DNA of 64,000 nt from an uncultured Erysipelotrichaceae bacterium (lineage in GTDB: Bacteria; Bacillota_I; Bacilli_A; Erysipelotrichales; Erysipelotrichaceae), in assembly GCA_902775735.1 (NCBI GenBank), contig CACYNH010000005.1, forward strand, positions 1 to 64,000, given 5' to 3'. Under the pieces are notes generated by a model that made no database searches, was not told the origin of the DNA, and saw only the letters and a program-made list of their open reading frames with translations. Of the stretch, positions 1 through 64,000 are shown one piece after another. Position numbers and translations under genes: made by a program. Within the stretch, counting starts at the first letter, position 1. Each line of letters starts with the position of its first letter.

Positions 1-116
1 CTGATACTGTCTAAGGCTTTTTCCATATGTCCTTAAGGACGAATCTCGCAACTCTTGAAATTTGGGGGTTGACAGGGGTTCTTACATATCAGATTTGCAA
101 AAGATTGGTGAAAAGA

Positions 117-172
117 AAGCCGCATTCCTCCCCACCCAAATCAAAGATTTTGGATGGGGTATCCTGCGGTTG
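117..172 (-). terminator. Terminator-like hairpin after the serpin gene
   Basis: On the minus strand, 3' of the serpin stop, a long imperfect hairpin has arms around ACCCCATCCAAAATC and ATTTGGGTGGGG, flanked by CCGCA/TGCGG pairing. It is followed by a T-rich tail (TTTCTTTT). It fits an intrinsic terminator. Positions 1-116 beyond it show no gene that I recognise. Confidence 0.6.
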
Positions 173-186
173 TGAATGAAAATAAC

Positions 187-1536
187 TTACTTCTGTATGG
201 GCTGATAAACTGTTCCGCTCATCAGAACGGAGCCGTCATCTCCGGTAAGAATGAAGACAAACGGGCGGTCGCAGGTGAATTCGATTTCGTCCATCTCAGT
301 GATGATTCCGGTTGTCTTCATACTGATCACTGTAAAGGCGGCAGCTTCCAGGCCTTCTTCATCCGTCTTAAGCCCGGCGGCGTGGTAGATATCAGAAACG
401 CACATGCCGGTTTCTTCGCAAAGATTGGAGAAGTCGGCGGAAGCGGTAAACAGGGACCCAAGGCCAAGGGACTTAAGATCATCGGCGATGGAGCGGCCGG
501 ATTTGAGATCCAGCTTCGGAACACTCAGGACCACTTCCCCTCTTAAACGGTCAAGATCTGTTTCTTCTGACTGGGCAAGCTCATAGGCCTTCGGATCGGA
601 AAGGATGTCCTGCAAGGAAGTGCCCTCTTCCGGCAGATAGAGCCACAGTGTTCCAAGATCGCTCAGAGGCAGGCCGTGTGCAGACCAGCTGTCTGTCTTA
701 AATACATCGCCATAGAGGCGGCTGTGCATCATTTCCGTTTCAATCCCGCCTTTTGGCGTTGTGAAGGTTCCCTGGTCAGTGAGGTCGGCGCTGAACTTTT
801 CCGCCCAGGCGGCTTTGAGATAAAGAGCGCTGACCAGTGCCGCGGATGTTTCCGGGCTGAGCTGCTGGGCGTCTGCCTGTTCTTTTAAAAGATTGTTTGT
901 CTTTTCATTGAGCCAGTCATGGAACTGATCATTGAATTTCTGTGAGCCCATTTCTCCGCGGTAAACGGAAGCGTGGTAATCACTGTTCATAATCTCAGGA
1001 AGAGTGCTTTTGAAGTTATAGAGATCGGAAAGCCAAAGGCTGTTATTGACCATTTCCGTGACCGTCGGGGTCAGCTGCTGGTGCGCTTTCCAGTAAAGGT
1101 CGCTGATGGTTCTGAGCTCTTCGATGGAATCTGTGTCAAGAAGATTAAAGAGGAGTTCCCTTGATTCTCCGCCTGCGCATTCCCCCAGCATGGAAAGAGC
1201 CAGGTACAGATTCAGCGGCGAGACGACTGTGCTCTCTTCAGTTTCCTGATGAAGCAGCGGCAGTGTTTTCAGGGCAAAGTTTCTGATCTGTTCTTTGTAT
1301 ACGGCGGACTGTTCGAGCTTTTTGTAACGCTCTTCCATATCATTGGAATAATCCTCAGAGAAAATATACTCCTGAGGATCCTTTTCAGCTGACACAAACA
1401 CCGGCTGTTCCGCCTCCCAGCTGTTTTTTGTGACGGTCTCTTTTTCTGTATGTGTTTCCGCTTCCTGCGCAGGCGCCCCGCACGATGCCAGCATCCCCAG
1501 GCTCAGGATGCAGGGAAGAATTATTTTCTTTTTCAT
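187..1536 (-). CDS. Serpin-family serine protease inhibitor, lipoprotein
   Basis: Predicted secreted, lipid-anchored serpin, which would trap a target protease by reactive-loop cleavage and insertion. The 449-aa product starts with a lysine-rich signal peptide and a lipobox (LASC, Cys about residue 19), so it should sit on the outer membrane face. A linker of about 70 residues precedes the serpin fold. The hinge EEGLEAAAFT lies at about residues 393-402, and the C-terminal signature FTCDRPFVFIL at about 420-430. Counting from the hinge, P1-P1' would fall near T409-G410, but this is uncertain because the loop is about three residues longer than in alpha-1-antitrypsin. P14 is Leu and P9 is Phe, both unusual for an inhibitory hinge. 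The start has a good RBS (AGGAGG). It is a single-gene unit between the pyr operon end and the window edge. Bacterial serpins of gut commensals are known to inhibit host or microbial serine proteases; the target here is unknown. Confidence 0.93.
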   Translation of the reverse strand: MKKKIILPCILSLGMLASCGAPAQEAETHTEKETVTKNSWEAEQPVFVSAEKDPQEYIFSEDYSNDMEERYKKLEQSAVYKEQIRNFALKTLPLLHQETEESTVVSPLNLYLALSMLGECAGGESRELLFNLLDTDSIEELRTISDLYWKAHQQLTPTVTEMVNNSLWLSDLYNFKSTLPEIMNSDYHASVYRGEMGSQKFNDQFHDWLNEKTNNLLKEQADAQQLSPETSAALVSALYLKAAWAEKFSADLTDQGTFTTPKGGIETEMMHSRLYGDVFKTDSWSAHGLPLSDLGTLWLYLPEEGTSLQDILSDPKAYELAQSEETDLDRLRGEVVLSVPKLDLKSGRSIADDLKSLGLGSLFTASADFSNLCEETGMCVSDIYHAAGLKTDEEGLEAAAFTVISMKTTGIITEMDEIEFTCDRPFVFILTGDDGSVLMSGTVYQPIQK

Positions 1537-1594
1537 GGTTTCTGATCCTCCTGCCTTATGTGTGTACGTTTCGGCAGCTTTCTTACAGGATATA

Positions 1595-1626
1595 ACAAAA
1601 ACAGCAGAGAAAACTCCCTGCTGTTA
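1595..1626 (-). terminator. Terminator of the pyr operon
   Basis: Minus-strand hairpin with arms ACAGCAG..GAG and CTC.CTGCTGT around a T-rich loop, followed by a T run. It lies just after the pyrE stop codon. Confidence 0.75.
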
Positions 1627-1632
1627 TGAATA

Positions 1633-2281
1633 TTACTCGGTGGCGCCGTATTCCTGATAGTAAGCGTCGATTCTGCCAAGAAGCTCATCGTCAAGCGCGT
1701 TCTTCTCTTTGAGAATCTCAACAACTTCCTTCATGGAGACAATGGCGGCTGTGGGGAAGCCGTAAAGATCCGCGATTTCAGCCAGGGCTGTCTTGTTTCC
1801 TTTGCCCTTTTCATTGCGGTTGAGGGAAACGATCAGGCCTTTGATTTCAACATCCGCCTGGGCTCTGACGATCGGGACGGTTTCTTCCATGGACTTGCCG
1901 GAAGTGGTGACGTCTTCGATCATGATGACGCGGTCGCCGTCTTTGAGCTTGGATCCCAGCAGGATGCCGGTATCGCCATGGTCCTTGACTTCCTTGCGGT
2001 TGGAGCAGTAGCGGACCTCTTTGCCATAGAGTTCATGGATGGCCATGCATGTGGCGACGGCCAGCGGGATGCCCTTGTAGGCAGGGCCGAAGAGGACGTC
2101 GAAATCAAGACCGAAGTTGTCGTTGATCGCCTTTGCGTAATAGCAGGCGATCTCGTGGAGCTGTCCGCCCTCGACATAAGCGCCGGCGTTCATGAAGAAC
2201 GGGCTCTTCCGGCCGGACTTCAGGGTGAAGTCGCCGAACTTGAGGGCGTTGCACGCCAGCATGAATTCGGTAAACTGCTTC

Positions 2282-2295
<14 letters not shown>
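1633..2295 (-). CDS. pyrE: Orotate phosphoribosyltransferase
   Basis: Converts orotate plus PRPP to OMP, step 5 of UMP synthesis. The 220-aa protein carries the PRPP-binding segment VIMIEDVTTSGKSMEE in its second half and the orotate-side segment KSGRKSPFFMNAG near residue 30. The start at 2295 (MEEYKK) is chosen because AAGGAGA lies six bases before it; an upstream in-frame start at 2313 has no such support. It is the last gene of the pyr operon and overlaps the end of pyrF by 14 nt, so translation is probably coupled. Confidence 0.96.
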
Positions 2296-4624
<2,329 letters not shown>

Positions 4625-4628
<4 letters not shown>

Positions 4629-5899
4629 GCTTCTTTCCTCCATACGGTTTTTCCGGAAACGATGGTTTCCTTCACTTCGCATCTGACTGTCCAGCCGTCA
4701 AACGGCGTGTTTCTTCCTTTGGAGAAGAAACTGTTTTTGTTAATAACTGATTCTTCGCCGAGGCTGACAAGGATCAGATCCGCGTCATATCCTTTTTCGA
4801 TTTTTCCTTTGTGTTGCAGACCGAACCGCTCCGCCGGCTTTGTGCTCATCCAGTTGACAAGCTGGCCAAGGGTCCATCTTTTCTGTTTATAAACAAATTC
4901 GGTATAAAGAAGCGGGAAGCTGGTTTCCAGTGAGATGATGCCGAAGGCGGCATTTGCCATCGGTTTGTTTTTGTCCGCTTCCGTGTGCGGCGCGTGGTCG
5001 CTGGCGATGAAATCAAGGGTTCCGTCCTCCAGCGCTTCGATTAATGCCATCCGGTCTTCATGGGTGCGCAGCGGCGGATTCATTTTCCAGTTGGGGCCTT
5101 TGACATCTCTGTCTTCAAGAAGAAGATGATGGGCGGTGACTTCAGCGCTGACATCCAGTCCTTTCGCCTTGGCGGCTCTCAGGGCATTGAGGCTTGTGAT
5201 CGCGGAAATATGGCAGCCATGGTAGCGCAATCCCGTTGTCTCAGCCAGCTTCAGATCGCGTTCCAGCTGGGCGCTTTCGCATTCGGAAGGAATTCCCAGC
5301 CAGCCGTTTTCCGTGACGGCAGGACTGTCATGGACGCTGGCGCCGGGTCTTCTGTAATTCATGTCTTCGGTATGGCATGCCATCAGGGCGTCAAGGCGTC
5401 TGACTTCCTTCTGCGCTTTTTCCATGACCCCGTCGTTTGCCACGCCGACCCCGTCGTCGGAGAACCAGCGGATGCCGAGCTGTTTCATGCCTTCCATGTC
5501 AGAGACTTCCTCACCCTTTTCCCCTTTTGTGATGGTGCCGTAGGGAATGACGTTGACATAAGCGTCCTGTCTGATTTTTTCAAGATAAGCTTCCATCGTC
5601 TGCTTATTGTCAGGGAACGGATTGAGGTTGGGCATCGCGAAGATTGTCGTAAAGCCGCCATGGGCAGCCGCCTTTGAGCCGGTGGCGATGGTTTCCTTGT
5701 GCTCAAATCCGGGCTCGCGCAGATGCACATGGACATCGATGAGGCCGGGCAGTACCGCCATGCCTGAGGCGTCGGTGATTTCAGCGTCCGCTTCAATGTG
5801 AGGGGCGATTTCAAGGATGCCGCTTTCGTCAAATAAGAGTTCCAGGTTTTCCAGGGTGCCGTTAATCAGCACCTTTGCGTTTCTGATGATGCGCTTCAT
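4625..5899 (-). CDS. pyrC: Dihydroorotase
   Basis: Cyclises carbamoyl aspartate to dihydroorotate, step 3 of the pathway. The 424-aa protein is the type I amidohydrolase form: the metal motif DVHVHLREPG lies near residue 58, and later ligands sit in CHTED, HISAITS and ASDHAPHT. The start at 5899 (MKRIIRNAKV) has AGGAAGGAG seven bases upstream. The frame stays open to 6001, but that stretch runs through a terminator hairpin and an overlapping leader ORF, so it is not taken as coding. First structural gene of pyrC-K-D-F-E; pyrB and carAB are not in the window. Confidence 0.96.
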
Positions 5900-5923
5900 T
5901 GCCTGCTCCTTCCTGTCTGTTTT

Positions 5924-5956
5924 AAAAAAACAGCTTCTCTTGGAAAGAGAAACTGT
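5924..5956 (-). terminator. Intrinsic terminator in the pyr leader (attenuator)
   Basis: Minus-strand arms ACAGTTTCTCTT and AAGAGAAGCTGT pair over 12 bp (one G-T) around a TCC loop and are followed by T7. It sits between the leader ORF stop (5964) and the pyrC RBS, so transcripts ending here would never reach pyrC. The position and form are those of an attenuator. Confidence 0.88.
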
Positions 5957-5963
5957 CAAAGAA

Positions 5964-6056
5964 TCATATGAGTCGTGAAAAGAAAGAAAAAACGCAGACA
6001 CGATCAGCCATAAGGACTTCAGGATTGGGTTTCAACAGAGTGATTGTACCTGCCAT
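5964..6056 (-). CDS. Predicted 30-aa pyr operon leader peptide
   Basis: A short ORF, not previously annotated as far as I can tell, starts with ATG at 6056 behind a strong RBS (AAGGAGG, 5-nt spacing). It encodes MAGTITLLKPNPEVL, then MADRVCVFSFFSRLI, and stops at TGA 5966-5964. Codons 22-27 (VFSFFS) are written with a U-rich tract (16 nt, 13 T, about 5992-5977). The stop lies 7 nt before the attenuator stem, so a ribosome ending there would cover the 5' arm. This layout mirrors the E. coli pyrBI leader. The peptide itself probably has no function beyond being translated. Detection is from sequence; the regulatory role is inference. Confidence 0.75.
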   Translation of the reverse strand: MAGTITLLKPNPEVLMADRVCVFSFFSRLI

Positions 6057-6077
6057 GCCTGCCTCCTTCTTTTCTTC

Positions 6078-6100
6078 AGGAAAGAACCGGATTCCTTCCT
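6078..6100 (-). promoter_or_regulatory. Hairpin early in the pyr leader RNA
   Basis: Arms AGGAAGGAA and TTCTTTCCT pair over 9 bp (one G-T) around TCCGG, a few nt after the predicted transcription start and before the leader RBS. There is no U-tract, so it is not a terminator. It could be a pause or mRNA-stabilising hairpin. Confidence 0.5.
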
Positions 6101-6103
6101 GTC

Positions 6104-6139
6104 GTGATGTATTCTAGCATAAGAGCCACCGATTGAAAA
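6104..6139 (-). promoter_or_regulatory. pyr operon promoter
   Basis: Extended -10 TGCTAGAAT (TAGAAT at 6116-6111) with a weak -35 TTTTCA at 6139-6134 and 17-bp spacing. Predicted start of transcription near 6104, about 48 nt before the leader ORF ATG. Confidence 0.6.
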
Positions 6140-6147
6140 TGATTTCT

Positions 6148-7071
6148 CTATGCCTTCTTCCCGTGGGGATGCGCCTCGGCCACCACTTTTTTCAGACGGT
6201 CCTGGGTCACGTGGGTGTAGATCTGGGTGGTGGAAAGATTCTCATGGCCGAGCAGTTCCTGCACAATCCTGAGGTCCGCCCCGTTGTCCAGCAGGTGGGT
6301 CGCGAAGGAATGGCGGATCATATGGGGATGGATGTGCATCGCAAGACCTGCCTTCTCCCCTGCCTTTTCCACGATCATCTGGATCGCTCTTGAAGTGATC
6401 GGTGTGCCCCTCTGGGAGACAAAGAGAATTCCATGCTCAGGTTTGTTTTCCATGAAGTGCGGCCGGGCCTCTTTGATGTAAAGAGTGAGCAGCTGTCTGC
6501 ACCTTGGATAAAACGGAACCATTCTTTCCTTTGACTCCTTGCCCAGCACGCTCAGCCAGCCGTCTTTGACCCTGACGTCCATTTTCCTTAAACCCGCGCA
6601 TTCACTCACACGCAGACCGCAGGCGTACATCGTTTCAATGATGCAGCGGTCGCGGATGCCGGCCGGGGTGGAGAGATCAAAGGAGGACAGGAGCGTCTCC
6701 ATCTGCTCAAAGGTCAGATATTCAGGCAGATGCCGCCTGGTTTTCGCGCCTTTGAAGACAGCCACCGGATTGGATGAAACGCCTTCATGCAGGTTCAGAT
6801 AGCGCCAGAAGGATTTCAGAGCCGAAAGGTTTCTGGCGTAGCTGGCGTTTGATAAGGGCTTTGAAGAAAACTCGCCGCTTCTCAAGCGGGTGATGTAATC
6901 GGAAACGGTGTCCCGCCCGACGTCTTCAAAGGAATCGATTTTCTTTGAACGCAGGTAATCCAGGAAACGTTCAAGATCGCGCCGGTAGGCGTCTTCGGTA
7001 TCCTTTGAGCCGGTCCTTTCAACGGAAAGAAGCGCGAGGAATCTTTCCAGGGAGGTCTCAAAGTCTGCCAT
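6148..7071 (-). CDS. xerC: Tyrosine recombinase XerC (CodV-type)
   Basis: Site-specific recombinase that with a partner resolves chromosome dimers at dif during division. The 307-aa protein has an N-terminal SAM-like core-binding domain (residues about 1-90) and a catalytic domain with RVSECAGLR (Arg about 155), H250-x-x-R253 in [10 protein letters not shown]276 in LLGHENL and the nucleophile Y285 (QIYTH). Its place after topA-trmFO matches B. subtilis codV, so it is called XerC rather than XerD. It overlaps the trmFO end by 14 nt. No phage or integron context is seen. Confidence 0.9.
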
Positions 7072-8356
7072 CGCTCTTCATCTCCGCAATGATGGCAAGG
7101 GACTGCGGGGCGAACGCGGACTTGCGGTCTTTCTTTTTGACTTTGCCTTCCAGATACATGATGCCGAAGTTGGCGTTCATCGGCTGGAAGTGACTGGGAT
7201 CGGCGTGGGTGATGTAGTGGCTCATCGCCCCGATCATCGTTCTGGGACCGGGTTCGACCGGCTTTTCGCCTTTGAGCACATGGGCCAGGTTGATTCCTGC
7301 TAACATGCCCGAGGCGGCCGATTCGATATAGCCCTCGACGCCGGTCATCTGGCCGGCGAAGAATAAATCGTCACGGTCTTTGAACTGATAGGTTTCCCTC
7401 AGCCATCTGGGCGAATTGATGTAGGTGTTTCTGTGCATGACGCCATAGCGGACGATCTCACAGTTCTCAAGACCCGGAATCAGCTGCAGGATTTTTTTCT
7501 GCTCGCCCCATTTGAGATGGGTCTGGAAGCCGACGATGTTGTAGAGGGTCGCTTCCGCGTTGTCCTGTCTTAACTGGACGACGGCGTAGGGACGCTTCTT
7601 TCCCTCCTGCTCAAGGCCGACCGGTTTCATCGGTCCAAACAGCAGGGTGTCCCTTCCTCTTTTCGCCATGACTTCAAAAGGCATGCAGCCTTCGAAATAG
7701 ACTTCTTTTTCAAAGGAATGCATTTCCGCTGTTTCGCCGCTGATGACAGCCCGGTAGAAAGTCTCAAACTCCTCCAGGGTCATCGGGCAGTTGATATAAT
7801 CGGCGCTTCCCTTGTCGTAGCGGGACTTGCGGTAGGCTTTACTCATGTCGATGGATTCGGCCGTCACAATCGGCGCGGCGGCGTCATAGAAATAACATGA
7901 CTCCTGATCCATCCTTTTTATAATCGCTTCCGCCAGCGGCTCTGAAGTCAAAGGACCGGTGGCGATGACGCACGGCGCATCGGGGATTTCCGTGATTTCC
8001 TCTGACTGAACTGTGATCAGCGGATGGGCTTTGATAGCGTCGGTGACTGCCTGTGAAAACTTTTCCCTGTCCACCGCCAGGGCGCTGCCGGCGGGAACTT
8101 TGTTTTCATCGGCGCACCGCATGATCAGCGAGCCGATTTCGCGCATCTCCTGCTTGAGCAGGCCGACCGCGTTGGTTAACGCGTCCGAGCGCAGCGAGTT
8201 TGAACAGACCAGTTCGGCGAAGGTGTCGGCGTGATGGGCCGGGCTTTTTTTGAGCGGCTTCATCTCGATGAGGGTGACTTCAATCCCCCTTTGCGCGAGC
8301 TGCCAGGCGGCTTCGCATCCGGCCAGGCCGGCGCCGATGACCAGTGCTTTCCTCAT
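7058..8356 (-). CDS. trmFO: tRNA (uracil-54-C5) methyltransferase, folate/FAD-dependent
   Basis: Makes ribothymidine at tRNA position 54 using methylenetetrahydrofolate and FADH2 instead of SAM. The 432-aa protein begins with the FAD-binding [13 protein letters not shown] motif, and later has the signature segments [11 protein letters not shown], the GPMKPVGL loop and the C-terminal FAD segment [17 protein letters not shown]. The start overlaps the topA stop (ATGA) and the end overlaps xerC, so topA-trmFO-xerC is one unit. Confidence 0.97.
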
Positions 8357-10434
8357 GCGGCCTTCTTCCTGCGCGCTGTGCGCTTTGCCGGCGTCTTTGC
8401 GGGTTTGTCCTCAGCCCCTTCGCTCTTTGCCTTGTCGCGGCGGGAAATGATTCTTTCGCCGTTGAGGTTTTCCATGTAGCGGCACTTGGGGAAGCCGGAG
8501 CAGCCATGGAAATAGGTGCCGAAGCGGGACTTTCTCTTTAACAGCTCACGGCCGCATTCCGGACACATTTTGCCGGTCGGCTCGGGCTTTTCCTTTTCAG
8601 TGACTTCGATCTTTCTGGTATAGCGGCAGGACGGGAAATTCGAGCAGGAAATGAAGCGGCCGTATCTGCCGTTGCGGTAGACAAGTTCGCTGCCGCAGTC
8701 CGGGCATGTTTCCCCGACCTTTTCCGGCTGCAGTTTTTCCATATTTTCATAGGCCCTGTCGACAAGCGGCGTGAAGCGGTTCCAGAAATTGCGGAGCGTT
8801 TCGATTTCATCCAGAGCGCCGTCGGCGATCCGGTCGAGCTTGGTTTCCATTTCCGCTGTATAGCGGACATTGATGATATCAGAGAAGAACTCGTCGAGCT
8901 TTTCTGTTGTCAGCTCACCCTGTTCGGTCGGCACAAACACTTTTGTGCGGCTCTTTTCGCTCGCCTTTTCCAGGGTGACATAGCCTCTTGCCTGGATCGT
9001 GTCGATGATCATGGCATAGGTGGAAGGACGGCCGATGCCGTCTTCCTCAAGAGCCTTGATCAGTCTGGCTTCGGTATAGCGTGCCGGCGGTTCGGTGAAG
9101 TGCTGGCTGGCATTGACTGAGTTGGCGTTCAGCTGTTCGCCCTGGTTCATCACCGGCAGGATGACGTCCTTGCCGGACTCATATTCACCATAGACCTTCA
9201 GATAGCCGTCGAATGTCATCGTCGATCCCTGGGCGCTGAAATCATAGATGCCCTGGCTCAGCGTGACGCTGAGGGAATCGTATTTCGCCGCTGCCATCAG
9301 GGAACTGAGGGCTCTTGCGTAAATCATCTTATAAAGACGGTACTGTTCACTTGTCAGATACGGCTTGATCTTATCCGGCGTATTGGCAAGCGACGTCGGG
9401 CGGATCGCCTCGTGGGCGTCCTGGGAACTGGCGTCGTTGCGCACGGTATAGCGGCCCAGATACTGCTTTCCGTATTCCTCCTGGATCAGGCTTCTGGCCT
9501 GATTGACGAAGACGTCGGAAAGACGGGTGGAGTCGGTTCTCATGTATGTGATCAGACCCTCCTGGCCGGAGCCGATGTCGATGCCTTCGTAAAGACGCTG
9601 GGCGACGGACATCGTGCGCTTGGCGGAGAAGGAAAGCTTGGTCGAGGCTTCCTGCTGCAGGGTTGAAGTGATGAACGGCAGTCTGGCGTCGCGCTTTCTC
9701 TGGGTGGTTTTGATTTCCGAAACGGTAAACGGACCCTGGCAGCCGTCGACGACCTTCTGCGCCTCTTCCCCGTTTGTCAGCTCCGCTTTTTCGCCGCTGA
9801 TCTTTGAAAGAGAAGCAGTGAACTTCTTTCTGTCTTTTGTGAATTCAGCTTCGACCGTCCAGTATTCCTTCGGCACGAAGGCGCGGATTTCCTTTTCCCT
9901 TTCGACGATCAGCTTGAGCGCCACCGACTGCACGCGGCCGGCGGACTTGGAGCGGATCTTGGAGTTGAGCAGTTTGGAAAGCTTGAAGCCGATCATGCGG
10001 TCCAGGATTCTTCTGGTCTCCTGGGAATGGACGAGGTCCATGTCGATGGTGCGGGGTTTGCTGAAAGCTTCGGTAACGGCATTCTTTGTGATTTCATGGA
10101 ATGTCACACGGTCGGCTGCGTTTTCATCAAGACCCAGCTCCTGGGCCAGATGCCAGCTGATCGCTTCTCCTTCACGGTCAGGGTCGGTTGCCAGATATAC
10201 ATAATCGGCTTTGGCCGCCTGGCTTCTGAGTTCCTTCACGGTATCGGTTTTGTCTTTGGAAACGACATAATCCGCTTTGAAATCATTATCAACATCAACG
10301 CCGAGTCCGTCTTTTCCCCTGATCGCCAGATCGCGGATATGGCCCTTGGACGAAACGACGGTATAGCCCTCGCCCAGGTATTTCGCGATGGTTTTGGATT
10401 TTGACGGTGACTCGACAATAACAAGATTCTTCAT
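8353..10434 (-). CDS. topA: DNA topoisomerase I
   Basis: Type IA enzyme relaxing negative supercoils. The 693-aa protein has the N-terminal Toprim domain ([14 protein letters not shown], later [12 protein letters not shown]), the catalytic Tyr in [12 protein letters not shown] near residue 315, and two C-terminal Cys4 zinc ribbons (CPDCG...CSNFPSC and CPECG...CSGFPKC) with a basic tail rich in Lys/Arg/Ala. The start at 10434 is preferred over upstream ATGs because TGGGAG lies about 8 nt before it and the protein then begins at the conserved VIVESP segment. Confidence 0.97.
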
Positions 10435-10494
10435 AGGCATTACTCCCATTATCAAAAAACAACGACACTAACATAGCGTAAAAAAAACAAACTT

Positions 10495-11250
10495 TCAACT
10501 CATTATGAGTTTCGGCCTGATTTCACGCAGCTGTGAAGATGTGTAGAGAATATTGGCTCCTTCCGCGATCAGGATATCGCAGCCCCTGCCCGCCTCGTCA
10601 TTGAAGGGATAGGGAAAGGTGTAGATATCGCGGCTGACCGCAAGCGCCTCGTTGACGGTGATCATCGTGCCGGAGCGCTGTTTTGCGGCGGTGACGATGC
10701 ATGCCTGGCCCAGGGCGGCGATGATCCGGTTGCGCCAGGGAAAGTTCTCTTTCCTGACGCCTGTGAAAAACGGATATTCACTCAGAATCAGATCATTCTT
10801 TGCCATGGCCTCATACAGATCATGATTCTCTTTCGGGTATCTGGTGCCAAGGCCTGAGCCGATGACGCCGATTGTGTGTCCGCCTTCAAGCGCCCGCTTA
10901 TGGACGATGGCGTCGGCTCCTTTGGCAAGACCTGAGACAAGCACAAACCGTTTCTTCAGTTCATCGGCCGCAAGAGCGGTAAGATATTCGCCATAGACGC
11001 TGAGGTCGCGTGAGCCGACGATGGTGATCATGGGTTCTTCGAGCAGTCGGATGTTCCCCTGATAAAAAAGAACCCAGGGCGGACAGGCGAGCTGGCGCAG
11101 GCAGTCAGGATACTCCGCGTCAAGAATGGTGATATACCGTTCTCTGATTCCGGGCTTGCGCGGCTGTTCTGCCGAAACGACAGCCCGGGCAATCAGATCC
11201 CAGGCTCCGTGATATTGATATGCGTAAGCAGCGAGTGTTTCACGTTCCAT
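10495..11250 (-). CDS. dprA: DNA-processing protein DprA
   Basis: Binds incoming single-stranded DNA and loads RecA during natural transformation. The 251-aa product is at the short end of the family. It has the Rossmann-like core: VGSRDLSVYG, LVSGLAKGADAIVHK, GVIGSGL, FPWRNRIIAALG. The start at 11250 is set by AGGAGG seven bases upstream; the longer open frame to 11454 overlaps rnhB and is not supported. It lies between rnhB and topA as in Bacillus. Whether this organism is transformable cannot be told from this window. Confidence 0.93.
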   Translation of the reverse strand: MERETLAAYAYQYHGAWDLIARAVVSAEQPRKPGIRERYITILDAEYPDCLRQLACPPWVLFYQGNIRLLEEPMITIVGSRDLSVYGEYLTALAADELKKRFVLVSGLAKGADAIVHKRALEGGHTIGVIGSGLGTRYPKENHDLYEAMAKNDLILSEYPFFTGVRKENFPWRNRIIAALGQACIVTAAKQRSGTMITVNEALAVSRDIYTFPYPFNDEAGRGCDILIAEGANILYTSSQLREIRPKLIMS

Positions 11251-11287
11251 GAAATGCACCTCCTGCCTGTTATATTCCCCTCTTTTT

Positions 11288-11941
11288 TCAGAATTCCTCA
11301 CCGAAAAGATCGAGTTTTGTCTGAACCGCCCTGACCGGAGCGAAGCTTCTCCGGTGGATTTCGGTGATGCCGTACTTTTCAATCGCCTCAAGATGGGCTT
11401 TGGTCGGATAGCCTTTGTTTTTCGCAAATCCGTAGACCGGCCAGACCTCGTCATACATTAACATCGTTCTGTCCCTGGTGACTTTGGCCAGGATTGAGGC
11501 GGCCGCAACGGAGACGGATTTCTGGTCGCCCTTGACGGGATGGTAGACTTCCCGGTCGGGGAAATCCAGCGGCATCGCGTCGGTGACAACGACGGCTTCC
11601 GGGGCTTCGCGGACGATCTGCGCCATCGCCAGCTGGTCGGCGTGGTAGATGTCATAGCGGTCGATATCGGCTTCGGAAACCTGCACGATCTGAAACCACA
11701 GAGCGTCTTCCATGATCGTTTCATAAAGAGCGTCCCGCTTTTTTTCGGACAGGCCCTTGGAATCATAGATGTCAGGATTCTCATAGCCCGGCTCAAAGAT
11801 GACGCCGGCGACGGTCAAAGGACCGGCCAGAGGGCCTCTGCCCGCTTCATCGATGCCAAGCAGGTATTTCCCTTTTGCCCAGGCGTCGTGCTCGAAATCA
11901 TTCGGCGTTTTCTTCACTGTTTTCGTCTTTGGCATGTTCAA
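11288..11941 (-). CDS. rnhB: Ribonuclease HII
   Basis: Cuts RNA in RNA/DNA hybrids and removes ribonucleotides misinserted in DNA. The 217-aa protein has the signature GIDEAGRGPLAGP (catalytic DE about residues 31-32), VTDAMPLDFP (third Asp) and AAASILAKVTRD (fourth). The likely start is TTG at 11941, since GGGAGG lies seven bases before it; the ATG at 11935 would have a 13-nt spacing. It begins inside the 3' end of rbgA. Confidence 0.96.
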   Translation of the reverse strand: MNMPKTKTVKKTPNDFEHDAWAKGKYLLGIDEAGRGPLAGPLTVAGVIFEPGYENPDIYDSKGLSEKKRDALYETIMEDALWFQIVQVSEADIDRYDIYHADQLAMAQIVREAPEAVVVTDAMPLDFPDREVYHPVKGDQKSVSVAAASILAKVTRDRTMLMYDEVWPVYGFAKNKGYPTKAHLEAIEKYGITEIHRRSFAPVRAVQTKLDLFGEEF

Positions 11942-12770
11942 GACTAAGCCTCCCGAGTCTGGCGTGGCGCAGTTCGGTCAGAAACAGTTCAGCCGCCCTT
12001 TTTGTGTCGGCTTCCCCGTTTTCCCTGAGACATCTGCGTTTGGCGGCGATCGCCTTTAACATCCCGTTGGGATTGACTTCGCCGGATTCATAGATCTCCT
12101 CCAGCTTTCCCGGATAAAGATCCTGGATGACATGGATGGCGTCCATCGCGATCATCTTGCGGTCAAGGATATCGTCGTTGATGGAGCCAAGCGCCGCAAG
12201 AAGCGAACCGGTCATCTCATCGTCGAATTTGGGCCATAAGACGCCCGGCGTGTCGAGCAGTTCGAGCTGGGGATCGGCATGGATCCATGTCAGGCTTCTG
12301 GTGACGCCCGGCTTGTCGGCTGCTTTGACGGTATTCTTTCCGGCGATGCGGTTGATCATTGTGCTTTTGCCGACGTTGGGAATGCCGCAGGCCATTGCCC
12401 TGACGGCGCGGGGATTGATGCCCCTTGCCCGCTGCTTATCCCGCTTGGGCTTCATCAGCACAAGCGCTTCGCGGATGATTTTCTTGCCGGCGGATGAATC
12501 GCGCATCAGATCGACCGCAAGGCACGACTGATTGTCTTTGCGCAGCGCCCTGACCCATTTTTCGGTCTGGACGGGATCGGCCATATCTGTTTTGGCCAAT
12601 ACAATAAGGCGCGGTTTTCCCTGCGCCATCATGTTAAGCATCGGATTTGTGGAAGCTTCCGGAATGCGGGCGTCGCGCAGCTCGATGATCAGATCGACTG
12701 CCTTGAGCCTCTCTGTCATCTGCCGCCTTGCCTTTTCCATGTGGCCCGGATACCACTGAACCTTTACCAT
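11898..12770 (-). CDS. rbgA: Ribosome biogenesis GTPase A
   Basis: Circularly permuted GTPase (YlqF) that helps late 50S assembly. In the 290-aa protein the G4-type motif (AKTDMAD) comes before G1 (GIPNVGKST) and G3 (DTPGVLWP), the order that marks permutation. The start at 12770 gives the conserved N-terminus MVKVQWYPGHMEKARR, and it overlaps the lepB stop by 7 nt. Confidence 0.95.
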   Translation of the reverse strand: MVKVQWYPGHMEKARRQMTERLKAVDLIIELRDARIPEASTNPMLNMMAQGKPRLIVLAKTDMADPVQTEKWVRALRKDNQSCLAVDLMRDSSAGKKIIREALVLMKPKRDKQRARGINPRAVRAMACGIPNVGKSTMINRIAGKNTVKAADKPGVTRSLTWIHADPQLELLDTPGVLWPKFDDEMTGSLLAALGSINDDILDRKMIAMDAIHVIQDLYPGKLEEIYESGEVNPNGMLKAIAAKRRCLRENGEADTKRAAELFLTELRHARLGRLSLEHAKDENSEENAE

Positions 12771-13546
12771 GTATGCACCCCGAAGCCGGAGAACGGGAAC
12801 AGGATAAAGATTCCCTTGGAGACGATCTGATCCTTTCTGAAAGGACCGTAATAGCGGGAATCGGTGGAATGGGGACGGTTGTCGCCAAGGCACAGATACT
12901 CATCATCGCCAAGGGTGATGGCGTCCATGTCATCCATGAAGATTCCCTCATCAAAATTGAGCGCGTATTCAGTTTCGAGGAATTCCTCCTCCATCGCCTC
13001 GCCGTTGATGTAAAGCGTGCCGTCACTGTAGGAGACGGTCTCTCCCGGCAGGCCGACGCAGCGCTTGACCAGATATTCATTCTTGGATTCCAGATAGACG
13101 ATCACGATATCAAAGCGTCTGATTCCGTCCATGCTGTAGCCAAGCAGATTTGAGACGCCGATGGAGCCGTTGGTCAGTGTGGGATACATTGAGGAACCCT
13201 TGACCTGGATCGGTCTTAAGATGTAATTCACTGTCAGCAGGACAGCGGTCATGCAGATGGCAAGATCGCGGAAAAAGAGCACAACTTCCCTCAGGGCGGT
13301 GGAGCGGAATCCTTTGTTTGAATCCTCTTCCTTCTTCTGCGGCTCTTTCTTTGCCTCAGTGCGGGGCGCTTCACGGTCGGCGGTCAGTTTTTCAAAAACC
13401 TGTGTTTCTGAAAGTCCGGACACGTCCTCGTCCGCTTCTTCCCCTTCCGCCAGCTGTTCAAGAACGCTGGTTTTGGCAAGGAAGCTGAGATCTTCTGTGT
13501 TTTCGCCTGCCGGCATATCAAAGATTTCGTTCTTTTCATTTTCCAT
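12764..13546 (-). CDS. lepB: Signal peptidase I
   Basis: Membrane protease that removes signal peptides from secreted proteins. The 260-aa protein has a long acidic cytoplasmic N-terminus (about 85 residues, longer than usual), one membrane segment (FFRDLAICMTAVLLTVNYIL), the catalytic Ser in GSSMYPTL, the catalytic Lys in KRCVGLPGE, and box E GDNRPHSTDSR. An extended -10 (TG-T-TATAAT, 13562-13557) lies only 10 nt before the ATG, so the 5' leader should be very short, with an AGGCAGGT stretch as a possible weak RBS. First gene of the cluster running to xerC. Confidence 0.95.
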   Translation of the reverse strand: MENEKNEIFDMPAGENTEDLSFLAKTSVLEQLAEGEEADEDVSGLSETQVFEKLTADREAPRTEAKKEPQKKEEDSNKGFRSTALREVVLFFRDLAICMTAVLLTVNYILRPIQVKGSSMYPTLTNGSIGVSNLLGYSMDGIRRFDIVIVYLESKNEYLVKRCVGLPGETVSYSDGTLYINGEAMEEEFLETEYALNFDEGIFMDDMDAITLGDDEYLCLGDNRPHSTDSRYYGPFRKDQIVSKGIFILFPFSGFGVHTW

Positions 13547-13574
13547 ATACCTGCCTATTATAACACTGAAGACT

Positions 13575-13606
13575 CAAAAAGACAGACTGTTTGAAAGTCT
13601 GTCTTT
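13575..13606 (-). terminator. Terminator after tldE
   Basis: Minus-strand hairpin AAAGACAGACT / AGTCTGTCTTT with a TTCAAAC loop and short T tail, between tldE and the lepB promoter. Confidence 0.75.
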
Positions 13607-13630
13607 TCCTTAAGAAATCTTTGTTTTTTC

Positions 13631-14953
13631 TTATTTTCCGCTGATGGCGAGGGACTCAAACCAGACGCTCGGCGTCACTGTTGAGGAAAGACCTCTCTTC
13701 AGGTCGCTGCCGACCGCTTTGACACCTGAAAGAAGTGTGAGGATGTTGCCGGCGGCTGTAAACAGCGTCAGGCCCTCCGCTTTCTTTCCGTCTTTCACCG
13801 CGAAGCCGGAGCACTGCAGGGAGAAGTCGCCGCTGACGTGGTCGAGGCCTGCGTGCAGACCGGCAAACTCAGTGATCAGGATGCCGCTGCCCATTTCTGC
13901 CATGAGTTCTTCCTGTGTCTTTTCACCCGGCTCAATCCAGAAATTGCGCGGGGAAACATCGACCGGAGAGCTGTAGGAACCGCGGAACCCGTTGCCGGTG
14001 CTTTCGGTATTCATCGCCCTGGCGCTTGCGGTATTGTGCAGGATTGTTTTTAAAACGCCATGGTCCACGACCAGCTTGCGCTTTGTCGGGCAGCCTTCAT
14101 CATCGAAAGGCCACTGCTGAAGGGCTTCGAGGCAGGAAGGATCGTCGATGACCGTGATCAGCTCACTGAAAACCTTTGTGTCCATCTTTCCGCACAGAGG
14201 TGAAATGCCCTTGCGTACAGATTCCCCGCAGAACATCGGGCTGAACGCGCGGACCAGGGAAGTCAGTGCCTTGCGGTCGATGATGACCGGAACATTTCCC
14301 GACGCCGGAGTATCGGCGCCAAGCCGGGAAAGAACGCCTTCGCAGAGTGTCCTGACGAATTCATCAAGATCGAATGTATGGATGTCCTCAACCGCTTCAA
14401 ACTCATAGTGGGTGCGGATTTCCTCTCCCTGCTTTGCGGCAGCGGAGGCGACGATGACATTGACGCCGGAGGTATCGCATACATCCAGGCCGAGGGAATT
14501 GACGATTGTCCTTCTTTCTCTTCCTTCTTCATATTCAAGATCGCCCACCTGGAAGATTCTTTCATCATAGGCAAGGATCTTTTCTTCTGTTTTCTTTAAG
14601 AACGCGCGGATTTCATCAGGATGGAAGGAAGCCGGTTTCTTCTTTTCCGCAAAGGTGATTTCCTGCGGCTTTGCAAGTGAGGCCCTGACGTCGGATGTGA
14701 TCATGGCAGCCTGGGCCTTCATGGAGGAAAGAATGTCGTCCATCTGCTCATCGCCGGTGTCTTCGCTTGAGGCGTTGACAAGCTTTTCATCGATGACGCC
14801 GCGGAAGGAGGTGCCTAAAACGTGGGATGTCACATAGGAGTCCAGGGTCCCTTCAAACCATGTGAATTTTCTTTCTTCGCTCAGCAGCCGGTAGATTTCG
14901 AAACTCTCAAATCCTTCCTTCGCCGCTGCTTCAAACCATCTGTTTTTATCCAT
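13631..14953 (-). CDS. tldE: TldE/PmbA-type metalloprotease subunit
   Basis: Partner of TldD in a heterodimeric metalloprotease that degrades unfolded peptides and in some bacteria trims modified peptide precursors. The 440-aa protein has the PmbA N-terminal domain and the C-terminal beta domain, but lacks the HExxxH metal motif, as is normal for the TldE half. The start at 14953 (MDKNRWFEAAAK) overlaps the tldD stop by 8 nt. The pair is a two-gene operon. I see no RiPP precursor beside it. Confidence 0.9.
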   Translation of the reverse strand: MDKNRWFEAAAKEGFESFEIYRLLSEERKFTWFEGTLDSYVTSHVLGTSFRGVIDEKLVNASSEDTGDEQMDDILSSMKAQAAMITSDVRASLAKPQEITFAEKKKPASFHPDEIRAFLKKTEEKILAYDERIFQVGDLEYEEGRERRTIVNSLGLDVCDTSGVNVIVASAAAKQGEEIRTHYEFEAVEDIHTFDLDEFVRTLCEGVLSRLGADTPASGNVPVIIDRKALTSLVRAFSPMFCGESVRKGISPLCGKMDTKVFSELITVIDDPSCLEALQQWPFDDEGCPTKRKLVVDHGVLKTILHNTASARAMNTESTGNGFRGSYSSPVDVSPRNFWIEPGEKTQEELMAEMGSGILITEFAGLHAGLDHVSGDFSLQCSGFAVKDGKKAEGLTLFTAAGNILTLLSGVKAVGSDLKRGLSSTVTPSVWFESLAISGK

Positions 14954-16334
14954 TGGATGTACCTCCGACTGTAATGGAACTGACAAGGATCGCCGGCTGG
15001 CCGACATCGGTCGGAATCGAGCCGCTGACCGAGCCGCACATACCTTCCGCCCGCTTCAGGTTCGAGCAGACCTTTTCGATGTTCATGAGGATTTCTTCGC
15101 CGCTGCCGATCAGGGCCGCGCCTTTGACGGGAACGGTGATCTTTCCGTTTTCGATGAGCCAGCCTTCCTGGACGGAAAAGTTGAATTCGCCGGTCTGCGG
15201 GTTGACGCTGCCGCCGCCCATCTTTTTGGCGTAAAGGCCTTTTTCGATGCCTTCAAACAGTTCTTCAAATGTGCTGGTGCCTTCGGTGATGAAGGTGTTG
15301 GTCATTCTTGAGGTCGGCTCATACTGATAGGATTCCCTTCTTGAGGAGGAAGTGGAAGCCATGCCCATTCTGCGTCCGCCGAGGGTGTCGATCATGTAGG
15401 ATGTCAGGACGCCGTCCTTGATCAGCTGCCTTCTCTGCTGGAAGTTGCCTTCATCGTCGATATTCTGCGAACCCCAGGCGTTGGGGATCGTTCCGTCATC
15501 AACGGCGCTGACGCATGAGCTTGCGATTTTCTTTCCCAGTTTGCCGGCAAAGACCGACTGGTTTCTGGAAACGCTTGTCGCCTCCAGGGCATGTCCGCAG
15601 GCCTCATGGAAGATAACGCCGCCGAAGCCGTTGTCAATGACAACAGGCATTTTTCCTGAGGGGCAGTCCACCGCTCTCAAATTGACAAGGGCGGTCTCTG
15701 CGGCAGCTTTGCCGATTTCTTCGGGAATTTCGGTTTCATAGAATTCAAGACCCATCCCGGCGCCCGGACCGTAGAAGCCCGACTGCATGCGGCCCTCTTC
15801 CCGGGCGTAGGCATTGGCCCTGATTCTGGTTCTGACTCTTGTATCGGAAATCAATCTGCCGTCGGAATTTGAAATCTGCACTTCCTGGCGGACATTGAGA
15901 AGGCCGGACTGGACTTTGACAATTCTTTCATCCACGCTTTTGGCGCCCTGGCAGACACGGACAAGAAGCTTTACACGCTCATCCTGGCTGACGTCATCGA
16001 ACTGCACTTTTACCGGATGTCTGTTTTCATAATTGACACGGGTCAAGACAACATCCCTGCCCTCCTGCTTTTCGCCGATTGCCCCGCGCAGGTCATTGAT
16101 CAGAGCGGTCAGTGACTCTTCATCGGTTTCGTTGGAATAGGCGTAAACCGAGCTGAGCCCTTTGTAAAGGCGGATACCGGCGCCTCTGGTGATGGTGCGG
16201 CTGACTTTTTCGACCTGTTCATTGAGCATTGCGATGTCTTCGGAAATCTGGTCTTCCTCATAGATTTCGGCGAAGTCCGCTTCACTCTTCATGCACAGGC
16301 TCAGATACTTTTCCAGTTCTTTCTTTTCAAGCAT
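14946..16334 (-). CDS. tldD: TldD metalloprotease subunit
   Basis: Catalytic half of the TldD/TldE protease. The 462-aa protein has the zinc motif HEACGHALE near its middle and the conserved MGGGSVNPQTGEFNF segment, with a C-terminal CGSVSGSIPTDVGQPAILV stretch. RBS AAAGGA precedes the ATG. The product is cytosolic, with no signal peptide. Confidence 0.94.
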   Translation of the reverse strand: MLEKKELEKYLSLCMKSEADFAEIYEEDQISEDIAMLNEQVEKVSRTITRGAGIRLYKGLSSVYAYSNETDEESLTALINDLRGAIGEKQEGRDVVLTRVNYENRHPVKVQFDDVSQDERVKLLVRVCQGAKSVDERIVKVQSGLLNVRQEVQISNSDGRLISDTRVRTRIRANAYAREEGRMQSGFYGPGAGMGLEFYETEIPEEIGKAAAETALVNLRAVDCPSGKMPVVIDNGFGGVIFHEACGHALEATSVSRNQSVFAGKLGKKIASSCVSAVDDGTIPNAWGSQNIDDEGNFQQRRQLIKDGVLTSYMIDTLGGRRMGMASTSSSRRESYQYEPTSRMTNTFITEGTSTFEELFEGIEKGLYAKKMGGGSVNPQTGEFNFSVQEGWLIENGKITVPVKGAALIGSGEEILMNIEKVCSNLKRAEGMCGSVSGSIPTDVGQPAILVSSITVGGTSNG

Positions 16335-16353
16335 AGGGATCCTTTCTTTTATT

Positions 16354-16388
16354 AAACGAAAAAGGAAGGTACAGGGTACCTTCCTTAG
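16354..16388 (-). terminator. Terminator of rplS
   Basis: Minus-strand 11-bp stem AAGGAAGGTAC / GTACCTTCCTT with a CCT loop, followed by TTTCG. Between rplS and tldD. Confidence 0.85.
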
Positions 16389-16398
16389 CTTCCACCGA

Positions 16399-16746
16399 TT
16401 AGCGGATTTCCTTGATACGGGCGTTCTTAGCGGAGAGACCCTTGAGGTAGGAGAGCTTCGCTCTTCTGACTTTACCGCGTCTGACTACTTCGATCTTGTC
16501 AATGATCGGGGTGTGGAGCGGGAATGTTCTCTGGACACCGACACCGCTGGAAATCTTACGAACTGTGAAGCTGGCACCAATGCCGCCGTTGGAACGGTCA
16601 ACACAGACGCCTTCGAAGATCTGGATACGGGACTTTTCACCTTCTCTGATTCTTACATGAACTCTGAGGGTGTCACCAGCTCTGAACTGGGGAATGTCAT
16701 CACGCATCTGTTCTTTTGTGATTCTGTCGACTAAACTTAAATCCAT
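16399..16746 (-). CDS. rplS: 50S ribosomal protein L19
   Basis: Large-subunit protein near the 30S interface. The 115-aa length and the segments [22 protein letters not shown] and the C-terminal [13 protein letters not shown] are family-typical. RBS AAGGAG. In most Firmicutes rplS follows trmD; here it is its own unit about 9 kb away from rpsP-khpA-rimM-trmD and is flanked by tldD and a sugar gene. Confidence 0.98.
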
Positions 16747-16843
16747 CTTTCTGTCTCCTTTTTAACGATTGATCTGACTGCTCATAGCCCGTGATATCTG
16801 CCAGCGGAACAGCGATGCGCATACGCGCCTGTTTATATTAACA
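16747..16843 (-). promoter_or_regulatory. rplS promoter and leader
   Basis: An extended -10 TGTTAATAT (16843-16835) is followed by a leader of about 80 nt containing a GC-rich hairpin (GCGCGTATGCGC). The length and position fit an L19-type autoregulatory leader, but I cannot match it to the known structure by eye. Confidence 0.4.
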
Positions 16844-16918
16844 CAGCCCCGTCCCTGCAGGCAATAGCGAAAAACGCGGATTCTGTCTGATTCTTTCCGG
16901 TGTTTATCAGGTCGATAA

Positions 16919-18460
<1,542 letters not shown>

Positions 18461-18469
18461 TCTTCATAC

Positions 18470-18500
18470 AGACAGCGTGCCAAAAGGCGCGCTGTTTTTC
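18470..18500 (+). terminator. Terminator of the beta-glucosidase gene
   Basis: ACAGCGTGCC / GGCGCGCTGT stem (one G-T) with an AAAA loop and a T5 tail, just after the stop at 18460. Confidence 0.85.
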
Positions 18501-18508
18501 TTTGCGCA

Positions 18509-18540
18509 AAAAAAACATGGAGTTCTTTTCCATGTTTTCA
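18509..18540 (-). terminator. Terminator of comB
   Basis: Minus-strand stem AACATGGA / TCCATGTT followed by a run of at least six T. Back to back with the plus-strand terminator. Confidence 0.85.
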
Positions 18541-18547
18541 GAACGGT

Positions 18548-19258
18548 TCAGAAATCTTCGGAATTGATCCGCACTGCTGAAAGCTGTCCGTTATTTTCCG
18601 TGACCTGAATAACAAAGTCAAAGCGGTCAATCATCGTGCATAAATCAAAGTCGCGGCGCGGGAAGATGTGATTCTGAGCCGGATCAAAGAACTTCTTTCC
18701 TTCGCTAAAGCGCAGATCCGAAGCCTGCTGCTCAATGTCCGCAAGCGGCTCATGAATCAGCAGCGAGCGGATATACTGGGCGCACAGTTCATCCTCTTCC
18801 GTCTGTTTCTTCGCGTTCCAGCCCATCGCCACAAGAGAAACATGTTCCGGATTCTTCTTTTCAATATAGGAAGCGATCGCTTTTGCGTTGTTGAGGGAAC
18901 CGGTCAGGATTTCCTGTCCTTTCGGGATAGCGGTGAGTCCCTGGACGCCGGCGCTGGTGGTATGAATGAGGGTTCTGCCGGTCAGATCAATGTTTTCAAA
19001 TTCACTGGGCGCATTGCCGAAATCAAAGCCTTCAATCTTGATGCCGTTGCGCTCTCCTGCGATCAGCCATTCTGGATGGGCGTCCCTTAAGGCAAACGCG
19101 TCTTCCACAGTTCCAGCAGGAATAATCTGTTTCACCCCTGCCGCGTACGCCCAGCACTCCAGGGAAAAGGCCCGGAAGACGTCAATGACGACGCACAGTC
19201 CCTGTGCTTTCTGAGCCCCTTCCAGCAGGTGCAGGATTTCGATCTGTTCCTTCTTCAT
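18548..19258 (-). CDS. ComB-family 2-phosphosulfolactate phosphatase-like protein
   Basis: Member of the ComB family, named for a coenzyme M biosynthesis phosphatase of methanogens but common in bacteria without coenzyme M. The 236-aa protein has the family segments VVIDVFRAFS (about residues 23-32), GERNGIKIEGFDFGNAP, LIHTTSAGVQGL and the EEDELCAQYI acidic region. Its ATG overlaps the pdp stop as TGATG, so it is translationally coupled to pyrimidine-nucleoside phosphorylase. This suggests a sugar-phosphate or nucleoside-salvage substrate rather than phosphosulfolactate, which is inference. Confidence 0.82.
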   Translation of the reverse strand: MKKEQIEILHLLEGAQKAQGLCVVIDVFRAFSLECWAYAAGVKQIIPAGTVEDAFALRDAHPEWLIAGERNGIKIEGFDFGNAPSEFENIDLTGRTLIHTTSAGVQGLTAIPKGQEILTGSLNNAKAIASYIEKKNPEHVSLVAMGWNAKKQTEEDELCAQYIRSLLIHEPLADIEQQASDLRFSEGKKFFDPAQNHIFPRRDFDLCTMIDRFDFVIQVTENNGQLSAVRINSEDF

Positions 19259-20586
19259 CAGACGTCCTTTTCCGTGATGATCCCGTAGATCATCGGCTTC
19301 TTTTCCGCTGCCAGCGGTGAAATCTCAATGGCTTCCAGAAGCAGCTTCTTCACTTCCTCAAGCCTTGTTTCATCATTGACGTAAAGCGTGCACAGAGTGT
19401 CGCTGAGGCTGACATGATCGCCGCTTCTGACTTTCATGACAAGACCGACCGCAGGATCGATGGGATCGGATTTCTTCGCTCTGCCGGCGCCCAGCATCTG
19501 GGCGGCGGTGCCGATCTTTTCGGCTTCGATTGAATGGATATAGCCCGTCTTAGGCGCTTTGAGATCGATGATCTGTCTGACTTTAAGCAGCTCATCTATT
19601 TTTTCCAGACATAAATATGAGGAATCGCCGCCCTGCAGTTCAACCATTTTCTGCAAACGCCTGAGTCCTTCGCCCGAATCAATGGCAGCCTTCAGGGAGC
19701 TTCTTGCGTCTTTTTCATTTTCGGCCAGCCCGCCCAGCATCAGCATATGCACTCCCAGCAACATGCATACTTCATAAAGCGGATCGGTTTCCGGAATCTT
19801 TCCGCTTAACAGTTCCACCGCTTCCCTGACTTCCAGGGCGTTGCCCACAGCCATGCCCAGCGGCTGGTTCATATCGGTGATTAACGCCGTGACCTTACGG
19901 CCCATGAGGCGGCCGATTCTGACCATCAGCTTTGCCAGTTCAAAAGCCTCTTCCTTTTCACGCATGAACGCGCCGGTTCCGGTTTTGACGTCGAGCACAA
20001 TCGCGTCGGCGCCGGAAGCGAGTTTCTTGGACATGATGGAGCTTGCGATCAGAGGAATCGAGCGGACGGTTGCGGTCACATCGCGCAGCGCGTACATCAT
20101 TTTATCCGCCGGCACCAGATTCTTTGACTGGCCGATGACGGCGACGCCGTTTTCCCTGACGATGTCAATAAACTTATCCATTTCAATTTCAACGGAGCAG
20201 CCGGGAATGGATTCCAGCTTGTCGAGGGTTCCGCCGGTATGGCCAAGACCCCTGCCGCTCATTTTGGCGACCGTTCCTCCGCACGCGGCCACAAGCGGCG
20301 CCACAGCCAGAGTCGTCGTGTCGCCGACGCCGCCGGTGGAATGCTTGTCAAGCTTCACACCGGGCAGTGAGGAAAGATCAGCGGTATCGCCGCTGTTCAT
20401 CATTGTCAGGGTCAGGATCGCCGTTTCCCCCGCGCTCATCCCCATCATCCGCACCGCCATCATGAAGGCGCTCATCTGGTAGTCGGGTATATCCCCTGCC
20501 ACATAGCCGTTCACGATAAATTCTATTTCTTCCTTTGACAGCTCAAAACCGTCTGCTTTTTTTTCAATCAGGTCAACAGTTCTCAT
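19258..20586 (-). CDS. pdp: Pyrimidine-nucleoside phosphorylase
   Basis: Phosphorolysis of uridine, thymidine and deoxyuridine to base plus (deoxy)ribose-1-phosphate. The 442-aa protein shows the family signature KMSGRGLGHTGGTLDKL, the phosphate/substrate loop KHSTGGVGDTTTL and the ASGADAIVLDVKTGTGAF segment. The lack of a DeoA-only context and the Firmicute background favour Pdp. RBS GAGG lies 9 nt before the ATG. First gene of pdp-comB. Confidence 0.95.
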   Translation of the reverse strand: MRTVDLIEKKADGFELSKEEIEFIVNGYVAGDIPDYQMSAFMMAVRMMGMSAGETAILTLTMMNSGDTADLSSLPGVKLDKHSTGGVGDTTTLAVAPLVAACGGTVAKMSGRGLGHTGGTLDKLESIPGCSVEIEMDKFIDIVRENGVAVIGQSKNLVPADKMMYALRDVTATVRSIPLIASSIMSKKLASGADAIVLDVKTGTGAFMREKEEAFELAKLMVRIGRLMGRKVTALITDMNQPLGMAVGNALEVREAVELLSGKIPETDPLYEVCMLLGVHMLMLGGLAENEKDARSSLKAAIDSGEGLRRLQKMVELQGGDSSYLCLEKIDELLKVRQIIDLKAPKTGYIHSIEAEKIGTAAQMLGAGRAKKSDPIDPAVGLVMKVRSGDHVSLSDTLCTLYVNDETRLEEVKKLLLEAIEISPLAAEKKPMIYGIITEKDV

Positions 20587-20759
20587 GAAATGATCCTCTT
20601 TGTTTCAATTCTTTATATTCACGCAAATAATGCTGTATCTATAAAAAGTATGCCACTTTATGAGAAATTTTGAAAGTTTCGGATAATCATGAGTGCTCCC
20701 TGCCTCACAGAGTGTGATAATATCTATGAGCCGCGCGTGACGCGCTGTGGAGGTTTTCG

Positions 20760-20990
20760 ATGAATCCTAAAAACAAAAAGATTATGGCCGCGCTATTTAC
20801 CGGCGTCTTCTGCATCTTTGTCTTTGCCGGGCTGGCCTATTTTTTCTACCGTCTCGATGAGGCGCCGGGTCTGATCCGTTTCCTTTACGGTTCCCTGTTC
20901 ACCGGTCTTTGTTTCGGGATGTCCTGTGTTGTGACGGAAAGAATCGAAGAAATCCGCAAAGGAGAAACAGATGATCTTGACAACTACTGA
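20760..20990 (+). CDS. Small two-helix membrane protein
   Basis: A 76-aa protein with two predicted membrane segments (about residues 8-29 and 40-60) and a charged C-terminus. I do not recognise a family. RBS GGAGG sits 7 nt before the ATG. It overlaps the start of the following YbjQ-type gene by 20 nt, so the two are probably translated together and may act together. Confidence 0.7.
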   Translation: MNPKNKKIMAALFTGVFCIFVFAGLAYFFYRLDEAPGLIRFLYGSLFTGLCFGMSCVVTERIEEIRKGETDDLDNY

Positions 20991-21285
20991 AACATTCCCG
21001 GGAAGAACCTATGAAGTTCTCGGCATCGTCAAAGGCTCCACCGTCCAGACCGTCAATGCTGTGCGTGATATCGGCGCCAGCCTGAAGACACTGGTCGGCG
21101 GTGAAGTCATCAAGTACAACGAATTAATGAACACAGCCAGAGCCCTCGCCACAAAAAGAATGTGCGAGGAAGCGGAAGAGATGGGAGCTGACGCGGTGAT
21201 CTGTGTCCGCTATTCCTCCGCCTCCATCATGCAGGGCGCAGCCGAAGTCATGGCGTATGGAACCGCCATCGTATTTACAGCTTAA
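20971..21285 (+). CDS. YbjQ/UPF0145 family protein
   Basis: Small (104 aa) YbjQ-family protein (PF01906), which folds into pentamers; its function is not settled. It shows the usual pattern: EVLGIVKGSTVQ at the start, EMGADAVICVRY in the middle and a final GTAIV strand. RBS AAAGGAG lies inside the upstream gene. It is followed by a strong terminator. Confidence 0.88.
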   Translation: MILTTTETFPGRTYEVLGIVKGSTVQTVNAVRDIGASLKTLVGGEVIKYNELMNTARALATKRMCEEAEEMGADAVICVRYSSASIMQGAAEVMAYGTAIVFTA

Positions 21286-21297
21286 GTTTCCGATTAT

Positions 21298-21321
21298 AAA
21301 AGCTGCCGGCCGGCAGCTTTT
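21298..21321 (+). terminator. Terminator after the YbjQ-family gene
   Basis: Perfect palindrome AAAAGCTGCCGG / CCGGCAGCTTTT. It could act in both directions and would also end the minus-strand gene at 21342. Confidence 0.8.
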
Positions 21322-21341
21322 CATATGGAATGATACGGATG

Positions 21342-21584
21342 TCAGACAGCCGCGCGGCTTCTGCAGAGAGCCGTTTCGGCAAGGGTGATCGAAAACCGGC
21401 AGTAAAGAAGCGCCGCCTCATACGGGCTCATATCCGCCTTCAGCGCGCAGTCATGTGTGTTTTCATGGCGCACATAGCTGTTCATGACGCTCACCCACTG
21501 TTCAGCGGAATACGGATCCCTGCTTCCTTCATACTGACTTCTTGCGTAATCGATCATCGCGTTTCTCATAATTTCCTTGTTCAT
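21342..21584 (-). CDS. Small hypothetical protein
   Basis: An 80-aa protein that I do not recognise. It is polar and probably helical, with a SAEQWVSVMNSYVRHE segment and no signal peptide or membrane segment. The ATG at 21584 is chosen because GAGGTG lies six bases before it. It lies between two terminators as a single-gene unit, downstream of an 18-bp perfect palindrome. The clear RBS is the main support that it is real. Confidence 0.55.
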   Translation of the reverse strand: MNKEIMRNAMIDYARSQYEGSRDPYSAEQWVSVMNSYVRHENTHDCALKADMSPYEAALLYCRFSITLAETALCRSRAAV

Positions 21585-21630
21585 ACTCTTCACCTCACAC
21601 CTGCATATTAATGCATTGCGAAAAACATTA

Positions 21631-21648
21631 TGTACATGGCCATGTACA
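21631..21648. promoter_or_regulatory. 18-bp perfect palindrome upstream of the 80-aa gene
   Basis: TGTACATGGCCATGTACA reads the same on both strands. On the minus strand it abuts a CATAAT -10-like element, about 50-65 nt before the ATG of the small gene. It has no U-tract and is not a terminator. An operator for a dimeric regulator is the simplest reading. Confidence 0.5.
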
Positions 21649-21651
21649 GGA

Positions 21652-21682
21652 AAAGAAAAAATCCGGATCGCCGTCCGGATTA
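21652..21682 (-). terminator. Terminator of the DUF554 gene
   Basis: Minus-strand stem AATCCGGA / TCCGGATT with a CGGCGA-type loop and a T6 tail, directly after the stop at 21689. Confidence 0.85.
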
Positions 21683-21688
21683 TGCGTG

Positions 21689-22405
21689 TCAGAAAATATA
21701 TGTCCAGATCACCGCGATGATCACTGCCGGTAACATATTCGCCACCCGGAATGTTCTGTCCTTTAGCAGATTGACGCCCACACAGAAGATCAGCACCGAG
21801 CCGACCAGGGAAAGATTTGTGATCGCCGCCTGTGATAATAGAGGCGCCACAAGTCTGGCAAGAAGCGTCACCGAACCCTGCAGGACAAAGACGGGAATCG
21901 CCGAGAAGATCGCGCCTTTGCCAAGAGAAGCGGCCATGACCATGATGATGACAAAGTCGAGTACTGCCTTCATCGCCAGCGTTTCATAATTGCCGGTCAG
22001 CCCGTCCTGGATCGATCCGACGATCGCCATCGCCCCGATGCATACAGTCAGGGATGCAGTCACAAAGGCGGAGACAAACTGTGCGTCCTTCGCATTGCCG
22101 GTTTTCTGCCTGAGCCATTCGCCGAAGCTGATGAACCTGCCGTCGATATCAAGGAACTCACCGATCAGTGAGCCGATGGCCAGGGAGATGATCATCATCA
22201 TCGAGCCTTCCATTGAGACTGTGTTTCCCTCAATGTGAATCATATTGCCGATGGTTCCGGAAATCCCGACAAACAATACCGCCACGGCGTTGGCTTTATT
22301 CAGGATTTCCCGGTAGTTTTCCTTCAGCCACCTTCCGGATACCATTCCCAGCAGGCCGCCGGCGACAATCGCGCCGGTATTAATAAAAGTCCCCATTCCA
22401 GTCAT
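21689..22405 (-). CDS. DUF554 family membrane protein
   Basis: Polytopic membrane protein of the DUF554 (YdfK/YqgA) family; function unknown, transport has been suggested. About 238 aa with six or seven predicted membrane segments. The start is typical (MGTFINTGAIVAGGLLG) and the repeated GSLIGEFLDIDGRF motif is present. Whether translation starts at 22405 or 22396 is unclear because neither has a convincing RBS. Confidence 0.85.
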   Translation of the reverse strand: MTGMGTFINTGAIVAGGLLGMVSGRWLKENYREILNKANAVAVLFVGISGTIGNMIHIEGNTVSMEGSMMMIISLAIGSLIGEFLDIDGRFISFGEWLRQKTGNAKDAQFVSAFVTASLTVCIGAMAIVGSIQDGLTGNYETLAMKAVLDFVIIMVMAASLGKGAIFSAIPVFVLQGSVTLLARLVAPLLSQAAITNLSLVGSVLIFCVGVNLLKDRTFRVANMLPAVIIAVIWTYIF

Positions 22406-22463
22406 ACGAGATACCGTCACTTTCAACAAACGGTATTGTACGCTTTGAAACGGGGACTTTCAA

Positions 22464-23168
22464 TCAGAGAACACAGAGATATTCCATCATGACAATCAGA
22501 TGGCAGAGGCTTCCGGCGAGCACGAAACAATGGAAGATTTCATGGCAGCCGAAGACTTCCGAGGTGATGAATTTCGGTTTGACCGCGTAGAAGACGGCGC
22601 CGATGCTGTAGAGGATTCCCCCTGCCGCAAGCCACGCGACCCCGCCCGCTCCGATCGCTTCAACAATCGAAGGAATCGAGAACACGCACATCCATCCCAT
22701 GACGGTATAGATCACGGAAGAAACCCATTTCGGACATGTCACCCAGCAGAATTTGAAGATCATGCCGGCCAGCGCAGTCGTATAGATCACCGCCAGCAGA
22801 AGCGGTCCGCATGTATGTCTGAGCGCGACCAGACAGACCGGCGTGTAGCTGCCGGCAATGAGCAGGAAGATGCTCATGTGATCGGTCTTTTTCAGAATCA
22901 GGTTGGCCTTTTCGGATATGTTGAAGGCGTGGTAGCTGAAGGAAGCCCCATAGAGCAGGATCATGCTTAACATGAAGACGGCATAGGAAGCTAATGAAAT
23001 CACATCCGCCCCGCACAGCGAGGCGCGGATGAGAAGAACCGGCATCATGACAATGGCGCCGATGAAGCCGAACAGATGAGTCAAAGCGCTCCATTTGTCC
23101 TTGAGCCGGAAATGAAAGACCGGCTCCTCATGAATATTCATGGAATCAGGCATATATAATGTTGACAT
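22464..23168 (-). CDS. trhA: Hemolysin III / TrhA family membrane protein
   Basis: Seven-segment membrane protein of the hemolysin III/PAQR family, linked in bacteria to membrane energetics. The 234-aa protein carries the conserved metal-site residues: SFSYHAF, DHMSIFLLIAGSYTP and the C-terminal HEIFHCFVLAGSLCH. RBS GGAGG lies 5 nt before the ATG. It is divergent from a DUF1836 regulator gene with shared operator-like repeats between them. Confidence 0.9.
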   Translation of the reverse strand: MSTLYMPDSMNIHEEPVFHFRLKDKWSALTHLFGFIGAIVMMPVLLIRASLCGADVISLASYAVFMLSMILLYGASFSYHAFNISEKANLILKKTDHMSIFLLIAGSYTPVCLVALRHTCGPLLLAVIYTTALAGMIFKFCWVTCPKWVSSVIYTVMGWMCVFSIPSIVEAIGAGGVAWLAAGGILYSIGAVFYAVKPKFITSEVFGCHEIFHCFVLAGSLCHLIVMMEYLCVL

Positions 23169-23199
23169 ATAAACCTCCGGATATTTTCAATCTTATGAT

Positions 23200-23216
23200 C
23201 GGTTATTGATTAACCG
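23200..23216. promoter_or_regulatory. Operator-like inverted repeat 1
   Basis: CGGTTATTGATTAACCG, perfect 6-bp arms with a 5-bp spacer. It lies just downstream of the predicted trhA transcription start. Confidence 0.7.
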
Positions 23217-23227
23217 TTTCTGTTACT

Positions 23228-23256
23228 ATATTATCGGTTATTCATTAACCTGTCAA
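23228..23256 (-). promoter_or_regulatory. trhA promoter with operator-like repeat 2 in its spacer
   Basis: Consensus -35 TTGACA (23256-23251), 17-bp spacer, -10 TAATAT (23233-23228). The spacer (23250-23234) is almost entirely the inverted repeat CGGTTATTCATTAACCT at 23235-23251, so a bound protein would exclude RNA polymerase. Confidence 0.75.
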
Positions 23257-23274
23257 GAGTTCCGGATATTTTGT

Positions 23275-23303
23275 TTGACGTTAACCGATATCTTTACTAC
23301 AAT
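23275..23303 (+). promoter_or_regulatory. DUF1836 promoter with operator half-site 3 in its spacer
   Basis: -35 TTGACG (23275-23280), 17-bp spacer, -10 TACAAT (23298-23303). The spacer opens with TTAACCGAT (23281-23289), matching a half-site of the upstream repeats. The -10 ends 6 nt before the ATG at 23310, which predicts leaderless mRNA. The repeat centres are about 35 bp apart. Confidence 0.7.
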
Positions 23304-23309
23304 GAAGCC

Positions 23310-23810
23310 ATGAATGAACAGAATTATATGAAAGAAGCCCTCGGCAGCTTCGCGATGCCTTCCTATGAACAGATTCCCGACGTCGGGCTGTATCTTGAGC
23401 AGGTGGCCAGATTCATCAACAGTTTCCTGACCGCATATCCGGAAATGACCGTCACCCCGTCGATGATCTCCAACTATGCCAAGCAGAAGCTCATCGCCCG
23501 CGTCAACAAAAAAACCTATACCCGTGAGCAGATCGCGGCGTTAATCATGATCGCCCTTTCCAAGACTGTGATCTCCATTGAGCATGTCAGGCTCATGCTG
23601 GAGGAACTGCGGGAAACGGATGAGTCGCTTGAAAAAGCCTACACCCTTTTCGCAGGCTCATTAACGGACGTTCTGCACAGCCTTGGCGACAATGACACGT
23701 ACATTGCCCCGGGCGCGGAAAGCGATACCGGCAGGATGATGAAAAATATCGTCATCGCCATCGCCCACAAAATGTATCTTGAGAAGTATTTTGAAACACG
23801 CTCCTCGTAA
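23310..23810 (+). CDS. DUF1836 family protein, likely transcription regulator
   Basis: A 166-aa DUF1836 protein (PF08876), a family with a MerR-like helix-turn-helix. The segment TVTPSMISNYAKQKLIARVNK (about residues 46-65) has the look of the DNA-binding helix-turn-helix. The start at 23310 is chosen because the promoter -10 ends 6 nt before it; the frame is open further upstream, but that region is promoter. No Shine-Dalgarno is seen. Its position opposite trhA with repeats in both promoters suggests that it represses trhA and itself; this is inference. Confidence 0.82.
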   Translation: MNEQNYMKEALGSFAMPSYEQIPDVGLYLEQVARFINSFLTAYPEMTVTPSMISNYAKQKLIARVNKKTYTREQIAALIMIALSKTVISIEHVRLMLEELRETDESLEKAYTLFAGSLTDVLHSLGDNDTYIAPGAESDTGRMMKNIVIAIAHKMYLEKYFETRSS

Positions 23811-23825
23811 TGGAGCGTGTTTTCA
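23797..23825 (+). terminator. Terminator of the DUF1836 gene
   Basis: AACACGCTCC / GGAGCGTGTT stem overlapping the stop codon, then TTC. Confidence 0.75.
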
Positions 23826-23830
23826 ATTGA

Positions 23831-23857
23831 AAAGACCCCGCCTGTTCAGCGGAGTCA
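23831..23857 (-). terminator. Terminator of the zinc-ribbon membrane protein gene
   Basis: Minus-strand stem GACTCCGC / GCGGGGTC followed by TTTTC. Confidence 0.6.
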
Positions 23858-23881
23858 GCTGGAATAATTTGTATAAGAGTT

Positions 23882-25210
23882 TTAACGCAGTTTTCTGCCG
23901 CAGTGGATGCAGAAACGCATTTCCGGATCCGGAATCCTTGTGCCGCATTGCGGGCAGAAGCGCAGCGCCGCGGGAGCAGATACAGAGACTTCCTCCTTAA
24001 CGGTTTCCGGAACCTGTGTTTCTTCTGTTTTATCTGAATCAGTGACCTCTTCAGCAAACGGCACCGCACGCTCTGCCGGAGCTTCCGCTTCAGGAAGATC
24101 TGCCGGCGGATCAAGGGTCAGAACGATTTCTTCAGGCTGTGCAGGCAGGTCGTTTTCAGCAGGCTCATCACTGTAACTCTCTGTGATTTCTTCCGCTGTC
24201 TCTGCCGCTTCAGCCGCAGGTTCTTCATTGACGTTTTCAATGACTTCTTCCGCCGCTTCCGGAAGCACGTCAGTGACGGGTTCTTCAGCAGCAGTTTCTT
24301 CAATGACAGGCTCAGTCACAGGCATTGATTCCGCAGGCTCTTCATAAACCGGCTGTGTTTCTTCAATCACAGGTTCCTCTGCAGGTTTGAGGGCGTTGAT
24401 GGAAGCTTCGGTTTCCTTTAACAGCGCCTCCAGTTCATCGGCCTCTTCCTTTGCCGGTTCATCGGCTGTCATAAAGACAGATGAAGGTGCGGGTTCAGGT
24501 TCTTTTGCTGTTTCTTCAGGCGTCAAGAATACTGGCGCTTCTGTTTCCGGTCTGCTTTGAGGTTCAGCAGCCGGTTCGCTCTTCACAGGTTCATCCTGCC
24601 ATTCATCCTCATCGTCTTCATCTTCATAGGGTTCCTGGATATCGACGGACTGATAAAGATGGCGGCGTTTCATGTAATAGATGACATTGAAAATGAAGTA
24701 AAGCAGCGAGAAAACTCCTAAAAGGACAAGCGTCACTTTTAAGGCTGTGATGATACCCGGCGTAATCTGGATGGTTTTGCCGGTGCGTGCCTGGTAATAC
24801 TGGGCGGCGGTGACAATCCCGCCTCTTGTAAAGCCGTATTCCCATGCCAGCCAGATTGAGGCGATACTCATGAGCAGCTGAACAGCCAGATAAGCGATCC
24901 AGCATTTCCAGCTGTGGCTGCGCCAGCGGATGGAACCGGTCCAGGCTAACAGGACCAGGACGAAGAGCAGCAGAGTGCCCGCCAGGACAGCGACCACCGG
25001 CCAGAAGTACGCCCCAAGGTGGAAAACGTCGGTTCCGGCCAGCGTGAGCCAGCTTTTCAGCTCACCGTTTGTCCATGATAAATCGAATCCGAAAAGATCC
25101 GCGAACATTGAAATCAGGTTATAGCCGTAATAGAGAATGGCAGCCGGCATTCCGATAAACTGCAGGAAGCGGTGCCATTTCAGCTTCGGCTTCTGTCTGG
25201 TAACGGTCAT
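23882..25210 (-). CDS. Membrane protein with acidic linker and C-terminal zinc ribbon
   Basis: A 442-aa protein that I cannot assign to a named family. Residues about 1-180 hold four membrane segments (around 18-38, 55-85, 95-120, 155-180). Residues about 190-400 are a low-complexity linker extremely rich in Glu, Pro and Ala with repeated EEPV/EETA units. The end is a double zinc ribbon CPQCG...CIHCG (about 418-442). The start has RBS GGGAGG. The linker is probably disordered and presents the zinc ribbon in the cytosol. Single-gene unit with its own -10 (TATAAT). Confidence 0.75.
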   Translation of the reverse strand: MTVTRQKPKLKWHRFLQFIGMPAAILYYGYNLISMFADLFGFDLSWTNGELKSWLTLAGTDVFHLGAYFWPVVAVLAGTLLLFVLVLLAWTGSIRWRSHSWKCWIAYLAVQLLMSIASIWLAWEYGFTRGGIVTAAQYYQARTGKTIQITPGIITALKVTLVLLGVFSLLYFIFNVIYYMKRRHLYQSVDIQEPYEDEDDEDEWQDEPVKSEPAAEPQSRPETEAPVFLTPEETAKEPEPAPSSVFMTADEPAKEEADELEALLKETEASINALKPAEEPVIEETQPVYEEPAESMPVTEPVIEETAAEEPVTDVLPEAAEEVIENVNEEPAAEAAETAEEITESYSDEPAENDLPAQPEEIVLTLDPPADLPEAEAPAERAVPFAEEVTDSDKTEETQVPETVKEEVSVSAPAALRFCPQCGTRIPDPEMRFCIHCGRKLR

Positions 25211-25273
25211 AAATACCTCCCGTGATAAATCTTTTGAACATTCCTATTATACTTCTTTTCATGTCGCGGAAAT

Positions 25274-25299
25274 GAAAAATGACAGCCAAACGGCTGTCA
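25274..25299 (-). terminator. Terminator of the rpsP-trmD operon
   Basis: Minus-strand TGACAGCC / GGCTGTCA stem followed by TTTTTC, overlapping the trmD stop. Confidence 0.85.
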
Positions 25300-26016
25300 C
25301 TCACAATCCTTAAACTTTTTGAGGATCTTTTTTTCTTCCTCGGTAAACTCGTGTTTGGCGTAAAGATCGGGTCTGACCTTTTCTGTTAAGCGCAGCGACT
25401 GCAGGACGCGCCACTCACGGATTTTGGCGTGGTTGCCGGAAAGAAGAATCTCCGGGACAAGATCGCCTTTATAGTCGGCGGGATGGGTGTACTGGGGATA
25501 TTCAAGAAGCCCGTTCTCATGGGACTCCTCATCCGTGCTGGTATCCCGGATGGAGCCTTTGAGCAGACGGATCACGGAATCCATGATCACCATTGAAGCC
25601 AGTTCGCCTCCGGTCAGAACATAGTCGCCGATCGAGACCAGTTCGTCGACATGTTTGTTGATGCGGGCATCAAGGCCTTCATAATGGCCGCATAACAGGA
25701 TCAGATGATCCTTCTTTGAAAGTTCCCTTGCTTTGGCCTGGGAATACGGCGTGCCGGCCGGACTCATGAGCAGCGTATAGCTGTCTTCGGTTTTCACTGA
25801 ATCCAGAGCGTCAAGAACAGGCTGGCACTTCATGACCATGCCGCTGCCGCCGCCGAACGGCGTGTCGTCGACATGCTTGTAGTTGCCCGGGGCGAAATCG
25901 CGGATCTGCACAAACTCCACTTCAGCCAGTCCCCTTTCAATGGACCTGCCGATAATGGAAGTCTTCAGGAAATTCTCATACATTTCCGGAAACAGGGTCA
26001 ATACGGTAATCTTCAC
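25297..26016 (-). CDS. trmD: tRNA (guanine-37-N1) methyltransferase
   Basis: SAM-dependent m1G37 methylation, needed to prevent frameshifts. The 239-aa SPOUT protein has the trefoil-knot segments LLCGHYEGLDARI (about 105-117) and YVLTGGELASMVI, and the N-terminal ITVLTLFPEMYENF. Its start overlaps the rimM stop by 4 nt. Last gene of rpsP-khpA-rimM-trmD. Confidence 0.97.
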   Translation of the reverse strand: MKITVLTLFPEMYENFLKTSIIGRSIERGLAEVEFVQIRDFAPGNYKHVDDTPFGGGSGMVMKCQPVLDALDSVKTEDSYTLLMSPAGTPYSQAKARELSKKDHLILLCGHYEGLDARINKHVDELVSIGDYVLTGGELASMVIMDSVIRLLKGSIRDTSTDEESHENGLLEYPQYTHPADYKGDLVPEILLSGNHAKIREWRVLQSLRLTEKVRPDLYAKHEFTEEEKKILKKFKDCE

Positions 26017-26522
26017 AGCAATCCCTCCACGACATGAATGACAATGGTCTTTTCATCAATGTTCACTTCTTTGATGAAAGCAGGCACATAGGGAATCAGC
26101 GCCTCGCCGCCGTCTTCCTTTTCAATCCTGAGGTAATTGTTGGCGCCGAGTGTTTCCTCGATGTCAATGACTGTTCCGATTGCAGTTCCGTTTTCATCAG
26201 CCGCCTTCAGGCCTCTCAGTTCAGAGCGGTAGTATTCTCCCTCTTTGAGAGGTTTTCTTGATTCCTGATCAATATAGATTTCACATTCTTTATACTGTTC
26301 GACCAGGTTGATATCCTGCATGTCCTTAAAGCTGACAAGCGAAAAGCCCTTGTGGCTGCGGAAAGAAGCCGTGATGAAAGGAAGGTACTTTCCGTCTTTT
26401 AAAACATAGACAGTGTTTCCTTTCTTATAGCGGAGCTCATCAAAATCAGAATAGCTTTTGATTTTCAGTTCTCCCTTAATTCCGAATGTATTGACGATTT
26501 TGCCGATGCAGATATATTCCAT
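26013..26522 (-). CDS. rimM: 16S rRNA processing protein RimM
   Basis: Helps 30S head assembly by binding S19. The 169-aa protein has the N-terminal barrel (IGKIVNTFGIKGELKIK) and the PRC-barrel segment (GEYYRSELRGL...IPYVPAFIKEVN). The start at 26522 gives the conserved N-terminus; an extension to 26564 runs back to the khpA stop and has no RBS. Confidence 0.95.
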   Translation of the reverse strand: MEYICIGKIVNTFGIKGELKIKSYSDFDELRYKKGNTVYVLKDGKYLPFITASFRSHKGFSLVSFKDMQDINLVEQYKECEIYIDQESRKPLKEGEYYRSELRGLKAADENGTAIGTVIDIEETLGANNYLRIEKEDGGEALIPYVPAFIKEVNIDEKTIVIHVVEGLL

Positions 26523-26565
26523 AGTTTTCCCTTTTTTCCAAGAAAAAGGATGCGTGTCACGCATC

Positions 26566-26814
26566 CTAGATCTGTTCGAATTTAATCGTGACTTTCTTGT
26601 CTTCCGCGTGGGAAGCGACAGACATGACCTGGCGCAGTGCCGAAGCCATACTGCCCTTTCTGCCGATCAGACGTGCAATGTCATCGTTATCCGCATAAAC
26701 ATGAAGAACAACTTCACGCTCATTCAGGCTGGGCATGACGCGGACATCAAGATTGTCTTTGTTCTCAACCATCGGCTTGCACAGGTCGAGAAGAACCTTA
26801 TCAAGCTCTGCCAT
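26566..26814 (-). CDS. khpA: KH-domain RNA-binding protein KhpA
   Basis: Small KH protein (82 aa, YlqC family) that pairs with KhpB and binds many RNAs; it is linked to cell elongation control in Gram-positives. The GxxG-type loop appears in DDIARLIGRKGSMASALRQV. It sits between rpsP and rimM as in other Firmicutes, 6 nt after the rpsP stop. Confidence 0.94.
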   Translation of the reverse strand: MAELDKVLLDLCKPMVENKDNLDVRVMPSLNEREVVLHVYADNDDIARLIGRKGSMASALRQVMSVASHAEDKKVTIKFEQI

Positions 26815-26820
26815 GTGAGA

Positions 26821-27105
26821 TTAAGCCTTCTTCTTGGCTGCTTCCTTGGCATCGTGATACTGCTTCATAACACCCTTCTTGGACAGAATGTTACGGACAG
26901 TGTCAGACGGCTGTGCGCCGTTGTTGAGCCACTTAAGTGCCTTTTCAGCGTCGACTTCAACAGTCTCCGGTTCTGTAGTCGGGTTGATCCAGCCGACTGT
27001 TTCGATCTCACGGCCGTCTCTGCGGGCACGTGCGTCGATCGCGACGATACGGTATCTGGGGGCCTTCTTGGCGCCCATTCTCTTCAGACGAAGTTTAACT
27101 GCCAT
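26821..27105 (-). CDS. rpsP: 30S ribosomal protein S16
   Basis: Small-subunit assembly protein. 94 aa, starting with the family hallmark [20 protein letters not shown]. The start at 27105 has AAGGAGG about 8 nt upstream; the longer frame reaches into the promoter. First gene of the operon. Confidence 0.98.
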
Positions 27106-27136
27106 AATTTGTTTCCTCCTTGGTTCAGCATGGATG

Positions 27137-27164
27137 ATTATAGCACACAGCAATAAGGTGTCAA
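27137..27164 (-). promoter_or_regulatory. rpsP operon promoter
   Basis: -35 TTGACA (27164-27159), 16-bp spacer, extended -10 TGC-TATAAT (TATAAT at 27142-27137). Near-consensus, so probably strong. The -35 lies inside the 3' arm (minus-strand sense) of the 14-bp inverted repeat at 27153-27186. Confidence 0.8.
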
Positions 27165-27186
27165 GGCAAAAACCTTGACACCTTAT
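27153..27186. repeat. Perfect 14-bp inverted repeat between ffh and rpsP
   Basis: Arms ATAAGGTGTCAAGG and CCTTGACACCTTAT with a CAAAAA loop. In ffh transcripts it forms a hairpin without a following U-tract; on the plus strand a T7 run follows, but no plus-strand gene ends here. It may end ffh transcription imperfectly, and it contains the rpsP -35. Confidence 0.7.
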
Positions 27187-27203
27187 GATTTTTTTCAGCC
27201 GGT

Positions 27204-28637
27204 TCAGAATCTGTATTTTTTCTTGTTTCTGGCCTGGATCTGGCGCATCTGTTCCATCATTTTCGGATCATTCGCGGCGTTTTCCATGTTGTTCATCATC
27301 TTTTCAAGCGATTCTTCGTTGAGGCTGCCGCTTCTGGAAAGCGCGCCGAGCTGGTCCATCTGCTTCTTGACCCGCTGGAACTGGTTGATGAGCTTGTTGA
27401 CGTCATTGACGGTTGTGCCGCTGCCGGCCGCGATTCTCTTCTTCATCGTGCCGCGCAGTTTTTCGGGATGCGCCCTTTCATACGGCGTCATTGACTGGAT
27501 GATCGCCTTGGTGTGCTTCATCGCGTCATTGGCCATTCCTTCATCCAGCATGCCGGCGTACTGGTTCATGCCCGGTAACATCTTCATGATGCCGGAGAGC
27601 GGACCGAGCTTCTGGATCTGCTCGAACTGCTTGAGCATGTCTTCCATCGTGAACTGGCCGTTGAGCATTCTTTCGGCCATCTTCTCGGTTTCTTCCATGT
27701 CCATCTTTTCCTGGGCTCTTTCGACCAGGGAGACGATGTCGCCCATGCCCAGGATTCTGTCGGCCATGCGGTCGGGATGGAAGACGCCCATGTCATCGAG
27801 CTTTTCGCCTTCACCGACGAACTTGACGGGAACGCCTGTGATCTTCTTGACGGAGAGGACGCCGCCGCCTCTGGAGTCGCCGTCGAACTTGGTGACGACA
27901 AGACCTGTCAGAGGAAGCGCCTCATGGAATGCCTGAGCGACGTTGACGATGTCCTGACCGGTCATGGCGTCGACTGTCAGCAGGATTTCATCCGGCTCGA
28001 CATTGACGTTGATGACCTGCAGTTCATTCATCAGCTCTTCATCGATATGCAGACGGCCGGCGGTATCGATAATGACGGTATCGTAGCCGTTTTCACGGGC
28101 ATGGATCATACCTCTGCCGACGGTTTCCTTGGCGCTCTTTTCAACGCCGAGGGAGTAAACGTCGACGCCGATTTCATTGCCGAGTGTCTGCAGCTGTTCA
28201 ATCGCGGCCGGACGGATGACGTCGGCGGCGATCATGAGCACTTTGCGGTTGTTTTTCTCTTTGAAGATTTTTGCGATCTTCGCGGCGGATGTGGTTTTAC
28301 CTGTACCCTGAAGACCGACCATCATGATGGTGGTGACGCCTTCTTCTTTGAAATTGATTCCCGCTTCCTCGGTGCCCAGCAGTTCAATGATCTGATCATG
28401 AACGATCTTGACCAGCTGCTGTCCCGGTTCAACGGAGGAGAGGACGTCCTCGCCTCTTGCCTTTTCCCGGATGTCGTCCAGGAACTGTTTGACGATTCTG
28501 TAGTTTACATCAGCTTCCAGAAGCGCGAGACGCACTTCCTTCAGCATATCTTCCATATTCGCATCGGTCAGTGTGCCCTTGCCGGCCACATTGCGCATCG
28601 CTTTATTCAGTCTTTCACTCAATGAATCAAAAGCCAT
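27204..28637 (-). CDS. ffh: Signal recognition particle GTPase Ffh
   Basis: Binds 4.5S/scRNA and signal sequences for co-translational targeting with FtsY. The 477-aa protein has the N domain, G domain ([15 protein letters not shown] about residue 107, [16 protein letters not shown]) and a Met-rich M domain ending in [19 protein letters not shown]. The usual upstream ylxM is absent; an SSB-like gene lies there instead. Confidence 0.98.
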
Positions 28638-28700
28638 AATTTCACCTCGAACAGCACTATTCTACCATACCCTTGAGGTGTTGGGAAATGACTGACAGTT

Positions 28701-28985
28701 TCAGCAGCGTTCGCGGCCGAAAGATACTTTTTCGCCGATCAGCACCGGTTTTCCCTCTTCATCGCTTTCAATGCGCCCGCGCACCACCAGCATGGTGCCG
28801 GGCTCAGCCGCCATGCATTCCATGACGATTCCTTTCCATAAGCGCACGCTCAGCCGGTCTTTTTCCAGAACGCCGTCCGCCCGGCGGAAAGGACGCTCGG
28901 TTTCAACTGTAATCCTGCTGAAATCTTCTCTTGTGTTCTCTGTTGGCGGGCAGAGATACCCGACGATTGTAAAAGTTGCCAGCAT
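28701..28985 (-). CDS. Small SSB-like OB-fold protein
   Basis: A 94-aa protein resembling the N-terminal OB fold of single-stranded DNA-binding proteins: a short first strand (FTIVGYL), FSRITVETERPF, then DRLSVRLWKGIVMECMA and GTMLVVRGRIES. It lacks the disordered tail and the C-terminal DDDIPF-type tip of a true SSB, so it may not recruit replication partners. RBS GGAGG. It lies between ffh and a cysteine-rich membrane protein gene. Confidence 0.7.
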   Translation of the reverse strand: MLATFTIVGYLCPPTENTREDFSRITVETERPFRRADGVLEKDRLSVRLWKGIVMECMAAEPGTMLVVRGRIESDEEGKPVLIGEKVSFGRERC

Positions 28986-29054
28986 TTGTGCCTCCGTGCG
29001 TTATTTTCCGATTCCGCCCTTCTCTTTTCAAAAACGGAAATCCGCGGAATATGA

Positions 29055-29091
29055 GAAAAAAGACAGATCTGTCCGGGACAAATCTGTCTTT
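29055..29091 (-). terminator. Terminator of the Cys-rich membrane protein gene
   Basis: Minus-strand stem AGACAGATTTGTCC / GGACAGATCTGTCT with a T6 tail. Confidence 0.85.
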
Positions 29092-29117
29092 TCAGTGAAT
29101 ATCACGCAAGTTCAGCC

Positions 29118-29324
29118 TCAGCTGAGGTGAAAAAACTGCCTCATCCTGCGCTGAAAGCGCATATGGCGCTGTGCCTTTTTGATATCTCTGCTCCATTTAC
29201 AGGACGGACCGCACCCGCCGCAGTCGCCGGTGCAGGAGTCAAGTCCGTTATCCATGAGATATTTAATACAGATATATACAACGGCAAGTACAGCCGCCAG
29301 TGTGACCAGTGTGCCAAGATTCAT
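29118..29324 (-). CDS. FeoB-associated Cys-rich membrane protein
   Basis: A 68-aa protein with one N-terminal membrane segment (MNLGTLVTLAAVLAVVYICI) and a Cys motif (CTGDCGGCGPSC) before a basic His/Arg-rich tail. It matches the small proteins (PF12669) usually encoded beside feoB, but no feoA/feoB is seen in this window. The start at 29324 has AGGAGG 8 nt upstream. Confidence 0.8.
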   Translation of the reverse strand: MNLGTLVTLAAVLAVVYICIKYLMDNGLDSCTGDCGGCGPSCKWSRDIKKAQRHMRFQRRMRQFFHLS

Positions 29325-29398
29325 GTTTTCTTCCTCCTGCGCTTTCATCATACTGATTCATTGTTCAATGTCAATTAGTTTGCACTAACTTTTATCCT

Positions 29399-29425
29399 GA
29401 AGAAAAGGCACAGCCTGAGCCGTAC
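29399..29425 (-). terminator. Terminator of ftsK
   Basis: Minus-strand AAAGGTACGGC / GGCTGTGCCTTT stem (with G-T pairs) and a TTTTC tail just after the stop. Confidence 0.7.
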
Positions 29426-29427
29426 CT

Positions 29428-31974
29428 TTACTTGTTCGGTTTGATGTAAACGTCGCGGGGCTTGGAACCCTGGGCCGGACCGATGACCCCTTCCTGCTCA
29501 AGGGCGTCGATGATTCTTGCGGCACGGTTGTAGCCGATGCCGAAGCGTCTCTGCAGAAGCGAGGTGGAAGCCTTCTGGGCTTCGATGACATATTCCTTCA
29601 CCTCTTTGAACATCGGATCTTCGGAAACGCCGATCACGCCTTCATTGCCGTCGACTCCCTCCAGCATGATGAAGTGGTCGTTGTATTCAGGCGGTCCGTA
29701 TTTCTTGACTTCGTCGGCGATTCTCGCCACTTCCTCATCGCTGATCAATACGCCCTGCACACGGATCGGCGCGCTCTGGCCGATCGGCATGTACAGCATG
29801 TCGCCGTAGCCGAGCAGGCGCTCGGCGCCGGTATGGTCGAGAATCGTGCGGGAATCGGTGCCCGAGGAAACAGAGAACGCGATACGGCTGGGAATGTTGG
29901 CCTTGATGAGACCGGTGATGACGTCAACGGAAGGACGCTGGGTGGCGACGATCAGGTGGATGCCGGCGGCACGGGCCAGCTGGGTGATACGCTGGATGGA
30001 AGTTTCGACTTCCTTTCCGGCGACCGCCATCAGGTCGGCGAGCTCATCGATAATGACGACGATGTACGGCAGCAGTTTGGGCGCCGGGGAACCGTCGGGA
30101 TTGGGCTGGCCGTTCTGGGCTTTGACCTTTTCGTTATAGACTTCAATGTTTCTTACACCGCTTGCGGAGAAGATGTTATAGCGCTCATCCATCATCTGGA
30201 CCACCACCTTGAGGGCGGCGGACGCCTGGGTCGCGTCATTGATGACCGGACCGATCAGGTGCGGAATGTTCTGATAAGGCGTGAACTCGACTTTCTTCGG
30301 GTCGATCAGCAGCATCTTCACTTCATCCGGTTTTGTCCTTAAAAGAAGCGATGTGATGATCGAGTTCATACATACGGATTTGCCTGATCCGGTGGCGCCG
30401 GCGATCAAAAGATGCGGCATCTTGTCCAGACGGCATGTGATGCAGTTGCCGAGCAGGTCTTTGCCGACAAAGAAGAGAAGCTTGCTGTCTTTCTCCTTGG
30501 CCGGAACCATGCGGACAAGCTCGCGCATGCGCACCGGCGTGCTGGCGACGTTGGGAATTTCGACGCCGACGGCGTTGCGGCCCGGGATCGGTGCTTCGAT
30601 ACGGACGTCCTTGGCAGCCAGCTGCATCTTGATGTTGTTTTCGATGGAAAGAATCCGGGAAACCTTGACGTTGGCGTCAGGGCGGATTTCAAACTGGGTG
30701 ACGGCCGGACCGATATGGGTGTCCAGGAGCTGCGCCTCGATATCGAAGTTGCGCAGGATATGGATTAACAGCTCGCCCTTCTCGGCTGCCGCCTGCTCGT
30801 TTTCAATGTTGGCGGAACTGCGGGCGACCGGATCAAGAAGCGCGTTGGCGTTGGGAAGCTTATAGGGTCCCTTGCGCCGTTTCAGCGGCGGATCCTGTTT
30901 GTTTTCCTGCGGGATCGGAACCGATTCAGGCTGGGGCTGGGGCGCGGCGGCGGCCGGAACAAGGTCCTCGATCTCTTCTGTCTGCTCTTCTGAAACAACA
31001 GGCTCTTCCTCAAAATCAATCTGATCCTGAACGTATTCAGGCTCAATGTCAGGCACAGCCGGTTTCGGACCGCCTCTGAAGACTTCATCCACGTCAATGA
31101 AGACCGACTCCTGCGAGGAGATCACCTTGCCTGGGATCTGCACAACCGGAAGATTGCGGGTGGGACCGTCAGCCGTGATATTGACAAGGGTGCGCACAAC
31201 CGGCCGTTCCGGCTCTTCATTTTCGACATAGACCGGAGCGGTCAGGATATCCATGCCGGCGGTGAACTCGCCGGTATCGTCGGCTTTGATGTTCACCATC
31301 TTCTTTTCCTTGTGCTCTTTGATCATATTCCAGAGGTTGACAGGTTCTTTGGGTTCCGGTTCCTCCTGGGGTTCAAAGCGCTCGGGATGATCGCGTCTTT
31401 CCTGTCTTGCCGGGGTTCTGAAGAAATCGCACAGCGTATGCCACGCCTTCTTGTAAACATCCAGTGAAACCAGCAGCAGCGCTGAAATGATGAACAGGAC
31501 GCAGATCACAAGGATCGTGCCGGCTCTGCCGAACAGCATTGAACTCAGCGCATATAAAAGCGCGCCGGTCAGACCGCCGGAGGGATTGACCTGAAGATCA
31601 GCCTTGAAGTAGTCCTTGAATAAGGCGATCATGTCAATAAACGGTCCCCAGCCGGTGGTGCCGTCGTGAATATCGATGAATGTGCAGAGCATGACAATGG
31701 CTGCGGCGATCAGGATGACCGGTACGGGATTCTTTTCTCTGACGCCATGGCGGCGGTTCATCACGTTCACTAACAGCATCCCGACAATCAGTCCCAGAAC
31801 AGCCCAGAACAGGTTGCCGAACAGGTATCTCTGCAGATTGAAAAGCAGGAGTCCGACAAAACCGGTTCTGAAAATGCCCATGAGGATGACAGCAGAAAGG
31901 ATCACAACAGTGATCCATTGTCTGAGCTCTTCGTTTTGTTCTTTTTTGATCTGTGCTTTTGTTTTTCTGGCCAC
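29428..31974 (-). CDS. ftsK: DNA translocase FtsK/SpoIIIE
   Basis: Septal DNA pump that moves trapped chromosome and activates Xer recombination. The 848-aa protein has four membrane segments within residues about 18-190, an acidic proline-rich linker (about 270-380), a motor domain with Walker A GATGSGKSVCMN (about 525) and Walker B IVVIIDELADLM, and the C-terminal gamma winged helix (LQRRFGIGYNRAARIID). The GTG start at 31974 has GAGGATAAA before it, 9 nt after the rnj stop, so rnj and ftsK are co-transcribed. Confidence 0.96.
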   Translation of the reverse strand: MARKTKAQIKKEQNEELRQWITVVILSAVILMGIFRTGFVGLLLFNLQRYLFGNLFWAVLGLIVGMLLVNVMNRRHGVREKNPVPVILIAAAIVMLCTFIDIHDGTTGWGPFIDMIALFKDYFKADLQVNPSGGLTGALLYALSSMLFGRAGTILVICVLFIISALLLVSLDVYKKAWHTLCDFFRTPARQERRDHPERFEPQEEPEPKEPVNLWNMIKEHKEKKMVNIKADDTGEFTAGMDILTAPVYVENEEPERPVVRTLVNITADGPTRNLPVVQIPGKVISSQESVFIDVDEVFRGGPKPAVPDIEPEYVQDQIDFEEEPVVSEEQTEEIEDLVPAAAAPQPQPESVPIPQENKQDPPLKRRKGPYKLPNANALLDPVARSSANIENEQAAAEKGELLIHILRNFDIEAQLLDTHIGPAVTQFEIRPDANVKVSRILSIENNIKMQLAAKDVRIEAPIPGRNAVGVEIPNVASTPVRMRELVRMVPAKEKDSKLLFFVGKDLLGNCITCRLDKMPHLLIAGATGSGKSVCMNSIITSLLLRTKPDEVKMLLIDPKKVEFTPYQNIPHLIGPVINDATQASAALKVVVQMMDERYNIFSASGVRNIEVYNEKVKAQNGQPNPDGSPAPKLLPYIVVIIDELADLMAVAGKEVETSIQRITQLARAAGIHLIVATQRPSVDVITGLIKANIPSRIAFSVSSGTDSRTILDHTGAERLLGYGDMLYMPIGQSAPIRVQGVLISDEEVARIADEVKKYGPPEYNDHFIMLEGVDGNEGVIGVSEDPMFKEVKEYVIEAQKASTSLLQRRFGIGYNRAARIIDALEQEGVIGPAQGSKPRDVYIKPNK

Positions 31975-31983
31975 TTTATCCTC

Positions 31984-33651
31984 TTAATCAACTGTATTGA
32001 TCTCGACGATGGCCGGCAGGATCATCGGCCTCTTGCCGGTTTCCCGCATGACATAGCGGCTGATCTTTTCCCGCGCTTCCGCCCGGCAGCCCATATTCTC
32101 ATAGCGGCCTTCCGCCACTGCCTCGTCGATTGTACGTTCCATAATACTGCCGATTTCCTTGACGATGTAATCGGCGTCTTTCAAGTATATCACACCGCGG
32201 CTCTGAACGTCGGGTCCGCCGATGATCTCTTTTGTCGCGTGGTTGATGACGATGCCGACGACGATCGCCCCGTCGGTGGAAAGCAGTTCACGGTCCTTGA
32301 GGATCATGCCGCTTTCATCAAGCTTGTCGTTGCCGTCGACCATGACGTTGTCCACCGGCACGCTGCCGAAGCTGCGGCTCAGCACGCCGTCGTTGATTTC
32401 CGTCACCTGGCCGTTGTCCATGACGATGATGGTACCTGCGTTGTAGCCCATGTCAAGGGCGATGTTGGCGTTGGCGATGAGCTGTCTGTATTCGCCTTTG
32501 ACCGGTACATAGAATTTCGGCTTCATCAGATAGATCATCATCTTGAGATCCTCTTTTGAAGCATGCATGGAGAACATTCTTCTCGAATCGACGGTCAGAA
32601 CTCTGCCGGCTTCCTTGTAGAGGTCGTCTTCCATGACCGCCTCTTCCCTTTCCGTTCCCGGAACGGCCGGAGAAGCGACGATGACGGTGTCGCTCTGGCG
32701 CAGTTCGATCTTATCATCTTCGTGGGAAGCGATTCTGTGCACCTTGCGGAAGATTGAGGAGCCGGTGCCGGCGATGATGATAATGACATTTTCCATGTCA
32801 TTGCTGAAAGAGCTCTGCGCCACTTCAAGACCGGCCGGGATGTGGTAATAGCCCAGCTTTGCCATATCGTTCATCAGTTCGCGCAGCTCGCTGTCATAGA
32901 TCATGACGCGGCGGTTGTATTTATTGGCAAGCTCGATGACTTCAATGACTCTGTAGATGTTCTGGTTGAACAGCGTGATCAGCATGCGGCCGTTGGTGTT
33001 TTCGAAATACTGCTCAATGGCCGGAGTGATTTTGTGGTTGGGGGCGCTGTGGCCTTCCCTGGTCGAGCCGACCGACTCGCACATCAGGGCCAGGACGCCG
33101 TTGGAGCCGAGGTTGGTGATGTTGGTGATGTCCATGCGGAAGGCTTCGTTCTTGGTGTCGTAGTCGACGATGAACTCACTCGAGTATACCACATAGCCGT
33201 CTTCTGTTTTGATGGCGACGCCGAAACCGTCGGCGATGGACTGGGTGGTGCCGAATGTGATGATTTCGGTTTTGTTGATTTTGAAGCGGGCATTGCGCAT
33301 GACCCGGTGGATGTTGAGGTCCCTGATCCCCGCCTTCTTCGCTTTTCTTTCGAACATTAAGGCGGTCAGCGGCGCCATATATACGGGAACTTTGGGCAGT
33401 TCCTTCAGCAGATGCGGCAATGCGGCCATCACATCGTCATGGCCATGGGTGATGAAAATACCGCGGATATTTGCCACGTTTTCTTTGAGATAGCGGAAAT
33501 CGGGAATGATCATCTCAACGCCGAGCTGATCCGTTTCCGGATATTTCATACCGCATTCCATGACGAATATATCATCATTATTCTGCACAACATACATGTT
33601 CTTGCCGTCTTCATCGAGACCGCCAAGAGCAAAAATGCGCACTTTACTCAT
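31984..33651 (-). CDS. rnj: Ribonuclease J
   Basis: Metallo-beta-lactamase family 5'-exo/endoribonuclease for mRNA decay and rRNA maturation. The 555-aa protein has the metal motif ITHGHDDVMAALPHL (about 68-82), beta-CASP segments and the C-terminal domain. J1 or J2 cannot be decided from one copy. RBS GGAGG; -10 TATAAT at 33704-33709. First gene of rnj-ftsK. Confidence 0.95.
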   Translation of the reverse strand: MSKVRIFALGGLDEDGKNMYVVQNNDDIFVMECGMKYPETDQLGVEMIIPDFRYLKENVANIRGIFITHGHDDVMAALPHLLKELPKVPVYMAPLTALMFERKAKKAGIRDLNIHRVMRNARFKINKTEIITFGTTQSIADGFGVAIKTEDGYVVYSSEFIVDYDTKNEAFRMDITNITNLGSNGVLALMCESVGSTREGHSAPNHKITPAIEQYFENTNGRMLITLFNQNIYRVIEVIELANKYNRRVMIYDSELRELMNDMAKLGYYHIPAGLEVAQSSFSNDMENVIIIIAGTGSSIFRKVHRIASHEDDKIELRQSDTVIVASPAVPGTEREEAVMEDDLYKEAGRVLTVDSRRMFSMHASKEDLKMMIYLMKPKFYVPVKGEYRQLIANANIALDMGYNAGTIIVMDNGQVTEINDGVLSRSFGSVPVDNVMVDGNDKLDESGMILKDRELLSTDGAIVVGIVINHATKEIIGGPDVQSRGVIYLKDADYIVKEIGSIMERTIDEAVAEGRYENMGCRAEAREKISRYVMRETGKRPMILPAIVEINTVD

Positions 33652-33739
33652 ATTATATTTCCTCCGTTTTCACGATTAAAAAACTGTCTTACGGCTTTTT
33701 TATATTATAGCGTAAAAAGACACGTAAAAGAACTGTGAA

Positions 33740-35179
33740 TCACAGAGCTTTTCCATCGAGTGAGAAACTGTGGACAGCGGTGATTTCGACATCGACGATC
33801 TGATCTGTCATCGAAGGATCACCCCTGAAGTTGACGAGTTTGTTTTCTTCGCTGTAGCCGCTGAGAACTTCCTCATTCTTTTTGGAAGGCCCTTCGCAGA
33901 GCACCTTCAGTGTCCTGCCAAGATAGGTCCGGTTGCGCGCTGCGGCGATGGCAGAGAGACGGTCGTTGAGGATCTGCAGTCTCTCCTTTTTCACTTCAGC
34001 CGGGATATTGTCCTCCATCCTGGCGGCGGGAGTGCCGGAGCGGGGAGAATAGACAAAGGAATAGGCAAGATCGAACTGACAGTAGTCAACCAGATCGAGG
34101 GTTGCCTGGAACTGTTCATCGGTTTCGCCCGGGAAGCCGACGATCAGGTCGGTTGTAAAGGTAATGTCGGGGATCTTCTTGCGCATATCGTCATAGAGCT
34201 TCCGGTAGCTGTCGGCCGTATAGCCGCGGTTCATCCGCTTCAGAATCTCATCCGAGCCCGACTGCACAGGCAGATGCAGGGATTTCATGATATTGGGATA
34301 TTTCACCATCGCGTCAATCGTCGTTGCGCTGTAGTCGCGGGGATGGCTGGTATAGAAACGGATTCTTTCGATGCCTGTTTCAGCGGCGCTTTCAAGCAGT
34401 GAGGTAAACCCGTCCTCCATGCCGAGATCCTTTCCGTAGGCGTTGACATTCTGGCCGAGAAGAACAGCTTCCTTTCTGCCCTCCTGCTTCAAGGCTCTGA
34501 TTTCAGCGAGGATATCCTCTTTTCTTCTGGATCTTTCCCTTCCTCTTGTATAGGGAACGATGCAGTAGGTGCAGAATTTGTCGCAGCCGTACATGATATG
34601 GACAAATCCCTTGGCGGACGCGCTTCTTCTGACCGGCAGTTCCTCGATCAGATCGCCCTCCTGGGAGAGAACTTCAATCGTTCTCTTTCCGGTGGCCATG
34701 ACTTTGACCAGCAGTTCCGGCAGCCGCCATAAGTTGTGGGTGCCGAACACCAGGTCCACCTGGGGATAGGAGCTGATGATCCTGTTGACGACAACCTCCT
34801 CCTGGGCCATGCAGCCGCACAGGCAGATAATCTGTCCGGGGTGTTTCGCCTTGACTGATTTGAGGGAGCCGATTTCACCGAAAACACGGTCTTCGGCAGC
34901 CTGGCGGATGGCGCATGTATTGAAGATCAGCACGTCGGCTTCGCTTGTGGATTCGGTCATTTCAAAGCCCATCAGTTCCAGAATGCCGGCCATTGTTTCG
35001 CCATCGCGGACATTGGCCTGACAGCCATAGGTGCGGATGTAGTATTTCTTTCCTCTGCCGATATTGACAGCGCTGTCATCCATGACAAACCGGCTGCAGC
35101 CGGCAGCGGTGTTGCGCAGGGACCTGTTTCTTTCGCGGTTCATTTCCGGCAGGATATAATCATTCTTCTTCGTTTTCAT
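33740..35179 (-). CDS. miaB: tRNA-2-methylthio-N6-dimethylallyladenosine synthase
   Basis: Radical-SAM methylthiotransferase acting on i6A37 of tRNA. The 479-aa protein has N-terminal auxiliary cluster Cys residues (YGCQANV, FNTCAIR, CLCGCMAQE), the radical SAM motif CDKFCTYC, and a C-terminal TRAM domain. The start at 35179 (MKTKKNDY) is preferred: an extended -10 (TGATATAAT, 35192-35187) ends 7 nt before this ATG and there is no Shine-Dalgarno, so the mRNA is probably leaderless. The frame is open to 35410 but crosses that promoter. Confidence 0.94.
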   Translation of the reverse strand: MKTKKNDYILPEMNRERNRSLRNTAAGCSRFVMDDSAVNIGRGKKYYIRTYGCQANVRDGETMAGILELMGFEMTESTSEADVLIFNTCAIRQAAEDRVFGEIGSLKSVKAKHPGQIICLCGCMAQEEVVVNRIISSYPQVDLVFGTHNLWRLPELLVKVMATGKRTIEVLSQEGDLIEELPVRRSASAKGFVHIMYGCDKFCTYCIVPYTRGRERSRRKEDILAEIRALKQEGRKEAVLLGQNVNAYGKDLGMEDGFTSLLESAAETGIERIRFYTSHPRDYSATTIDAMVKYPNIMKSLHLPVQSGSDEILKRMNRGYTADSYRKLYDDMRKKIPDITFTTDLIVGFPGETDEQFQATLDLVDYCQFDLAYSFVYSPRSGTPAARMEDNIPAEVKKERLQILNDRLSAIAAARNRTYLGRTLKVLCEGPSKKNEEVLSGYSEENKLVNFRGDPSMTDQIVDVEITAVHSFSLDGKAL

Positions 35180-35186
35180 GCCGTCC

Positions 35187-35195
35187 ATTATATCA
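35187..35195 (-). promoter_or_regulatory. miaB extended -10 element
   Basis: TGATATAAT, 7 nt before the ATG. No good -35 at 16-18 bp. Predicted start of transcription at or next to the A of ATG. Confidence 0.6.
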
Positions 35196-35246
35196 GAAAG
35201 AAAAGCACAGCGGCACTGTGTTGAAAAAATGAGGACGGCGCGGAAA

Positions 35247-35275
35247 TTAAAAAACCGGTCGGGCAACCGGTTTTT
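35247..35275 (-). terminator. Terminator of the ferredoxin gene
   Basis: Minus-strand AAAACCGG / CCGGTTTT stem with a TTGCCCGA loop and a T-rich tail, shortly after the stop at 35286. Confidence 0.85.
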
Positions 35276-35285
35276 AATGTGTTTC

Positions 35286-35462
35286 TTATTTCTCGGAAAT
35301 AGCAGAAACAGGGCATGTACCTGTGCAGGCGAGGCAAGTAATGCATACGTCCTCATTGCACTCGGACTTTCCATCTGCATCGAGCGAGAGAGCTGTAACA
35401 GGGCAAACACCTACACAAGCTCCGCAGCCGATGCACATATCCTTATCAACTGTTACGGGCAT
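35286..35462 (-). CDS. 2[4Fe-4S] ferredoxin
   Basis: A 58-aa low-potential electron carrier of the clostridial type. Two ligand sets are complete: CIGCGACVGVCP (about residues 10-21) and CITCLACTGTCP (about 41-52). RBS AAGGAGG lies 6 nt before the ATG. A single-gene unit ended by a strong terminator, between ymdB and miaB; typical of an anaerobe with ferredoxin-linked metabolism. Confidence 0.95.
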   Translation of the reverse strand: MPVTVDKDMCIGCGACVGVCPVTALSLDADGKSECNEDVCITCLACTGTCPVSAISEK

Positions 35463-35556
35463 GATGATCCTCCTTCGTCTGTATTATATTCCTCTTTCAG
35501 AAGTGATTCAATAATCGGGAATTTATTTTGTGAAAAATCTTAAATTCCAAACAATG

Positions 35557-36339
35557 TCAGTCACTTTGGCGGGGACGTTTCTGCATCCGGACAATACGGA
35601 TGGCGCGGTTGGTCTTTTCATCGGTCTCAATCAGGCATCCGCAGATCAGCGAAGGCCCGGCGGCCGGCGTATAGCGGCTGGGCTTCTTATAGACATAGCG
35701 GCTGATCACTTCGTCCGCGTCCCGGCCCAAGACCGAATTGAACGGACCGCACATGCCGACATCGGTGATGAAGGCGCAGCCGTCGATAATCTGCTCATCC
35801 GCGGTCTGCACATGGGTGTGGGTGCCGATCACGGCGGTCACACGGTCGGCGAAGACACGGGCAAACATCATCTTCTCTCCTGTCGACTCGCCATGCAGGT
35901 CAACGATGATCAGATCGGCGTCGATTTCAGGCAGCAGTCTGCTCATCGCTTCATACGGCGGCATTGTCACAGGCATCATGAACGCTTCGCACATGATCGA
36001 TACAACAGCGATCCGTTTGCCGCCGCACTCGGCAACGACAAAAGGAGTTCCTGCGTCGGCCGGTTCGATGTTGGCCGGTCTGACCAGGCGCGGACAAAGG
36101 TCCATGTTTTCTATGATTTCCTTTTTTGAAAAAGCGTGATTTCCGAGGGTCACGACATCGGCTCCGGCTGAAGTCAGCCGGCTGTAGATTGAAGCGGTAA
36201 TGCCTTTGCCATGGGCGGCGTTTTCGCCGTTGACGATTACAAAGTCAGCGCCGGTTTCCGCTTTCATATTGCTCAGGTTCCTGATTACGGCCTCACGGCC
36301 GCTCTTGGCGACCACGTCGCCCAGAAACAGTATTTTCAT
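35557..36339 (-). CDS. ymdB: YmdB family metallophosphoesterase
   Basis: Binuclear metal phosphodiesterase; the Bacillus homologue hydrolyses 2',3'-cyclic nucleotides. The 260-aa protein has FLGDVVAKSGREAV (Asp ligand), NGENAAHGKG (Asn/Glu), LGNHAFSKKE (Asn-His) and GTHTHVQTAD (His). RBS AAGGGAA. It follows rny in many Firmicutes, as here, but has its own promoter. Confidence 0.94.
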   Translation of the reverse strand: MKILFLGDVVAKSGREAVIRNLSNMKAETGADFVIVNGENAAHGKGITASIYSRLTSAGADVVTLGNHAFSKKEIIENMDLCPRLVRPANIEPADAGTPFVVAECGGKRIAVVSIMCEAFMMPVTMPPYEAMSRLLPEIDADLIIVDLHGESTGEKMMFARVFADRVTAVIGTHTHVQTADEQIIDGCAFITDVGMCGPFNSVLGRDADEVISRYVYKKPSRYTPAAGPSLICGCLIETDEKTNRAIRIVRMQKRPRQSD

Positions 36340-36443
36340 GAGTTCCCTTCCGGCTCAGGTTTCAAATTGTAAACAGAAGCCTCGTGAATGTCACATAAAA
36401 ATTCACGTGCCACTATCATACAGGGTTCTGAATTGGCTTGCAA
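36340..36443 (-). promoter_or_regulatory. ymdB promoter and leader
   Basis: -35 TTGCAA (36443-36438), 17-bp spacer, -10 TATGAT (36420-36415). The leader of about 70 nt holds a 7-bp hairpin with arms CGTGAAT / ATTCACG, of unknown role. Confidence 0.55.
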
Positions 36444-36558
36444 GGCTTGATCCTTGACTCTCATTGGAAACCGGACTGAACAATTCCAGCGCCATGATCA
36501 TGCATGAATACGCCTGTTCCGTGCCGCTTAAGGACTGCCGCTTTCATGCATCAAAGCG

Positions 36559-36590
36559 CAAAAAAGAGCGCCGCTTTTTCAGCGGCACTC
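36559..36590 (-). terminator. Terminator of rny
   Basis: Minus-strand stem GAGTGCCGCTG / AGCGGCGCTC with a T6 tail. Confidence 0.88.
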
Positions 36591-36604
36591 CTGTCAGTAA
36601 AGTT

Positions 36605-38158
36605 TTAACGGGCAAGTTCCTGAACCCTGACTTCGCGGATCAGAGTGACCTTGATCTGGCCCGGATAGGTCAGCTCATTTTCAATCTTCTCACGGATGTC
36701 ATGGGCGATCTTGACCATGGTGATGTCGTCAATCTTATCCGGCTTGACGAGAACCCTGACCTCACGGCCTGCCTGAATCGCGAACGCCTTTTCGACGCCG
36801 TCGAAGGAGCCGGCGATTTTTTCCAGATTCTCAAGACGGTTGATATAGCCTTCCATGGACTCATAGCGGGCGCCGGGTCTGGCGGCGGACAGTGTGTCGG
36901 CCGCGGCAACCAGAACCGCGATGATGTCCTGGGCTTCGGTATCGCCGTGGTGGCTTTCGATGGAATTGACGACGATGCTGTTTTCGCCGTATTTCTTGGC
37001 GACTCTCGCGCCGAGTTCGACGTGGGAGCCTTCCTGTTCAAAGTCGAGCGCCTTGCCGATGTCATGAAGCAGACCGGCACGCTTGGCAAGTCCCTGGTTG
37101 AGGCCGAGTTCGGCTGCCATCATGCCTGCCAGCATCGCGACTTCCATGGAATGTTCCAGACCGTTCTGGCCATAGCTGTAACGGAATCTGAGACGGCCGA
37201 TCAGTTTGACCAGCTCTTTGTTCATGCGGCCGATGCCGAGCTTGAAGATTGCGTCGTTGCCGATCTTCAGGATGGTTTCGTCGAGTTCTCTTGTGACCTT
37301 TTCCACGACTTCCTCGATTCTGCCGGGCTGGATTCTTCCGTCCTTCATCAGAATCTCAAGCGACTGCCGCGCGATTTCACGGCGGATCGGGTCGAAGCAG
37401 GAAACAGTGATGATGTCCGGTGTGTCGTCGATGATCAGATCAACGCCGGTCGCCTGTTCGATGGCTTTGATGTTGCGGCCTTCACGGCCGATGATGCGGC
37501 CCTTCATTTCCTCACTGGGCAAAGTGACTGTTGAAACGGTTCTTTCGATGGTTTCTTCCTGTGAATAGCGCTGGATTGCCAGTGAAATAATGTTTCTGGC
37601 AACATCGGCAGCCTTTGTTTCGGCTTCCTCCTGCTGTTCATGAAGATATTGAGCGATTTCTTTTTCCGTCCGCTTCTCGACGGCTTCCATAAGTTCCTTC
37701 CGGGCATCTTCCTGGCTCATGGCGGCGACTCTTTCCAGTTCCTCCACCTGCTTTCCGATGTTCTTCTGAAGTTCCTGCTCCATTTCGCTGAGTTTGTTTA
37801 GTTTGTTGTCAACGATCTTTTCTTTCTCGCTGACTTTGTTTTCTTTCTGAACCAGATTATCTTCACGGAAATTCAGACTGTCTTCACGGCGTGTGAGCGT
37901 ACGTTCCATGCCGGTCAGCCTGTCGCGCTGCGATTTGATTTCCTTTTCAGCCTGCAGCTTCATCTCATAAACCTGCTGTTTTCCGTCCAGATTTGCCTGA
38001 CGGACAGCAGTTTCCGCTTTCGAGTTAGCTTCATCAAGAATGTCGCGGGACTTTTCTTTTGCCCTGTCAAGTCCCAGCTTGCCGGCAATCAGCATAATGC
38101 CGATGCCGATCATAACACCTACAATACCAGCGAAAATGGCGGTCCCGAGATTTCCCAT
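36605..38158 (-). CDS. rny: Ribonuclease Y
   Basis: Membrane-anchored endoribonuclease that starts mRNA decay. The 517-aa protein has an N-terminal membrane helix (IFAGIVGVMIGIGIMLIAG), a long coiled coil (about 30-190), a KH domain (GRIIGREGRNIKAIEQATG), and an HD domain with LLHDIGKALD (about 355) and HHGD. The protein ends in the conserved VRVQELAR-type tail. RBS GGAGGAG. Confidence 0.97.
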   Translation of the reverse strand: MGNLGTAIFAGIVGVMIGIGIMLIAGKLGLDRAKEKSRDILDEANSKAETAVRQANLDGKQQVYEMKLQAEKEIKSQRDRLTGMERTLTRREDSLNFREDNLVQKENKVSEKEKIVDNKLNKLSEMEQELQKNIGKQVEELERVAAMSQEDARKELMEAVEKRTEKEIAQYLHEQQEEAETKAADVARNIISLAIQRYSQEETIERTVSTVTLPSEEMKGRIIGREGRNIKAIEQATGVDLIIDDTPDIITVSCFDPIRREIARQSLEILMKDGRIQPGRIEEVVEKVTRELDETILKIGNDAIFKLGIGRMNKELVKLIGRLRFRYSYGQNGLEHSMEVAMLAGMMAAELGLNQGLAKRAGLLHDIGKALDFEQEGSHVELGARVAKKYGENSIVVNSIESHHGDTEAQDIIAVLVAAADTLSAARPGARYESMEGYINRLENLEKIAGSFDGVEKAFAIQAGREVRVLVKPDKIDDITMVKIAHDIREKIENELTYPGQIKVTLIREVRVQELAR

Positions 38159-38263
38159 AGACTCTCCTCCATTTTCTAATGCTGTGAGTTTAACCCTGCT
38201 GTATTATACCCATTTCACAAGTTTTTCACAAGTGGCTTGAACAGGTATGCACAGGGCGGTGAA

Positions 38264-38758
38264 TTACAGAATGTTCACCAGCGCTCCGGCCGCCAGCCCG
38301 CACAGATAGCCGACGATCACATCCGAAGGATAATGAACTCCCAGCATCACCCGCACCGCGCATGAAACCATGCTGCAAACCAGCAGGATATACGCCGGAA
38401 TCTTTGCAAAACACATCAGGCACATGGCAATGACCACCGCCGAAAACACATGGCGGCTGGGCATTGAGCACCCCTTTGTCTGCTTGTCGAAAAAGACGTC
38501 AAGCTCATACGCCTCATAGGGACGGGGCCGGTTGATGATTTTCCTGACAAAAGTCAGCAGAAAAAACGAAACGGCCGGAATGAAAAGGATTTTCGCAAAT
38601 ACGCGGGAATCCGTGAAAAGCGCCCATACAAGCAGGACGGGATACAGCAGATACATGGCGTAAGTGAAATACATATTGAACAGGATCAGAATCTCCTGTT
38701 TTCTTTCATCCCTGCGGACTTCTGAGGTCAGTCTGTGATAAAACGCACTGTAATCCAT
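38264..38758 (-). CDS. PAP2 family membrane phosphatase
   Basis: Membrane acid phosphatase of the PAP2 type; substrates could be undecaprenyl-pyrophosphate, phosphatidic acid or phosphatidylglycerophosphate. The 164-aa protein has several membrane segments and all three motifs: KIINRPRP, SMPSRH and RVMLGVHYPSDV. Its ATG lies 7 nt after an extended -10 and has no RBS, so the mRNA is probably leaderless. It is not in an operon with pgsA, though both are in this region. Confidence 0.88.
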   Translation of the reverse strand: MDYSAFYHRLTSEVRRDERKQEILILFNMYFTYAMYLLYPVLLVWALFTDSRVFAKILFIPAVSFFLLTFVRKIINRPRPYEAYELDVFFDKQTKGCSMPSRHVFSAVVIAMCLMCFAKIPAYILLVCSMVSCAVRVMLGVHYPSDVIVGYLCGLAAGALVNIL

Positions 38759-38765
38759 GTCAGCT

Positions 38766-38774
38766 ATTATATCA
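38766..38774 (-). promoter_or_regulatory. PAP2 gene extended -10 element
   Basis: TGATATAAT, 7 nt before the ATG at 38758, immediately after the T-run of the upstream terminator. Confidence 0.6.
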
Positions 38775-38799
38775 AAAAAGAAGACAGCGGACTGTCTTC
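38774..38799 (-). terminator. Terminator of the cation exchanger gene
   Basis: Minus-strand GAAGACAG / CTGTCTTC stem with a TCCG loop and a T6 tail. The tail runs straight into the -10 of the next gene. Confidence 0.85.
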
Positions 38800-38810
38800 T
38801 CATCTTTTTG

Positions 38811-39779
38811 TTACAGCAGGAACTGATAAAGTGTGAAGGCTGCGTAGATGCACAGAAGCAGGATACCCTGCTTTCTGTAGAGCTTTCCTGTTTTAAGAGC
38901 CGGCACACAGAGGATCGCCATGACTCCCAGCATGACCGGGATATCGACAAGCAGCGATGAGTTGATTCCCATCAGCGTCTTTTCCGCCGGCACCGCAAAC
39001 GGTGACAGTGTGATCGCCATACCGGAAACCAGAACGATATTGAACAGGTTGGCGCCGATGACATTGCCCAGCGACAGAGCGCCATGCCCCTTTATAAGTG
39101 AAGTGATGGCGGTGACAAGCTCAGGCAGCGAAGTGCCAAGAGCGACCATTGTCAGGCCAATGACAGAATCCGGAACGCCGAGTGCCGCCGCGATGATTGT
39201 GCCGTTATTGACAAGCAGGTTGGCGCCGCCCGCGATAGCCGCAGCGCCCGCCACAAGCAGAACAAGCTCCATGACAAGAGAGAGTTCCTTCTTTTCCTCT
39301 TCCTCTTCCCCTGCTTCCTCAGCCGGCTGTGTTTTCATCTGGCGCACCGACAGGAACATATAAACCGCGAACATGACAAGGAAGAGAATACCGACCCATC
39401 TGTCAAAGCGGCCGAGTGTATAGGCGATCAGCGAATAGATACCGGCAGCGGCGAAGAATGCGGAAGCCGGCAGAACCAGCGATTTCTTATTGACCTTGCC
39501 AGGCATGACCGCGATCGTCAGCGCCGCGATCAGGCTGGTGTTGCATATAATCGATCCGATGGCGTTTCCGTAGGAAATGCCGCTGTTGTGCTGCAGAGCC
39601 GCCTGGGCGGAAACCATAACCTCCGGCAGGGTTGTGCCGATTGAAACGACTGTCGCGCCGATCAGCAGTTCAGGCAGATGGAAACGGTGGGCGATGCCGG
39701 TGGCACCGTCGACAAACCAGTCGCCGCCCTTGATCAGAAGAGCGAAACCGAGCAGAAACAATAAAACAGCTTTTAACAT
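38811..39779 (-). CDS. Calcium/sodium antiporter (CaCA family, YrbG-type)
   Basis: Ten-segment cation/Ca2+ exchanger. The 322-aa protein has two inverted alpha repeats: ATVVSIGTTLPEVMVS (about 42-57) and MVALGTSLPELVTAI (about 205-220), each with the Glu that binds cation. An acidic cytosolic loop (EEAGEEEEEKKE) separates the halves. It is preceded by a yybP-ykoY riboswitch, which suggests that it exports Mn2+ or is used when Mn2+ is high. RBS GGAGGTAAAG. Confidence 0.93.
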   Translation of the reverse strand: MLKAVLLFLLGFALLIKGGDWFVDGATGIAHRFHLPELLIGATVVSIGTTLPEVMVSAQAALQHNSGISYGNAIGSIICNTSLIAALTIAVMPGKVNKKSLVLPASAFFAAAGIYSLIAYTLGRFDRWVGILFLVMFAVYMFLSVRQMKTQPAEEAGEEEEEKKELSLVMELVLLVAGAAAIAGGANLLVNNGTIIAAALGVPDSVIGLTMVALGTSLPELVTAITSLIKGHGALSLGNVIGANLFNIVLVSGMAITLSPFAVPAEKTLMGINSSLLVDIPVMLGVMAILCVPALKTGKLYRKQGILLLCIYAAFTLYQFLL

Positions 39780-39826
39780 AACTTCTTTACCTCCAGGCCT
39801 TCAGGCCGCATTTCTCTGTTTTCCAA

Positions 39827-39855
39827 AGAAAAAGTGCTGCTGTCCCAGCTGCACT
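39827..39855 (-). terminator. Riboswitch expression platform (terminator)
   Basis: Minus-strand stem AGTGCAGCTG / CAGCAGCACT (one mismatch), GGA loop and T5, between the aptamer and the exchanger RBS. Confidence 0.75.
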
Positions 39856-39895
39856 GTGCGGATATCAGACATACCACGCAGTCAAAAACAACTGT

Positions 39896-39980
39896 ATGGG
39901 TCTTGCGGTCTGAGGATGGCCGGGCATTTCACCGTGATGACGACCATTCCCCGCGGGTAAGCGTCCGCTACTCCCCCCGG
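39896..39980 (-). ncRNA. yybP-ykoY (Mn2+) riboswitch aptamer
   Basis: The minus strand shows the family landmarks in order: GGGGGGAGTAGC (39978-39967), GGTCGTCATCACGG in the middle, the CCCGGCC segment, and the closing CGCAAGACCC. This class senses Mn2+ and controls exchangers and Mn exporters. The downstream gene is such an exchanger, which supports the call. A -10 (TG-T-TAAAGT) lies about 20 nt upstream. Confidence 0.88.
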
Positions 39981-40021
39981 ACGTGTCTACTTTAACACTT
40001 TGAAAAGAATGTTTCAATCCG

Positions 40022-40052
40022 CAAAAAAGCAGCCGGCAAAAGCTGACTGCTT
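40022..40052 (-). terminator. Terminator of recA
   Basis: Minus-strand AAGCAGTC / GGCTGCTT hairpin with a T6 tail. Confidence 0.75.
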
Positions 40053-40059
40053 CAATGGG

Positions 40060-41115
40060 TTATTCCGCTGCTTCCGCGGTTTCCGGCTGTTCCTTCTGCG
40101 GGAAGAGCTTCGCCTTGACCTTTTCGGTGACTTCGGCGTCGAATTCAGGATGCGCCTTCATGTATTCCCTGACCGCGTTGAAGCCCTGGCCGATCTTGTC
40201 GCCGTTATAGGAGAACCAGGCGCCGGCCTTGTCGATGATGTCATTTTCAACCGCGAGGTTGATGACTTCGTCGAGGTGGCTGATGCCTTCGCCGTAGATG
40301 ATGTTGACGGTCGCTGTCTTGAACGGCGGGGCAACCTTGTTTTTGACGACCTTGATCTTTGTGGCGCTGCCGATGGCGTCCTGGCCGTTCTTGAGGGTCT
40401 CGCCCCTTCTGACGTCAAGACGGACGGATGCGTAGAACTTGAGGGCACGGCCGCCCGGGGTTGTTTCGGGGTTGCCGAACATGATGCCGACCTTTTCACG
40501 CAGCTGGTTGATGAAGATCGCCGTTGTGCTGGAGCGGTTCATGACGCCGGCCAGTTTTCTCATCGCCTTGGACATCAGTCTTGCCTGCAGGCCGACGGAA
40601 GCGTCGCCCATTTCGCCATCCAGTTCCGCCTGGGGAACCAGAGCCGCGACGGAGTCGATGACGACCAGGTCAATCGCGCCGCTCTTGATGAGCAGTTCGG
40701 TGATTTCCAGCGCCTGCTCACCGGAGTCGGGTTGGGAGAGAATCAGTTCATCGATATCGACGCCAAGGTTTTTCGCGTAAACCGGGTCGATGGCGTTTTC
40801 CGCGTCGATGAAAGCGCAGCGGCCGCCCTGCTTCTGGCATTCGGCGATCGCGTGCAGTGCCAGTGTTGTTTTACCGGAGGATTCCGGACCGTAGATCTCG
40901 ACGATTCTGCCTTTGGGATAGCCGCCGATGCCCAGCGCCTGATCAAGGGCGAGGGAGCCGGAAGGAATCGCGTCAACGGATACTTCCGCCCGGTCGCCGA
41001 GCTTCATGATGGAGCCCTTGCCGTATTCTTTTTCAATTGCCTTGAGCGCGTCAGCGAGAAGCTGATCTTTCTTTTCTTCACTTAATTCTTTTGCGGATTT
41101 TGTTTCTTTTGCCAT
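40060..41115 (-). CDS. recA: Recombinase RecA
   Basis: ATP-dependent strand exchange and SOS coprotease. 351 aa; Walker [10 protein letters not shown] (about residue 74), Walker [11 protein letters not shown], the L1/L2 DNA loops ([23 protein letters not shown]) and a Glu-rich C-terminus are all present. RBS AGGAGG. It lies after pgsA as in many Firmicutes. No clear LexA box was seen in the short upstream gap. Confidence 0.98.
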
Positions 41116-41171
41116 ATAGCCTCCTGCTGATTCTTATATACACGGTGAACCGCGGATTCCCCGCGATTTTT

Positions 41172-41765
41172 TTATTTGGATTCGAGAATATCCTCTTTCA
41201 TCTGGTTGAAATACTGGACGCCGGACGCAAAGCTCACGAAGGCGGCGAACCACAGCATGAATGTGCTGACGGGGATGCCGAGCAGCTCAAACGGCAGATT
41301 GTTGAGCAGCACCAGAGCGACCGTGATCATCTGCAGGACAGTCTTGAGCTTGCCCATCATGCCGGCAGCCACAACCTTGCCGTTGGTGGCGGCCATCATG
41401 CGGCAGCCGTCGACGACTGTGTCGCGGGCGATCATGATAATGACCGGAACAACCGGGATCAGACCCTTGGCGACAAACAGCAGGAACATCGTTGTTGTTA
41501 ACAGTTTGTCGGCGATCGGGTCGGCGAATTTGCCGAAGGTTGTGATCATGTTGCGGGAGCGGGCAATGTGGCCGTCAAGCGCGTCGGTCACCGCCGCCAC
41601 AACATAAACAGCCAGGGCGATCAGGTTGATGACAGGCAGCGAGACGCTGCGGATCTGCAGAACAGCCGGTTCAATGCCGAACGAAGCGTACGGGAAGAGG
41701 TAAATCAGGATAATGACCGGAATCAGTACGATTCTGAAGACGGTAAGTCTGTTGGGAAGATTCAT
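41172..41765 (-). CDS. pgsA: CDP-diacylglycerol-glycerol-3-phosphate phosphatidyltransferase
   Basis: Membrane enzyme making phosphatidylglycerophosphate. The 197-aa protein has the CDP-alcohol phosphotransferase motif as DALDGHIARSRNMITTFGKFADPIADK, here cited by its parts DALDGHIARS (about 66-75) and FGKFADPIADK. The start at 41765 (MNLPNRLTVFRI) has GGAGGAAAG next to it. The upstream extended -10 (TGC-TATACT, 41808-41800) fits this start. Confidence 0.95.
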   Translation of the reverse strand: MNLPNRLTVFRIVLIPVIILIYLFPYASFGIEPAVLQIRSVSLPVINLIALAVYVVAAVTDALDGHIARSRNMITTFGKFADPIADKLLTTTMFLLFVAKGLIPVVPVIIMIARDTVVDGCRMMAATNGKVVAAGMMGKLKTVLQMITVALVLLNNLPFELLGIPVSTFMLWFAAFVSFASGVQYFNQMKEDILESK

Positions 41766-41942
41766 CTTTCTTCCTCCTTTATATTTATCTAACTTACTAA
41801 GTATAGCATAACCGCAGGTTTTTTTGACTCCTTTGGCAGGAGCGCCGGTCCACGATCGGTTATGCAACGGTGATATATTAGCACAGCAATGACTGTTGCG
41901 CAAACGATTTGATCAGGCAATTTCATGCGGGCTGACTGCATA

Positions 41943-42335
41943 AAAAAAACGGAGGAGAATATCGGTTCCCCTCCTGTATGAGCACAATCATAAGCCATGT
42001 TCTGTTCGCCTTGCGGCGCGGCAGCCATTTATCTCTGCGTAAGCAGCCGGATCGTGGTTTCATTTCACCTTCTCCGGTTCCCCTACCAAATTTGGGTTTC
42101 TCGCCTGAGGGGTTTATCGCGTTCCACTCTGTGCGTTTCCGCACAGACTTCGTCACTGTGACACCTTAAGGACCTTACCCATGGGCAAAACGCCTTTAGG
42201 GATCAGGTTCCGCCGTCATCCTTGCGGATGCCTGGCCTTATTGATTGGACCAGCACAGACACTACTGTCATCGCAGACAGTGCGAGCATGGACTTTCCTC
42301 TGGAATACCAGCGGCTGCCTCATGTGCGCATATAC
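41943..42335 (-). ncRNA. rnpB: RNase P RNA, type B
   Basis: Catalytic RNA for tRNA 5' processing. The minus strand matches conserved RNase P blocks: AGAGGAAAGTCCATGCTCGC near the 5' end, CAGTGACGAAGTC, GAGTGGAACGCG, TAAACCCCTC, CGAGAAACCCAAATTTGGT, GGGGAACC and the 3' GAACATGGCTTA. Their arrangement matches the Bacillus (type B) form. The RNA ends in a terminator hairpin GGAGGGGAA / TTCTCCTCC with T8. End points are estimated to within about 10 nt. Confidence 0.96.
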
Positions 42336-42339
42336 ATTT

Positions 42340-42681
42340 TTATTTGCGGTTCTTTGAGTCGAAAACCTGCTTTTCAAGCCGGCTCAGACGCTTGAGGATG
42401 TCAACCTGGGAAGCAGCCTGGGAAATCGGGTCCGCTTCCGACTGGGCCTGGGCCTTCGCCCTGCCTTCAAGTTCGATCACCTTCGCCCGCAGAGACGCAT
42501 TGGTTCTTTCAAGATCCTCTACCTTTTCCTTATAATCGGCGATCATCCGGTCGTATGTCTGATAGTCCTTGATGACAGTATCGAGCATTGCGTCCACCTG
42601 ATCGGGATTATAGCCCTGAAAATCGATTGAAAACTCCTGATTAACGATCTTCTGCGGATCAAGAATAAGCTTTTGGGCCAT
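42340..42681 (-). CDS. gpsB: GpsB/DivIVA-like cell division protein
   Basis: Coiled-coil protein coordinating septal and side-wall growth. 113 aa. The N-terminal DivIVA-like lipid/partner domain (ILDPQKIVNQEFSIDFQGYNPDQVDAMLD) is cited by FQGYNPDQVDAMLD (about 23-36), followed by a coiled coil to about residue 75 and a short C-terminal helix with a basic end. It is the neighbour of rnpB and recU, a standard Firmicute gene order. RBS AGGAGG, 10-nt spacing. Confidence 0.92.
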   Translation of the reverse strand: MAQKLILDPQKIVNQEFSIDFQGYNPDQVDAMLDTVIKDYQTYDRMIADYKEKVEDLERTNASLRAKVIELEGRAKAQAQSEADPISQAASQVDILKRLSRLEKQVFDSKNRK

Positions 42682-42786
42682 GTTCAACGCACCTCCTGCG
42701 GATCATTATCTCATCCCGTTTTTTGAAAATCAATAAATCTTCCTTATTTATGTGAACAAATGTATAATATCAACGGTGAATCAGCC

Positions 42787-43383
42787 ATGGTAAATTATCC
42801 TAACGGAAAGAAGAGCACATGGACAGTCCGCACGGCTTCCGCCGGCGGCCGCGGCATGGCTCTGGAAAAAGATATCAACACGACAAATGACAGCTATCTC
42901 AGCGACGATCTGGCGGTCATCCACAAGAAACCGACGCCGGTCACAATCGTCAAGGTTGACTATCCCCAGCGCTCCGCCGCGAAAATCACCGAAGCGTACT
43001 TCAAGATTCCTTCGACTACCGACTACAACGGTATTTATAAAGGAAAGTACATCGACTTTGAAGCCAAGGAATGCGCCTCACGCACCTCCTTCCCGCTCAA
43101 ATCGATCCATATGCACCAGATCAGACATCTGGAATCCGTACTGCGTCATGGCGGAATCGCGTTTGTCATTGTCCGCTGGGTGGAATATGATGAAACCTGG
43201 TTTGTGGAGGCGGACAGAATGATCGCGTTCGTGGACAGAGCCGAAAGGCGTTCCATTCCCCATGAATGGTTTGTGCAGAACGGTGCGCTGATTCCCTCAT
43301 CCTACATCAGACCTGTCGATTATCTTAAGATTGTGGACAGGCTCTATTTCAGTAAAGGAGGTACCACCCCTGATGGCAGGTAA
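42787..43383 (+). CDS. recU: Holliday junction resolvase RecU
   Basis: Cuts recombination junctions in low-GC Gram-positives. The 198-aa protein has the nuclease core YKGKYIDFEAKEC (Asp/Glu/Lys), PLKSIHMHQIRHL and a C-terminal segment PVDYLKIVDRLYF. The start at 42787 follows a -10 TATAAT (42763-42768); the earlier ATG at 42760 lies in that promoter. RBS is weak (GGTGA). It overlaps ponA by 11 nt, as expected for the recU-ponA operon. Confidence 0.94.
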   Translation: MVNYPNGKKSTWTVRTASAGGRGMALEKDINTTNDSYLSDDLAVIHKKPTPVTIVKVDYPQRSAAKITEAYFKIPSTTDYNGIYKGKYIDFEAKECASRTSFPLKSIHMHQIRHLESVLRHGGIAFVIVRWVEYDETWFVEADRMIAFVDRAERRSIPHEWFVQNGALIPSSYIRPVDYLKIVDRLYFSKGGTTPDGR

Positions 43384-46114
43384 AACAAAAAAGAACACCG
43401 GACTCAGACGGAGATTCCACGGATTCCGGTTTATTACCCTGTTCATGGCGATTCTGGTCGGCTTTGAACTGGTAGGCGGCGCGGTCGCACTGTATGGTCT
43501 CAACACATGGCTGAAGGGCAAACCTGAAATTGATGTCAAGGACTTCTTCACCCAGGAGTCCACGCTGATTTACGACAAGAACGGCCGGGAAATCGCCGAC
43601 GTCGGCACCCAGCTGCGTGAAAACATCACCTATGACCAGGTTCCTGACGCATTAATCGACGCGTTCCTTTCGATCGAGGACAGCCGCTACTTCACCCACA
43701 ACGGCTTCGACATTCCCCGTTTCGGCAAGGCGGTCATTGAAACCCTGGCCAACGGCAACATGCAGGGCGGCTCCACCTTCACGATGCAGCTGGTCAAGCT
43801 GACCTACTTTGTCAACGACGAGGACGGCACCAGCCGGACAAAGGATATCGAATATAAAATCCAGCAGATCGCCCTGGCGATGGATCTGGAAAAAAGATCA
43901 ACCAAAAAAGAAATCTTTGAGATGTATCTCAACAAGATGAACTACGGCGGCATCGGCAACATCCGCGGGATCCAGAAAGCCTCCCAGCAGTACTTCGACA
44001 AGAATGTCTGGGAGATGAACACCGCCGAGTGTGCCCTCTTGGCCGGCATTGTCAATTCACCTTATTACTACGACCCGCACAACTATCTTGAAAATGCCAC
44101 CGAAAGAAGAAACGACGTGCTCAAAATGATGACCTACCACGGCTACCTCAGTCCGGAAGCGCGCGATCTGGCGATGGAGATCAAGGTTGAGGACAGCCTT
44201 GTGGATCCCTATGAACAGATGTATGACGGGGAAGCCTATCAGTATCAGGCTTACATTGATGAAGCGATCAAGGAAGCGGAAAGAGTGACCGGCAACGATC
44301 CTCTGACGGTTTCCATGGAAATCTACACAGCGATGGATCCCGAGGTCCAGGACGCGATGGAAGGCATCCTGGCCGGCGAATGGGATGGAATTGTATGGCC
44401 CAACGATAAGATTGAATACGCCATCATTTCCGAAAACAACCAGACCGGCGAAATCGTCGGCATCGGCGGCGGCCGCAACTATTCAAGAGGCGGCACGATG
44501 CTGCTGAACCACGCGACTGATCAGTACAACCAGCCCGGTTCAACGGTCAAGCCTTTCCTGGATTACCTGCTGGCCTTTGAATTCTGCGGCTGGGCAACCG
44601 ACCACACGATCACCGACCAGCCTGTCGCTTATGGCGATCATGTCTTCCAGAACGCCTACTCCAACGGCTTCTCTGGAGAAATGTTATTGACTGAAGCGCT
44701 GGGCCGCTCGCTCAACACACCGGCGATCCAGACCCTTCAGGCAGTCATCGATGAAGTCGGCGTCGACCGTGTCTGCGATTATCTTGAATCGCTGAACTTC
44801 TCGACATTCGACCGAAATGAGTTCAACATCCAGTACGCGATCGGCGGTGCCACATTCCGCTGCAGCGCCAAGGAACTCATGGCAGCCCACGCCATCAACA
44901 TGAACGGCGGCTATTATATCGAACCGCACACAATAAAGAAGATCGTCTACAGAAGCGGTCTGCAGAACCCGGTTGAGTTCAACTACACCGGCACCCAGGT
45001 TGTCTCCAGCCAGGCGGCCTTCATGATGAGCACCCTGCTGGAAAAGAACGTTTCCATCAACTACCAGAACTTCATGCAGCTGCTGGCAAGGGATTATCCG
45101 GTCTATGCGAAAACAGGAACCACCGACTGGGGCGATTCCGGTCTGCAGTACGGCATTCCCCAGGGCGCCGCGAAAGACAACTGGATGGTCGCTGAGACCA
45201 ATCACTTCACCACTGTTGTCTGGTATGGCTATGACAGACTCTATGAGGATACCAAGTGCTGGTTTGACTACGAGGACATCCTCTACAACATGAACGGCTA
45301 TATCCAGAATTACCTGCTTGACATCATCAACCGCGATGTCGACTGCTCAGGCGGTGTGCCAAGACCTGACGGCGTCAGTGAAATCACCCACATCAAGAGC
45401 CTGTATCCTTACACAGCGGTCATTCCGGGCATGAGCTCTGAATACTACTCAACCGGCTATATCAAGAGCGAATACAACACACTGGTGCAGCCTGAAGGCT
45501 ACAGCGCCCTGTATTCCCTCTCCAACTTCTCCGCTTCCATCGATGATGACTACAACCTCTCCTACAGCTGGGCAGCCTATCCGGATCCCAGCAAGCTTGA
45601 AGCAGCAGGCAGCTACAAGGATATCTCCCTGCGCAATGCCGACGGTTCCATCTGGGTCTACGCGACCGGCAGACGCCTGTTCGATTATTCCTGGGTCTAT
45701 GGCCATGTGGAATACAGAGGCTATGTGTCCCAGCACGGCAGCGTGGTCAAGGAGTTCTCCTCATCGAGTTCCTCCGGAGCGGTCAATCTTGAATCTGTCC
45801 TTGATTCAGGCACGGCCACAACCGTATGCGGCTATTACGCCTACTCTTCCGGCAGCTCGCAGTCCAATGAACTGTGCGACACATTCACGACGCCGAGCAA
45901 ACGCATCTACGCCCCGGAATACGGCACGGATTATGATGATATCGTCGCCTGGAGCGACAGATATGACTTCTTCATCAGGGTCAGCTACCAGTATCCTGAT
46001 GACGATCATCCTGACGGAACAATGGATCTGAGATACAACGGCCACACATGCTGGGGACAGGATGTCACCGGTGCTTCCAAGCCGTTCCAGCTCAACATCT
46101 ATACTTACGACTGA
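43373..46114 (+). CDS. ponA: Class A penicillin-binding protein 1A
   Basis: Bifunctional peptidoglycan synthase. The 913-aa protein has a membrane anchor (about 18-45), a GT51 domain (AFLSIEDSRYFTHNGFD, GGSTFTMQL, KKEIFEMYLNKMNYG) and a transpeptidase domain with SxxK in PGSTVKPFL, SLN in GRSLNTPA and KTGTT (about residue 580). The last 200 residues or so form a beta-rich Ser/Tyr/Gly-rich extension not found in minimal PBP1a. RBS AAAGGAGG with a long spacing (10 nt). Confidence 0.96.
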   Translation: MAGKTKKNTGLRRRFHGFRFITLFMAILVGFELVGGAVALYGLNTWLKGKPEIDVKDFFTQESTLIYDKNGREIADVGTQLRENITYDQVPDALIDAFLSIEDSRYFTHNGFDIPRFGKAVIETLANGNMQGGSTFTMQLVKLTYFVNDEDGTSRTKDIEYKIQQIALAMDLEKRSTKKEIFEMYLNKMNYGGIGNIRGIQKASQQYFDKNVWEMNTAECALLAGIVNSPYYYDPHNYLENATERRNDVLKMMTYHGYLSPEARDLAMEIKVEDSLVDPYEQMYDGEAYQYQAYIDEAIKEAERVTGNDPLTVSMEIYTAMDPEVQDAMEGILAGEWDGIVWPNDKIEYAIISENNQTGEIVGIGGGRNYSRGGTMLLNHATDQYNQPGSTVKPFLDYLLAFEFCGWATDHTITDQPVAYGDHVFQNAYSNGFSGEMLLTEALGRSLNTPAIQTLQAVIDEVGVDRVCDYLESLNFSTFDRNEFNIQYAIGGATFRCSAKELMAAHAINMNGGYYIEPHTIKKIVYRSGLQNPVEFNYTGTQVVSSQAAFMMSTLLEKNVSINYQNFMQLLARDYPVYAKTGTTDWGDSGLQYGIPQGAAKDNWMVAETNHFTTVVWYGYDRLYEDTKCWFDYEDILYNMNGYIQNYLLDIINRDVDCSGGVPRPDGVSEITHIKSLYPYTAVIPGMSSEYYSTGYIKSEYNTLVQPEGYSALYSLSNFSASIDDDYNLSYSWAAYPDPSKLEAAGSYKDISLRNADGSIWVYATGRRLFDYSWVYGHVEYRGYVSQHGSVVKEFSSSSSSGAVNLESVLDSGTATTVCGYYAYSSGSSQSNELCDTFTTPSKRIYAPEYGTDYDDIVAWSDRYDFFIRVSYQYPDDDHPDGTMDLRYNGHTCWGQDVTGASKPFQLNIYTYD

Positions 46115-46121
46115 TCAACGA

Positions 46122-46157
46122 AATAAGAGAACGCGGCGCGTTCTCTTATTTTTTTAT
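46122..46157 (+). terminator. Terminator of recU-ponA
   Basis: AAATAAGAGAACGC / GCGTTCTCTTATTT hairpin followed by T5. Confidence 0.9.
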
Positions 46158-46175
46158 ATTGATGGATTTTTTAAA

Positions 46176-46817
46176 TCAGTATTCTTTCTTTACAATGATG
46201 CGCTCGCTGATCTTTTCCGAAAGGACAAACAGGATCACAAACACCATTAAGATCACCGGCACCGCCGTATCGGCGCTGATCGCGTTGATGCCGGAAAGAT
46301 CGATATGCAGAAACTGCATGAGCGATGACGAGCCGAAGACAGCGACCAGAACAGCGGCGTAGATGATATACTGGGCCATTCTGGACTTTTCACTGCCGTA
46401 TTTTAGCCTTAACGGCAGGGATACCGCGCTCATCAATAACGCCACCCCCATCATGACCAGGGAGCCTTCGATCATCGGAACAAACTCAATCGGTTCATGG
46501 CGGATCAGGCTGATCACAGTAACAACCAGCAACCCGGCGATGACTGTGCAGATCACTGTCAGGGCTGTGAGAAGATACTTTTCCCTGACGTAGGTCCTGC
46601 GGTTTACCGGCAGTGAAAACAGGAATGAGAAGCCATGGTCGAATTCATCATAGCCGATCGTGCCGAGAACCGCGAAGGCCGAGACGACCGACAGATAGCC
46701 GATGACAAATTCCCCGTCGAATGTGAAGGCCATGAAGACGCCGCACATGAGGATGATCAGAAGCGACTTTGCCTGCTGGGCAAGGATCATCAGGTCTTTG
46801 TATAACAGCCCTTTCAT
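46176..46817 (-). CDS. ABC transporter permease (ABC-2 type)
   Basis: Membrane half of an ABC exporter. The 213-aa protein has six predicted membrane segments and the typical loop SLPVNRRTYVREKYLLT after the second. It overlaps the ATPase gene by 4 nt. Part of the gntR-ATPase-permease operon; substrate unknown, with antibiotic or envelope-stress function common for YtrA-controlled systems. Confidence 0.87.
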   Translation of the reverse strand: MKGLLYKDLMILAQQAKSLLIILMCGVFMAFTFDGEFVIGYLSVVSAFAVLGTIGYDEFDHGFSFLFSLPVNRRTYVREKYLLTALTVICTVIAGLLVVTVISLIRHEPIEFVPMIEGSLVMMGVALLMSAVSLPLRLKYGSEKSRMAQYIIYAAVLVAVFGSSSLMQFLHIDLSGINAISADTAVPVILMVFVILFVLSEKISERIIVKKEY

Positions 46818-47665
46818 ACATTTTCTCCTTTTACCATAAGCAGGATCAGATCGTCGATCCCGCTTTTTTCAATGACAAGATCAGGATAGTTTTCCATATA
46901 GTAGGCTCTCTGGCCGGTCAATACACTCCATCCCCACGCCTCTTTTCTCGCTTTTAAAAGATATGAGCGGTCAAGCGCGCGGAACTGGGCGGGATCGGCT
47001 TTGATCACGGCGTAATCATTGAGAAGCGTGTCTGTTTCCTCATGGAGGATGATCTTTCCTTCATGGATCATATAGAAATCATCGCAGAGACTTTCCAGGT
47101 CGGTGGAGATATGGGAGCTGATCAGGATGCATGTATCGGGATTTTCAACCATATAGGCTCTGATCATTTCCAGCACTTCATCCCTGGCGATGACATCAAG
47201 GCCGGCGGTCGGCTCATCGAGGATTAAGACATCCGCTTTATGTGTTAAAGCGGTCAGAACCTTCAGCTTCGCCTTCATGCCGGTGGACAGGTCATTGATT
47301 GTCTTATTGTCGGAAAGTCCCGCTTTGCGGCATCCTTCGGCAAACTTGTCCGCCTCAAAGGAAGGATAGAAACAGGGAAGAATCTTACGGACCTGGCCGA
47401 TCGTCAGCCAGCCGGAGAATGTGCTGTCGGCCATGACTGTGCCGATGCGCTGTCTGTCTTTCTCCGTCAGTTCAGTGATGTCTTTTCCGAATACCCTGAT
47501 TTTTCCCGCATCCGGATATACAAGGGAAAGGATGGATTTGAACAGCGTGCTTTTGCCGGCGCCGTTCTGGCCGATGAGACCGGTGATCTTCCCCTTTTCA
47601 GCTGTTAAGCTGACGTTAAGGGAAAATCCGGTATATTCCTTTTTCACATCTTTTACTTCAATCAT
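46814..47665 (-). CDS. ABC transporter ATP-binding protein
   Basis: 283-aa ATPase with Walker A GQNGAGKST (about residues 34-42), signature LSTGMKAKL, Walker B LILDEPTAGLD and the switch His in ISSHIS. A C-terminal domain of about 75 residues follows. Overlaps both neighbours by 4 nt. Confidence 0.94.
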   Translation of the reverse strand: MIEVKDVKKEYTGFSLNVSLTAEKGKITGLIGQNGAGKSTLFKSILSLVYPDAGKIRVFGKDITELTEKDRQRIGTVMADSTFSGWLTIGQVRKILPCFYPSFEADKFAEGCRKAGLSDNKTINDLSTGMKAKLKVLTALTHKADVLILDEPTAGLDVIARDEVLEMIRAYMVENPDTCILISSHISTDLESLCDDFYMIHEGKIILHEETDTLLNDYAVIKADPAQFRALDRSYLLKARKEAWGWSVLTGQRAYYMENYPDLVIEKSGIDDLILLMVKGENV

Positions 47666-48039
47666 AATGACTCCTCAAAAATCATCGCGGCAAGTTCAAG
47701 GAACTGCTCTTTGTCAATTCCGTAGTTCTTTGCCCGCTCAATGATCTTTATGAGATTTTTTTCAATCTCCATCTGCTGCTGTTCCTGAAGCAGCGCAGTG
47801 TTCTCCGCCGTCACATACGTTCCCTTGCCATGGACAGTCGCGCATAAGCCTTCCGCTTCCAGACAGTCATAGGCCTTTTTGACTGTCAGGGCGCTGATCT
47901 TCAGCTGGGCCGCGAGGGCTCTGACGCTTGGCAGCGCCGTGCCGCTTGCCAGTTCGCCGGTCGCGATCATGCTGCGGATACGGCCGCAGATCTGTTCATA
48001 GATGGGAACCATGGACGATGTGCTGATAATAATATTCAT
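47662..48039 (-). CDS. GntR-family regulator, YtrA subfamily
   Basis: 125-aa repressor with an N-terminal winged helix (YEQICGRIRSMIATGELASG...SVRALAAQLKISALTVKKAY) seen as SVRALAAQLKISALTVKKAY at about 40-59, and a short C-terminal dimerisation helix pair rather than a ligand domain, the mark of YtrA. First gene of its ABC operon; a 33-bp inverted repeat in the promoter is the likely autoregulatory site. Confidence 0.92.
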   Translation of the reverse strand: MNIIISTSSMVPIYEQICGRIRSMIATGELASGTALPSVRALAAQLKISALTVKKAYDCLEAEGLCATVHGKGTYVTAENTALLQEQQQMEIEKNLIKIIERAKNYGIDKEQFLELAAMIFEESL

Positions 48040-48075
48040 TGAAGATATCTCCCGGGATTTCGCCCATAAACAGTG

Positions 48076-48108
48076 TATAACAGTGCAAACAGTCTGTAAA
48101 CTGTTATA
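48076..48108. promoter_or_regulatory. Operator and promoter of the gntR-ABC operon
   Basis: Perfect 9-bp arms TATAACAGT and ACTGTTATA with a 15-bp spacer. The minus-strand extended -10 (TGT-TATACA) lies in one arm and a TTTACA element lies in the spacer, so a bound repressor would block initiation. Confidence 0.75.
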
Positions 48109-48129
48109 TGGTGTTTATTCTGTGAAAAT

Positions 48130-48157
48130 AAAAAAAAGCGCATGTTTCCACGCGCTC
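48130..48157 (-). terminator. Terminator of lysC
   Basis: Minus-strand GCGCGTG / CATGCGC hairpin with a GAAA loop and a T8 tail, overlapping the stop codon. Confidence 0.85.
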
Positions 48158-49472
48158 AGAGATACTGGTATAACCCTGCATACAGGGCTTTGATCGTTTT
48201 GATATAGTCGCTCTCGCTGACGCCGATGATGATGTTCAGCTCAGAGCAGCCCGCGTCGATCATCTTGACATTGATGCCTGCTTCTGAAATGATCCTCAGG
48301 ACATTGGCAGCCACGCCGACATTGGTGGAGATACCTTCACCGACAACAGTGACAAGAGCGATGCCGTCCTCAATGAACAGCTTGTCCGGATGGAACTCCT
48401 TCGCGATTTCCAGCATGACCTTTTCCCGGCACTTTTCAAAGTAGGAAGTTTCGGCAATGACGGAAATGATATCGATGGACGTCGGGGTATGCTCATAGGA
48501 GATACCGTTATCGGCAAGGATTTCCAGAACCCTGGCGCCGAAGCCGACCTGGGTGTTCATCATCGCCATTTCGATCTGCAGGTTGGAGAAGCCTGTCTTA
48601 CCGGCGATGCCGGTGACGGGATGGTGCTTCATATCGACCGGATAGGCCGCCACGATCATGGTTCCTTCGGCTTCCGGATTCATTGTGTTTCTGACCTGGA
48701 TCGGAATGCCGGCGGAGCGGATCGGCAGGATCGCATCCTCATGGACAACGGAAGCGCCCATGTAGGAAAGCTCGCGCAGTTCCCTGTAGGAAATCCATCT
48801 GACCTGTTTGGGGTTTTCGATGATGCGGGGATCGGCGGTCATGACGCTGTCGACGTCGGTCCAGTTTTCATATAAGGATGCCTTGACGCTTCTTGCGATC
48901 ACAGCGCCGGTGACGTCGGAGCCCCCTCTTGTGAAGGTGGTGATGACGCCATGGGTGTCGGCGCCATAGAAACCGGGAATCACGGCATGGGAGAAATTGT
49001 CGAGAATCGCCCCTGCTGTGCGGTATGTCATGTGATGGGAAAGAACATGATTCTCTTTGAAGATGATCAGGTCCTTCGCGTCAAGAAACGGCCAGCCAAG
49101 ATAGCAGGCGAAGATTTTGGCGCTGAGGTATTCACCCCTGCTTGCAAGCCAGTTGGGGTTGCAGTCGGAAGTGAGGCCATTGCGGATGGTTTCAAACTCA
49201 GCGTCCAGATCAAAATCAATGCCCAGCCCTTCAACGATTTCGCGGAAGCGCTCATAGATCACAAGCAGTGTCGGCATTGTGTCATAGCCGTTGGTGATTT
49301 CGGAATAGATTCTGTATAAAAGATCCGTGATTTTAATATCGTCCTTAAAGCGCTTGCCCGGCGCCGAGACGATGACATAGCGTCTTTCATCATCGGAGTT
49401 CAGTATTTCTGCACATCTTTTCATCATGGCAGCTGTCGCCATTGACGTGCCGCCGAACTTGACTGTCTTCAT
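48156..49472 (-). CDS. lysC: Aspartate kinase
   Basis: First step of the lysine/threonine/methionine pathway. The 438-aa protein has MKTVKFGGTSMA at the start, the TRGGSDVTGAVIA segment and two C-terminal ACT domains, implying feedback control. The start at 49472 is the conserved Met with AGGGAAA before it. A single-gene unit. No lysine riboswitch or T-box is seen in the 150-nt upstream gap. Confidence 0.94.
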   Translation of the reverse strand: MKTVKFGGTSMATAAMMKRCAEILNSDDERRYVIVSAPGKRFKDDIKITDLLYRIYSEITNGYDTMPTLLVIYERFREIVEGLGIDFDLDAEFETIRNGLTSDCNPNWLASRGEYLSAKIFACYLGWPFLDAKDLIIFKENHVLSHHMTYRTAGAILDNFSHAVIPGFYGADTHGVITTFTRGGSDVTGAVIARSVKASLYENWTDVDSVMTADPRIIENPKQVRWISYRELRELSYMGASVVHEDAILPIRSAGIPIQVRNTMNPEAEGTMIVAAYPVDMKHHPVTGIAGKTGFSNLQIEMAMMNTQVGFGARVLEILADNGISYEHTPTSIDIISVIAETSYFEKCREKVMLEIAKEFHPDKLFIEDGIALVTVVGEGISTNVGVAANVLRIISEAGINVKMIDAGCSELNIIIGVSESDYIKTIKALYAGLYQYL

Positions 49473-49622
49473 AATTTCCCTCAAACAGGTGAAATTATAA
49501 TATTGCCATAACATGTCAGTCAATCGCATGAACGCATGAAAAGATCATTTCACTGCATTTGAACACTCAGCGTGCTATGATGAAGTTACAAAGAAAAGGC
49601 GAAAGCCTGGAGGATAATTTAT

Positions 49623-50552
49623 ATGCTGCGTGAAGTTACTTTCAAATCGTACAACGGGCGCGACACTGTTTACGGCTGGGTCTATGTCCCTGCTGAAGAA
49701 CCTGTCGGCGTCATCCAGCTGATCCATGGTTTCGGCGAGCATTCCCGCCGCTACCTGCACATGATCACAAGTTTCATGGAAGCCGGCTATATCGTCGCTG
49801 CCGACGACCATGTAGGACACGGCAAGACCGCTGTTGAAAATGACACCTGGGGCGACTGGGGCAACGCCGGTTTTGAAACGATGGTTGAGGATGAAAAAAA
49901 GCTCCATGACATCGTCGCTGAGCTTTATCCGGGTGTCCCCTATTTCATGTTCGGCCATTCCATGGGCTCTTTTATCACAAGAATGTATATGGCAAGATAC
50001 GGCGAAGATCTCGACGGCGCCACGATCTGCGGCACGACCGGTGTCTGGCCGGGCTTGGAGGATAACCTGGAAGTTCTGAAGAAACTCATTGAAGAAGGCA
50101 AAGGCGAAGAATCCGATCCGACCCTCGGCGCGAAATTTATGGGCTGGATGTTTGCCAGATGCACCGAAGGCGTGAAACTTGGCAATGAGTGGATCTGCGA
50201 TGATCCGTATGTGCAGAAGGATCATGCCGAAGATCCCTTCGACGCCTTCACCAAACCCACCAGCAACCGCGCATGGCTGTATTTCAACCAGATGATGGAA
50301 GACATCACCGGTGAAGAGTGGGCAAAGAAGGTTCCGGCTGATCTGCCTGTATACAACATCGCCGGCGATCAGGACCCGGTCGGCCAGTACGGCACAGGCG
50401 TCTACCAGACAGCCAACTGGCTGGCGGACACAGGCCATGATGTGACCACGGTTCTTTACACCGGCTACCGCCACGAAATCCACAACTACAAGGAAATCAG
50501 AGACACCGTTGAACAGGGAATCATCTCCTTCTTCGATCTCTGCCTTGAATAA
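49623..50552 (+). CDS. Alpha/beta hydrolase, monoacylglycerol lipase-like
   Basis: Serine esterase of the lysophospholipase/monoglyceride lipase group. The 309-aa protein has the oxyanion segment LIHGFGEHSRRY, the nucleophile elbow GHSMGS (Ser about residue 118), the acid Asp in AGDQDPVG and the His in YRHEIHN. No signal peptide, so it acts in the cytosol. RBS GGAGG; -10 TATGAT upstream. Single-gene unit ended by a strong terminator. Confidence 0.9.
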   Translation: MLREVTFKSYNGRDTVYGWVYVPAEEPVGVIQLIHGFGEHSRRYLHMITSFMEAGYIVAADDHVGHGKTAVENDTWGDWGNAGFETMVEDEKKLHDIVAELYPGVPYFMFGHSMGSFITRMYMARYGEDLDGATICGTTGVWPGLEDNLEVLKKLIEEGKGEESDPTLGAKFMGWMFARCTEGVKLGNEWICDDPYVQKDHAEDPFDAFTKPTSNRAWLYFNQMMEDITGEEWAKKVPADLPVYNIAGDQDPVGQYGTGVYQTANWLADTGHDVTTVLYTGYRHEIHNYKEIRDTVEQGIISFFDLCLE

Positions 50553-50562
50553 TCCGCAATGA

Positions 50563-50590
50563 AAAACTTCGGGAGTCCCGAAGTTTTTTT
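50563..50590 (+). terminator. Terminator of the alpha/beta hydrolase gene
   Basis: AAAACTTCGGG / CCCGAAGTTTT hairpin with a T7 tail. It overlaps the minus-strand stop at 50589 and could act both ways. Confidence 0.9.
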
Positions 50591-51002
50591 ATGCTTCTTT
50601 TGTTTTCTGAATCTCTTCGATCAGTTCAATCGCATCGAAGATCATCCGGTTGCAGTGGGTCATCTTGTCGCCGCCTTTTTCCATATTGCGCTTAAGAAGA
50701 TCCCTGCAGTCGGTCAGGTTTTCATGTTTTGCCTTCATGCCGTTGACAAACGCGTTTCTTGAGGCGTTGTCGTCAAGGCCGAGCAGGCCCATGACCATTA
50801 AGCCGGATGTATAGGCGCCGCAGACGGAGCCCATTTTCATACCGCCGCCAAAGTGGACGGTCAGAGCTTCCAGCTGCTTTTCATCCATATCCAGATCTTC
50901 CGCAAACGCCATCGCGCATGTCTGGGCGCAGTTGTACTTCGGCATTCCGTTTTCCCTGAACTGCTTACGCAGCTCAGCTGCTTTTTCTGATTTCTTACTC
51001 AT
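50589..51002 (-). CDS. C_GCAxxG_C_C family protein
   Basis: 137-aa protein of the C_GCAxxG_C_C family (PF09719), proposed redox-linked, function unsettled. Ligand-like Cys positions are seen in YNCAQTCAMAF (about 23-33), GSVCGAYTSG and a late TDCRDLL. RBS GGGAG fits the ATG at 51002. Single-gene unit. Confidence 0.85.
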   Translation of the reverse strand: MSKKSEKAAELRKQFRENGMPKYNCAQTCAMAFAEDLDMDEKQLEALTVHFGGGMKMGSVCGAYTSGLMVMGLLGLDDNASRNAFVNGMKAKHENLTDCRDLLKRNMEKGGDKMTHCNRMIFDAIELIEEIQKTKEA

Positions 51003-51039
51003 CACTCATACTCCCTGTACACCCTGCCATTCTACCACA

Positions 51040-51396
51040 TTACATTCTTTCAAAGCCGAGGAAACGGGTGCCCTGGAATGTCAGCCGGCCATAGTCGCCT
51101 TCCGCGATCATTCCGTAATCCCTGCCGCTGACGCCAAGCTCCATCCGGTCGCCGCTTTCCACTTCAAATGTGACGTAATACCATGTTGTGTGATGCATCA
51201 TGTGATTATTCCAGTGATGGGTGACCTCTTCGCGTTTTGAAACGCATGCGGCGTCCACGGTCAGTACCGGCTGATGATTATTGTAATTCCACTGGCGGAT
51301 GATTCTGACGAAGACCGCGATGATCATGCAGAAGACAAGCGTGAACACGATCATGAACATAATCCTCATTACGTTAAAATCCGGAAACATGATCAT
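51040..51396 (-). CDS. DUF2500 family protein
   Basis: 118-aa protein with one N-terminal membrane segment (about 8-30) and a beta domain typical of DUF2500 (HTTWYYVTFEVESGDRMEL, then GRLTFQGTRFLGFER at the end). It has a His-rich stretch (HHWNNHMMHHTT) that may bind metal. It starts 3 nt after the DUF975 stop, so both are under the upstream Mn2+ riboswitch. Confidence 0.8.
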   Translation of the reverse strand: MIMFPDFNVMRIMFMIVFTLVFCMIIAVFVRIIRQWNYNNHQPVLTVDAACVSKREEVTHHWNNHMMHHTTWYYVTFEVESGDRMELGVSGRDYGMIAEGDYGRLTFQGTRFLGFERM

Positions 51397-51399
51397 AAG

Positions 51400-52122
51400 T
51401 TACTCCCAGTTCAGCGGATCGATGCCGCTCTCGATATAGTCAAGGAAAAGAAGCTGACGGCTCATTGTCCTGTAGCCGTACGACCAGAAGATGCCGCTGA
51501 TCCCGCCGGTGATGGCTTCAAGAAGGAACCAGCCGATGAAGGAAAGGTCAAAGCTGAACAGTTCCATTCTGCGGCCATAGGTCATATCCGAACAGAGGTC
51601 CAGGATTTCCTGCGGGGAAAGCTCGGGATGTTCTTCCAGCAGCTGCGGGACAAAGTAATACTCATAGGCTTTCATAATGCCCGGAATCACCAGCAGCAGG
51701 CTGTAGACGAAGATTGTCAGATCCCTTCTCAGCATTGTCCCGACAATCCTGTGGTAGTCGGGCGAGCGGAATACCGAAAAAATTCTGCCTTCGCTTGATC
51801 CGTCGGTCTGATGGCGGAACCATGACTTGATGGAATACTCCAGAGGATTCTTCACATAGATCGCAAAGACAACTGCCGCCGCAACCGCGCACAGGGCAAT
51901 TACAGCCACCATCATCGATCCCAGTACGCCAAGTCCTGACATGTTATATGCGTAATGGAACGGTCCGATGTGAATGGACAGTGTGTTCTCCCCGGCGTAA
52001 TGGCTTGTCTGTGAAAGCTTTCCCGCCAGCAGCGCTCCAAGCGCTCCCACCGCCGCCATCGTCAGCCAGTCCCTGCGCATGTATTCCTTCGCTTCATATT
52101 TGATTAAGTCAAAGCTTTTCAT
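51400..52122 (-). CDS. DUF975 family membrane protein
   Basis: 240-aa polytopic protein of the DUF975 family; function unknown. It has about five membrane segments, with the typical middle LRRDLTIFVYSLLLVIPGIMKAYEYYFVPQ (seen as LLLVIPGIMKAYEYYFVPQ) and a GISGIFWSYGYRTM end. The start at 52122 has GAGGAGG 5-6 nt before it. It is directly downstream of a yybP-ykoY riboswitch, which ties it to manganese response. Confidence 0.85.
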   Translation of the reverse strand: MKSFDLIKYEAKEYMRRDWLTMAAVGALGALLAGKLSQTSHYAGENTLSIHIGPFHYAYNMSGLGVLGSMMVAVIALCAVAAAVVFAIYVKNPLEYSIKSWFRHQTDGSSEGRIFSVFRSPDYHRIVGTMLRRDLTIFVYSLLLVIPGIMKAYEYYFVPQLLEEHPELSPQEILDLCSDMTYGRRMELFSFDLSFIGWFLLEAITGGISGIFWSYGYRTMSRQLLFLDYIESGIDPLNWE

Positions 52123-52144
52123 ATTGCACCTCCTCAATGAAAAA

Positions 52145-52169
52145 CCGGATCCGCATGCGCCGGGTCCGG
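52145..52169 (-). terminator. Expression platform terminator for the DUF975 riboswitch
   Basis: Minus-strand CCGGACCCG / CGGATCCGG hairpin (one mismatch) followed by T5, just before the DUF975 RBS. Confidence 0.7.
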
Positions 52170-52203
52170 CTGAGTGTCCATTGCGTCCCGCGGCTTATGC
52201 GCC

Positions 52204-52290
52204 GTGAGTCTTGCATAATCGGGATGGCCGGGATTGCTCCGTGCTGACGGCCATGCCTGACAGAATGCTCTGTCTGCTACTCCCTCACTT
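52204..52290 (-). ncRNA. yybP-ykoY (Mn2+) riboswitch aptamer
   Basis: Minus-strand landmarks in order: GAGGGAGTAGC (52286-52276), GGCCGTCAGCACGG, CCCGGCC and the closing GCAAGACTC (52213-52205). P1 pairs GAG with CTC. It shares these blocks with the aptamer at 39896-39980. A TGC-TATATT extended -10 lies about 15 nt upstream. Confidence 0.87.
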
Positions 52291-52343
52291 GATATTAATA
52301 TAGCACAAACTGACCGGCGGTCAATAGCATTTCATCTAAATTA

Positions 52344-52841
52344 TTACCGGAGTCTGAACCGCATGACATAGTCATCCATAAAGAAGCCGTTGCCGATGTC
52401 GTTTTTCTCTTCGCGGACGATCTCAAAACCCATGTTCAGATACGATTCCACGGCGGAATTGAAGCGGTTGACGTTGAGGAAAATCCCTTCCAGGCCTTCT
52501 TTCCCTGCTTCTTTTTTGACAAATTCCAGCATCTTTGAGGCATGGCCTTTATGGCGCTCATCTTTGTACAGATAGAATTTGGAAAGATACATATCGCTGC
52601 CTTTGGGATAAAAGGCAAGGAATCCGAGATTTCTTCCTTCCTCTTTGACAAAGTAATAGCGGTATCCGTTTTCCAGCTGTTAGTGAACAGCTTCCGGCGT
52701 CTGGAAAAGGGAAATCATATAATCATTCTGCTCTCTGCCGATGAGCGGATCGAAGTGTTCGCGGACTATGGCTTTGGCCATGGAACTCATTTCTTCAATT
52801 CTTTCCTGATCATTCACTTCAAGCTTTTCAAAATATGTCAT
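52344..52841 (-). pseudogene. GNAT acetyltransferase with one in-frame ochre stop
   Basis: N-acetyltransferase of the GNAT fold, substrate unknown. The frame runs 165 codons from ATG 52841 (RBS AAGGAGG) to 52344, but codon 54 is TAA (52682-52680), between FQTPEAVH and QLENGYRYYFV. After it the acetyl-CoA-binding part continues intact (KFYLYKDERHKGHASKML, NVNRFNSAVESYLNMGFEI). An internal ATG at 52592 would give only 82 aa. A single substitution would restore the gene. Confidence 0.88.
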
Positions 52842-52853
52842 ATGGCCTCCTTA

Positions 52854-52885
52854 AGGAAAAAGGCAGAGGATTCATCCCCTGCCGT
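52854..52885 (-). terminator. Terminator of the PNPOx-family gene
   Basis: Minus-strand GGCAGGGGAT / ATCCTCTGCC hairpin and T5 tail. Confidence 0.85.
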
Positions 52886-52905
52886 GTGTGAATGATTCAG
52901 AGTCC

Positions 52906-53307
52906 TCAGAACTCAACAGTTTCGGGAGCTGCTGTGAAGGAGGAGAAAGTCGCCTTCGCGTTCTTCAGATAAAAGACAGCTGTGTTGCCGTCGCCTGCCT
53001 TGTACATCTTCTGCAGGCTGACATAATCCGCCAGCATGGATTCCTGGGCTTCGATTCTTTCATCAAGAACAGCTTCGGCGGCGACTCTGAGCCATGTGCC
53101 GTTTTTGAAGGCGCAGATTTCAACCTTCGGGTTGGCGATCATCTGCTTTGCACAGTCCTTGACAAGACCGGTCTGGATGTAGAGCTTGTCCTCGAAGATG
53201 TGGGCGGTGCCGAACGGACGGACACGGGGCTGGTCGCCTTCGACTGTTGCCAGATAATAAGTTCCTGCTTCTTTTAAGAAAGTGCATACTTTTTCAATAT
53301 TGCTCAT
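52906..53307 (-). CDS. Pyridoxamine 5'-phosphate oxidase-like flavin-binding protein
   Basis: 133-aa split-barrel flavoprotein (PNPOx-like). It has TYYLATVEGDQPRVRPFG at the start (FMN strand), LYIQTGLVKDCAKQM and the VEICAF strand. The family includes flavin reductases and F420- or FMN-binding proteins; the substrate cannot be named. RBS GAGAGGAAA. Single-gene unit. Confidence 0.87.
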   Translation of the reverse strand: MSNIEKVCTFLKEAGTYYLATVEGDQPRVRPFGTAHIFEDKLYIQTGLVKDCAKQMIANPKVEICAFKNGTWLRVAAEAVLDERIEAQESMLADYVSLQKMYKAGDGNTAVFYLKNAKATFSSFTAAPETVEF

Positions 53308-53369
53308 AATGATTTCCTCTCTTTTTTTTCTATTATAGGTTGAATTTCCTTTTCAGTCAGCGCGGGTGC

Positions 53370-53789
53370 TCAGAAAGCTTCCTCATCAATGCCGTAAGTG
53401 TTGTTCATGTCATCGACGAATGCCGCGAACTTTGACCTGTCAAAGCCGTTTTCGAAATTCAGCTCCTGGGTGAAGCCGCTGTTTCCTTTTGCGACAAGAG
53501 TGCCGCGCACACGGATCCTGCCGTCGGTGCTGGCCTGGAACTCGATATAGTTTTTCGAGTCGCGGATGCCGGAGATGGAAGCGGTGCCCCGCTGTGCCTC
53601 GTAGATATGGCGGAGCTGGCGGGAGAACTGGCCCATGGTTTTATAATCGATGTGAATGGCGCCGTCAGCGGAGAAGTTGTCGGAGAACACTTTGATGTTG
53701 ACCATTGTGTTTGCCGGGGCGCTGATTCTCTGATCAATCAGCATTACATTCATTTCAAGCTGGAAAAGCTCGGTTTCAATCAGATGCAT
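53370..53789 (-). CDS. Hypothetical protein, possibly WapI-like
   Basis: 139 aa, mainly beta strands in prediction by eye, with a central helix (FSRQLRHIYEA) and an aromatic/acidic end. The pattern (DYKTMGQFSRQL, GRIRVRGTLV, then a final FDRSKFAAFVDDM) recalls small WapI-type immunity or scaffold proteins, but the match is weak. RBS GGGAGG. No toxin gene is adjacent. Single-gene unit. Confidence 0.6.
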   Translation of the reverse strand: MHLIETELFQLEMNVMLIDQRISAPANTMVNIKVFSDNFSADGAIHIDYKTMGQFSRQLRHIYEAQRGTASISGIRDSKNYIEFQASTDGRIRVRGTLVAKGNSGFTQELNFENGFDRSKFAAFVDDMNNTYGIDEEAF

Positions 53790-53867
53790 AGGTTCCTCCC
53801 TCCTGCCTTTTGCGGCAGTTATTCCTGTCTAAATCATACCATCGGCTGAAACTTTTGGATACGTTAA

Positions 53868-53890
53868 CAAAAAAAGCCTGACGGCTTTTT
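53868..53890 (-). terminator. Terminator of the YdcF-like gene
   Basis: Minus-strand AAAAAGCC / GGCTTTTT hairpin with a GTCA loop and T7, overlapping the stop codon. Confidence 0.85.
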
Positions 53891-54620
53891 ATGAATATTT
53901 CAACTTTCGGCGGATCATGAAATAGAGTAACGCATACAGCTCACGGACATAGAATGTCAGAAACAGCCACCAGGCGGTCGGCGCTGAAACTGAGGAGCTC
54001 TGAAGTCCGAGATCCTTTGCGATCAGAGAAGCGCGGTATAAATGAAACTCATTGGAACAGATGGCAATCACCGGATTGAGATTCTTTTCCCTGATCAGCT
54101 CCAGCGAATAACGCAGATTTTCCTCCGTAGTTTCCGAGCGGTTTTCCTCAATGATTCTCTCTTCACTGATTCCATGGGCAGCGAGCCATTTCCTCATCGC
54201 TTCCGCTTCGGAAATCTTTTCCTTTTTTCCCTGACCGCCGGAGCAGATCACTTTTGTCTCAGGATAAGCTTCCAGATATTTTAATGCAGCCCTTAAGCGC
54301 TCCACCTGCATGAGCGACGGTCTGGTGCCGATGATCTCGCAGCCAAGAATGATCAGGGTTTCATTCCCATTTGGTTTTCTTCTGAGCGTTCTGATCATGC
54401 CGTAAGTAAGAACAGCGGAAATCAGAAGGCAGATGATGAGAAAAACAAACAATGCGAGAATGAATGGATTCTTCAGAATGGCCGGCTCAACGGAAAGCCG
54501 GTAAAGAAAATAAGCGCACAATACACCGGTCACATTGCCGATGTTGACGACCTGGCCGGTAAAGACCGGCAGGATAAACCATACAGCCAGGATGACCGCA
54601 ATGACAGTAAATATATTCAT
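53889..54620 (-). CDS. YdcF/SanA-type DUF218 membrane protein
   Basis: 243-aa protein with about four membrane segments (residues 4-90) and a DUF218 domain: LIILGCEI near 105, KVICSGGQGKKEKISEAEAM, IIEENRSETTEEN, and AICSNEFHLYRA. This family is linked to envelope biogenesis; in DUF218 proteins the Gly-rich and Glu/Asn residues are conserved. RBS AGGAG. Overlaps the preceding membrane protein by 4 nt. Confidence 0.87.
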   Translation of the reverse strand: MNIFTVIAVILAVWFILPVFTGQVVNIGNVTGVLCAYFLYRLSVEPAILKNPFILALFVFLIICLLISAVLTYGMIRTLRRKPNGNETLIILGCEIIGTRPSLMQVERLRAALKYLEAYPETKVICSGGQGKKEKISEAEAMRKWLAAHGISEERIIEENRSETTEENLRYSLELIREKNLNPVIAICSNEFHLYRASLIAKDLGLQSSSVSAPTAWWLFLTFYVRELYALLYFMIRRKLKYS

Positions 54621-55291
54621 TTGCTGTTCTCCTCATCGCGGATGGAGGCCATCATCATATGGTCGGAAATCATGATCAGGATGCCTATAATCAGTAAGCC
54701 GCTCACAGCCAGAACCGGCGTTCGCAGGAAGGAATCGTGGGCGTAGGTGTCGATGATGGTGGCGGTCAGGGCGAACATGCCGACCAGGGCGTCCATCATG
54801 TTGATGACATGGATCATCCGGTTGATCCGGTGACGCTTGCGGCCGTGGTAGGCGGTTTTGAAGGCGTTCCAGATCCGGAAACATGTATAGATAATGATAT
54901 AGTAGCGCATCCATACCCAGTAGGATTTCGAGTGGCCGAAGAAGACCATTTCGCCGATCATGACCGAAAGCGCCACATTCATCAGGACAAGCAGCACCCC
55001 TGTTGTCTCCATGGATTTTCTTGAGATTTCGTCTTTTTCTTTGGGATGCGGGGTGTTATGGACAACCCATTTCCTGTTGCATAAATAGATCCGGATCAGG
55101 GTCAGAAGGCCATAGTAGACGGCCAGTGACATGAACCAGTCGGAATCGGAGAACAGGCTGTGAATGAGATAAAAAAGAGCCAGAAAACCTCCGGTCACAA
55201 TCGACACAAGGAAAAGAACCAGTTCCCGGAAGAATCTGCTTGTTTTCCAATAATGCCTGAAAACAGCCAGCTGCTTTCTGATCTCATCCAT
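54617..55291 (-). CDS. Hypothetical membrane protein
   Basis: 224-aa protein with six or so hydrophobic segments (about 20-45, 50-70, 92-115, 120-145, 165-185, 190-215) and a basic cytosolic loop AYHGRKRHRINRM. I do not recognise a family. Its ATG lies 8 nt after an extended -10 (TGC-TATGAT) and has no RBS, so the mRNA is probably leaderless. Operon with the YdcF-like gene. Confidence 0.75.
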   Translation of the reverse strand: MDEIRKQLAVFRHYWKTSRFFRELVLFLVSIVTGGFLALFYLIHSLFSDSDWFMSLAVYYGLLTLIRIYLCNRKWVVHNTPHPKEKDEISRKSMETTGVLLVLMNVALSVMIGEMVFFGHSKSYWVWMRYYIIIYTCFRIWNAFKTAYHGRKRHRINRMIHVINMMDALVGMFALTATIIDTYAHDSFLRTPVLAVSGLLIIGILIMISDHMMMASIRDEENSK

Positions 55292-55299
55292 AATGCAAT

Positions 55300-55308
55300 A
55301 TCATAGCA
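55300..55308 (-). promoter_or_regulatory. Extended -10 of the 55291 gene
   Basis: TGCTATGAT, ending 8 nt before the ATG; no Shine-Dalgarno follows. Confidence 0.55.
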
Positions 55309-55339
55309 TTTTTTAAGAATTAGTTAAGAGCCGCCTCTC

Positions 55340-55930
55340 TCAAAGGACAGAAACGGCTTTGATTACTGCGTCTGCCAGGTCATGAAGCGGCATCGAGAAA
55401 ACATTCTCCTTCCCCATTTCATCGGCGCAGGGCAGATGGATGAAGCCGCTGATGATCTGAGGATGTTTTATCGAGCATGCATGGCGCACCGCATAGAAGA
55501 CATGGTTGCACACAAAGGTGCCGGCGCTTTCGGAAACCGAAACCGGAAAACCTGCATTTTTAAGAGCGGCTTCCATTTTCCTGAACGGCAGCGAAGTGAA
55601 GTAAGCGTCGGGTCCGTCTTCGAAGATTTTCTCGTCATGGGGCTGCTCCCCGGCGTTGTCCCTGATGCGGAAGTCATCGGCATTGACGGCGGTCCTTTCG
55701 ACCGTGATCCCCTTTCTGCCGGCCGCTAAGCCAAGTGAAATCACACAGTCCGGATTCTCTTTTTCAATCAGGTTCAGGATCTGTTCCTGAGCAGCTTTGC
55801 GGGCAACCGGCAGGATTGCCGTGATGATTTCATTTCCGTTGATTTCATCGGAAATCAGGGAGAGAACTTCACCGGAAGGATTGTATGTGTCGGAGCCGAA
55901 CGGCTCAAAGCCTGTGATCAGTATCTTCAT
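55340..55930 (-). CDS. pcp: Pyrrolidone-carboxylate peptidase
   Basis: Cysteine peptidase (family C15) removing N-terminal pyroglutamate. The 196-aa protein has ILITGFEPFGSDTYNPSG (about 3-20), the catalytic Glu in VERTAVNADDFRI, the Cys in SAGTFVCNHVFY and a His in FIHLPC. The start at 55930 is chosen because a TACAAT -10 ends 6 nt before it; the open frame to 55993 passes through that promoter. No RBS: probably leaderless. Confidence 0.93.
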   Translation of the reverse strand: MKILITGFEPFGSDTYNPSGEVLSLISDEINGNEIITAILPVARKAAQEQILNLIEKENPDCVISLGLAAGRKGITVERTAVNADDFRIRDNAGEQPHDEKIFEDGPDAYFTSLPFRKMEAALKNAGFPVSVSESAGTFVCNHVFYAVRHACSIKHPQIISGFIHLPCADEMGKENVFSMPLHDLADAVIKAVSVL

Positions 55931-55936
55931 AGAATC

Positions 55937-55965
55937 ATTGTAAACGCGATCTTTGAGAAGCCCAA
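55937..55965 (-). promoter_or_regulatory. pcp promoter
   Basis: -35 TTGGGC, 17-bp spacer, -10 TACAAT (55942-55937), 6 nt before the ATG. Confidence 0.6.
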
Positions 55966-55997
55966 GTTTAAGTTTTTGACCGCCAGTCAGCATTGTG

Positions 55998-56025
55998 TTG
56001 AATTTGTGAAATCTTCATGTATATT
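55998..56025 (+). promoter_or_regulatory. Promoter of the 56032 gene
   Basis: -35 TTGAAT (55998-56003), 16-bp spacer, -10 TATATT (56020-56025), 6 nt before the ATG at 56032. Confidence 0.55.
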
Positions 56026-56031
56026 AAAGTC

Positions 56032-57210
56032 ATGGAAGAGAATGAAATCCGCGAGAAAAATGATCTGAATATTCCCTTTTCAAAGAAACCGGAAGAGCCT
56101 GCTGTCAAGCCTGTCATAAAGGAAAAACGGAAGAAGAAACCCGGGATTCCGGCGCCGGCCTGGTTCGGCATCGGCTGCGCCGCGGTCATCGGGGCCATGC
56201 TGATCGGATGGCATGTCAGGGAAAAGATCCTGGGCGAGGAGATTGTCTTACTGGATACCTCCGTGCCTGTTTTTGCCGGCTATTCCAGCGGCGGCTATCT
56301 GGCTGAGGATTTCGCGCCGGAGGAAAACGCCCTGAAGCTTCTTGAGGAAGAAGTGAATGAACGCCGGGAAAAAGGAAGATCCACGGATGATCTGGAAAAG
56401 CTGATCCGTTCGGTCTCCTGCAATTTCGAAAAGGCGTCGGGCTATTCGAACAACGAGAATCTTGTCTATGCCTGCACCTATGATCAGCAGGCGGCGGAAA
56501 ATGCCGGGATCCGTTTTACAAACACAATGAAAACCTATACGGTTTCCGGTCTGCCTGAATACGCGGTGCTTGATGTGTTCAGCGGCGTCAGCGCCGACTG
56601 GGTTCTTTCCGATTCGGGACTTTCAATCGGCATCAGCTCCCCGGCTGAATACAGGGACATGGGCATCACCTACTCCTACAGCTTTGAGGGGGAGGAATAT
56701 AACGGGGAAACCGTGAACATCCATGCCGAGTTTGATCAGAATGTGTTAATGTCCTACGGCTATGTGGTCAATGACGATGAAATCACATGGCAGTTAGGTC
56801 CGATGCCGGAAGCGGTCAGTGAAGCTGAAATGCTCAGCGAGGAGGAAAAGAACCTGCTGATTGAGGAGCTGCACACTAAGCTGGAATCGGAAGTCGCCGG
56901 CTGTTCGAACCGGGCAACCCTGTCCGCCTTCACCGGCACCTACAGCATTGTCATCAATTCAATTGAAAAAGCCTCAATTGAAAAAACCGTGATCAGCTGG
57001 TTTGAGGACATTCCCTCCTTCCGGATCACGTTTGATCTTTCGGTCAGCTCGGATTTCCCGATCGGCGATTATACATCATTCACAGCTTCATATACAGGCC
57101 GCATCTACCGGATGGGAGACGGCTCCATCCGCTTCCTGACCAACACGGTCCACGCCTGTGAATTCAGCGGATTCTTCGGTGCCTACAGTCTCAAAGAAAC
57201 CGGAGAATAA
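56032..57210 (+). CDS. Hypothetical membrane-anchored extracytoplasmic protein
   Basis: 392-aa protein that I cannot assign. A charged cytosolic tail (about 1-40, Lys/Glu/Pro rich) is followed by one membrane helix (FGIGCAAVIGAMLIGWHV, about 47-64). A large extracytoplasmic part has two similar beta-rich halves: DVFSGVSADWVLSDSG and later ITYSYSFEGEEYNGE with Cys at two places. The start at 56032 is set by the promoter 6 nt upstream; an in-frame ATG at 56017 lies inside the -10 region. No Shine-Dalgarno. Confidence 0.75.
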   Translation: MEENEIREKNDLNIPFSKKPEEPAVKPVIKEKRKKKPGIPAPAWFGIGCAAVIGAMLIGWHVREKILGEEIVLLDTSVPVFAGYSSGGYLAEDFAPEENALKLLEEEVNERREKGRSTDDLEKLIRSVSCNFEKASGYSNNENLVYACTYDQQAAENAGIRFTNTMKTYTVSGLPEYAVLDVFSGVSADWVLSDSGLSIGISSPAEYRDMGITYSYSFEGEEYNGETVNIHAEFDQNVLMSYGYVVNDDEITWQLGPMPEAVSEAEMLSEEEKNLLIEELHTKLESEVAGCSNRATLSAFTGTYSIVINSIEKASIEKTVISWFEDIPSFRITFDLSVSSDFPIGDYTSFTASYTGRIYRMGDGSIRFLTNTVHACEFSGFFGAYSLKETGE

Positions 57211-57249
57211 GAAAAAACAGACCAAAACCGCTAAATTATACTATTATGT

Positions 57250-57263
57250 TGATAGCGCTTACA
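57250..57263 (+). promoter_or_regulatory. cre-like CcpA site upstream of PTS IIB
   Basis: TGATAGCGCTTACA matches the cre consensus TGWAARCGYTWNCW with one mismatch. It lies at or after the -10-like stretch (TATACTATTATG), where CcpA binding usually represses. Confidence 0.65.
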
Positions 57264-57301
57264 GAGTAAGCATGAAAAGTCATAATTCAGGAGGTTTTGA
57301 A

Positions 57302-57610
57302 ATGGCTGATAAGAGAATCGTATTATTCTGCGCCGGCGGCATGTCCACATCCCTGCTGGTCAACAAAATGAGAGACGCTGCCGCTGCGGCAGGCAAAAAC
57401 TACAGCATCGACGCTTACGGACTTTCTTCCGTTGAAGAGCACGGTCCGGAAGCTGACTGCATCCTTCTCGGTCCGCAGGTCCGCTACGCGTTAAAGCAGC
57501 TGCAGGCCAAGTTCCCGGGTAAGCCGATCGACGGCATTGACATGAGAGTCTACGGCATGATGGACGGCAAGGGCGCCATCGAGATCGCCAGAAAGCTTCT
57601 CAACGACTGA
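57302..57610 (+). CDS. PTS IIB component, lactose/cellobiose family
   Basis: Small cytosolic phosphocarrier (102 aa) that passes phosphate from IIA to a IIC-bound beta-glucoside. The active Cys is in VLFCAGGMSTSLLVNKM (about residue 9), followed by the family end LLGPQVRYALKQLQ and GMMDGKGAIEIARKLL. RBS AGGAGG, 6 nt. No IIA or IIC gene is adjacent, and a GNAT gene on the other strand follows, so it is an orphan. It may serve the same sugars as the broken GH1 gene at 16973. Confidence 0.93.
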   Translation: MADKRIVLFCAGGMSTSLLVNKMRDAAAAAGKNYSIDAYGLSSVEEHGPEADCILLGPQVRYALKQLQAKFPGKPIDGIDMRVYGMMDGKGAIEIARKLLND

Positions 57611-57621
57611 TCATTCCATTT

Positions 57622-57643
57622 AAAAAGCGGCGGTGCCGCTTTT
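57622..57643 (+). terminator. Terminator of the PTS IIB gene
   Basis: AAAAGCGGC / GCCGCTTTT hairpin; near-symmetric, so it may also end the minus-strand GNAT gene. Confidence 0.8.
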
Positions 57644-57646
57644 AGT

Positions 57647-58144
57647 TTAGTTTGCGATGATTTCGTAGGCAAGTCTTGGATCGTTGTCGGTTGTGACATA
57701 AATGATGCCGCAGTATGTGAAGCCTAGTTTTTTCAGACAGTTCTGCATGACCCAGTTGTCGCCATGGGTGTCCATTCTTAAGTGGCCGCACTGATTAATC
57801 GCCCATTTGATGCAGAAGGAGCCTGCCCCTTTGACGGTATGGGCGGAAGCGATGCGGTGGACAACCCCGTAGGTCTCATCTCCGATCCACTTTCCTTCGA
57901 TCGTGTCGTAGGTTGACTCAATCCTTTCCCCGTGATCGTAGAAGAAGACGGCGGCGATGGTTCCATTGTCCCGGCAGACATAGCTTCTGCCGGTTTCGAT
58001 ATCCTTTTCAATCAGTTCACGGGGCGGCCAGCCATAGGCGCTCCACTGTCTCGGATTGCCGTGCTCGCGCATGAACTTCCTGGCTCCGGCATAGATCGCC
58101 ATGACCTCATCGAGATCTTCAGGCCTTGTTCTTTCGATTTCCAT
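57647..58144 (-). CDS. GNAT family N-acetyltransferase
   Basis: 165-aa GNAT protein. The segments RPEDLDEVMAIYAGARKFM (start), IAAVFFYDHGE, VVHRIASAHTVKGAGSF (acetyl-CoA site) and a C-terminal LKKLGFTYCGIIYV fit the fold; substrate unknown. The start at 58144 has AGGAG 7 nt upstream. It overlaps the end of nth by 26 nt, so it is the last gene of dnaD-nth-GNAT. Confidence 0.88.
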   Translation of the reverse strand: MEIERTRPEDLDEVMAIYAGARKFMREHGNPRQWSAYGWPPRELIEKDIETGRSYVCRDNGTIAAVFFYDHGERIESTYDTIEGKWIGDETYGVVHRIASAHTVKGAGSFCIKWAINQCGHLRMDTHGDNWVMQNCLKKLGFTYCGIIYVTTDNDPRLAYEIIAN

Positions 58145-58796
58145 CCGGTTTCTCCTGCTCTTTGAAGTGCTTATTTTTCTCATGGCAGATTTTCGTGAAC
58201 GGGCAGCGGTCACATTCGGGATTGCGGCTGTGGCAGAGATAGCGGCCGAAGAAGATCATCTGATGATGGGTTTTGATCCATCTTTCCTTCGGGACTTTTC
58301 TTTTGAGTTTTCTTTCGATCGTGTCCACGTCATCCTTGCTGTAGGCTAGACCGAGCCTTTTCGAAACACGTGAGACATGGGTATCGACAGCCAGGGCGGG
58401 AATGCCGAAACATTCGCTCTGGATGACATTGGCGCACTTTCTGCCCACCCCTGCCAGCGTGGTCAGCTCTTCAATGGTCTCCGGGATTTTCCCGTCATAC
58501 TGATCAATGACTCCTTTGGCGAAGCCTTTGATGGACCTTGCTTTGTTGCGGTAAAGACCAAGGGAAGAGATGGCTGCCTCAAGGTCTTTAAGATCAGCTT
58601 TTGCCAGCGATTCAAGATCGGGGTATTTTTCAAACAGGGCCGGAGTGACACGGTTGACCGAAGCGTCGGTTGTCTGGGCGCTTAAGATCACCGCCACCGC
58701 CATTTCATAGGGATTGCGATGAACAAGCTCACACTGCGCGTCTGGATAAAGCTTATCAAGATGGGAAAGGATTTCTTCAGGGGTCATGTGTTCCAT
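58119..58796 (-). CDS. nth: Endonuclease III
   Basis: DNA glycosylase/AP lyase that removes oxidised pyrimidines. The 225-aa protein has the helix-hairpin-helix LTTLAGVGRKCANVI with the catalytic Lys (about 118), the Asp in AVDTHVSRV, and the [4Fe-4S] ligands in CHSRNPECDRCPFTKIC (about 188-204). It follows dnaD, the standard Firmicute order. Confidence 0.96.
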   Translation of the reverse strand: MEHMTPEEILSHLDKLYPDAQCELVHRNPYEMAVAVILSAQTTDASVNRVTPALFEKYPDLESLAKADLKDLEAAISSLGLYRNKARSIKGFAKGVIDQYDGKIPETIEELTTLAGVGRKCANVIQSECFGIPALAVDTHVSRVSKRLGLAYSKDDVDTIERKLKRKVPKERWIKTHHQMIFFGRYLCHSRNPECDRCPFTKICHEKNKHFKEQEKPDGNRKNKA

Positions 58797-58799
58797 GTC

Positions 58800-59333
58800 T
58801 CATGCCTCCCCTTCGATCATCTCGACGGTTCTTCCTTCTGTTTTCCAGTCATTGAGGATTTTATCAATATAATTGATGGAAAGATGCTGGTAGGCGGACG
58901 CCTGGCGCAGCGCGTAGAGGATGAGTTTTTTATCTGTTGTCCGGTTCCAGTCGGAAATCTTTGTCATTTCCATGTTGGAAAGCGGACGGCCGAATTCGGT
59001 TTCGAATGTGTCGAACAGGGAGGAGTCAAGAACCCTTTCGCTTCTGGCTGTATCGGTGTCGAACAGACCGTTCAGGATAAAGCGCACCTTTTTCGCGCTG
59101 GCTCTGATTTCCAAATACTTTTTGGCGCACAGGGTTGAGATGGACTGGTCCACCTGTTCCATGGTCAGACCTGTTTTTTTATGAAGGATTTCCATTGTGA
59201 CGGGAATGTTATGCTCATTGAAAAAATCGATCAGAAGCACAAGGATTGTTTCGTTTGCGTCAAGTCCGAGCAGTTCAAGGTGATCCAGGATCCAGTCTCT
59301 GCGGTTTACGAAATTCTGTTCATACCACTTCAT
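58800..59333 (-). CDS. dnaD: DnaD-like replication initiation protein
   Basis: Primosome component that opens the origin with DnaB/DnaI. The 177-aa protein has an N-terminal winged helix (LGLDANETILVLLIDFFNEHNIPVT) seen as ANETILVLLIDFFNEH, and a C-terminal DnaB_2-type domain (TFETEFGRPLSNMEM, then INYIDKILNDWKTEG) with the YxxxIxxxW pattern. RBS GAGG. First gene of dnaD-nth-GNAT. Confidence 0.92.
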   Translation of the reverse strand: MKWYEQNFVNRRDWILDHLELLGLDANETILVLLIDFFNEHNIPVTMEILHKKTGLTMEQVDQSISTLCAKKYLEIRASAKKVRFILNGLFDTDTARSERVLDSSLFDTFETEFGRPLSNMEMTKISDWNRTTDKKLILYALRQASAYQHLSINYIDKILNDWKTEGRTVEMIEGEA

Positions 59334-59443
59334 AAAAAACCTCTTTGCGTGTAACCGCTATTATAAATTACGCGGAAATATGAATTCAATGAAAACTATC
59401 TGTTTCATTGCTTATTTGACTCTTTTGGAGTATTTTTTACCCG

Positions 59444-60295
59444 ATGGGTTCTTATCTGATACTGACACTTTCGATTATTCTCTGGGGATCTTCGGTCGTC
59501 GCGACCAGGATCGCCGGTTTTTCGATCGGGCCGGTAGCGCTCGCGTTTTTCAGGATCGCGATCGCCGCTGTTCTGATGAGCGCCATCCGGCTGTTTTCAA
59601 AAGAGAAAAAGAAAAGACCTGCGGGAAAGGATATGAAACTGATCGCCCTTTCGGCACTGCTTGGCATCACGTTTTATTACATGATCGAAAACCTGGGGAT
59701 CATGATGACAGCCGCCTCCACCGCCTCGATGATTTCCGGCTCCTATCCGGCGATCACACTGGCACTGGGTTTTGCCTTCTTCCATGAAAAGATCACCGTT
59801 TCAAGAGTGGCGGGCATTCTTCTTTCCATGGCAGGCATCGGCGTGCTGACATTTTCCGCTGGAGGATCCTCTTCCCTGCTTGGCATCGGATTGCTGGTGC
59901 TGGATGGAGTCTTCTGGGCTCTGTACAATTACATGGTGCAGGCGATCTCGGATGAGCTTGACGCCTTTACGATCAGCTGGTATCAGACGCTGTGGGCGGC
60001 GCTGTTCTATCTGCCCTTCCTGTTTCTGGAAAAAGGCGGTATGCCTGCGCTGGATATGACTTCCATTCTGTGCATTCTTTATCTTGGGGCGGGCTGTTCC
60101 ACCCTTGCCTATATTCTCTATAACGCCGGTCTGCGGGGTGTTTCGGCTTTCGCAGCCGCGACCCTTCTGAACCTGATGCCTTTATCCGGAACAGTTCTTT
60201 CGGCGCTCATCCTCCATGAAACGGTCAGCTTAAGATCGTGGTTTGGGGGCGCATTGATCATTGCCGGCGTTGTCATTGCCAACCGCAGAAAGTGA
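59444..60295 (+). CDS. EamA/DMT-family transporter
   Basis: Ten-segment drug/metabolite transporter (283 aa), with two EamA repeats (about 5-135 and 143-280). The first contains ILWGSSVVATRI and YYMIENLGIMMTAAS; the second contains LLVLDGVFWALYNYM. Substrate unknown. A weak -10 (TATTTT) ends 7 nt before the ATG and a GGAG lies 13 nt before it, so neither leadered nor leaderless initiation is clear. Confidence 0.9.
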   Translation: MGSYLILTLSIILWGSSVVATRIAGFSIGPVALAFFRIAIAAVLMSAIRLFSKEKKKRPAGKDMKLIALSALLGITFYYMIENLGIMMTAASTASMISGSYPAITLALGFAFFHEKITVSRVAGILLSMAGIGVLTFSAGGSSSLLGIGLLVLDGVFWALYNYMVQAISDELDAFTISWYQTLWAALFYLPFLFLEKGGMPALDMTSILCILYLGAGCSTLAYILYNAGLRGVSAFAAATLLNLMPLSGTVLSALILHETVSLRSWFGGALIIAGVVIANRRK

Positions 60296-60321
60296 GCATT
60301 CCTTTTTAAATCGGGGTTTGC

Positions 60322-60327
60322 TAGAAT
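60322..60327 (+). promoter_or_regulatory. Extended -10 of the 60335 gene
   Basis: TGC-TAGAAT, ending 7 nt before the ATG. Same element as the pyr promoter. Confidence 0.6.
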
Positions 60328-60334
60328 ATTGTTT

Positions 60335-60832
60335 ATGCTGAAGAAAGTAGTTTACGCGCTTCTGGCGCTTTTAGTTGCTTACAGCTGCGGCGTTGTCACC
60401 TTCCGCATTTTTGAGCCGAAGACTGACGCCAACGTGGTTGAGGAAAGCGCATATCTTGATTATGACTCCCTGAAGGAATATGTCATGAGCACCGGTGAAT
60501 CGGTGACCCATTACCTTTTCTTCTATTCCAGGGAAGACAATGACAGCGTCTATGTCAAAAACACGGTCTTAGCGACTGTGACAGCTGATACGCAGATGCA
60601 GATCGACAAGATTATCGAAACCGTCGATATCACTTCCCTGCAGCAGAATATGACCGATGGCAAGCTGAGCGCCGACTGGGGCATTTCAAGATATCCCGCC
60701 TTCGCGGCGGTGACTGTCGCCGACGGAGCGCCGGTTGTGCTGAACTCGCTTGAATATGACGGGGAGATCCCGCTTTCCGCCGCCCAGGTTGAAGAGTGGC
60801 TGCGGCTGAACGGTCTGATCAATTCAAACTGA
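60335..60832 (+). CDS. Membrane-anchored protein, thioredoxin-like fold possible
   Basis: 165-aa protein with an N-terminal membrane anchor (VVYALLALLVAYSCGVV). The outer part has the order of a thioredoxin fold: HYLFFYSREDND strand, a helix, then ISRYPAFAAVTVADG, where YP sits at the cis-Pro position; there is no CxxC. It is therefore unlikely to be a disulfide enzyme. No RBS; the promoter -10 is 7 nt upstream (leaderless). Function unknown. Confidence 0.7.
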   Translation: MLKKVVYALLALLVAYSCGVVTFRIFEPKTDANVVEESAYLDYDSLKEYVMSTGESVTHYLFFYSREDNDSVYVKNTVLATVTADTQMQIDKIIETVDITSLQQNMTDGKLSADWGISRYPAFAAVTVADGAPVVLNSLEYDGEIPLSAAQVEEWLRLNGLINSN

Positions 60833-60862
60833 ACATCCTGAAAAAGGATGTTTTCTTTTGTG
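60832..60862 (+). terminator. Terminator of the 60335 gene
   Basis: AACATCCT / AGGATGTT hairpin with a GAAAA-type loop and TTCTTTT tail. Confidence 0.8.
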
Positions 60863-60863
60863 A

Positions 60864-60892
60864 AAAAATACAGCGGATCTTCCGCTGTATGA
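60864..60892 (-). terminator. Terminator of the yhbY-to-aldo/keto reductase cluster
   Basis: Minus-strand ATACAGCGGA / TCCGCTGTAT hairpin with T5. Confidence 0.85.
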
Positions 60893-60914
60893 TGAATCAT
60901 TCTTTATTCTGTTT

Positions 60915-61880
60915 TTAACGTGCGCCCTGCACCTTGTGGGGAAGATAGAATTCTTCAAGAGCTGTGATTTCCTCTTCCGAAAGCTTCAGCTCATACGCTT
61001 TTGAAGCGTCGAGGAAATGGTTCTTTTTCGTGGCGCCGACAATCGGTGCGGCCGCTCCTCTGGCGTACAGCCAGGCAAGAGCGACGCAGGCCATGGAGAC
61101 ATTTCTTTCTTCAGCGATTGCAGCGACGCGGTCCACGATCAGCTGATCCTGACTTTCCGTGCGGTCATATTTGGCTGCGGACATGCGGTCGGTGCGGCTG
61201 CGCAGGGAATCGGTGCGCCATTTCTGATGGGAGAGATGGCCGCCGGCCAACGGACTGTAGGGAATGAGGGAAACATTGTACTGTCTGCAGACAGGAATCA
61301 GTTCCCTTTCGTCTTCGCGGTAGAGCAGGTTGTAATGATTCTGCATCGTCACAAACTTTGTCCAGCCGTTTGTCTCAGCGCACAGCTGCAGGTTGTGAAA
61401 CTGATAGCCGTACATCGCCGAAGCGCCAAGATATCTCACCTTTCCTTCCTGCACAAGTTCATTGAGGGTTTCCATCGTTTCCTCAATGGGCGTGTCATAG
61501 TCGAAGCGGTGGATCTGATAGAGGTCGAGATAATCGGTGCCGAGCCTGGTCAGGCTGCCTTCGATTTCTCTTCTGATCGCTTCGCGGGAAAGTTTTCCTT
61601 CATTGAAATAGACCTTGGAGGCAAGGATGATCTGATTCCTTGGAATCCCGAGGTTTCTGATGGCTTTGCCGATATATTCTTCGCTTGTGCCGCCGGAATA
61701 CTGGTTGGCGGTGTCGATGAAGTTGACGCCAAGATCATAAGCGAAAGCGATCATCTCCTGCGTATCCGCTTCATTGAGCGTCCACTCATGGAATTCGGAT
61801 GAGGCTTTGCCGAAGGACATTCCCCCTACAGCAATTCTTGAAACTTCCAGGTCACTGTTTCCAAGCTTTACATATTCCAT
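60915..61880 (-). CDS. Aldo/keto reductase
   Basis: NAD(P)H-dependent carbonyl reductase. The 321-aa TIM barrel has the catalytic set Asp-Tyr-Lys-His in FIDTANQYSGG (about 53-63), ILASKVYF and YQIHRFDYDTP, plus the cofactor end IVGATKKNHFLDAS. Substrate unknown. It begins 13 nt inside the end of cinA, so it is in the same unit. Confidence 0.94.
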   Translation of the reverse strand: MEYVKLGNSDLEVSRIAVGGMSFGKASSEFHEWTLNEADTQEMIAFAYDLGVNFIDTANQYSGGTSEEYIGKAIRNLGIPRNQIILASKVYFNEGKLSREAIRREIEGSLTRLGTDYLDLYQIHRFDYDTPIEETMETLNELVQEGKVRYLGASAMYGYQFHNLQLCAETNGWTKFVTMQNHYNLLYREDERELIPVCRQYNVSLIPYSPLAGGHLSHQKWRTDSLRSRTDRMSAAKYDRTESQDQLIVDRVAAIAEERNVSMACVALAWLYARGAAAPIVGATKKNHFLDASKAYELKLSEEEITALEEFYLPHKVQGAR

Positions 61881-62680
61881 GCCTGATCCTCCCTGTAAAC
61901 ATCGGCGATGTATTCACGGCCGATCGCGTCGGCGCACTTTTCGATCATTGGCTCGATCATTTCAATCGCTTTTTCTTCATCTGTTGCTCTGGCGGTGATG
62001 CGGATGAGATTGCCGTCTTCTTTGATATAGGTGGCAACGGTCGGATTTTCACTGTCGAGCAGCTCCCCGAGGCGGGAAGCGACAGGCGCTTCGCCGACCG
62101 CGGAAACCGGAGCCTGATCAAAGCCGAGCAGTTTAATATCAACCGAGACAAGCACCTGGCCGGAAAGTTTCTTCAGATACGGAATGCAGTATTCCTCAAA
62201 CATCGGTTTCATTTCTTTCGGAACGCCGGGAAGTAAAATGCAGCGTCTGCCGTGATCTTCCATGATCGAGCCCGGGGAAAGGCCGTGGTGGTTATGAAGG
62301 ATGATGGAATCATCCGGCACAACAGCGCATTTGAGCAGGCTGGCTTTCCACTCATCGGAGTCGCTTCTTGAAAGAGCTGCCCCCATCATTTCAACTGTCT
62401 TTTCATCGGTGACAGGCTTTTTGTTGAAATAGGCGATGATCATCTCTCTTGTGATGTCGTCCTTTGTCGGGCCAAGGCCGCCGGTCAGGATGCACAGTTC
62501 CGCCCTTGAGTAAGCGATGTCAAGGACCGAGCGGATGCGCTCAGGATTGTCACCGACGGTTGTCTGGAAATGAACCTCGATGCCAAGGTCTGCCAGCTGT
62601 TTTGAAAGATACTGGGCGTTGGTGTTGACGATGTTGCCGAGAAGAAGCTCGGTTCCGACACTGATAATTTCCGCGATCAT
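61868..62680 (-). CDS. CinA-like molybdopterin-binding-domain protein, short form
   Basis: 270-aa protein of the COG1058 (CinA N-terminal) type: AEIISVGTELLLGNIVNTNA at the start, LCILTGGLGPTKDDITREM, then LPGVPKEMKPMFEEY. Full CinA has a second domain of about 160 residues with NMN deamidase activity; it is missing here. The N-terminal domain is a proposed ADP-ribose pyrophosphatase. The start at 62680 has AAGGAAA upstream. Between rsfS and the reductase. Confidence 0.9.
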   Translation of the reverse strand: MIAEIISVGTELLLGNIVNTNAQYLSKQLADLGIEVHFQTTVGDNPERIRSVLDIAYSRAELCILTGGLGPTKDDITREMIIAYFNKKPVTDEKTVEMMGAALSRSDSDEWKASLLKCAVVPDDSIILHNHHGLSPGSIMEDHGRRCILLPGVPKEMKPMFEEYCIPYLKKLSGQVLVSVDIKLLGFDQAPVSAVGEAPVASRLGELLDSENPTVATYIKEDGNLIRITARATDEEKAIEMIEPMIEKCADAIGREYIADVYREDQAWNM

Positions 62681-62710
62681 AGTTTCCTTCTCTACGAAAA
62701 ACAGCACTGG

Positions 62711-63064
62711 TTACAGCGCTGCCTCTTTTGTTTCAAGTCTGGTCTGAGGCTGGTCGGCCCATAAGGCCTCAAGACGGTAGGTTTTTCTTGTTTCATCGGT
62801 GAAGATGTGGACGATGACTTCGTTGAGGTCAACGAGCACCCATGTGCTGTCCTTTTCGCCTTCGCGGACTCTGACGTCATAGCCGTATTTCGCGGCTTCC
62901 TGCTCGACAAATTCAGCCAGCGACTGGGCGTGGCGGACGTTTCTGGCGGTGGCGATCACAAAATAATCCGTGAACGGGCTGACGGCTGACATATCGATGG
63001 TGACGATATCCTCACCGAGTTTTTCATCAAGTGTTTTTAATACAATATCAAGAAGTTCAGACAT
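62711..63064 (-). CDS. rsfS: Ribosomal silencing factor RsfS
   Basis: Binds L14 and blocks subunit joining in slow growth. 117 aa: DIVTIDMSAVSPFTDYFVIATA (cited as SPFTDYFVIATA, about 29-40), then WVLVDLNEVIVHIFTDETR. The start at 63064 has GGAGGGAA upstream and overlaps the yqeK stop by 8 nt. Confidence 0.96.
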   Translation of the reverse strand: MSELLDIVLKTLDEKLGEDIVTIDMSAVSPFTDYFVIATARNVRHAQSLAEFVEQEAAKYGYDVRVREGEKDSTWVLVDLNEVIVHIFTDETRKTYRLEALWADQPQTRLETKEAAL

Positions 63065-63857
63065 GAATTCCCTCCGTTTCAAGTATATACGCTTTTGACT
63101 CTTCGCGTATCAGATTTGCGGCCGCTTTGAGATCTTTTTCCGCCAGCGCTCTCTGCTTTGAAACATCATATCCCCTTAACGGTTCGATTTTATCGGCGAT
63201 ATAGAGCAGATACGCCCAGTCTGTATGACCGTCGCCGATTGTATGATGTTCCATGGCGTAAGCGATGTCCGGATCCTCAAGGCAGAGACTCTGCTTTGCG
63301 TAAATGACGCCGGTATAGCTGTGCCAGACCTTGGGCGAAATGCTGAGCCATTCCGGCTTGTAAATCTCAATGATCTTCCGGTTGGCTTCATCGCTGAATC
63401 CCTTTGTCAGATCATGCAGCATGCCCATGACCCAGGCCTTCTTTTCATCCATGTGATGCACTGCCGCCAGCTGCCGGCAGACTTCAGCCACCGAGCATGT
63501 ATGGGCATAGCGGTGGGGATTGCACATGGCTTTTGCGGTTGCATTCAGATAATACCCTTCTCTGATCAGTTCACCCCGGATGCCGTAAGCCGCTTTGCGG
63601 TATTCCCCTTTGCGGATTTCTTCCTCATCCGCCGGTGTGAGCGTTTCAGCGTCTTTCACTTCAGAAGTGACATGCAGGTGACGGTAAGGCGCCAGGGCTT
63701 TTTTCAATAAGCGCGTGCGGAGTTCTTTTGAAAGAACCCCTTCTTCATTCACGGCAAGATACAGATCATGAGCGCCATGTTCTCTCTGGTACGCAAGAGC
63801 GGCCTCAATCTCCTTCTGCGAGACGGGGTCGAAGGAAGAAAGCAGAACAGAACTCAT
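63057..63857 (-). CDS. yqeK: YqeK-type HD phosphohydrolase with degenerate NadD-like N-terminus
   Basis: HD-domain hydrolase, probably splitting Ap4A symmetrically. The HD part (about residues 105-266) has HRYAHTCSVAEV, MLHDLTKG, HSYTG, MEHHTIG and YIADKIEPLRG, all metal or fold positions. YqeK is normally about 190 aa; here about 105 extra N-terminal residues start with VLLSSFDPVSQKEIEAALAY and continue with RTRLLKKALAPYRHLHV and RGELIREGYYLN. These resemble a shortened NadD whose HxGH motif is lost (FDPVSQKE instead of FDPxHxGH). In many Firmicutes nadD lies exactly between yhbY and yqeK. Overlaps the yhbY stop by 4 nt. Confidence 0.88.
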   Translation of the reverse strand: MSSVLLSSFDPVSQKEIEAALAYQREHGAHDLYLAVNEEGVLSKELRTRLLKKALAPYRHLHVTSEVKDAETLTPADEEEIRKGEYRKAAYGIRGELIREGYYLNATAKAMCNPHRYAHTCSVAEVCRQLAAVHHMDEKKAWVMGMLHDLTKGFSDEANRKIIEIYKPEWLSISPKVWHSYTGVIYAKQSLCLEDPDIAYAMEHHTIGDGHTDWAYLLYIADKIEPLRGYDVSKQRALAEKDLKAAANLIREESKAYILETEGIHV

Positions 63858-64000
63858 GGCAGGATGATCTTAGGCTCTTTGGCCCGTTTGTAAAGAACGA
63901 TCTGCCGTCCGATGACCTGGATGCATTCGCTCTTTGTCAGCATGGCCAGATCAAAGGCGAGCTCCTTGAGGTCGGCGTCGCAGTTCTTTAAGACGCTGAC
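63854..64000 (-). CDS. yhbY: YhbY family RNA-binding protein, C-terminal part
   Basis: Ribosome-associated CRM-domain protein. Only the last 48 codons are in the window: the helix region ending in LAMLTKSECIQVIGRQIV, then LYKRAKEPKIILP, a typical YhbY end. The gene continues beyond 64000. Its stop overlaps the yqeK start (ATGA). Confidence 0.88.
   Translation of the reverse strand, partial: VSVLKNCDADLKELAFDLAMLTKSECIQVIGRQIVLYKRAKEPKIILP

Follow-up and report, generated by a model that had tools for sequence, protein, structure and literature searches.

The DNA analysed here, which we call the window, is a stretch of 64,000 nt from a member of a genus within the Erysipelotrichaceae, whose own genome assembly amounts to 2.26 Mb and is 86% complete. 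On the minus strand, Pfam assignments gave five pyrimidine genes in the order pyrC-K-D-F-E, preceded by a XerC-like integrase gene. The interval between xerC and pyrC and the operon itself contain the following features, all on the minus strand and given in the direction of transcription:

6111-6139, minus strand: promoter TTTTCA-17-TAGAAT with a TG-extended -10, read from the sequence
6077-6101, minus strand: hairpin 1 (5' hairpin), 25 nt
6054-6075, minus strand: 5' strand of a predicted SD:U-tract helix, -25.7 kcal/mol
6062-6068, minus strand: SD of the leader ORF, AAGGAGG, at the homologous position in sister species
5964-6056, minus strand: leader ORF encoding MAGTITLLKPNPEVLMADRVCVFSFFSRLI, 30 codons plus stop (ATG 6056, TGA 5966-5964)
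5976-6003, minus strand: 3' strand of the SD:U-tract helix in the predicted fold
5977-5992, minus strand: U-rich tract TTTTTTCTTTCTTTTC within the ORF, 16 nt of which 13/16 are T, the proposed UTP-sensitive pause site
5924-5957, minus strand: intrinsic terminator, made up of a stem-loop at 5957-5929 (12-13 bp, -15 kcal/mol) and T7 at 5930-5924
5905-5912, minus strand: RBS of pyrC, 3' of the terminator and ahead of the ATG at 5899
4625-5899, minus strand: pyrC, dihydroorotase (Pfam)
3897-4682, minus strand: pyrK, dihydroorotate dehydrogenase B electron transfer subunit (Pfam)
2989-3897, minus strand: pyrD, dihydroorotate dehydrogenase (Pfam)
2282-2992, minus strand: pyrF, OMP decarboxylase (Pfam)
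1633-2313, minus strand: pyrE, orotate phosphoribosyltransferase (Pfam: phosphoribosyltransferase)
1600-1625, minus strand: operon terminator after pyrE

A sequence-only reading had listed a promoter, a hairpin, an RBS, a 30-codon ORF, a U-tract, a terminator and the pyrC RBS in this interval, and every one of them was found where it had been placed, which confirms that the observed leader architecture is real. It had also given a spacing of 21 nt from the U-tract to the stem and a stop codon 7 nt before the hairpin; in the focal leader we measured about 20 nt for the former and 6-7 nt from the TGA to the terminator stem for the latter. As a whole, the 221-nt leader folds more strongly than shuffled sequences (z = -2.8). 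In the sister species G137 the equivalent site holds the promoter TTGCAA/TAGAAT. Hairpin 1 carries a T7 tail in five sisters and in the pyrBC leaders of the genus, a tail that has been lost in the leader of the window.

The window contains 53 strong terminators on both strands, 11 of which immediately precede a gene start. Among the 11, two end a small ORF that bears an SD, and within the 64 kb only the pyrC leader combines this layout with a U-tract (12 T in 14). The second such small ORF (MASALRQVMSVASHAEDKKVTIKFEQI; 26649-26566, minus strand) ends at a terminator ahead of the gene start at 26522 and has no U-tract.

The succession xerC-leader-pyrC is common to 11 species of one genus. In all 11 genomes pyrBI is also preceded by a leader built in the same way, and their pyrB belongs to the class with a pyrI partner. 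In the case of the genome under study, the pyrBI leader is located on another contig (C52) than the pyrC leader; its ORF encodes MKCIKADRHPNDFMKNLMVLYFRVSV, the terminator that follows (GGTTTCCG..CGGAGACC) has a T-run, and the stop falls inside the hairpin of this terminator. The leader set therefore comprises 22 leaders (11 pyrC and 11 pyrBI), all from one genus. They are not independent, as they stem from a single genus with one to three origins, and consequently the p-values given for them are too small. An intrinsic terminator was present between the promoter and the first pyr gene in 22/22 leaders, that of the G148 pyrC leader being judged by eye. An SD-like sequence precedes the leader ORF in 18/22; the pyrB leaders of G106, G148, G151 and G160 are without one, and their ATG follows the -10 by a few nt. 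As a side observation, the clade II leader ORFs upstream of pyrB (L164, L168, L169, L172), with an ATG a few nt past the -10 and no SD, are possibly leaderless.

No leader of this kind was found at carAB, where carA sits after argF or other genes, nor at the xanthine/uracil permeases examined. In the case of pyrG, no U-tract ORF was present, and a different terminator-like hairpin was. In other members of the genus and family, pyrBI mostly lies after pyrE or has no leader. Two further elements were seen along the way. Upstream of pyrG (L246, L247, L251, L253, L255) there is a promoter-proximal terminator, AGAGGGC(A/G)ATAAA...TTTATTGCCCTCTTTT, whose 5' arm lies near the likely transcript start and which invites comparison with the pyrG control of B. 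subtilis. In L258, L261 and L262 a conserved operator-like palindrome, TGTAAGCGCTGTCAT, stands upstream of a gene for a xanthine/uracil-type permease.

To describe where the leader ORFs end, the ATG and the hairpin were held fixed and the remainder was shuffled. The stop fell between just before and inside the terminator hairpin in 21/22 leaders, compared with 6.2 expected. This test is generous, since the ORFs were chosen partly for stopping near the hairpin; on the other hand, most of the chosen starts are also those that have an SD. The one exception is the G148 pyrC leader, whose ORF reads on across the terminator until it overlaps the start of pyrC (ATGA). A constant stop-to-stem distance, which had been named as a sign of conservation, was not seen; the stop can precede the stem by up to 6 nt, lie up to 26 nt inside it or, in one case, fall beyond it. 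The gap from U-tract to stem varies from 0 to 20 nt across the leaders.

Stop placement had also been counted as part of the geometry, a point that calls for a correction. At 16 ordinary gene ends in the window the stop lies -15 to +26 nt from the terminator stem, mostly -6 to +13. Thus, the focal stop position alone proves little, because ordinary genes also end near their terminators, and its 6-7 nt are unremarkable for this genome. The leader set as a whole does run deeper into the hairpin: 15/22 leader ORFs reach at least 7 nt into it, compared with 1/16 ordinary gene terminators (p = 1.7e-4). Phyla are called 'runaway' on the strength of such short distances from stop to terminator. The Bacillota have been classed as a phylum with 'runaway' transcription (PMC13323073). 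This weighs against attenuation, and the leader would work only if a pause restores the coupling of transcription and translation.

All 22 leader ORFs are rich in U at the 3' end, even if the enrichment in G146 taken alone is not significant. Within the final 39 nt, the T fraction is 0.42 compared with 0.31 after codon permutation (Wilcoxon 5e-7, 22 leaders). The T content is about 0.2 at the beginning of the ORF and reaches 0.43-0.46 over its final two fifths. Alignment with relatives, the check set out beforehand, bore out the expected pattern: the reading frame, the initiation region, the U-rich 3' part and the stop at the hairpin are kept, and the peptide drifts neutrally. In detail, six comparisons of close pairs of equal length gave 11 synonymous changes against 56 non-synonymous ones, which is close to the neutral ratio, with differences spread across all three codon positions. 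In the case of the G161 pyrB leader, the frame is shifted relative to its sisters and the new stop is still at the hairpin. A neutral peptide in a kept frame is what one would expect where it is important that ribosomes translate as far as the hairpin, and the product is of no importance.

In the predicted fold of the focal leader, the SD region (6075-6054) pairs with the U-tract (6003-5976), which leaves the SD largely paired. Among nine pyrC leaders, the SD pairs with its own U-tract better than with swapped ones (-17.6 compared with -13.6 kcal/mol, permutation p = 0.0007), a p-value that is rough in view of the relatedness of the species. The helix shows base changes on both sides, namely GGCAGGC:GTCTGC in the focal leader, GGCCGGC:GCCGG in G137 and GAGATGCCG:CGGTATCTC in G148. 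In the pyrB leaders no such preference for the own partner was found (p = 0.29).

These observations can be read in several ways. One is that the terminator is real and the leader acts mainly through translation or through sequestration of the SD in the helix with the U-tract, or else shows constant leaky readthrough, in any case without sensing UTP. The preference of the SD for the U-tract of its own genome and the pairing of the SD in the focal fold are in line with this; the pyrBI leaders, however, have the ORF, the U-rich end and the terminator without the complementarity. Because of this lack the helix does not belong to what all leaders of the design have at their core, and we regard such a reading as unlikely. 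Another possibility is that PyrR, some other RNA-binding protein or a riboswitch binds the leader RNA. PyrR does occur above the cut-off in 25/70 genomes of the genus, and PyrR-like loops are present in the family members L027-L038. At the family level, pyrBC operons have either a PyrR-like loop or a 5' hairpin only. The genome search for pyrR that had been proposed (NF003549) nevertheless found the gene in 0/11 leader genomes, the own genome included, compared with 25/59 non-leader genomes (Fisher p = 0.006). The earlier statement that no PyrR-type binding loop is visible was also borne out: no RF00515 RNA reached the cut-off in the genus or in the window, and Rfam applied to the window and 12 relatives returned RNase P and a tRNA only, with no element at any leader tested. 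Moreover, the leaders are too divergent to hold a conserved binding loop, with the exception of hairpin 1, whose focal copy has no T7. Binding by such a regulator is therefore largely refuted. As to the matches themselves, the RNase P RNA is of class B (RF00011; 41986-42326 of the window, minus strand), and a match to MIR844 (E 0.37) was rejected as chance.

An attenuator of the trp/his type, in which a ribosome starved of aminoacyl-tRNA would stall in the ORF and switch the RNA fold, would also present a leader ORF followed by a terminator. Leader peptides of this class have been reported in Firmicutes (PMC2965389, PMC5794164), and Phe codons, the commonest, occur in 20/22 tails. Yet no amino acid is common to all 22 tails, others being found in fewer, and there is no run of a single codon. 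The peptide changes at a neutral rate, the stop is placed at the terminator or within it and not far upstream, and the genes serve pyrimidine synthesis. Sensing of an amino acid is thus quite improbable. Inspection of the predicted focal fold, and of that fold only, revealed no apparent antiterminator hairpin exclusive of the terminator. It could finally be argued that the ORF encodes a small protein, is followed by a terminator of its own and lies ahead of an unregulated pyrC by coincidence, given that ordinary genes here end at similar distances from their terminators. Against this, the peptide is not conserved, the 29 nt between terminator and pyrC are too short for a further promoter, and a leader built in this way is also found before a second pyr operon that is not linked to the first, so that this explanation is hardly credible.

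Overall, we favor a pyrimidine-responsive transcription attenuator that is pyrBI-like, UTP-sensitive and ribosome-mediated, to which we give a probability of roughly three in four. The sequences and their comparison establish the parts and their order, the conserved frame, the neutral peptide, the occurrence at two operons, the lack of PyrR and the complementarity of SD and U-tract. That pausing depends on UTP, that readthrough depends on ribosomes and that the SD helix has a role are inferences only, as there are no bench data, be it on expression, pausing or ribosomes.

According to this attenuator model, polymerase would initiate at the promoter (6139-6111) and make the leader, and a ribosome would load at 6068-6062 and translate the ORF. 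With plentiful UTP, polymerase would pass the U-tract quickly, stay ahead of the ribosome and terminate at 5957-5924. With scarce UTP, it would stall in the U-tract and the ribosome could close the gap, trailing polymerase to the stop at the foot of the hairpin or, in most relatives, inside it. There, the ribosome would hold the 5' arm of the terminator unpaired, and pyrC-K-D-F-E would be transcribed; the second copy of the design would control pyrBI elsewhere in the genome. If polymerase normally outruns the ribosomes, the leader would terminate unless something intervenes, and the ribosome would gain access only through a stall in the U-tract. In the pyrC leaders, the completed U-tract may additionally pair with the leader SD and exclude a late ribosome, giving a sharper response. 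Comparable steps have been described in E. coli, where coupling across the pyrL leader blocks formation of the terminator (PMC5021804), the terminator acts at normal UTP because ribosomes still lag behind over the first 100 bp, and ribosome and polymerase are brought together by pause sites (PMC4824070).

With respect to origin, nine related species have the order xerC-[5' region]-pyrB-pyrC. In the clade I leader species (G000, G137, G144, G098, G161, G136), a pyrB-type 5' hairpin and SD are followed by the leader ORF in place of pyrB. When L046, L048, L053, L055, L058, L060, L064, L065 and L067, which have the order xerC-pyrB-pyrC, are compared with 6148-5899 of the window, the start of the leader ORF corresponds to the start of pyrB. 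This suggests, at the level of sequence comparison, that the leader ORF replaced a lost pyrB and that pyrBI took over elsewhere. In a PyrC tree the 11 leader species fall in three places among pyrBC species, and one origin is not excluded. Viewed side by side with E. coli pyrL, without a formal homology test, the leaders are unlike it. The coincidence of the pyrC-leader start with the pyrB start of sister operons points to an independent origin; the leaders look independent of that of E. coli, and we do not claim membership by descent. Evolution of the attenuator in place within the Erysipelotrichaceae appears to be the best explanation. More tentatively, the U-tract of the pyrC leaders may be at once a UTP-sensitive brake and an anti-SD, in which case the attenuator, evolved at the site of the lost pyrB, would be decided by whether the ribosome loads before the U-tract is made, a scheme that is workable despite an outrunning polymerase; we consider this possible, with the odds against it.

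Separately, a conserved hairpin after the promoter, AAAAAGG-loop-CCTTTTTTT, was noticed just ahead of pyrB in L046, L048, L053, L055, L067, L013, L064 and others. It is variable in sequence, has about -10 to -18 kcal/mol and is followed by GAAAAG..GGAGG and pyrB. It occurs in PyrR-less pyrBC operons without a U-tract leader ORF, and also 5' of the ORF in five pyrC leaders. It could be a terminator with its 5' arm near the 5' end of the transcript, or a switch that masks the SD.

Pyrimidine operons of Firmicutes are taught as PyrR-controlled, and UTP-sensitive attenuation by a leader peptide is taught as enterobacterial. We found no report of the latter in a Firmicute in the open-access literature, most subscription papers being outside the scope of the search. 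If the attenuator is as proposed, it would be a case of convergence in which a protein regulator has given way to a translation-coupled one, and this at two operons simultaneously. New details are the predicted pairing of the pyrC-leader U-tract with the leader SD, and ORFs that, as read from their positions, mostly enter the hairpin, unlike the ordinary genes of the genome. The proposed attenuator also bears on whether coupling of transcription and translation is possible in the Bacillota, classed as 'runaway' (PMC13323073), and because the switch needs a pause for the ribosome to catch up, this could be tested at the native locus.

Among known systems, the his and ilv leader peptides of Firmicutes share ribosome-mediated attenuation with the leaders described here, whereas they sense amino acids through cognate codons (PMC2965389, PMC5794164) and no codon is shared here. 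The PyrR-dependent pyr attenuators of B. subtilis (RF00515) likewise place a terminator before pyr genes in a Firmicute; the 11 genomes, in contrast, lack both the PyrR gene and the binding loop. In the rph-pyrE attenuator of E. coli, a terminator lies shortly after a translated ORF and depends on coupling. That layout is common to both, but the upstream ORF is a full gene there and a free-standing leader ORF here. E. coli pyrC and pyrD are controlled by a start-site switch with an SD hairpin, and thus resemble the present case in allowing an SD within a pyr leader to be sequestered; here, however, the SD is that of the leader ORF, its partner is the downstream U-tract, and there is no evidence of start-site switching.

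E. coli pyrBI, to which the sequence-only reading had likened the locus, has in common with it the promoter, the SD, an ORF without regulatory codons, the U-tract, the intrinsic terminator and the pyrimidine genes downstream. Measured identically, pyrL has a 9/14-T tract 14 nt before the stem. A spacing of 14-20 nt between U-tract and terminator is among the shared features, and pyrBI would be a controlled operon in both. The comparisons thus support the pyrBI-type reading, with the reservation that the E. coli ORF crosses the terminator and ends beyond it, whereas the ORFs here mostly end at or in the hairpin; only the G148 pyrC ORF resembles pyrL in running through. Peptide and RNA are unlike. 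In contrast to E. coli, pyrC-K-D-F-E would also be controlled here, the U-tract is complementary to the SD in the pyrC leaders, and the host is a Firmicute without PyrR.
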